IMG/VR virus record: IMGVR_UViG_3300047510_002514
Coordinates: 1 to 21,698 of that record
DNA length: 21,698 nucleotides
Source: a virus
Reading direction: 5' to 3' (one strand)
In this document: positions 1 to 21,698 of the stretch, in pieces
Position numbering within the stretch: the stretch's first letter is position 1
Layout: each line of letters starts with the position of its first letter
The notes under the pieces: model-generated
The model's input: only the letters and a program-made list of their open reading frames with translations
Told to the model about the DNA's origin: nothing
Databases searched by the model: none
Program-made: the position numbers and the translations under genes

Positions 1-1
1 T

Positions 2-1027
2 AACATCCAAATGGCGAGGAAGATTCAGCTTAACTCTGCTTATGGTGCTATTGGCAATCAGTATTTCCGTTACTATAAACTAGCAAACGCTGAAGCGATT
101 ACTCTTTCCGGTAAGGTTTCAATTCAGTGGATTATGAATAAGATGAACTCCTACATAAACAAAATTCTTAAAACAGATGGTGAAGATTATGTTATTGCTT
201 CTGATACTGATTCTATCTATCTCAATATGGGTCCTTTGGTTGAAACTGTATTCAAAGGAAGAGAGAAAACTACTCAAGACATTGTTTCGTTCCTTGATAA
301 GGTGTGTCAAGTGGAACTTGAAAAATATATTGAAAGTTCTTATCAAGAATTGGCGAATTATGTAAACGCTTACGATCAGAAGATGATTATGAAGCGTGAG
401 TGTATTGCTGAACGTGGTATTTGGACTGCGAAGAAACGATACATTCTGAGTGTATGGGATAGTGAAGGTGTTCGATATGAATCACCCAAACTGAAAATCA
501 AGGGTATTGAAGCAATCAAATCTTCTACTCCTGCTCCTTGTCGTAAGATGCTGAAAGAAGCATTTAATATTCTGATGAGTGGAAGTGAAGATGATATGAT
601 TCAGTTTATTGATGATTTCCGCAATAAATTTAAGAAATTACCACCTGAAGAAATCTCATTCCCACGTTCTGCGTCTGACGTTCAGAAATATACATCACAC
701 TCTCAAATTTATGTAAAGGGAACTCCGATTCATGTTCGTGGAGCACTTCTCTTTAATTATTATGTCAAAGAAAATAACCTGACTGGAAAATATTCTTTGA
801 TTCAGAACGGAGAAAAGATCAAGTTTGTTTACCTCAAGAAACCAAATACGATTCATGAGAATGTAATCTCATTTATTCAGGAGTTTCCCAAGGAACTGAA
901 TCTTGACAAATACATAGATTATGAATTACAATTTGAGAAAGCATTTCTAGAACCACTCAAAGTTATTCTTGATATTATTGGGTGGAATATGGAAAAGACA
1001 GTAAACCTTGATTCATTTTTTGCCTAA
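2..1027 (+). CDS. 43: DNA polymerase gp43, C-terminal part (5' truncated by window)
   Basis: This is the C-terminal part (about 341 residues) of a family B replicative DNA polymerase of the T4 gp43 type. The frame is open to the window edge, so the ATG at 11 is internal. The first visible residues, KIQLNSAYGAIGNQYFRYY, match the family B fingers motif (K-x6-YG). ASDTDSIY follows as the palm motif C with its two catalytic aspartates (DTDS). Further on, KAKKRY-like (TAKKRYIL), GIEAIKSSTP and HVRGALLFNYY all align with the T4 gp43 thumb region. The end, VNLDSFFA, matches the T4 C-terminal clamp-binding tail (SLDFLFG). The stop overlaps the uvsX start by one base (TAATG), indicating translational coupling. 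The exonuclease domain lies upstream, outside the window. Confidence 0.97.
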   Translation, partial: NIQMARKIQLNSAYGAIGNQYFRYYKLANAEAITLSGKVSIQWIMNKMNSYINKILKTDGEDYVIASDTDSIYLNMGPLVETVFKGREKTTQDIVSFLDKVCQVELEKYIESSYQELANYVNAYDQKMIMKRECIAERGIWTAKKRYILSVWDSEGVRYESPKLKIKGIEAIKSSTPAPCRKMLKEAFNILMSGSEDDMIQFIDDFRNKFKKLPPEEISFPRSASDVQKYTSHSQIYVKGTPIHVRGALLFNYYVKENNLTGKYSLIQNGEKIKFVYLKKPNTIHENVISFIQEFPKELNLDKYIDYELQFEKAFLEPLKVILDIIGWNMEKTVNLDSFFA

Positions 1028-2034
1028 TGGATTTTCTTAAAGATATTGTAAAAGAAATTGGTGATGACTATACAAAGTTAGCATCGGATATTGATGAGAC
1101 GGAGATCTATGTTGACACGGGTTCGTATATTTTTAATGCACTGGTTTCGGGTAGCATCTTTGGTGGTGTATCTGGGAATAAAATTACTGCTATTGCTGGA
1201 GAGTCTTCTACTGGAAAGACTTTCTTCAGTCTCGCCGTGGTTAAGAATTTTCTTGATAATAATCCCGATGGTTATTGTCTCTATTTTGATACTGAGGCTG
1301 CCATTACAAAGTCTCTCCTGGAGTCACGCGGCATTGACACATCACGCCTTGTCGTGGTTAATGTTGTCACCGTAGAAGAATTCCGCAGTAAGGCTCTTAA
1401 AGCAGTTGATCTTTATATGAAGAAACCCGAAGGGGAACGTAGTCCTTGCATGTTTGTGTTAGACTCTCTGGGTATGCTTTCTACAGAGAAAGAGATTACT
1501 GATGCACTGAATGATAAGCAAGTTCGTGATATGACTAAATCGCAACTTATCAAAGGTGCTTTCCGAATGCTAACACTTAAACTAGGTCAAGCAAATGTTC
1601 CACTCATTGTCACAAATCATACATACGATGTCATCGGAGCTTATGTACCAACGAAAGAAATGGGAGGAGGTTCTGGACTCAAATACGCAGCCTCTACAAT
1701 CATTTATCTCTCAAAGAAAAAAGAAAAGGATGGAACGGAAGTGGTCGGAAATATTATCAAGGCTAAGACTGCTAAATCGCGTTTGAGTAAAGAGAATAAA
1801 GATGTTGAGGTTCGTCTTTATTATGATGAGCGTGGTCTTGATCGTTACTACGGTCTTCTTGAACTTGGAGAGATTGGAGGACTTTGGAAGAATGTAGCAG
1901 GACGCTATGAGATTGATGGTAAGAAGATTTATGCTAAACAGATTCTGAAAGAACCTGAAGTATATTTCACTGAAGAAGTAATGCAACAGTTGGACGAAAT
2001 CGCACGAAAGGAATTTAGTTATGGAGAAAGTTGA
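1027..2034 (+). CDS. uvsX: UvsX RecA-like recombinase
   Basis: This encodes a 335-residue RecA/UvsX-type strand-exchange ATPase. It coats single-stranded DNA and primes recombination-dependent replication in T4-like phages. The Walker A motif GESSTGKT is at residues 58-65, preceded by the family-typical GGVSGNKITAIAG. A Walker B-like strand (CMFVLDSLGML) is near residues 140-150. The segment VTNHTYDVIGAYVPTKEMGGGSG corresponds to the DNA-binding and ATP-sensing region of UvsX. Length is close to the usual T4-like size. The ATG overlaps the gp43 stop, and the 3' end overlaps gp41 by 14 bases, giving the marine T4-like order 43-uvsX-41. No separate promoter is seen, so it is probably read with gp43. 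Confidence 0.97.
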   Translation: MDFLKDIVKEIGDDYTKLASDIDETEIYVDTGSYIFNALVSGSIFGGVSGNKITAIAGESSTGKTFFSLAVVKNFLDNNPDGYCLYFDTEAAITKSLLESRGIDTSRLVVVNVVTVEEFRSKALKAVDLYMKKPEGERSPCMFVLDSLGMLSTEKEITDALNDKQVRDMTKSQLIKGAFRMLTLKLGQANVPLIVTNHTYDVIGAYVPTKEMGGGSGLKYAASTIIYLSKKKEKDGTEVVGNIIKAKTAKSRLSKENKDVEVRLYYDERGLDRYYGLLELGEIGGLWKNVAGRYEIDGKKIYAKQILKEPEVYFTEEVMQQLDEIARKEFSYGES

Positions 2035-3397
2035 GTTTCTAATTCTTAGAAACCTGTTACATAATGAAGAATATGTCCGAAAAGTAATACCATTTATCAA
2101 ATCTGAATATTTTGAAGATCAAAATCAAAAGATTGTATTTGAAGAAATACTTTCTTTCGTTCAGGAATATAATCAACCAGCAACCAAAGAAGTCCTTTGT
2201 ATTGAGGTAGAGAAGCGGCAGGATATTAATGATACTTCTTTTAAAGATATCATTCATCTTATTTCTTCTCTTGAAGATGTTCCAGTTGAGTTTAATTGGT
2301 TGGTTGATTGTACTGAAAAATGGTGTCGTGATCGTGCAATTTATCTTGCACTTATGGAGTCAATTCATATTGCTGACGGTAAAGATGAAAAGAAAAATAG
2401 AGATAGTATTCCTTCTATTCTTTCTGATGCTCTTGCTGTAAGTTTTGATACTCATATAGGTCACGATTACTTACAGGATTACGAACAAAGATATGAGTCA
2501 TATCACAAAAAGGAGGATAAAATTGAATTTGATCTTGAATACTTTAACAAAATTACCAAAGGCGGTCTCCCTAATAAGACTCTTAATATCGCTCTTGCTG
2601 GTACGGGTGTCGGCAAGTCTCTATTCATGTGCCATGTTGCTAGCTCCGTCTTGCTCCAAGGGAGGAACGTTCTCTACATTACGTTGGAAATGGCAGAAGA
2701 GCGCATTGCTGAAAGAATTGATGCAAACCTCTTGAATGTTCCTATTCAAGATATTGTTGATCTTCCCAAACAAATGTTTGAGAATAAGGTCAATAATCTT
2801 GCAAAGAAGACCCAAGGAACACTTATAATTAAGGAATATCCTACTGCTTCCGCACATGCAGGACACTTTAAGTCACTTCTTAATGAACTTGCACTTAAGA
2901 AGTCATTTAGACCTGATATTATTTTTATTGATTACCTTAATATTTGTGCTTCCTCTAGGTATCGCGGAAACAGCAACATCAATTCTTATACATTTGTCAA
3001 GGCAATTGCTGAGGAACTTAGGGGGCTCGCAGTTGAGTTTAATGTCCCGATTGTCTCCGCTACTCAGACCACTCGCTCAGGTTATGGTAGTTCTGATGTT
3101 GAACTTACTGATACTTCTGAGTCCTTTGGTCTTCCTGCTACTGCTGACCTTATGTTTGCCCTTATTAGCACTGAAGAGTTGGAGGGTCTGGGACAGATTC
3201 TCGTAAAACAACTTAAGAATCGTTATAATGACCCAACCATTCACAAGAGGTTTGTGGTTGGAATTGATAGGGCAAAAATGCGTCTTTATGACTGCGAACA
3301 ATCCGCCCAACAAGACATACTTGACTCTGGAAAGGAAGAAGAGTATGATTATGAGGAAAAGAAACCTAAAAAATCATTTGAAGGATTTAAATTCTAA
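2021..3397 (+). CDS. 41: gp41 replicative DNA helicase (DnaB-like)
   Basis: This is a 458-residue hexameric 5'-3' helicase of the DnaB/gp41 family, which unwinds the fork and partners with primase gp61. An all-helical N-terminal region (about 1-150) is followed by a RecA-like motor. The Walker A motif is AGTGVGKS at residues 193-200. The segment LEMAEERIAERIDANLL is the DnaB H1a-like region, and DIIFIDYLNIC is Walker B. The segments SATQTTRSGYGSSD and DTSESFGLPATADLMFAL match DnaB motifs H3 and after. The C-terminal tail is acidic and then lysine-rich (KKPKKSFEGFKF). The start overlaps uvsX by 14 bases, with GGAGA-like bases in the uvsX end upstream. Its partner gp61 is about 7.5 kb downstream. 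Confidence 0.97.
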   Translation: MEKVEFLILRNLLHNEEYVRKVIPFIKSEYFEDQNQKIVFEEILSFVQEYNQPATKEVLCIEVEKRQDINDTSFKDIIHLISSLEDVPVEFNWLVDCTEKWCRDRAIYLALMESIHIADGKDEKKNRDSIPSILSDALAVSFDTHIGHDYLQDYEQRYESYHKKEDKIEFDLEYFNKITKGGLPNKTLNIALAGTGVGKSLFMCHVASSVLLQGRNVLYITLEMAEERIAERIDANLLNVPIQDIVDLPKQMFENKVNNLAKKTQGTLIIKEYPTASAHAGHFKSLLNELALKKSFRPDIIFIDYLNICASSRYRGNSNINSYTFVKAIAEELRGLAVEFNVPIVSATQTTRSGYGSSDVELTDTSESFGLPATADLMFALISTEELEGLGQILVKQLKNRYNDPTIHKRFVVGIDRAKMRLYDCEQSAQQDILDSGKEEEYDYEEKKPKKSFEGFKF

Positions 3398-3398
3398 T

Positions 3399-3812
3399 AT
3401 GACTCAAGTTATTGATACAAACAAATATATTGAATTCGTTCGTCAAACTACAAGTCCTGCAAGTAGTGATCTAGCAGCACTTCTTGCTCGTATTGCGGAA
3501 CTGGAAGCAACTGCAGATGCTGATGTTCCTCGTCTTCTGACTGCTGCACTAGGTATGAGTGCAGAAGCAGGTGAGTTTACTGAAGTTGTTAAAAAGATTG
3601 TTCTTCAAGGTAAACCTTATAACGAAGAGAATGCTTTTCACCTGAAGCGTGAACTTGGTGATATCTGTTGGTATCTCTCTCAAGCATTTATGGCTCTTGA
3701 TACTAACTTTGAAGAAATTCTTCAAATGAACTATGAGAAACTGAGTGCTCGTTATCCTGAAGGTACTTTTGATGTTTATCGTTCCGAAAATCGTGTGGAG
3801 GGAGACCTGTGA
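3399..3812 (+). CDS. mazG: MazG-like nucleotide pyrophosphohydrolase
   Basis: This 137-residue protein belongs to the all-alpha MazG family, which hydrolyses (d)NTPs or related nucleotides to monophosphates. The metal-binding pattern ExxE...ExxD is visible as EAGE (E56, E59) and ELGD (E85, D88) in GMSAEAGEFTEVVKK and HLKRELGDICWYLSQ. The ATG at 3399, one base after the gp41 stop, was chosen because the family homology begins just after it; the frame is open further upstream only inside gp41. Phage MazG is common in cyanophages. A role in adjusting host nucleotide or alarmone pools has been proposed, but the exact substrate cannot be read from sequence. The 3' end overlaps the next gene by four bases (GTGA). 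Confidence 0.9.
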   Translation: MTQVIDTNKYIEFVRQTTSPASSDLAALLARIAELEATADADVPRLLTAALGMSAEAGEFTEVVKKIVLQGKPYNEENAFHLKRELGDICWYLSQAFMALDTNFEEILQMNYEKLSARYPEGTFDVYRSENRVEGDL

Positions 3813-3994
3813 CTAAAGAAAAACAAGTAACTATTAAAATGGATGCTCGTCAAGCAGCAGCAGTTCGTCAAATTCTTTTTGAAGCACAAAAAGGATACAC
3901 ATATGATGAAGTAAGTGTTCCTCCGCGAATTGCTGATGTTCGTGAAGTCATTCAACAACTTGATGATAGTATTGGTGCTGTAGTTGGTGTTTGA
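3809..3994 (+). CDS. Small conserved-type phage protein, unknown function
   Basis: This encodes a 61-residue protein starting MTKEKQVTIKMDARQAAAVR. GTG is used as start; it overlaps the mazG stop in GTGA, and GGAGGGA sits about 6 bases upstream, which settles the start. The protein has a predicted amphipathic helix rich in Ala, Gln and Arg, then IADVREVIQQLDDSIG. There are no Cys residues, membrane segment or signal peptide. It is the last gene of the replication block and is followed by a strong terminator. I recognise the general type as common in T4-like cyanophages but cannot assign a function. Confidence 0.75.
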   Translation: MTKEKQVTIKMDARQAAAVRQILFEAQKGYTYDEVSVPPRIADVREVIQQLDDSIGAVVGV

Positions 3995-4017
3995 TAAATA
4001 AATCGGAAGGTTGCTCT

Positions 4018-4048
4018 AACCCTCTTGACTTTTAGTCGAGAGGGTTTT
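4018..4048 (+). terminator. Rho-independent terminator after the replication block
   Basis: The arms AACCCTCTTGACT (4018-4030) and AGTCGAGAGGGTT (4034-4046) form a 13-bp stem with one U-G pair and a TTT loop, followed by TT before AT. It closes transcription from mazG and the following small gene. The hairpin overlaps the -35 box of the tRNA-Ala promoter. Confidence 0.85.
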
Positions 4049-4053
4049 ATAAT
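4025..4053 (+). promoter_or_regulatory. Sigma70-type promoter for tRNA-Ala, embedded in the terminator
   Basis: TTGACT (4025-4030), a spacer of exactly 17 bases and TATAAT (4048-4053) form a near-perfect host-type promoter. The predicted start is about 4060, leaving only about 4 bases before the tRNA at 4064. The -35 box lies in the 5' arm and loop edge of the terminator hairpin, and the -10 box begins in its T-tract. Confidence 0.75.
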
Positions 4054-4063
4054 ATCTGAACTC

Positions 4064-4136
4064 GGGGAATTAGCTCATTTGGTAGAGCACCGCCTTTGCA
4101 CGGCGGGGGTGAGGGGTTCGAGTCCCCTATTCTCCA
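4064..4136 (+). tRNA. tRNA-Ala (anticodon UGC)
   Basis: A full 73-base cloverleaf. The acceptor GGGGAAT pairs with ATTCTCC. The D-arm is AGCTC..GAGC with GG. The anticodon arm is CCGCC-TTTGCAC-GGCGG, and the T-arm is GGGGTTCGAGTCCCC. Anticodon TGC reads GCN codons. The discriminator is A4136, and CCA is not encoded. It stands alone between the early block and the late block. Confidence 0.97.
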
Positions 4137-4137
4137 T

Positions 4138-4145
4138 TCTAAATA
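4138..4145 (+). promoter_or_regulatory. T4-type late promoter motif TCTAAATA
   Basis: TCTAAATA matches the T4-like late promoter family (T4 TATAAATA; CTAAATA variants in cyanophages). It lies directly after tRNA-Ala and 20 bases before the ATG at 4166, the same distance as the motif before the 5530 gene. Confidence 0.5.
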
Positions 4146-4165
4146 TAAGTAAATAGTCATTAAAA

Positions 4166-5503
4166 ATGACAGATACTGAAGTATTGCTAGCTGTAAATAT
4201 TGCTTTAAAAAACTACCAAACTAAAGTAGTTAAAGCTGGTCCAAAGGTAGATAAAATCAGAATAATTGCTTCTCAGAGAGCAGAAGCACAAGATCTTATA
4301 TCCAAAGAACTTAAGAAAAGAGGAGTTCAATTTGTTAATGAAATTGATAAAAGCGAATCTTCTTTTCCAGTAACTAAAATAGAATTAAAAAAATCAAAAT
4401 CTATTATAAAGTTAATATATAAAAAAGGTGCAGGTGGTGGATCAGGTGCTGGTGCAGCAGTAACTAAGTTAGCCGAATCATCTCAGGCTTTGTATGCTGC
4501 GATGGCATTTAATGTTTTGAAAAGGGAAATTACAAATAAAGATTTAACAAAAGAAAACTTTCAAAAAGCACTCGCAACTGCTGATACTGATGAAAGTTTT
4601 CAAAAAATGGTGAATGATTTACCTGATGATTGGATAGAGTCATCTATAGCAGGTGCTAATGCCTTATTTAAGATGTATGGTGGAAGTGGAAAATATACTT
4701 TTCATAGAGGATCAAAATCTGTAGAAATTATAGAAAATACGTTTACTAAAATTAATAGAGAAGAACGTGCTTTTGGTAATCTTAATAAATGGAGTCCTGC
4801 TGATATATACATGATTTCGGATTCTTCTGCCATCAGAGATATATCAGAAGAAAAAACTCTTAAGGGACTGAATGAAAAAATGTTTGAGTACATTCAAAGT
4901 AAAAAGGTGATAGGAGTTTCTTTGAAGAAGAATGAAAGTGGTAAGGCAAAAATAACACCAAAAAATTTTCCAACAGATAAAAAAATAACAACAGCATCAT
5001 TTAAAGGAACTACTACAAATTTAGATGCTATGGATGGTTATATTCAATGGGGATCTGCTCCAAGTGAAAAAATTCAATTTAGAAGTTTTGGTGGAGAAAC
5101 TTCATTGACTGGATGGCAGGGAGAAATTAAAGGAGCGTCTGCAAATCAAGGTAAAGTTTCTCTTGGTCCATTAAACTATATTTTAAAAAGACACGGATTT
5201 AAAGAACTACCTTCATCGCAAGAGTCTGCTAGGTTAGCGGAACAAAATACTGAGAAACACGCCAAAGATATATCAAAAATGATGGTGGATTATGGATTGA
5301 TAAAAAGTGGAGATCTTGATGCTATGGCGTCAACAATTCAATCCAAATCAAACAAATATAGATATTCTAAGTATTTGGTTATGAGATTACTATTGACAAT
5401 TAAGAATGCAAATAAAGATAAAGCAGATGAAGTTGTAAAGGATTTATATCTTTACGCAAGTTCTCAAGCAAGTTTTTCAGCACCTTACATAAAGTTAGAA
5501 TAA
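4166..5503 (+). CDS. Hypothetical 445-residue phage protein with a nuclease-like motif
   Basis: I do not recognise a named family with confidence. Visible features include a Lys-rich N-terminal part (IRIIASQRAEAQDL) and a glycine-rich linker at about 88-98 (KGAGGGSGAG). Then comes TKLAESSQALYAAMAF, followed by FGNLNKWSPADIYMI (PAD at 211-213) and VIGVSLKKN (S252-L-K-K255). The spacing P-x-D followed by a hydrophobic strand ending in xxK resembles the PD-(D/E)xK nuclease fold, with Ser where Asp or Glu is usual. A later segment, KGTTTNLDAMDGYIQWG, could be a beta-rich domain. It opens the late block behind a late promoter motif and has no clear Shine-Dalgarno. It may be a packaged or structural protein, or a nuclease; the evidence does not decide. 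Confidence 0.8.
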   Translation: MTDTEVLLAVNIALKNYQTKVVKAGPKVDKIRIIASQRAEAQDLISKELKKRGVQFVNEIDKSESSFPVTKIELKKSKSIIKLIYKKGAGGGSGAGAAVTKLAESSQALYAAMAFNVLKREITNKDLTKENFQKALATADTDESFQKMVNDLPDDWIESSIAGANALFKMYGGSGKYTFHRGSKSVEIIENTFTKINREERAFGNLNKWSPADIYMISDSSAIRDISEEKTLKGLNEKMFEYIQSKKVIGVSLKKNESGKAKITPKNFPTDKKITTASFKGTTTNLDAMDGYIQWGSAPSEKIQFRSFGGETSLTGWQGEIKGASANQGKVSLGPLNYILKRHGFKELPSSQESARLAEQNTEKHAKDISKMMVDYGLIKSGDLDAMASTIQSKSNKYRYSKYLVMRLLLTIKNANKDKADEVVKDLYLYASSQASFSAPYIKLE

Positions 5504-5509
5504 TAAATA
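5502..5509 (+). promoter_or_regulatory. T4-type late promoter motif AATAAATA
   Basis: AATAAATA overlaps the stop codon of the 4166 gene and ends 20 bases before the ATG at 5530. An AAAGG ribosome-binding element follows it. Confidence 0.5.
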
Positions 5510-5529
5510 AAGGTATAAGATTAAACAAT

Positions 5530-6834
5530 ATGAAGAGTTTCTTTACATTTTTATCAGAAGCAACACAATCACAAGCATCTCAGCAGGCTCAAAAAATGGG
5601 TTTGAAAGGAGACGGTCACGGCGGTTGGTTGGATCGTTCTGGTAAAGTCGTAGCAAGAACTGATAAAGGAAAACTGAAGTTCATTGATGGTCGCCAAGCA
5701 GCAGGAGCACAGGAACCCGCTGCAGCACCAAGGCAGTCAGGTGCAGCCCCTATGCCTCAGCAACCTCAAGGAGCACAAGCACCCGCTCCTGCCGCCCCTC
5801 AAGCACCTGGAGCAGCACCACAGGACCAAGAGCAACAACAGGAACTTCCACCACTGACTGTCGTATTTGGTCGTTTTAATCCACCAACAGTCGGACACGA
5901 AAAACTTCTAAAGTCTGCAAAGAGAATTTCTGCTGGTGGAGACATTAAGATCTATCCATCAAGATCTCAAGATCCAAAGAAAAATCCATTGGATCCAAAT
6001 AAAAAAGTTTCGTTTATGAAGAGGATGTTCCCTGAGTTTAAGGATAACATCATTAACGATGATGAGATGAAGACCATCTTTAACGTTCTTGTTTCTGCTA
6101 ACGAAGATGGATACACAAGTGTAAACATTGTTGTTGGTTCTGATCGTCAGGCAGAGTTTGAGAACCTAGCGCAAAAGTACAATGGAGATCTTTATACCTT
6201 CGATCAAATTCGTGTAATCTCCGCCGGTGTTCGTGATGCAGATGCTGAAGGTGTAGAAGGAATGTCTGCATCCAAGATGAGAAAGGCGGTAATGGATAAT
6301 GACTTTGCATCATTCCGTAGAGGAACTCCAAAGACATTGGATGATGGAGATACTCAAACACTCTTTGATGCAGTTCGTCAGGGAATGGGTGCGAAGAAAG
6401 CATCAAAAGTCAAAAAGGAGAGTTATAATCTCTGGGAGATTGCTCCAAAATGTGATATGAGAAATCTTCGTGAAAATTATGTGAGAGGTAGAATTTTTAG
6501 AATTGGAGATAAGGTTGAGAACTTAAATACTGGGTTGATTGGTGAAGTAATGCGTAGAGGAACCAATCATTTAATCTGTGTAACAGAAGAAGGTTATATG
6601 TTTAAATCTTGGATTAAGGATTTGATGGAATATACTGAAGTGAAAATGGATAGTCCAATGAGAGATAAGACGCATCCAAATACTTTGGTGGGAACTTTGG
6701 GTGCATTTAAGCATTATGCAAAAATGACCCCAGGAGTAATAGGAACCAATAGTCAGTATCTTCAGAAAGGTGGTAAGGCATACGGAGTCAATTTCATAAA
6801 TAAGTATAAGGCAAAGAAAGCAAGTACTTATTAA
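5530..6834 (+). CDS. Nucleotidyltransferase-domain protein with N-terminal capsid-targeting-like peptide
   Basis: This is a 434-residue multi-domain protein. Residues 1-11 (MKSFFTFLSEA) closely resemble the T4 capsid-targeting sequence of internal proteins (MKTYQEFIAEA), including a gp21-type cleavage site after LSE. Residues 16-52 form a small Gly/Asp-rich module (MGLKGDGHGGWLDR). Residues 55-107 are a Pro/Ala/Gln-rich linker. Residues 108-290 are a cytidylyltransferase-like Rossmann domain with GRFNPPTVGH (114-123, the HxGH-type nucleotide-binding motif), VVGSDRQ, and GMSASKMRKA (about 244-253, the ISSTxxR-type motif). Residues 325-365 look like an SH3/KOW-type barrel (RIGDKVENLNTGLIGEVMRR). 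The ATG follows a late promoter motif. The substrate cannot be read from the sequence: NMN, pantetheine-phosphate or CMP-type transfer are all possible. Confidence 0.88.
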   Translation: MKSFFTFLSEATQSQASQQAQKMGLKGDGHGGWLDRSGKVVARTDKGKLKFIDGRQAAGAQEPAAAPRQSGAAPMPQQPQGAQAPAPAAPQAPGAAPQDQEQQQELPPLTVVFGRFNPPTVGHEKLLKSAKRISAGGDIKIYPSRSQDPKKNPLDPNKKVSFMKRMFPEFKDNIINDDEMKTIFNVLVSANEDGYTSVNIVVGSDRQAEFENLAQKYNGDLYTFDQIRVISAGVRDADAEGVEGMSASKMRKAVMDNDFASFRRGTPKTLDDGDTQTLFDAVRQGMGAKKASKVKKESYNLWEIAPKCDMRNLRENYVRGRIFRIGDKVENLNTGLIGEVMRRGTNHLICVTEEGYMFKSWIKDLMEYTEVKMDSPMRDKTHPNTLVGTLGAFKHYAKMTPGVIGTNSQYLQKGGKAYGVNFINKYKAKKASTY

Positions 6835-6835
6835 G

Positions 6836-8557
6836 ATGTCTATTAATCCTCTGAACGATATTTCCAGAGTGTATCTGGAGCAGGTTGCATCAGATTGTGT
6901 AACCGAAGTTTCTGCTGATCTTGCTCTAAGAGCATCAAAAGAAGCAGGAAAGAGAGCTGGTATTCTTGCTGGATTGAGTGGTGGTGATCCCAAGGTAGCA
7001 GCAAAGGCAAAGAAGAAGAGAGCACAAGCAGAAAGACTTTATAGTAAGCAAGCAAAGAGGAGAGTTGTTACTGTCTCTCCAATCAAAGAAGAGGAAAATG
7101 TAGTTGATGAAACTTCACATCTTGAGACCGATATGAAGAAGCGTCGTGAAGCAAACGAAAAGGCAGTTGAAGATATGAAGAAGACTGATGCTTATAAGAG
7201 CATGGCGGCAGCAGCAGCAAAGAAGTTTGACGAAGCACTCGATCCCGTAGGGCACGAAGATGATGATGTTGATAATGATGGTAAGAAGAACACCAACGCC
7301 GACAAGTATCTTAAGAACCGTAGAAAGGCAATCGGTAAGGCAATCTCAACTCACGAAGCAAAAGAAGTGAAGAGATGGTGGGATGATGATGGTGATGGAA
7401 AGGGATATGAGGAAGGAGAAGTATCTGGTAAGTTTAAGAAAAAGAAAAAAATTAAAGAAGGTTTCTCAAATTGGAGACAAGACCTTTCTGAAGTAATGGA
7501 TGTCGTTGATAAAGAGCAGAACGATCAAAAAATTACTGAAAAGAAAGTAAATAATAAAATCAAGATTAACCCATCTATGGGTGAGGCAGTAGAAAATCTT
7601 GGTGGAACTCTACTTGAGATGGTAGAGATTGATGAAATGGATTATGTTGTTGAAAGCGTTTATGATGAACTTCTAGAAGAAGGATATGAAGAAGATGATA
7701 TTGAAGAGGCAATTGAGTATGCTTTAACTGAAGCAACTGTAACCTACGGTCATGATACTCCAACTGGAGAGAAGAAGAGAAAAAATCTTGTGGGAGCAGT
7801 AGCAAGACTTGCAAGACAAAAACTTTCTAGTAAAGTTCGTGGTGCTAAGAAAGCAGCAAAACAAGCAGTAGCAACTGGTGCAAGAAAAGTTGCTAAGGGT
7901 GCATTGGGTGTTGCACGTAAGATGGAAGGCGGAGACAAAAAACCACATACTGCAGCAAGAAAACCATCAACCTATCGTGGTGCTGGTGCAGGTCAGAAGG
8001 AAAAAGTAAGCAGTGGATCTTATACTCCACCATCTAAAAAGAAAGCAGAAAAATCACCAGATCCCTGGGCTGGAAGTGAGACAACTCCACCAAAAGCAAA
8101 AGCAAAAACTAAAAAAGCAGCAGCACCAAAGGCAAAGGCAACTACTGCACCAAAAAGAAAGAGAAAGTCAAAGTTAGATGATTTGCTTGCATCTGTAAGA
8201 AGTGAAAGCGTTCAGATTGATGAAAAGGTCTTAAGTACTGCTGAAACAAAAGAAAAGGAAAGAATTGTAAAGTCGATGAAGTCAAAAGCACCAGACTTTG
8301 AAAAGAGATATCCTGGTCGTGGTAAAGAAGTGATGTATGCTACTGCTACTAAAATGGCTAAAAGAATGGCAGAGCAGGCAATGGAAATTCAACCAAAAAC
8401 GCAGGCTCAACCTCAACAGTCTCAACAAGCAAATCAGGACGCAAAGGCAAAAGCAGCAGCACAAAGAGCAAAATCAGCAGCAGTAACTCTTAAGACGAAG
8501 GAACTACAAACCCTTAGACAAACTCCAGCTGGAACTTCAGTATCTAGTTTTGGGTGA
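6836..8557 (+). CDS. Lys/Ala-rich phage structural protein (T4-like marine phage type)
   Basis: This 573-residue, highly charged protein starts one base after the previous stop. Segments typical of marine T4-like virion proteins are visible. These include VGHEDDDVDNDGKKNTNADK (about 138-157), YLKNRRKAIGKAI, a second acidic loop WDDDGDGKGYEEGE (about 182-195), and GFSNWRQDLSEV (209-220). Also present are an acidic helical stretch (about 258-300) and a C-terminal RYPGRGKEVMYATATKMAKRM. The acidic D-x-D-x-D-G loops resemble EF-hand or dockerin calcium loops. A long basic middle (about 312-450, rich in Lys, Ala and Pro) looks histone-like and could bind DNA. Several LxE sites (DLSE, ALTE, LLE) fit prohead protease cleavage. 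A packaged core or internal protein is my inference. Confidence 0.85.
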   Translation: MSINPLNDISRVYLEQVASDCVTEVSADLALRASKEAGKRAGILAGLSGGDPKVAAKAKKKRAQAERLYSKQAKRRVVTVSPIKEEENVVDETSHLETDMKKRREANEKAVEDMKKTDAYKSMAAAAAKKFDEALDPVGHEDDDVDNDGKKNTNADKYLKNRRKAIGKAISTHEAKEVKRWWDDDGDGKGYEEGEVSGKFKKKKKIKEGFSNWRQDLSEVMDVVDKEQNDQKITEKKVNNKIKINPSMGEAVENLGGTLLEMVEIDEMDYVVESVYDELLEEGYEEDDIEEAIEYALTEATVTYGHDTPTGEKKRKNLVGAVARLARQKLSSKVRGAKKAAKQAVATGARKVAKGALGVARKMEGGDKKPHTAARKPSTYRGAGAGQKEKVSSGSYTPPSKKKAEKSPDPWAGSETTPPKAKAKTKKAAAPKAKATTAPKRKRKSKLDDLLASVRSESVQIDEKVLSTAETKEKERIVKSMKSKAPDFEKRYPGRGKEVMYATATKMAKRMAEQAMEIQPKTQAQPQQSQQANQDAKAKAAAQRAKSAAVTLKTKELQTLRQTPAGTSVSSFG

Positions 8558-8563
8558 AAAAAT

Positions 8564-8571
8564 CCTAAATA
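8564..8571 (+). promoter_or_regulatory. T4-type late promoter motif CCTAAATA
   Basis: CTAAATA lies 29 bases before the ATG at 8601. The motif sits in a short inverted repeat, CCTAAA-TAGT-TTTAGG (8564-8579). Confidence 0.5.
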
Positions 8572-8600
8572 GTTTTAGGTTATACTTATAGGAGGTCATT

Positions 8601-8786
8601 ATGTCAATTGGAGCACTACTTGCTTTTTATAAAGCAAATGAAGCAGCAATTTTAACGATTCTACTTATTATTTCTGAGTTTCTTGGCGCGAATCCAAAAG
8701 TCAAAGCAAACGGAATCCTTTCATTTATTTTGCAACAAGTTCGCAAAAAGGCGGAAGATGGTGGTGCAGTTGATCCAACTCCTTGA
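8601..8786 (+). CDS. Small single-span membrane protein
   Basis: This encodes a 61-residue protein. The hydrophobic segment AAILTILLIISEFLGA (residues about 15-30) suggests one membrane helix, followed by a basic amphipathic tail (QQVRKKAEDGG) and DPTP. An excellent ribosome-binding site, AGGAGGT, is 7 bases upstream, so the start is secure. It sits between late structural genes with a late promoter motif before it and a terminator after it. A holin-like role is possible from size and topology but nothing specific supports it. Confidence 0.85.
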   Translation: MSIGALLAFYKANEAAILTILLIISEFLGANPKVKANGILSFILQQVRKKAEDGGAVDPTP

Positions 8787-8807
8787 TATTTCTTTATAAA
8801 CTCTTAA

Positions 8808-8838
8808 AGAGACCTCATTTTTGGGGTCTCTATTTTTT
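8808..8838 (+). terminator. Rho-independent terminator
   Basis: AGAGACCTC (8808-8816) pairs with GGGGTCTCT (8823-8831) to give a 9-bp stem with one U-G pair and loop ATTTTT. The tail ATTTTTT follows. The last T begins the next late promoter. Confidence 0.88.
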
Positions 8839-8845
8839 ATAAATA
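8838..8845 (+). promoter_or_regulatory. Consensus T4 late promoter TATAAATA
   Basis: An exact match to the T4 late -10 consensus TATAAATA, 33 bases before the ATG at 8879 and directly abutting the terminator T-tract. The predicted start is about 8852. Confidence 0.8.
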
Positions 8846-8878
8846 TTTCTACGAATAAATTTAGAAAAGGTAAAAAGA

Positions 8879-9643
8879 ATGGCACTCTGGGGAAACAATG
8901 ACAATGTTGGTTCTGGTGGTACAGTATCATTAAATTATAGTACTCTTGAGGTCACTGGAACCGGAACTACTTTCGGAAGAGTTGGTGCGGCTGCAACTGG
9001 AGATGTGATTAGATTTGGTATTCGTGGTGGCGGTGGCACCTACTTCGGAGATGCTGTGATCGTTGGTATTACAAGTGATACATTATTAACTATTGGATCT
9101 ACTGCAGGACTAAGTGGAGCAGCAATTGCAGGAACATCTTTCTATATTAGCGAACTTCCTAGTTACACAGTTCTAGACAGTACCTTTAGTAATGCTAATG
9201 ATGCTGCCCCATCATTAGCAACTTTAGCTATTACGGGAACAGCAACTACAAATGCTAATATTGGAACTTCAGTTATTCCTGTTGTTCCTCCATCTGGTTT
9301 GATTGCTGGCGATTTACTTTTAAATAACTCAAGCAACATTCGCATTTCTGTTGTTGGAGTTACCAGCATTACTCTTGCATCTACAATTTCTGCTGGAATT
9401 GCGACGGGAGATACTCTGACATTTAAGAGATATACTGATGGATATGACCGTCAAGTTTATGGAATTTCTACAACAACTGATTATGTTGCAGTTGGATACA
9501 GTGGGTACGCTCACGCTGGATGGGTTGGAGTAACAACCTACATTGACTGCCAAGGAAACTTCAGAGTTAAGACTGAAACTTTAGTTGCAATGTCTGGAAT
9601 TACAACTGGATCTGACGGAATTCTTTATCCAACTCCTGTCTGA
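8879..9643 (+). CDS. Phage virion structural protein, beta-rich
   Basis: This 254-residue protein is rich in Gly, Thr, Ser, Ile and Val with alternating hydrophobic residues, as in beta-structured virion proteins. The start (MALWGNNDNVGSGG) and C-terminal part (GYSGYAHAGWVGVTTYIDCQ) are of a type I recall as annotated structural protein in T4-like cyanophages. Internal near-repeats such as TGTGTTF, GTATTNA and the GDxL/GDTL turns (GDVIRF, GDLLLN, GDTLTF) suggest two or three related beta modules. It is driven by the best late promoter in the window, and AAAAGG is 8 bases upstream of the ATG. The exact position in the virion is not visible. Confidence 0.85.
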   Translation: MALWGNNDNVGSGGTVSLNYSTLEVTGTGTTFGRVGAAATGDVIRFGIRGGGGTYFGDAVIVGITSDTLLTIGSTAGLSGAAIAGTSFYISELPSYTVLDSTFSNANDAAPSLATLAITGTATTNANIGTSVIPVVPPSGLIAGDLLLNNSSNIRISVVGVTSITLASTISAGIATGDTLTFKRYTDGYDRQVYGISTTTDYVAVGYSGYAHAGWVGVTTYIDCQGNFRVKTETLVAMSGITTGSDGILYPTPV

Positions 9644-9649
9644 TAATAT

Positions 9650-10042
9650 ATGATTTTTAATGAATTGAATGAGAGTAATTTTCTCTTATTTGCTATTAAA
9701 CATTATGAGAACCCACAAGCGGTTACAAAAGAAGACTTTGAAAAAGATTTAAATCATTTTAAATATATCAAAAGGTTGCTGAAGAGATACAAAAAATCAG
9801 GTGAGCTCAAAACTCACCTGATTTTAAATCATTTTATTGTCCTTTATAATATCTTTGGTGAAGCAGCAACTCCAATGTTGTTTTTTAAAATAGAAAAAGA
9901 TCTTTGGTCTTCTATGAAAAGTTTTATAATATTCTTGAATAAACTTCCAGAGTATCCCAAGTGTTATATTCATAACATCCAAGTTGATTTATATTGCTTA
10001 GAACAATTATATAAGATCTACAATGGAAAAGAAGAAGCTTGA
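9650..10042 (+). CDS. Conserved phage protein of unknown function (130 aa)
   Basis: This is an all-helical 130-residue protein. It has a recognisable pattern seen in many marine T4-like phages: MIFNELNESNFLLFAIKHY near the start, HFKYIKRLLKRYKKSGELK, and LILNHFIVLYNIFGEAATPM in the middle. These are followed by an aromatic and Cys-containing C-terminal part (YCLEQLYKIY). There is no signal or membrane segment. It starts 6 bases after the structural gene, has no good Shine-Dalgarno, and overlaps the next gene by 20 bases. Function unknown. Confidence 0.85.
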   Translation: MIFNELNESNFLLFAIKHYENPQAVTKEDFEKDLNHFKYIKRLLKRYKKSGELKTHLILNHFIVLYNIFGEAATPMLFFKIEKDLWSSMKSFIIFLNKLPEYPKCYIHNIQVDLYCLEQLYKIYNGKEEA

Positions 10043-10235
10043 TTGGATTGTTTCAATTATAAGAGAGCAAATGGTTGCAAATGCTCCAGGTGCTTCTGGT
10101 GGATTTTCTGGTTCTGCGGATCCAAAGGGACCTGTTGCTGGATTTGATCCTTTGATGGGAAAAAAGAAGAAGGATGGAACAGTAGATTTTAGAAGAATCA
10201 AACCAAATTATAGAAGATGGGTAAAGGATAAATAA
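10023..10235 (+). CDS. Small conserved-type phage protein (70 aa)
   Basis: This 70-residue basic protein starts with an amphipathic helix (LDWIVSIIREQM), followed by a Gly/Pro/Ala-rich stretch (APGASGGFSGSADPKGPVAGFDP) and a basic tail (GKKKKDGTVDFRRIKPNYRRW). The start overlaps the upstream gene by 20 bases, and a weak SD-like element (AAGATC) precedes it. It sits in the late block; a minor virion component is conceivable but unproven. Confidence 0.8.
   Translation: MEKKKLDWIVSIIREQMVANAPGASGGFSGSADPKGPVAGFDPLMGKKKKDGTVDFRRIKPNYRRWVKDK
10227..10234 (+). promoter_or_regulatory. Possible late promoter motif GATAAATA
   Basis: GATAAATA overlaps the stop of the previous gene and lies 64 bases before the ATG at 10299. 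It is weaker than the other late motifs because the first two bases deviate and the leader is long. Confidence 0.3.
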
Positions 10236-10298
10236 TTTCAATACTACTTGAGGTTTTTGTTTCATAGAGGTAGTAGGAGAAATAATCACCTCAAAAAA

Positions 10299-10709
10299 AT
10301 GTTTAATCAAAATACATCTGCTGACACTAAAATTGCAGTATTGGAAGAGCGCCTTTCCGCTTATGAAACTATGATTAATAAGATTGATGAAGCAATACAG
10401 ATAATGGGAAAGGCAAGTCAAAATATTAATAAGATGCTCGCCGTTCATGAAGAAAGAATAGAGCAGTGTCACAAAACAGATGATTATATTGGTAGAGTTA
10501 TTGAAGAATTAAGAGTTGAAAATAAAGATCAGCACGAAGAAGTATCAAAAAGAATAGAAAAGGTAGAAAATAAATTAGAAGAATTTGTAAAATATCGTTG
10601 GATAATAGTTGGGGTTTTTGCGGTTGTTTCTTTTGCATTTTCACAATCTCATATGGTTGTTGATTTTTTAACTCCAGACACACCTCAAGTACAGATACGA
10701 CAAAAATAA
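10299..10709 (+). CDS. Coiled-coil membrane-anchored protein
   Basis: This 136-residue protein is mostly a coiled coil. Residues about 8-95 show heptads with many Glu, Lys and Ile (ADTKIAVLEERLSAYETM, EVSKRIEKVENKLEEF). A hydrophobic segment then follows (RWIIVGVFAVVSFAFS, about 99-115) and a short tail (DFLTPDTPQVQIRQK). The layout recalls XhlA-like proteins associated with phage holins. I chose the ATG at 10299; the frame is open upstream to a TTG at 10248, but that would add a basic segment from a region that folds as inverted repeats. AGGAG lies 19 bases before the ATG, unusually far. Function unknown. Confidence 0.8.
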   Translation: MFNQNTSADTKIAVLEERLSAYETMINKIDEAIQIMGKASQNINKMLAVHEERIEQCHKTDDYIGRVIEELRVENKDQHEEVSKRIEKVENKLEEFVKYRWIIVGVFAVVSFAFSQSHMVVDFLTPDTPQVQIRQK

Positions 10710-10712
10710 ATA
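10705..10712 (+). promoter_or_regulatory. Late promoter motif AATAAATA
   Basis: AATAAATA overlaps the end of the coiled-coil gene. The predicted transcript would begin near 10719, just ahead of a hairpin (TTGGC-GTTAGA-GCCAA, 10721-10736) and a 35-codon ORF. Confidence 0.4.
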
Positions 10713-10735
10713 GTTGAGTGTTGGCGTTAGAGCCA

Positions 10736-10843
10736 ATGAAAACTCAAAAGAAAGTTACTCTCTACACCCTACAAAAAACAACAAATTCTGTTGTGAAGTG
10801 GACTGGAATCATCACTTCACTTTGCCTTGACAAGTCCAAATAA
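10736..10843 (+). CDS. Doubtful 35-codon ORF in a structured spacer
   Basis: The ATG at 10736 opens a 35-residue ORF (MKTQKKVTLYTLQKTTNSVV...). It has no Shine-Dalgarno. The DNA beneath it contains hairpins CAACA/TGTTG (10779-10793) and GTGAAGTG/CACTTCAC (10793-10800 with 10813-10820). The region could be non-coding RNA or a weak terminator instead of a gene. It lies between the late block and the gp61 promoter. Confidence 0.3.
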   Translation: MKTQKKVTLYTLQKTTNSVVKWTGIITSLCLDKSK

Positions 10844-10854
10844 ACTGGTAGAAT
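10827..10854 (+). promoter_or_regulatory. Sigma70-type early promoter for gp61-nrdA-nrdB
   Basis: TTGACA (10827-10832), a 16-base spacer and TAGAAT (10849-10854) give a predicted start near 10861, about 18 bases before the gp61 ATG. It probably drives the primase and ribonucleotide reductase operon. Confidence 0.65.
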
Positions 10855-10878
10855 ACATCAACTGGATACTGTTTGATT

Positions 10879-11847
10879 ATGGACTTTGTTGATGTAAAGT
10901 ACATCAATTTGATTTCTGCGCGATTTCAAAAGTTTAAGAAAGTAAAGCACAATCTCTACAACTTTCGCTGCCCTATTTGTGGAGACTCGCAGAAGAATAA
11001 GAATAAAGCACGGGGATATTTGTATCAAGTCAAAAGTAATACAAACTTTAAGTGTCATAATTGCGGACTTAATATTTCCTTTAATAATTTTCTCAAACAA
11101 TTAGATCCAGTAATTTACAAACAATATACATTCGAAAAATTTAAAGATGGAAATACTGGTAAAAACTTTATTGTAGATGAACCGAAATTTAATTTCGAAG
11201 CACCGAAGTTTAAACCTAAGTTAGATTTACCGAAAGCATCTGAGAATTCCATAGCAAAATCTTACTTAGAAAAGAGAAAATTAAATCCGGATAAATTTTA
11301 TTATACCGACAAATTTAAGGAGTGGACTAATTCTCTCCAACAAACATTCGACAGCACAGAAAGAGATGAACCAAGGATTATTATTCCTTTGTTCTATCAA
11401 AATACTCTAGTCGGATTTCAAGGAAGAGCACTTGGTCCAAATAAGATTAAATATATCACCGTGATGTTAAATGATGATGCCCCAAAAATCTATGGTCTCG
11501 ATGAAATACAAAAAACTGAAACTGTCTACATCACCGAAGGTCCATTTGACTCAACATTCATTCGCAACGCGATTGCTTTATGTGGAGCTGATGGTGATGT
11601 TAGTAAGTGGGGTATTGACAGGTGTGTTTGGATTTACGATAACGAACCACGTAATGCAGAAATCCATTCAAGAATCTCCCGCGTTATTGACAGAGGAGAA
11701 AGGGTCGTTGTCTGGCCTTCATCAATAAAAGAGAAAGACATTAATGAGATGGTACTATCTGGACTGGACGTTCAGTCTGTGATAGAATTAAATACTTATT
11801 CTGGATTAGAAGCAAAACTAAAATTTACTACTTGGAAGAAAATATGA
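10879..11847 (+). CDS. 61: gp61 DNA primase
   Basis: This 322-residue DnaG-type primase of the T4 gp61 family makes RNA primers together with helicase gp41. The N-terminal zinc ribbon is CPIC (C31, C34) and CHNC (C59, C62), with GDSQKNKNKARGYLY between them as in T4 (GDSKTDQNKARGWYY). The middle holds EPRIIIPLFYQNTLVGFQGRA and KIYGLDE. The Toprim motif is YITEGPFDS (Glu about 220), followed by CVWIYDNEPRN (DxEPR metal site) and RGERVVVWPSSIKEKDINEM. I chose the ATG at 10879; an in-frame TTG two codons upstream is less likely. The stop overlaps the nrdA ATG (ATGA). Confidence 0.95.
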   Translation: MDFVDVKYINLISARFQKFKKVKHNLYNFRCPICGDSQKNKNKARGYLYQVKSNTNFKCHNCGLNISFNNFLKQLDPVIYKQYTFEKFKDGNTGKNFIVDEPKFNFEAPKFKPKLDLPKASENSIAKSYLEKRKLNPDKFYYTDKFKEWTNSLQQTFDSTERDEPRIIIPLFYQNTLVGFQGRALGPNKIKYITVMLNDDAPKIYGLDEIQKTETVYITEGPFDSTFIRNAIALCGADGDVSKWGIDRCVWIYDNEPRNAEIHSRISRVIDRGERVVVWPSSIKEKDINEMVLSGLDVQSVIELNTYSGLEAKLKFTTWKKI

Positions 11848-14144
11848 GCAACGGAACCAAAGTTAAAAAGCGTGATGGTCGAATTGAATCTCTTGACCTA
11901 GATAAAATGCATTTGATGGTTGAAGAGGCGTGTAAGGGTCTTGCTGGAGTCTCTGCTAGTCAAGTTGAAATGACTTCTGGTATTCAGTTTTATGATGGAA
12001 TTACAACAGCAGAAATTCAGGAAATTTTGATTCGTTCTGCTTCTGACCTTATTGATTTGGATCATCCAAATTATCAGTATGTTGCTGCTCGTCTGCTTTT
12101 ATTTGCAGTCCGAAAGCAATTGTATGGAAGAATGAAAGAAATTCCAACACTAGAGCAACACATCTATACTTGTGTAAATGCTCAAGTGTATGATGATGAT
12201 ATTTTTAACAAATACTCTAGAGAAGAAATTGAACGTGCCGATTCATATATCGATCATAGTCGTGATTATCTCTTCACTTATGCAGGTCTTCGCCAAGTAG
12301 TTGATAAGTACTTGGTTCAAGATCGTAGTGGTGGTGGAGTATATGAAACTCCTCAGTTCATGTATATGATGATTGCTCTGACTATTTTTGCAGAGTATCC
12401 AAAAGAAACCCGTATGTCATATGTTAAGAGGTACTATGACGCAATCTCAAAGCACAAAATCAACATTCCCACACCTATCATGGCGGGGGTTAGAACTCCA
12501 CTTCGACAGTTTGCTAGCTGTGTTCTTGTTGATGTTGATGACACCCTCGATTCTATCTTTAGCTCTGATATGGCAATTGGTAGGTATGTTGCACAGAGGG
12601 CGGGCATCGGTATCAACGCAGGCCGCATCCGTGGCATCAACAGTAAAATCAGAGGTGGAGAAGTTCAGCACACAGGTGTTGTTCCATTCCTCAAAAAGTT
12701 TGAGGCAACTGTCCGATGCTGCACTCAAAATGGCATCCGTGGTGGATCAGCAACTGTCCACTTCCCAATCTGGCACCAAGAAATCGAAGACATCCTAGTG
12801 CTGAAAAACAATAAAGGTACGGAGGATAATCGTGTTCGCAAACTTGACTACAGCATTCAAATCAGCAAACTCTTCTATGAGAGGTTCATTCAGGATGGTG
12901 AGATCACGCTTTTCTCCCCACATGATGTACCTGGACTATATGATCGTTTCGGATTCTCTGATTTTGATGATCTCTACGTTTCGTATGAAAAAGATCCGTC
13001 CATTAAGAAAAAGACTATTAAAGCGCAAGAACTCATTCTTAACCTCCTTAAGGAACGTGCGGAAACGGGTCGTGTCTACATTATGAATATCGATCACTGC
13101 AATTCACACTCTTCTTTCAAGGATAAAGTAAATATGAGTAATCTCTGTCAGGAGATCACTCTTCCAACAGATCCTATTCAGCATATTGATGATAATATGG
13201 GTGAGATCGCTCTCTGTATTCTCTCCGCTATTAACGTTGGCAAAGTAAAGTCTGATGAGGAACTTGAAGAACTCTGTGATCTTTCTGTTCGTGGATTGGA
13301 TGAGTTGATTGACTATCAAAAATACCCCGTAGCAGCGGCAGAAATCGCCACTAAGGCACGTCGTTCTCTTGGTGTTGGGTTTATTGGATTGGCACATTAT
13401 CTTGCTAAACTTGGATTTAATTATGATTCTCAAGAAGCATGGGATGCAGTTCATGGACTTTCTGAGTCTTTCCAGTACTACCTTCTGAAAGCATCCAATC
13501 AACTTGCTAAAGAAAAAGGTCATTGTGAATACTTTGGACGTACTAAGTATGCTGATGGTATTCTTCCAATTGATACCTATAAAAAAGATGTAGACGAAAT
13601 CACTTCCATTGATTATGAACACGATTGGAAATCTCTTAGGTCATCGATCCTGGAGCACGGTCTCAGGCACTCAACACTGTCCGCACAGATGCCATCGGAG
13701 AGCAGTTCCGTTGTGTCAAACGCAACTAATGGAATCGAACCACCTAGAGATTACCTGTCCGTTAAAAAGTCCAAAAAAGGACCTCTCAAGCAGATTGTTC
13801 CACAGTATCAAACCCTTAAGAACAATTATACGCTTCTGTGGGATATGCCTAGCAACCGTGGGTATATTAATATTGTTGCAGTTATGCAAAAATTCTTCGA
13901 TCAAGCGATTTCTGGAAACTGGTCGTATAATCCAGAAAATTATGCCAACAATGAAGTTCCTACTTCAGTAATGGCAAATGATTTTCTGACTACATACAAG
14001 TACGGATGGAAAACTTCTTATTATCAAAATACATATGATATTAAGACTGATGAAGTGGTAGAAGAGAAGAAGTCCGAATTGGAAAGTCTTCTTAATGAGT
14101 TAAGTTCAGTAGAGGAGGGAGAGTGTGAATCCTGCGCAGTTTGA
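11844..14144 (+). CDS. nrdA: Ribonucleoside-diphosphate reductase class Ia, alpha subunit
   Basis: This 766-residue NrdA reduces NDPs to dNDPs together with NrdB. The N-terminal ATP-cone (about 1-90: TKVKKRDGRIESLDLDKMH) for allosteric control is present. The redox-active cysteine is in FASCVLVD (C226). The catalytic N-x-C-x-E is in SNLCQEI (N433, C435, E437), and the partner Cys is in ALCILSAINVG (C458). The substrate region ATNGIEPPRDYLS is conserved. The radical-transfer tyrosine pair is in SYYQNTYD. The C-terminal tail ECESCAV provides the CxxC re-reduction pair. Length matches E. coli and T4 NrdA. The ATG at 11844 overlaps the gp61 stop; an in-frame TTG at 11832 is rejected. It overlaps nrdB by 20 bases. 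The enzyme supplies DNA precursors for phage replication. Confidence 0.98.
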   Translation: MSNGTKVKKRDGRIESLDLDKMHLMVEEACKGLAGVSASQVEMTSGIQFYDGITTAEIQEILIRSASDLIDLDHPNYQYVAARLLLFAVRKQLYGRMKEIPTLEQHIYTCVNAQVYDDDIFNKYSREEIERADSYIDHSRDYLFTYAGLRQVVDKYLVQDRSGGGVYETPQFMYMMIALTIFAEYPKETRMSYVKRYYDAISKHKINIPTPIMAGVRTPLRQFASCVLVDVDDTLDSIFSSDMAIGRYVAQRAGIGINAGRIRGINSKIRGGEVQHTGVVPFLKKFEATVRCCTQNGIRGGSATVHFPIWHQEIEDILVLKNNKGTEDNRVRKLDYSIQISKLFYERFIQDGEITLFSPHDVPGLYDRFGFSDFDDLYVSYEKDPSIKKKTIKAQELILNLLKERAETGRVYIMNIDHCNSHSSFKDKVNMSNLCQEITLPTDPIQHIDDNMGEIALCILSAINVGKVKSDEELEELCDLSVRGLDELIDYQKYPVAAAEIATKARRSLGVGFIGLAHYLAKLGFNYDSQEAWDAVHGLSESFQYYLLKASNQLAKEKGHCEYFGRTKYADGILPIDTYKKDVDEITSIDYEHDWKSLRSSILEHGLRHSTLSAQMPSESSSVVSNATNGIEPPRDYLSVKKSKKGPLKQIVPQYQTLKNNYTLLWDMPSNRGYINIVAVMQKFFDQAISGNWSYNPENYANNEVPTSVMANDFLTTYKYGWKTSYYQNTYDIKTDEVVEEKKSELESLLNELSSVEEGECESCAV

Positions 14145-15321
14145 TTTTAAAGTTTCTTCCACGGAAGACCAACAAACAAATATTAAAGGAATGACGGTAT
14201 TTAATACTGAAAAGGTTGATACCAAAAAACAACCAATGTTTTTTGGCAAACCTCTTGGAATTCAAAGATATGATTCATACAAATACCCTATCTTTGATAA
14301 ATTAACAACTCAACAACTTGGATACTTTTGGAGACCCGAAGAGGTTTCTCTCCAGAAGGATCGTGGAGATTATCAGACTTTACGACCAGAACAAAAGCAT
14401 ATCTATACTTCCAATTTGAAGTATCAGATTATGCTTGATTCCGTTCAAGGTCGTGGTCCTGGTATGGCATTTATTCCTTACTGTTCTCTTCCTGAACTGG
14501 AAGCCTGTATGGAAGTGTGGGGATTTATGGAAATGATCCATTCACGATCCTATACCTACATCATCAAGAATGTTTATTCCGACCCTTCTGAGGTCTTTGA
14601 TACCATCATCGGTGACGAGCGCATTCTAGAGCGTGCTAGAAGCGTTACAGAGTCATATGACGACTTCATTCAATCAGCACAAACTTATGGGACATCCAGT
14701 GATTGGATGTTTAGACTTGAGGGAGTACAAACCGCAAAAGAGACACTCACAGATGTTAAACGAAAACTGTATAGAGCAGTCGCAAACGTTAATATTCTTG
14801 AAGGCATTCGCTTCTACGTTAGTTTTGCTTGTAGTTTCGCCTTTGGTGAACTCAAGCTCATGGAAGGATCAGCAAAAATTATTTCTCTTATTGCAAGGGA
14901 TGAAAATCAACACCTAGCACTTACTCAGAATATTCTGAATAAGTGGAGAGAAGGTGATGATCCTGAAATGAAACAAATTGCTAAAGAAGAGGAAGAATGG
15001 GTTTATAAAATGTTCGATCGTGCTGTAAATGAAGAAAAGAAGTGGGCTGATTATCTTTTTAAAGATGGCAGTATGATTGGACTCAATGATAAACTTCTTC
15101 AGCAATATGTTGAGTGGATTGCTAATCGTAGACTTAAAGCGATTGGTCTTAAACCCCAATATGATATTTCTGCAAATAACAACCCACTTCCTTGGACCCA
15201 GCACTGGATTTCTTCCAAAGGTCTTCAGGTTGCTCCACAGGAAACTGAGGTAGAATCCTATGTAGTTGGAGGCATTAAGCAGGATGTTACCAAAAATACT
15301 TTCGCAGGATTCCAATTATGA
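14125..15321 (+). CDS. nrdB: Ribonucleoside-diphosphate reductase class Ia, beta subunit
   Basis: This NrdB carries the di-iron tyrosyl-radical site that activates NrdA. Visible ligands and radical residue in the 398-residue numbering are LLDS-like MLDS (D105), E136 and H139 in FMEMIHSRSYTY with radical Tyr143, the Glu in LEGIRFY, and the Glu and His of ARDENQHL. The C-terminal tail NTFAGFQL matches the NrdA-binding peptide of E. coli (LSNFQL). The start is a choice. GTG at 14125 has AGGAGG with 6-base spacing, but homology to E. coli NrdB begins near the ATG at 14191 (MTVFNTEK), where AAAGGA is too close to work well. I prefer GTG, which adds 22 residues. It ends ATGA, within a small overlapping ORF. 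Confidence 0.96.
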   Translation: MNPAQFDFKVSSTEDQQTNIKGMTVFNTEKVDTKKQPMFFGKPLGIQRYDSYKYPIFDKLTTQQLGYFWRPEEVSLQKDRGDYQTLRPEQKHIYTSNLKYQIMLDSVQGRGPGMAFIPYCSLPELEACMEVWGFMEMIHSRSYTYIIKNVYSDPSEVFDTIIGDERILERARSVTESYDDFIQSAQTYGTSSDWMFRLEGVQTAKETLTDVKRKLYRAVANVNILEGIRFYVSFACSFAFGELKLMEGSAKIISLIARDENQHLALTQNILNKWREGDDPEMKQIAKEEEEWVYKMFDRAVNEEKKWADYLFKDGSMIGLNDKLLQQYVEWIANRRLKAIGLKPQYDISANNNPLPWTQHWISSKGLQVAPQETEVESYVVGGIKQDVTKNTFAGFQL

Positions 15322-15433
15322 TGAATGGTGCGAGGAAGCAATTCTAAATGCCTATAAAGAGGCAGCAGAATGCGATGAGTTTATGTTTGGAGATTATGAC
15401 TTTTGTAGGGAATGGTTAGGTGCAAATGAATAG
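15284..15433 (+). CDS. Small acidic protein after nrdB (49 aa)
   Basis: The ORF starts inside the nrdB 3' end in another frame (ATG at 15284, with GGAGG 11 bases upstream). It continues past it as MLPKILSQDSNYDEWCEEA then ILNAYKEAAECDEFMFGDYDF and CREWLGANE. It carries three Cys and many acidic and aromatic residues. The part after the nrdB stop is open up to the terminator at 15438, which supports a real gene. A position right after nrdB suggests a link to ribonucleotide reductase (a glutaredoxin-like role is not supported: no CPxC). Function unknown. Confidence 0.55.
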   Translation: MLPKILSQDSNYDEWCEEAILNAYKEAAECDEFMFGDYDFCREWLGANE

Positions 15434-15437
15434 ATAT

Positions 15438-15460
15438 AGGAGGTTATACCTCCTTTTTTT
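15438..15460 (+). terminator. Terminator hairpin closing the nrd operon
   Basis: AGGAGGT (15438-15444), TAT loop, ACCTCCT (15448-15454), then TTTTTT. The next ATG follows at once (15461), and the AGGAGG of the 5' arm is the only Shine-Dalgarno-like element near it. Confidence 0.85.
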
Positions 15461-15622
15461 ATGTCTAAGAATCAACTTACAAAAGATGAGTTAAAAGTTC
15501 GCGTTTTAAAACTAAAAAATAATTTGTATAATGAACATATTAGGCATGATATGGATATGAAAGGACTCGCTCATAAATATCTGAACGAAGTTCTTGATAT
15601 TATTGATGAGTACAGATATTGA
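15461..15622 (+). CDS. Small helical phage protein (53 aa)
   Basis: This is a 53-residue, Lys/Leu/Asp-rich helical protein: MSKNQLTKDELKVRVLKL at the start and HKYLNEVLDIIDEYRY at the end. It begins directly after the terminator T-tract, so ribosome access depends on how that hairpin folds. It overlaps the following GIY-YIG gene by 17 bases, which supports coding. I recall similar short proteins in T4-like cyanophages; function unknown. Confidence 0.7.
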   Translation: MSKNQLTKDELKVRVLKLKNNLYNEHIRHDMDMKGLAHKYLNEVLDIIDEYRY

Positions 15623-16049
15623 CTATGAAAACCCTTGGACCTATAATGGAAAGGTTTTTGAGTCTAGTGATATTCAAGATCATTTTGGTTTTGTTTATCA
15701 TATTCAAAACAATCTCAATGGTAGGGAATATATTGGTAGAAAATATTTTTGGAGTTTTAGAACTCCTAAGGGGAAAAAACGAAAAGTAAAATCCGAGTCC
15801 AACTGGAAGGAGTATTATGGGTCTTGTCCGGAACTTAAAGAAGACATTGACAAATTTGGCAGAGAAAATTTTAGTCGAACTATCTTATCATTACATAAAA
15901 CAAAGGGCAAAACAAACTTTGAGGAAACCAGACAGTTATTCGCCCATAACGTCCTTACCGAAGGACTTGACGACGGAACCCCAAGGTACTACAATAGCAA
16001 CATCCTCAACAGGTACTTCCGAAAAGATTATTATGAACGCAACGACTGA
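15606..16049 (+). CDS. GIY-YIG-type putative endonuclease
   Basis: This 147-residue protein has the GIY-YIG nuclease fold signature. GFVYHI at 28-33 and REYIGRKYF around 40-48 are the two short motifs. They are followed by TPKGKKRKVKSESNWKEYYG and ELKEDIDKFGRENFSRTIL, a pattern known from free-standing putative endonucleases of many phages. No DNA-binding homing module is evident, so it could be a small homing-type or a structure-specific nuclease. I chose the ATG at 15606 over the TTG at 15594; both overlap the previous gene. The 3' end overlaps the next gene by 17 bases. Confidence 0.85.
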   Translation: MSTDIDYENPWTYNGKVFESSDIQDHFGFVYHIQNNLNGREYIGRKYFWSFRTPKGKKRKVKSESNWKEYYGSCPELKEDIDKFGRENFSRTILSLHKTKGKTNFEETRQLFAHNVLTEGLDDGTPRYYNSNILNRYFRKDYYERND

Positions 16050-16206
16050 AGATATTGTTGCTCATGTGCGAGGGTGGTCTCTTGACCGTGCTGCGGATAT
16101 GAGTATTGAAAAGGAAGATGCCCGTGCAATTCTTGCTGAGTTCTATGAGTGGATTGAACCAGAAGGAGATGAACTTGAAATTGTTTCCTTAGAACCAGAA
16201 GATTGA
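16033..16206 (+). CDS. Small acidic phage protein (57 aa)
   Basis: This 57-residue protein starts at an ATG inside the end of the nuclease gene: MNATTEDIVAHVRGWSLDR, then EDARAILAEFYEWIEPEGDE. It is acidic (end LEIVSLEPED), helical and soluble, with no motif I can assign. The frame is open much further upstream, but the upstream part is a shadow of the nuclease gene. Its stop is part of the -35 box of the promoter at 16203. Confidence 0.75.
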   Translation: MNATTEDIVAHVRGWSLDRAADMSIEKEDARAILAEFYEWIEPEGDELEIVSLEPED

Positions 16207-16231
16207 CAAACTCTAAATAAAAACTTATAAT
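16203..16231 (+). promoter_or_regulatory. Perfect-consensus sigma70 promoter
   Basis: TTGACA (16203-16208), a 17-base spacer and TATAAT (16226-16231) match the bacterial consensus exactly. The predicted start (about 16238) lies at the base of a terminator-like hairpin, so the first product either stops after about 25 bases or carries a 5' hairpin into the lysozyme leader. Confidence 0.75.
16212..16219 (+). promoter_or_regulatory. Late promoter motif TCTAAATA nested in the sigma70 promoter
   Basis: TCTAAATA lies in the spacer of the sigma70 promoter. It would start a late transcript near 16226, running through the hairpin toward the lysozyme gene. Confidence 0.4.
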
Positions 16232-16238
16232 GCTAAAA

Positions 16239-16262
16239 TCCCTGTTATGAGCAGGGTTTTTT
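16239..16262 (+). terminator. Terminator-like hairpin
   Basis: CCCTG (16240-16244) pairs with CAGGG (16252-16256), with an added U-G pair, followed by TTTTTT. The stem is short (5-6 bp) but the T-tract is good. It follows the 16033 gene and overlaps the start of the transcript from 16203. Confidence 0.6.
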
Positions 16263-16362
16263 ATTATGAGACTTTGATACTTGATTTAGAGCCGTGGAGA
16301 CTGCCCCTTGAGAAAGGGGATGTGCGCTTTCTCTATACGGATGTAGAGTTCTATTAATTTTA
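16263..16362 (+). other. Structured leader of the lysozyme gene
   Basis: There is no ORF here. Two hairpins are visible: CCCCTT-GAGA-AAGGGG (16304-16319, with a GNRA-type tetraloop) and CTCTA/TAGAG (16331-16335 with 16344-16348). The stretch before the ATG at 16363 is AT-rich and lacks a Shine-Dalgarno (TTCTATTAATTTTA). Confidence 0.45.
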
Positions 16363-16986
16363 ATGCTTAACGTCTTTACTGTAGCCCTGCCCCTTCTGGC
16401 ATCGGTTACAACCATAACGGCAACACTGCCATCATCTGCAAGTGCTCCAAAATATTCTATTATTAAGGAGTTTGAACCAGAGAAGACAGCGATCCTAGAG
16501 GTTGCTCCCGAAAAGCCAAAAGAGAAAAGGCTAATTTGTAAAGGGTGTAATGAACATGAAAATGCTGCCCTGGCATATTTCCAGGACCGTGGTATTAAAG
16601 ACAGAAACGCCCTTGCTACCATCATGGGTAACATTCGTCAGGAATCAACTTTTATTCCTAACATTTGTGAAGGTGGTAGCAGAACCAGTTGGAATAACTG
16701 CGGCCGCGGTTATGGACTGATTCAATGGACATCTGCCGATCGTTATTATGGATTGGGTGATTTTGCTAAAAGGTATGGTGGTTCTCCATCATCACTTGAT
16801 ACGCAACTTCGTTATCTTACAACTGAAGTCCAATGGAGACGAATTGAAGAAAGGATGAAAACTCCTGGCAAGTCTATCAATCGTTATATGGACTATGCGT
16901 ATAGTTGGATTGGTTGGGGGCATCATGGTGCCCGCACTTCGTATGCTCATGATTATGCCAACCGACTGATTCAGGTAGAAGTTTGA
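16363..16986 (+). CDS. Secreted phage lysozyme (tail-lysozyme-like peptidoglycan hydrolase)
   Basis: This is a 207-residue protein. An N-terminal hydrophobic segment (LNVFTVALPLLASVTTI) ends in SASA, a plausible signal peptide or anchor with cleavage near residue 28. A Pro/Glu/Lys linker follows. From about residue 66 the domain resembles phage tail lysozymes: ALATIMGNIRQESTF (putative catalytic E94), GYGLIQWTSADRY (117-129) and LDTQLRYLTTEV. Cys pairs (C59, C62, C102, C113) could form disulfides after export. The role is likely host lysis (endolysin) or wall entry. Export by the host Sec system would fit an endolysin that needs little help from a holin. It stands alone between two hairpins. 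Confidence 0.85.
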   Translation: MLNVFTVALPLLASVTTITATLPSSASAPKYSIIKEFEPEKTAILEVAPEKPKEKRLICKGCNEHENAALAYFQDRGIKDRNALATIMGNIRQESTFIPNICEGGSRTSWNNCGRGYGLIQWTSADRYYGLGDFAKRYGGSPSSLDTQLRYLTTEVQWRRIEERMKTPGKSINRYMDYAYSWIGWGHHGARTSYAHDYANRLIQVEV

Positions 16987-16990
16987 TTGT

Positions 16991-17015
16991 AAGGGGAGTA
17001 TACACTCCCCTTTTT
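16991..17015 (+). terminator. Rho-independent terminator after lysozyme
   Basis: AAGGGGAGT (16991-16999) pairs with ACTCCCCTT (17004-17012), with an ATAC loop, followed by TTT. Confidence 0.88.
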
Positions 17016-17058
17016 AGTGCATATATACTTAATCCTAATTATTTTTTTGAGGGGTATT

Positions 17059-17256
17059 ATGTCTGAAACTGCACAACAAATTGCTGATGCATTTGCGACT
17101 TGGCAATCTGAGGATGAAAAATTTGCGAATGGAAACAGTGCTGCTGGCACCAGAGCCCGTAAAGCACTTCAAGAACTGACTAAACTTGCAAAAGCACGTA
17201 GGTCAGAAATCTCAGAAGAGAAGACTGCCAGAAAAGAAGCAAAGGCATCTGCTTGA
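17059..17256 (+). CDS. Histone H1-like (Hc1-type) protein
   Basis: This 65-residue protein is helical and basic toward the C-terminus. The segment FANGNSAAGTRARKALQELTK then LAKARRSEISEEK parallels chlamydial histone Hc1 (KGNKAAAQRVRTxSIKLEK then YRKESIKAEK). It has the same spacing of a Gly-Asn-x-Ala-Ala turn, paired Arg, a Leu-rich helix and a basic helix. It may bind DNA and help compact phage or host DNA. The ATG at 17059 follows GAGGGG with 5-base spacing; the frame is open to 17017 but without a better start. A terminator precedes it, so its promoter must lie in 17016-17050, where I see no clear box. Confidence 0.75.
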   Translation: MSETAQQIADAFATWQSEDEKFANGNSAAGTRARKALQELTKLAKARRSEISEEKTARKEAKASA

Positions 17257-17259
17257 TAA

Positions 17260-17267
17260 AATAAATA
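17260..17267 (+). promoter_or_regulatory. Late promoter motif AATAAATA
   Basis: AATAAATA follows the Hc1-like gene and ends 24 bases before the ATG at 17292. Its last base is the first base of the hairpin at 17267. Confidence 0.5.
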
Positions 17268-17290
17268 GAGGGGAGTGTATGCTCTCCTCT
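17267..17290 (+). terminator. Hairpin directly before the 17292 start
   Basis: AGAGGGGAG (17267-17275), loop TGTATG, CTCTCCTCT (17282-17290): a 9-bp stem with one G-U pair. Only T precedes the ATG at 17292, so it lacks a terminator T-tract. The 5' arm holds the only SD-like sequence and is sequestered in the fold. Confidence 0.6.
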
Positions 17291-17291
17291 T

Positions 17292-17585
17292 ATGTCTATT
17301 GATAATCTTCCACAAGAACCAGAAGACATAGTTAATATTGCTGCTAGAACAGGATATTTAAAAGTAGAAACTGATATAGGTGAAGTTAAATTAAACTCTT
17401 ATAATCAGGTAGAGATACAACCAAAAGGAACTCCATTTGGAACAAAGTTAAAAGTAGAAGCAGATGGGTCTATAACGCCGACTCTAACTTTTGATACCAA
17501 AAAGATGAGAGAACCTAGAAAGAAAATTGATCCAGAACAAATATTAGATGATGCTCTAGAGGATTTTTTTGATGAGCAACAGTAA
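17292..17585 (+). CDS. Hypothetical acidic protein (97 aa)
   Basis: This 97-residue protein is acidic at both ends: start MSIDNLPQEPEDIVNIAART, end DPEQILDDALEDFFDEQQ. A central beta-type stretch (YLKVETDIGEVKLNSYNQVE) is followed by GTKLKVEADGSITPTLTFD. It has no Cys or membrane segment. It starts the three-gene set 17292-18283 with 14-base and 8-base overlaps. I do not recognise it. Confidence 0.75.
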   Translation: MSIDNLPQEPEDIVNIAARTGYLKVETDIGEVKLNSYNQVEIQPKGTPFGTKLKVEADGSITPTLTFDTKKMREPRKKIDPEQILDDALEDFFDEQQ

Positions 17586-17853
17586 GTTTAATATCTTTGA
17601 ATTTAAGTTTGGTAAAGAAAAAAAATCTCTAAAGGAATGGATAAAGATAGGTGCAATTATTCACGGATCTTTAGACTTGATTTCTTTGATTCCTGGAGTT
17701 GAGAAAAGAAAGGCTTTTAATTTAATGGATGAGATTCAATTGAGAATCGGGACTATTGATGTTATTAATGATTATATTATTCAAGATGAAGAGTTATTAA
17801 AATATCGTATAGATAGAGTTATTGATAAGTCTCTGGAGGAATATAATGATTAA
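17572..17853 (+). CDS. Hypothetical helical protein (93 aa)
   Basis: This 93-residue protein starts MSNSKFNIFEFKFGKEKKSL. The middle, WIKIGAIIHGSLDLISLIPG, is moderately hydrophobic and could associate with a membrane. The end (LRIGTIDVINDYIIQDEELL then RIDRVIDKSLEEYND) is helical and acidic. It overlaps the neighbours on both sides. Its C-terminal pattern of short charged helices (ELLKYRIDRVIDKSLEEY) resembles that of the next protein (DEKLLDFIIKNKVDQAIYDY), so the two may be related. Function unknown. Confidence 0.75.
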   Translation: MSNSKFNIFEFKFGKEKKSLKEWIKIGAIIHGSLDLISLIPGVEKRKAFNLMDEIQLRIGTIDVINDYIIQDEELLKYRIDRVIDKSLEEYND

Positions 17854-18283
17854 ACTTTTCACTATCAAAGGTGGAAAAGTTAATATATTCGGTATTACTA
17901 AGGCGATGGTAATCGCTTTTATTACATCAAGTATTGTAGTTGCTATTGCGGGATATTTTAAATTATCTCAAGAAGATCTTTGGAAGTTTATTACGCTTAT
18001 TCAACAGGAACTGGGAATTGAATTTGGAGAGGATTTGAATGAGAAGTTTAGGAATGATGAGAAGTTATTAGATTTTATCATCAAAAACAAAGTAGATCAA
18101 GCCATATATGACTATGAACGCTTGACAGGGGACTCTGGAACCCCTAGAATACCTTTGCCACGGTTGATAGAGAAGGCTCCAGAAGCTTCTATATGTTACA
18201 CTGAAGAGTGTAAGAAACTAGGAGGAGAAATGAGACTTTGTGCTCCGTGGCTTGACACCTGTAAGGAAGAACCTGTAAAATAG
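17846..18283 (+). CDS. Membrane-anchored protein with four C-terminal Cys (145 aa)
   Basis: This 145-residue protein has a short basic N-terminus (MIKLFTIKGGKVNIFG), then one membrane helix (AMVIAFITSSIVVAIAGYF, about 20-38), then a helical charged part (DLWKFITLIQQELGIEFGED). The C-terminal region has four Cys (ICYTEEC...LCAPWLDTC), consistent with disulfides outside the cytoplasm. The Shine-Dalgarno TGGAGGA with ideal spacing fixes the ATG at 17846, which overlaps the previous gene by 8 bases. Placement after the lysozyme gene allows a spanin-like or exclusion-type role, but there is no direct evidence. Confidence 0.78.
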   Translation: MIKLFTIKGGKVNIFGITKAMVIAFITSSIVVAIAGYFKLSQEDLWKFITLIQQELGIEFGEDLNEKFRNDEKLLDFIIKNKVDQAIYDYERLTGDSGTPRIPLPRLIEKAPEASICYTEECKKLGGEMRLCAPWLDTCKEEPVK

Positions 18284-18287
18284 AATA

Positions 18288-18367
18288 TGTCGCGGTTTAA
18301 ACCTTAAGATAAGATCCAGTGGGGCACTTATTAAAAAGGTTTAATTTAGATTCACAACCACGCGACA
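18288..18367 (+). ncRNA. Structured RNA candidate closed by a 7-bp helix
   Basis: TGTCGCG (18288-18294) and CGCGACA (18361-18367) form a perfect 7-bp closing helix. Inside, TTAAACCTT (18297-18305) pairs with AAGGTTTAA (18336-18344), 9 bp. Nested within is AGTG-GGG-CACT (18318-18328). The acceptor-length closing helix recalls a tRNA, but no T-arm or anticodon arm can be drawn. It sits between the last protein gene and the tRNA promoter. Confidence 0.45.
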
Positions 18368-18372
18368 CTCAC

Positions 18373-18401
18373 TTGACGATCAAATCCTAACCTGGTATGA
18401 T
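18373..18401 (+). promoter_or_regulatory. Sigma70-type promoter for tRNA-Arg/Leu
   Basis: TTGACG (18373-18378), a 17-base spacer and TATGAT (18396-18401) predict a start near 18408. It shares CACTTGACNATCAAA and TATGATTGT with the tRNA-Gly promoter at 18722. Confidence 0.7.
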
Positions 18402-18407
18402 TGTTTT

Positions 18408-18473
18408 GTTGGTTCGGAAGTCCTCTAACACTTCTGGTAATATACATAAGGCACTGTCTTATGCGTTTCCAAC
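18408..18473 (+). ncRNA. Structured leader upstream of tRNA-Arg (three-way junction)
   Basis: GTTGG (18408-18412) pairs with CCAAC (18469-18473). Inside lie GAAGT/ACTTC (18417-18421 with 18430-18434) and CATAAG/CTTATG (18445-18450 with 18458-18463). The outer helix begins at the predicted transcription start. It may be a processing element or a separate small RNA. Confidence 0.4.
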
Positions 18474-18479
18474 TTATAT

Positions 18480-18551
18480 GGGCTCATAGTTAAGCGGATA
18501 TAACCTTCGCCTTCTAAGCGAATGTCCCTGGTTCGATTCCAGGTGAGCCTG
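18480..18551 (+). tRNA. tRNA-Arg (anticodon UCU)
   Basis: The acceptor GGGCTCA pairs with TGAGCCT. The anticodon arm is TTCGC-CTTCTAA-GCGAA and the T-arm is CCTGGTTCGATTCCAGG. Anticodon TCT reads AGA/AGG. The discriminator is G18551, and CCA is not encoded. An 84-base spacer to tRNA-Leu has competing helices (TGGAGT/ACTCCA; GAGTAAG/CTTACTC) and no gene. Confidence 0.95.
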
Positions 18552-18635
18552 TTGGAGTTTATCTCCATATATAAAAGTAATAGAGAGTAAGTCTCTGTTA
18601 TATCCTTATGAGGTATATCACACTTACTCCATCTT

Positions 18636-18720
18636 GCCCGAATGGCGGAATTGGCAAACGCAATAGGTTTAGGTCCTATCGCCCTACGACGGCTTACAGG
18701 TTCAAATCCTGTTTCGGGCA
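18636..18720 (+). tRNA. tRNA-Leu (anticodon UAG)
   Basis: An 85-base type II tRNA. The acceptor GCCCGAA pairs with TTCGGGC. The anticodon arm is ATAGG-TTTAGGT-CCTAT. A long variable arm (GCCCTACGACGGC) and the T-arm ACAGGTTCAAATCCTGT follow. Anticodon TAG reads CUN, mainly CUA. Confidence 0.96.
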
Positions 18721-18721
18721 C

Positions 18722-18750
18722 TTGACAATCAAACTCAAAAGGTTTATGAT
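18722..18750 (+). promoter_or_regulatory. Sigma70-type promoter for tRNA-Gly/Asn
   Basis: TTGACA (18722-18727), a 17-base spacer and TATGAT (18745-18750). The predicted start, about 18757, leaves a leader of only about 4 bases. Confidence 0.72.
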
Positions 18751-18760
18751 TGTCTCATAA

Positions 18761-18831
18761 GCGGGTATAGTTTAGGGGTAAAATGCCATCCTTCCAAGTT
18801 GGAGTCACCGGTTCGATTCCGGTTACCCGCT
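18761..18831 (+). tRNA. tRNA-Gly (anticodon UCC)
   Basis: The acceptor GCGGGTA pairs with TACCCGC. The anticodon arm is CCATC-CTTCCAA-GTTGG (one T-T mismatch) and the T-arm is ACCGGTTCGATTCCGGT. Anticodon TCC reads GGA/GGG. Confidence 0.95.
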
Positions 18832-18833
18832 CT

Positions 18834-18847
18834 GAACCTTCGGGTTC
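18834..18847 (+). other. C(UUCG)G hairpin between tRNAs
   Basis: GAACC-TTCG-GGTTC: a 5-bp stem with the very stable UUCG tetraloop, then TTATT. It may be a processing signal or weak terminator between tRNA-Gly and tRNA-Asn. Confidence 0.6.
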
Positions 18848-18851
18848 TTAT

Positions 18852-18923
18852 TCCACAATGGCGCAGCGGTAGCGCAGAAGACTGTTAATCTTTTGGTCCC
18901 TGGTTCGAATCCAGGTTGTGGAG
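18852..18923 (+). tRNA. tRNA-Asn (anticodon GUU)
   Basis: The acceptor TCCACAA pairs with TTGTGGA. The D-arm is GCGCAGCGGTAGCGC, the anticodon loop is CTGTTAA and the T-arm is CCTGGTTCGAATCCAGG. The discriminator is G. Confidence 0.96.
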
Positions 18924-18934
18924 TTGAAAGGGTT

Positions 18935-19154
18935 GGAAATGTCCGATTCTTTCATATTGGTTCTGGGTGGAATTCCCAGCAGTTCCGTTAGGGACTGTCC
19001 TTTGTAGGTTCGATACCTACATCTTCCTTATGGGAGATAAGAACGGCTATTGGAAACCTTCGTAGGTGCCAAAACCTCTCCCCAGGTCGATGTTTAAACT
19101 GGTGCTTGGGTGAATGTAAAGAGTGGGGACATAGGTAAAGTCCCCAACACCTAC
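18935..19154 (+). ncRNA. Candidate structured RNA containing a perfect T-arm
   Basis: Contiguous helices run in order. CCGAT/ATTGG (18943-18960), CTGGG-TGGAATT-CCCAG (18963-18979) and CAGTTCC-GTTA-GGGACTG (18980-18997) come first. Then a canonical T-arm GTAGG-TTCGATA-CCTAC (19004-19020) and ATCTTCC-TTAT-GGGAGAT (19021-19038). Next are a D-arm-like hairpin with a CTATTGGAAA loop (19041-19061) and GTAGGTG/CACCTAC (19062-19068 with 19148-19154). The last encloses GGGGAC/GTCCCC (19125-19145). No upstream acceptor strand properly matches ATCTTCC, and the anticodon-like loop lacks U33, so a plain tRNA is unlikely. It could be a type II tRNA relic, a permuted tRNA or tmRNA-like gene, or a new phage RNA. 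Confidence 0.5.
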
Positions 19155-19158
19155 CACA

Positions 19159-19232
19159 TCCTCTGGTAGTCTATTGGTAAGGACAGGCAGACAATGCACT
19201 TGGAAACTAGGTTCGATTCCTAGACAGAGGAC
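19159..19232 (+). tRNA. tRNA-like gene with broken anticodon stem
   Basis: TCCTCTG (19159-19165) pairs with CAGAGGA (19225-19231). The D-arm GTCT..GGAC has a TTGG loop, and the T-arm is CTAGG-TTCGATT-CCTAG (19207-19223). The acceptor is one layer longer than normal because an unpaired G19166/A19224 sits between it and the other arms. The 17 bases where the anticodon arm belongs (19186-19202) form no 5-bp stem, so no anticodon can be named. It is a pseudo-tRNA or a divergent one. Confidence 0.55.
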
Positions 19233-19237
19233 CTTTT

Positions 19238-19310
19238 GCCCGATGACCCAGCTAGTGAAGGGACCTGCCTTACAAGCAGGCATCGGTAGGGGCGGAACCT
19301 ATATCGGGCA
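19238..19310 (+). tRNA. tRNA-Val (anticodon UAC) with abnormal T-loop
   Basis: The acceptor GCCCGAT pairs with ATCGGGC. The anticodon arm is CCTGC-CTTACAA-GCAGG (TAC), and the variable loop is CATCG. The T-stem GTAGG/CCTAT is intact, but the loop reads GGCGGAA instead of the near-universal TTCRANY, so U54 and U55 are missing. It probably shares the upstream tRNA transcript. Confidence 0.85.
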
Positions 19311-19315
19311 TACTT

Positions 19316-19323
19316 GATAAATA
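19316..19323 (+). promoter_or_regulatory. Late promoter motif GATAAATA (overlapping AATAAATA at 19320)
   Basis: Two overlapping late-type motifs lie 13-17 bases before the Dps ATG. The predicted start leaves a very short leader. Confidence 0.4.
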
Positions 19324-19340
19324 AATACAAAAAGAGTATA

Positions 19341-19775
19341 ATGGAAAAACTGTTTAAACTCTTAAGTGATGCTCAGTCATCACTTTTTGTTTTATTTCAT
19401 AAAACTTGGGCGTTTCACTGGAATGTAGTTGGAGAAGATTTTACTCAACTACATCAACTCTTTGGCGGACAGTATGAAACGATGTTTGAAGAGATTGACA
19501 GACTCTCCGAACATATGAGATACTTAAATGTAAAACCATTAAGTTCTCTTTCAAGAATGCTTGAGGTTACACAAATTAAAGAGGCAGCAAGTTCATCTGG
19601 AGCAAAAGATATGCTTCAAGAACTTCTGGATAATAACACTAAGTTTTGTGAGTTGATGGTAGAGATTTCGGAAGAAGCAGAGCAACAAAAGTCTTATGCA
19701 ACTGCTAATCTAGTTCAAGATTTAATGGAATCTCACGGTAAGTTTGTATGGCAATTAAGATCACATTTACAGTGA
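19341..19775 (+). CDS. dps: Dps-family ferritin-like DNA-protection protein
   Basis: This 144-residue protein belongs to the Dps/ferritin-like family, dodecameric iron-storing proteins that protect DNA from oxidation. The N-terminal helix leads to HKTWAFHWNVVGEDFTQLHQ, which is the Dps signature (H26-W-N-V-x-G, H38). MFEEIDRLSEHMRYLNVKP follows. Compared with E. coli Dps (H51, H63, D67, D78, E82), the equivalents are H26, H38, G42, D53 and E57, so one ferroxidase aspartate is replaced by glycine. The ATG at 19341 was chosen; an in-frame TTG at 19314 is less likely. No Lys-rich DNA-binding tail is seen. It sits amid tRNAs. It may protect phage DNA or capture host iron (inference). Confidence 0.88.
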   Translation: MEKLFKLLSDAQSSLFVLFHKTWAFHWNVVGEDFTQLHQLFGGQYETMFEEIDRLSEHMRYLNVKPLSSLSRMLEVTQIKEAASSSGAKDMLQELLDNNTKFCELMVEISEEAEQQKSYATANLVQDLMESHGKFVWQLRSHLQ

Positions 19776-19790
19776 TGAGGATGAAGAACA

Positions 19791-20042
19791 ATGTTATCAA
19801 TAAGATGCAAAGATTGTAATAGAGAACTAACAGGACACCACTCAAAAACAGTTACTTGTGGATGTCCGAATATGGCAACAATTCGTGGAGATAAGATTTC
19901 GGCACTTGACTTATCTCGCATTGTTATGCTAAACTCTTTAAAAGAAAATCAAAAAAAAGGTGTGCTGACTTCTCAAGATATTGCTTGGCAAGAAGCACGT
20001 CGCCAGCGTAAAGTTAGGCGTCTTGATTTTGAAGTTCGTTAA
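19791..20042 (+). CDS. Small Cys-motif protein, putative zinc-binding (83 aa)
   Basis: This 83-residue protein has CKDC (about 6-9) and VTCGCP near residues 21-26, a CxxC...CxC arrangement suited to a zinc knuckle. It then has MATIRGDKISALDLSRIVML and a basic C-terminal half (EARRQRKVRRLDFEVR). The start ATG follows GAGGATGAAGAA. I recall similar proteins as conserved unknowns in marine phages. DNA or RNA binding is plausible from charge but unproven. Confidence 0.78.
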   Translation: MLSIRCKDCNRELTGHHSKTVTCGCPNMATIRGDKISALDLSRIVMLNSLKENQKKGVLTSQDIAWQEARRQRKVRRLDFEVR

Positions 20043-20054
20043 GAACTGAATATT

Positions 20055-20139
20055 GGAAAGGTGGTCGAGTGGTTGAAGGCTCCAGTCTTGAAAACTGGCG
20101 ATGTGAAAGCATCCGTGGGTTCGAATCCCACCCTTTCCG
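20055..20139 (+). tRNA. tRNA-Ser (anticodon UGA)
   Basis: An 85-base type II tRNA. The acceptor GGAAAGG pairs with CCTTTCC. The anticodon arm is CCAGT-CTTGAAA-ACTGG, the variable arm is GATGTGAAAGCATC and the T-arm is GTGGGTTCGAATCCCAC. The discriminator is G. Confidence 0.97.
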
Positions 20140-20199
20140 TTAAGAAGCATTAAAAATTTAAGATTCTCTTCAACAGTGTTACTCTTTGAACACAAATCG

Positions 20200-20227
20200 T
20201 TGACGTTCAAAAGTCCAGAACTAGTAT
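20200..20227 (+). promoter_or_regulatory. Possible sigma70-type promoter
   Basis: TTGACG (20200-20205), a 16-base spacer and TAGTAT (20222-20227), or TATATA with a 19-base spacer. It would drive the small-ORF set beginning at 20252. The -10 box is ambiguous. Confidence 0.4.
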
Positions 20228-20251
20228 ATAGTAGTAATACGAACTAGAAAA

Positions 20252-20401
20252 ATGGATCAACGCACCTATGATAATTGGGTGAAGATCAAAGAAACTTTTG
20301 AGGCTTCTGGTAACACTGATAATATGTTCTATAAAAGAGCAGTTGAGATAGTTAAAACCCGTAGAGATCCTCTTGCAAAATTTCTTGGAGATGAGAAGTG
20401 A
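20252..20401 (+). CDS. Small phage protein (49 aa)
   Basis: MDQRTYDNWVKIKETFEASG then NTDNMFYKRAVEIVKTRRDP and LAKFLGDEK: a helical, soluble 49-residue protein with a look I associate with cyanophages. AACTAGAAAA precedes the ATG, a poor ribosome-binding site. The stop shares a base with the next start (TGATG). Function unknown. Confidence 0.7.
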   Translation: MDQRTYDNWVKIKETFEASGNTDNMFYKRAVEIVKTRRDPLAKFLGDEK

Positions 20402-20601
20402 TGGAACCTCAAGACGAATTTATTACTCGTTCAGAAGTTCAGGAGATGATTGATGCAGCAATACGACGACACAACCGTAATGCTTCTATCATTAGTATGT
20501 GCGTCGGTTGGGTGGTTCTTGCTTTATTTGCTGAGGGACTACTGAGACTGATTGGTATTATTCCCCCACTCTTACCTTGGCTTAAGATCACGTTAAACTA
20601 A
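20401..20601 (+). CDS. Small membrane protein (66 aa)
   Basis: A 66-residue protein. An N-terminal charged helix (EPQDEFITRSEVQEMIDAAI, then RRHNRN) precedes a hydrophobic segment IISMCVGWVVLALFAEGLL and a second hydrophobic part LIGIIPPLLPWL. One or two membrane passes are likely, with the N-terminus inside by the positive-inside rule. The start overlaps the previous stop by one base, and GGAGATGAGAAG lies upstream as a Shine-Dalgarno. Confidence 0.72.
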   Translation: MEPQDEFITRSEVQEMIDAAIRRHNRNASIISMCVGWVVLALFAEGLLRLIGIIPPLLPWLKITLN

Positions 20602-20705
20602 TGTCAGAAGAAGATTTAGAAGAACTACTAAAAAGAGTTTTACAACAAAAGATGAATGAACTTTTTGAAGAACCTTCTACATACGAGGACGAAGACGATG
20701 AATGA
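20601..20705 (+). CDS. Tiny acidic helical protein (34 aa)
   Basis: MSEEDLEELLKRVLQQKMNE, then LFEEPSTYEDEDDE: a 34-residue amphipathic helix with a strongly acidic tail. It overlaps the upstream gene by one base (TAATG) and the next by 8 bases. The coupled layout is the main support. Confidence 0.55.
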   Translation: MSEEDLEELLKRVLQQKMNELFEEPSTYEDEDDE

Positions 20706-20787
20706 CCGCATCTATACAGCACTCACAATCTTTGGTATAATAGGATTGTTAATCATTTGGTCCCTAGATCACGCATATATAAAATGA
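20698..20787 (+). CDS. Tiny single-span membrane protein (29 aa)
   Basis: MNDRIYTALTIFGIIGLLII then WSLDHAYIK: 29 residues, one hydrophobic helix. The ATG is inside the end of the previous ORF with GAGGACGAAGACG upstream. The stop overlaps the next ATG (ATGA). It resembles photosystem small subunits only in size and topology. Confidence 0.5.
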   Translation: MNDRIYTALTIFGIIGLLIIWSLDHAYIK

Positions 20788-20900
20788 TTTTCCATATCGT
20801 AGAAGCACTCGCAGCAAATCCATTTTTTCTTTTTCTCTGCGGGTGCGGGTTGACAATCGTACCATTTGCTGGTATTATGTTTATACATAGAGACAAGTAA
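20784..20900 (+). CDS. Tiny membrane protein with CGC motif (38 aa)
   Basis: MIFHIVEALAANPFFLFLCG then CGLTIVPFAGIMFIHRDK: 38 residues, mostly hydrophobic with a CGCG turn and a basic end. Coupled to the upstream ORF by ATGA. Its 3' half contains the promoter of tRNA-Pro. Confidence 0.5.
   Translation: MIFHIVEALAANPFFLFLCGCGLTIVPFAGIMFIHRDK
20850..20878 (+). promoter_or_regulatory. Sigma70-type promoter for tRNA-Pro
   Basis: TTGACA (20850-20855), a 17-base spacer and TATTAT (20873-20878) inside the coding region of the 38-residue ORF. The predicted start, about 20885, is 16 bases before the tRNA. TTGACAATC is shared with the tRNA-Gly promoter. Confidence 0.68.
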
Positions 20901-20974
20901 CCGGGTTTAGCGCAGTTTGGTAGCGCATCTGCTTTGGGAGCAGAGGGTCGCAGGTTCGAATCCTGCAACTCGGA
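20901..20974 (+). tRNA. tRNA-Pro (anticodon UGG)
   Basis: The acceptor CCGGGTT pairs with AACTCGG (one G-T pair). The D-arm is GCGCAGTTTGGTAGCGC, the anticodon arm is TCTGC-TTTGGGA-GCAGA and the T-arm is GCAGGTTCGAATCCTGC. The discriminator is A. Confidence 0.97.
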
Positions 20975-20990
20975 CTCATAAAATCACTTT

Positions 20991-21224
20991 ATGAAAATGA
21001 ATCCAGAAATCGAAAAACTTCCATCCTTTACAATTGAAGAGTTTCAAGCAGATTTTGATAACCTTATGAATAGAGTAGAAAGCGGTGAGACACTACTCAT
21101 CAAAAGTCAACACGGAAATGCAGTAATGGTTCCTTACAAAGAAGTGGTTAGTATATGTAACGAAGCAAATGTGGATCTTGAAGAGATAGTCAAGATTCAC
21201 ACAGACCACGAAGAAGGGTCTTGA
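20991..21224 (+). CDS. Phd/YefM-like antitoxin-type protein without a toxin partner
   Basis: This 77-residue protein has the Phd/YefM N-terminal fold pattern. SFTIEEFQADFDNLMNRVES, then GETLLIKSQHGNAVMVPYKEV, parallels the family pattern (IS..EF...L..LL..V..GE.V.IT..GKPVAVLVP..EY). The C-terminal tail is acidic (LEEIVKIHTDHEEGS) where antitoxins bind a toxin. No toxin gene follows; a tRNA promoter starts at its stop. It may act as a repressor, or neutralise a host toxin during infection (inference). The ATG at 20991 or 20997 could start it; neither has a clear Shine-Dalgarno. Confidence 0.75.
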   Translation: MKMNPEIEKLPSFTIEEFQADFDNLMNRVESGETLLIKSQHGNAVMVPYKEVVSICNEANVDLEEIVKIHTDHEEGS

Positions 21225-21249
21225 CAGAGCGTTCCAGGTCCGCTACTAT
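21221..21249 (+). promoter_or_regulatory. Sigma70-type promoter for tRNA-Ile
   Basis: TTGACA (21221-21226), a 17-base spacer and TACTAT (21244-21249). The predicted start, about 21256, is 8 bases before the tRNA. The -35 box overlaps the stop of the antitoxin-like gene. Confidence 0.65.
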
Positions 21250-21263
21250 AGATCTGGTCTTAA

Positions 21264-21335
21264 GGGACTGTCGCCTATGGGTTAAGGCCCACTGCTTATA
21301 ACGGTGTGAACTGAGTTCAAGTCTCAGCAGTCCTA
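21264..21335 (+). tRNA. tRNA-Ile (anticodon UAU)
   Basis: The acceptor GGGACTG pairs with CAGTCCT. The D-arm is GCC..GGC with GGG, the anticodon arm is CACTG-CTTATAA-CGGTG and the T-arm is CTGAG-TTCAAGT-CTCAG. Anticodon TAT would read AUA directly. Confidence 0.9.
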
Positions 21336-21337
21336 CT

Positions 21338-21377
21338 TTGCTTATCCATTTTGTAGTGGGTTTTTTAGGATAAGCAA
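21338..21377 (+). other. Long hairpin after tRNA-Ile with T-run in the loop
   Basis: TTGCTTATCC (21338-21347) pairs with GGATAAGCAA (21368-21377), 10 bp. The 20-base loop contains TTTTTT. The T-run is in the loop, so this is not a standard terminator; it may be a 3' processing or stability element. Confidence 0.55.
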
Positions 21378-21398
21378 CAGAAAACCTACTTGAAAAAA

Positions 21399-21484
21399 GG
21401 AGAGTGAAAAACCCCAGCTGCAAGTCGGTGCGAAACAGACCTATGACTTGTATTGCGCTTCTGTTTCACTGTATGGATCTCTCC
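21399..21484 (+). ncRNA. Pseudoknotted RNA candidate upstream of a zinc-type ORF
   Basis: Stem 1 is CAAGTC/GACTTG (21421-21426 with 21445-21450). Stem 2 is GAAACAGA/TCTGTTTC (21432-21439 with 21460-21467). The two interleave as an H-type pseudoknot with loops of 5, 5 and 9 bases. An outer helix GGAGAG/CTCTCC (21399-21404 with 21479-21484) can enclose it. An alternative AGTGAAA/TTTCACT (21403-21409 with 21464-21470) would compete with stem 2. Candidate roles are a riboswitch-like leader or a free small RNA. Confidence 0.5.
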
Positions 21485-21500
21485 TCCAACATACATTTAT

Positions 21501-21508
21501 TATAAATA
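21501..21508 (+). promoter_or_regulatory. Consensus T4 late promoter TATAAATA
   Basis: An exact TATAAATA, 26 bases before the ATG at 21535. It is flanked by the inverted repeat ACATACA (21489-21495) and TGTATGT (21511-21517). It would bypass the pseudoknot leader. Confidence 0.75.
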
Positions 21509-21534
21509 GGTGTATGTATACGTTCATAACCAAA

Positions 21535-21698
21535 ATGATTATCTGTAAATCCTGCGGTAAAGAAGTTGAACAACATCCACGAAAAGGTGGAAGAGCAAAA
21601 CTCTATTGTAATGAAACTTGCCGAATGAAATGGAGATATAGAAATGATCCTTGTGTTATGAACAGAAACACTTATACTGAACAAAAAGAACGTGCATA
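21535..21698 (+). CDS. Small zinc-binding-type protein, 3' truncated by window
   Basis: The visible 54 codons read MIICKSCGKEVEQHPRKGGR, then AKLYCNETCRMKWRYRNDP, and continue to the window end. CKSC and CNETC (CxxC...CxxxC) form a zinc-ribbon-like site resembling zinc-finger domains in which the second pair is followed by a basic Arg/Lys/Trp helix. I chose the ATG at 21535; an in-frame ATG at 21514 coincides with the predicted late transcription start and is less likely. A nucleic-acid-binding role is likely; function otherwise unknown. Confidence 0.75.
   Translation, partial: MIICKSCGKEVEQHPRKGGRAKLYCNETCRMKWRYRNDPCVMNRNTYTEQKERA

Follow-up and report, generated by a model that had tools for sequence, protein, structure and literature searches.

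Several described RNAs carry the parts of a tRNA in an order other than that of the cloverleaf. Circularly permuted tRNA genes are described as bearing BHB motifs (PMC3978253), and their transcripts as being circularised and then cut again into standard tRNAs (PMC10085705). The latter paper reviews natural RNA permutations in its introduction, where no phage tRNA-like RNA is among those described. The Y RNA YrlA (RF02553) follows, in the Rfam consensus, the order stem, T-arm, sealed acceptor hairpin, two bases, D-arm, stem. Its tRNA-like domain is reported to be modified by tRNA enzymes, and YrlA to tether PNPase to the Ro protein (PMC8394870); a paper on an RNA repair operon suggests that it might competitively inhibit an anticodon nuclease (PMC7790460).

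Here we describe module A, an apparently new tRNA mimic in cyanophages, in which a T-arm and an acceptor-like hairpin also precede a D-like segment. It was found in IMG/VR virus record IMGVR_UViG_3300047510_002514, all 21,698 bases of which were analysed and are called the window below; other viral loci are given L numbers.

The locus and its elements

The best matches of the record are Synechococcus phages bearing T4-type genes, for example DSL-LC03 and S-SRM01 (taxonomy Kyanoviridae). ARAGORN calls a tRNA array in the order Arg, Leu, Gly, Asn, after which come three elements named hairpin H, module A and module B, and then a tRNA-like gene (Table 1). A SegE-type GIY-YIG endonuclease (15594-16049) and a ferritin/Dps-like protein gene (19338-19775) lie near the array.

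Between 18925 and 19159, ARAGORN made no tRNA or tmRNA call, and between 18935 and 19154 neither did RF00005 or ARAGORN. No Rfam 15 family reached its cut-off on module A or B, or anywhere in 18924-19160. When E values up to 5 were admitted, the stretch gave five matches, namely the neighbouring tRNA-like gene, an antisense match on the same gene and three weak ones, which we take for chance and which include permuted tmRNA at 11.4 bits. The 237 nt from 18924 to 19160 fold better than all of 200 dinucleotide shuffles (−86.7 versus −67.6 ± 4.8 kcal/mol, z −3.96).

A first-pass annotation of the window had read 18935-19154 as a single chain of about 220 bases. The helices of this chain are real, but they belong to three separately conserved elements, since the combination in which H, A and B occur differs between homologues. 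The 7-bp helix GTAGGTG/CACCTAC (19062-19068 with 19148-19154) is likewise present, yet the 80-base insert attributed to it is a separate three-way-junction RNA, module B.

Table 1. Position of the structured elements and of their parts in the window
Feature	Position	Strand	Remarks
Hairpin H	18925..18954	+	13 bp, between tRNA-Asn and module A; fold z −5.47, 0/200 shuffles
Module A, permuted tRNA-like RNA	~18956..19061	+	~105 nt; conserved core 18961-19056
P1 5' strand, closing stem	18959..18962	+	pairs with 19055-19058; may extend to 18956
P2, anticodon-arm-like hairpin	18963..18979	+	loop TGGAATT, G at the U33 position
P3, long variable-arm-like hairpin	18980..18997	+	98.7% of cells paired; 2 pairs changed on both sides
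P4, T-arm, T-loop TTCGATA	19004..19020	+	99.5% of cells paired; 2 pairs changed on both sides
P5, acceptor-stem-like 7-bp hairpin, TTAT cap	19021..19038	+	99.7% of cells paired; 1 pair changed on both sides
3' tail AAGAACGGCTAYTGGARA	19039..19056	+	conserved; D-loop-like TTGG; final two bases pair in P1
Module B	19062..19154	+	three-way-junction RNA closed by GTAGGTG/CACCTAC
tRNA-like gene called tRNA-His(ATG)	19160..19233	+	variable anticodon region around GACAA-type loop

Structure and covariation of module A

Read from P5, module A presents a 7-bp acceptor stem, two bases, a D-like segment with TTGG, the inserted P1, P2, the class II variable arm P3, the T-arm P4 and again the acceptor. The result is a cloverleaf that opens in the D region and has TTAT connecting its acceptor ends. 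Much of this had been recognised in the first-pass annotation: the T-arm GTAGG-TTCGATA-CCTAC is present where it had been placed, ATCTTCC (19021-19027) does pair with GGGAGAT (19032-19038) over the TTAT loop, and the order T-arm, acceptor, D-like segment, in the absence of an ordinary tRNA, holds for module A. The D-arm-like hairpin that it had drawn around TTGG found no support; bases 19057-19058, which it had used there, pair and covary with 18959-18960 as the outer stem P1.

We aligned 43 distinct copies with their flanks (mean column identity 90%), leaving out L004, which lacks the 3' flank, L024, whose 5' part is missing, and L093, which is L062 again. From this alignment RNAalifold recovers P1-P5 unguided, and 95.2% of cells pair in the named structure. 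Both partners have changed in 10 of the 31 pairs (28 cells), a number that none of 500 shuffles reaches and that compares with 2-7 pairs in slid-partner controls, with the reservation that the copies are close relatives from few lineages, and relatedness alone can make sequences exceed shuffles. These compensatory changes sit in P1, P3, P4 and P5. P2 is nearly invariant, with 99.5% of cells paired and no both-sided change.

In the closing stem P1, the pair 18959-19058 occurs as GC, CG or UA and the pair 18960-19057 as GC, AU or GU, both unbroken in 43/43 copies, and inner G-C pairs are replaced by C-G, U-A or A-U in L005, L063 and L070/L087. The three outermost pairs of P1, each formed in 18-28 and missing in 15-25 of the 43 copies, supply 3 of the 10 covarying pairs and should not be leaned on. 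In P5, the wobble at the 3:70 position is U-G in 40/43.

A D-stem competing with P1 (18960-18963 with 19041-19044) can pair in 98.3% of cells, with zero both-sided changes. Folded in isolation, the sequence of the window favours a permuted D-stem in the energy model (18960-18964 with 19040-19044), with a probability of 0.89 versus 0.08 for P1. Averaged over the 43 copies, pairing probabilities are 0.96 for P5, 0.95 for P4, 0.74 for P3 and 0.41 for P1, and when three fixed structures are compared, P1 combined with a 5-bp P2 has the lowest energy in every copy. As judged by these models, the D-stem may be an alternative fold of module A. Overall, we are confident that module A is a real, discrete and structured tRNA-like RNA.

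Copies, flanks and conservation

A 24-mer taken from the T-arm and acceptor has exact matches in 60 viral contigs, and in 59 of them the match spans at least 84 nt; the exception, L048, is an ordinary tRNA gene. In the 59, it mostly starts near window position 18958 or earlier and stops near 19058-19060, and in some it continues into module B, with or without an intervening gap. Further patterns brought the number of module A copies to 77 including that of the window (76 other viral loci), with 39 distinct cores, while 14 loci that matched a pattern without containing module A were set aside as ordinary tRNAs or chance (L048, L064, L065, L066, L069, L071, L076, L080, L081, L083, L084, L085, L088 and L090). 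Many of the 77 copies are near-identical. The spacer of L006, a 115-kb record, is identical to that of the window, and the two may be the same virus.

The surroundings of module A vary. Counted with shifts of up to 5 and a threshold above the level of shuffled flanks, its flanks form 18 combinations, drawn from 7 kinds on the 5' side (77 copies) and 9 on the 3' side (76 copies); two of the nine 3' kinds look, by eye, like variants of module B and of the hairpin cassette module C described below. A count without shifts gives 10 and 13 kinds, which is an overcount, some kinds differing by a shift alone, and a gapped comparison was too permissive, merging all flanks into one kind. On the same strand and within 1 kb, a called tRNA lies upstream in 72 of the 77 copies and downstream in 72; on the opposite strand there is none. 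Module A is a cassette of the tRNA arrays of T4-like cyanophages. Two copies, L062 and L075, have zero ARAGORN tRNAs within 1 kb and a group I intron about 180-260 nt downstream (RF00028, 53.6 bits, at L062:843-1040 and L075:5051-5248), which by eye lies inside a tRNA-like gene.

Module A is strongly conserved. Among 1,132 pairs from 55 sources whose dps-like third positions differ by 40-60%, it diverges by about 5%; in the same pairs tRNA-Gly differs by 22% and tRNA-Ser(UGA) by 27%, figures to which ragged ends and paralogues may contribute. Picking up the loci with patterns that lie within module A biases the set towards similarity, but the conservation is not only a matter of ascertainment, because a looser pattern with 19 fixed letters returned 62 loci and none of them was new. 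Part of it could have another source. An HNH-type ORF lies within 800 nt upstream in 32/77 copies, and in 24/77 its stop falls at most 31 nt from the core start, inside module A or just before it; at the type-1 HNH loci, the frame of the HNH protein takes its C-terminus from the 5' half of module A. Because such ORFs so often directly precede or enter module A, it is plausible that it spread with homing endonucleases and that this adds partly to its conservation.

As to hosts, two exact-pattern scans of 84,980 species genomes gave no match; diverged copies would escape such patterns. With the covariance model of module A, R1, none of 6 and none of 4 isolated phages gave a match at E up to 0.001, and the record of L063, included as a positive control, was detected. 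When the spacer was compared by blastn with 50,697 phage records (E up to 1), a set that may omit records very near the genome of the window, hairpin H was matched in three records of S-PM2 and part of the T-arm region in phage Eos; the divergent copies L092 and L070 as queries returned nothing further. Among the matches listed in a search of the open-licence literature, no paper describes the RNA of module A in its title or abstract.

Comparison with known RNAs

In module A, the T-arm, the 7-bp acceptor stem and the variable arm of a tRNA are all present as P4, P5 and P3, with covariation, and the acceptor is sealed. Position 33 of the P2 loop, a U in canonical tRNAs, is G in 43/43 copies. 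In some relatives (L001, L002, L013 and L025) module A is itself called a tRNA-Phe by ARAGORN, the position of the anticodon being odd. In algae and one archaeon, circularly permuted tRNA genes also have their 3' half before their 5' half, and some are opened in the D region like module A, which however lacks U33 and resides in a phage of bacteria. A BHB-type permuted gene giving a decoding tRNA was rejected on the absence of U33.

Permuted two-piece tmRNA (RF04321) has the same order of T-arm, acceptor 3' strand, loop and acceptor 5' strand, but module A has a loop of 3-5 nt, a long variable arm and no conserved tag. The tmRNA interpretation considered in the first-pass annotation did not hold: the score of 11.4 bits is far from the cut-off of 47, and the alignment falls on other hairpins, P2 and P3, with no tag kept in the one frame considered. 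A short ORF starting from the P5 loop, MGDKNGYWKPS, was rejected as a tag or gene, its ATG being missing in 6/43 copies (one has GTG) and an in-frame stop being present in the L005 group. Reading the tail as coding sequence (MGDKNGYWKP), or likewise the 5' half (GSGWNSQ.FR), gave no conserved gene, the ATG not being kept. A frame in L062, MGDKNSYWRP..., first taken for a homing endonuclease, is 65 aa long. HEARO/omega-RNA gave no Rfam match.

Two small stable RNAs, rnaC and rnaD, are annotated in the tRNA cluster of T4, and module A resembles them as a candidate stable RNA in the tRNA cluster of a T4-like phage. R1 found no match in the T4 tRNA region (E up to 5) or in the whole T4 genome (E up to 0.001). 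A stable RNA of the phage tRNA cluster, one of the options named in the first-pass annotation, is still the best general reading.

Close in layout is YrlA, in which a T-arm, an acceptor hairpin sealed by a loop and a D-like loop with GG lie inside a stem formed by the RNA's own ends, in the same order as in module A. Unlike YrlA, module A has the hairpins P2 and P3 before the T-arm, and its D-stem shows no covariation. Module A looks like a second, independent layout of the YrlA type, with a sealed acceptor and ends elsewhere. The YrlA model gave no match in 18900-19240 (E up to 5) or in the L062 record (E up to 0.001). By the tests run, module A is not a decoding tRNA, a tmRNA, T4 rnaC/rnaD or a YrlA Y RNA.

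One copy does neighbour a Ro-like gene (DUF2828/DUF7788, phrog_850, E 5.5e-151), which occupies L062:1757-3295 and ends 343 nt upstream of module A; by eye, L092:1-95 is the 3' end of such a gene. A Ro-like gene was found in 1 of 20 module A records, most of them fragments, and in neither the 159-250 kb records nor that of L006, although the missing parts of fragments, or the hosts, might still encode one; TROVE was absent from 10/10 module A records, again mostly fragments. Phage B23 has a Ro-like gene and no module A. The Ro-like gene of B23-like cyanophages (in L062 and L092 as above, and at L094:5037-6512) is followed by an unusual tRNA-like whose anticodon region is long; annotated in B23 as tRNA-Undet (220408-220517), this is a candidate Y RNA partner. 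Furthermore, in mycobacteriophage LeBron a YrlA-like RNA, unannotated in the record, lies 125 nt behind the Ro-like gene (L095:7550-7658; 39.8 bits versus a cut-off of 69, E 2.6e-7).

Likely origin from a tRNA gene junction

In 77 sources, 9 of 26 in one search and 68 of 68 in another, module A reaches at least 94 bits with R1. Its next matches are to a junction between tRNA-Ser(GCU) and tRNA-Ile(GAU), in L063 (32.9 bits), L072 (32.9 bits) and L030 (31.5 bits), with everything else at 20 bits or below. In L030 the junction aligns with R1 over its full length and in register: the Ser anticodon arm corresponds to P2, the variable arm to P3 and the T-arm to P4, the Ser acceptor 3' strand with the GTAT spacer and the Ile acceptor 5' strand to P5, and the Ile D region to the tail. 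The parts thus have the same order in both, with a 4-nt spacer ending in TAT and with GGGAGAT; the junction however belongs to two intact tRNAs, whereas module A lacks the outer halves and is closed on itself by P1.

L063 and L072, which have equal scores and the same module, are probably close relatives, so the resemblance amounts to two independent cases. Much of the match would also be expected from a permuted tRNA-Ser by itself, because P5 must pair. The tRNA-Ser/tRNA-Ile junction is a likely but not proven source of module A, and with a likely source in sight the origin of tRNA mimics becomes testable. The first-pass annotation had noted that homologues might reveal two decayed ordinary tRNA genes; module A does resemble a junction of two, but it is maintained and not decaying.

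Possible roles

Our preferred reading, to which we give about an even chance, is that module A is a non-decoding permuted tRNA mimic that is cut from the tRNA transcript and probably binds or decoys a tRNA-recognising protein. It would be co-transcribed with the tRNAs and freed by the tRNA-processing enzymes of the host, and P1 and the sealed P5 would keep it stable and unchargeable. The T-arm/acceptor stack and the variable arm might then engage a tRNA-recognising protein, most likely as a decoy or scaffold; such a target could be a tRNA-cutting defence nuclease, or module A could be the tRNA-like half of an RNP, as with YrlA. An unchargeable class II mimic with variable arm, T-arm and acceptor would suit such a role. 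The decoy or scaffold function for a tRNA-binding protein is a tentative proposal, somewhat less probable than not. Phage tRNA arrays are usually read as a codon supply; a conserved non-decoding mimic that diverges less than the adjacent tRNA genes suggests that they also make RNAs aimed at tRNA-binding proteins, for example at tRNA-cutting defences.

Module A might instead act in cis, as a processing or folding spacer of the pre-tRNA whose T-arm/acceptor stack lets RNase P, RNase Z or RNase E enter or guides them. Stacks of this kind are recognised by RNase P, module A lies mostly on the same strand in tRNA arrays, 5-6 nt before the next tRNA-like gene in L030, L016 and L010, and other array spacers hold hairpins too. 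However, module A has a closing stem of its own that is kept by compensatory change while its neighbours vary, it is missing from many tRNA junctions in the same arrays, and the L062 and L075 copies have no called tRNA nearby, though the intron downstream seems to interrupt a tRNA-like gene. We consider a spacer function unlikely.

Another reading takes module A for a two-piece permuted tRNA, in which the TTAT loop is opened by RNase P and a 3' processing enzyme, as these would act between tRNA-Ser and tRNA-Ile, and CCA is added, giving a possibly chargeable molecule comparable to two-piece tmRNA. The gene order is that of permuted tmRNA, the TTAT loop corresponds to the GTAT spacer of a real tRNA-Ser/tRNA-Ile junction (L087 has GTAT), and P1 would hold the pieces together. 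A variable arm is a SerRS feature and a G-U at 3:70 an AlaRS feature, and module A has the former and, in 40/43 copies, the latter. Yet the loop has just 3-5 nt, there is neither U33 nor a tag, the G-U is lost in 3/43 and the discriminator position is mostly T, which makes this reading improbable. We think it a little more improbable still that a permuted tRNA-like derived from the junction is opened in the TTAT loop by RNase P and 3' processing into a two-piece, P1-clamped, chargeable and non-decoding RNA. If true, such a form would enter translation or its quality control, as a tagless phage counterpart of tmRNA.

Module A could also be a relic of a tRNA-Ser/tRNA-Ile fusion, kept only by hitchhiking with homing endonucleases and tRNAs. 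The full-length R1 match to the junction (31.5-32.9 bits in L030, L063 and L072 against at most 20 elsewhere) and the HNH-type ORFs that end within 31 nt of the core start in 24/77 copies are consistent with such a history. P3 and P5 should have been lost from a relic, though, and module A has compensatory changes in four helices and a divergence below that of nearby tRNA genes, so that we hold the chance of this to be small.

Least of all do we favour a phage Y RNA, with module A as the tRNA-like half of a Ro60-binding RNA and P1 leading into the Ro-binding stem: the YrlA-like order of elements, the Ro-like gene near L062 and, by eye, its 3' end opening L092, and an outer stem that seems by eye to enclose module A in L075 and L092 point that way, but the YrlA search of the window region and of L062, the rarity of Ro-like genes and absence of TROVE in module A records, most of them fragments, and the Ro-like gene of B23 without module A speak against it, and we regard it as very doubtful.

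Neighbouring elements

Hairpin H is an independent element. In phage S-PM2 it follows a tRNA-Thr (match 93.5%), and module A is absent there, R1 having no match in S-PM2d. Module B is a separate structured RNA that also occurs behind spacers other than module A. Across 12 distinct copies, 9 of its 24 pairs have changes on both sides, which 0/500 shuffles reach; these compensatory changes lie in two of its three helices, while the closing stem and the ATAGGTAAA loop are invariant.

The tRNA-like gene that follows module B is labelled Met or Leu in other loci and exists in 14 distinct versions. Its anticodon stem changes around the GACAA-type loop, the versions of the window, L001 and S-PM2 being different, and it scores 32.2 bits versus 52-69 bits for the 8 tRNAs that pass the Rfam gathering search. 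It is probably non-decoding, a second such tRNA-like beside module A.

Other RNAs were seen on module A loci. Above the Rfam cut-off, abiF RNAs occur at L001:35-71, L005:1585-1621, L014:1585-1621 and L070:2952-2988, and wcaG RNAs at L014:6230-6327 and L063:7351-7451. Another hairpin cassette, module C (CTAAATCCTA..TAGGTCGGGG..), is found at L001:3624-3668 and L096:3032-3090; it follows module A in L001 and precedes it in L062 and L075, while S-PM2 has module C without module A.
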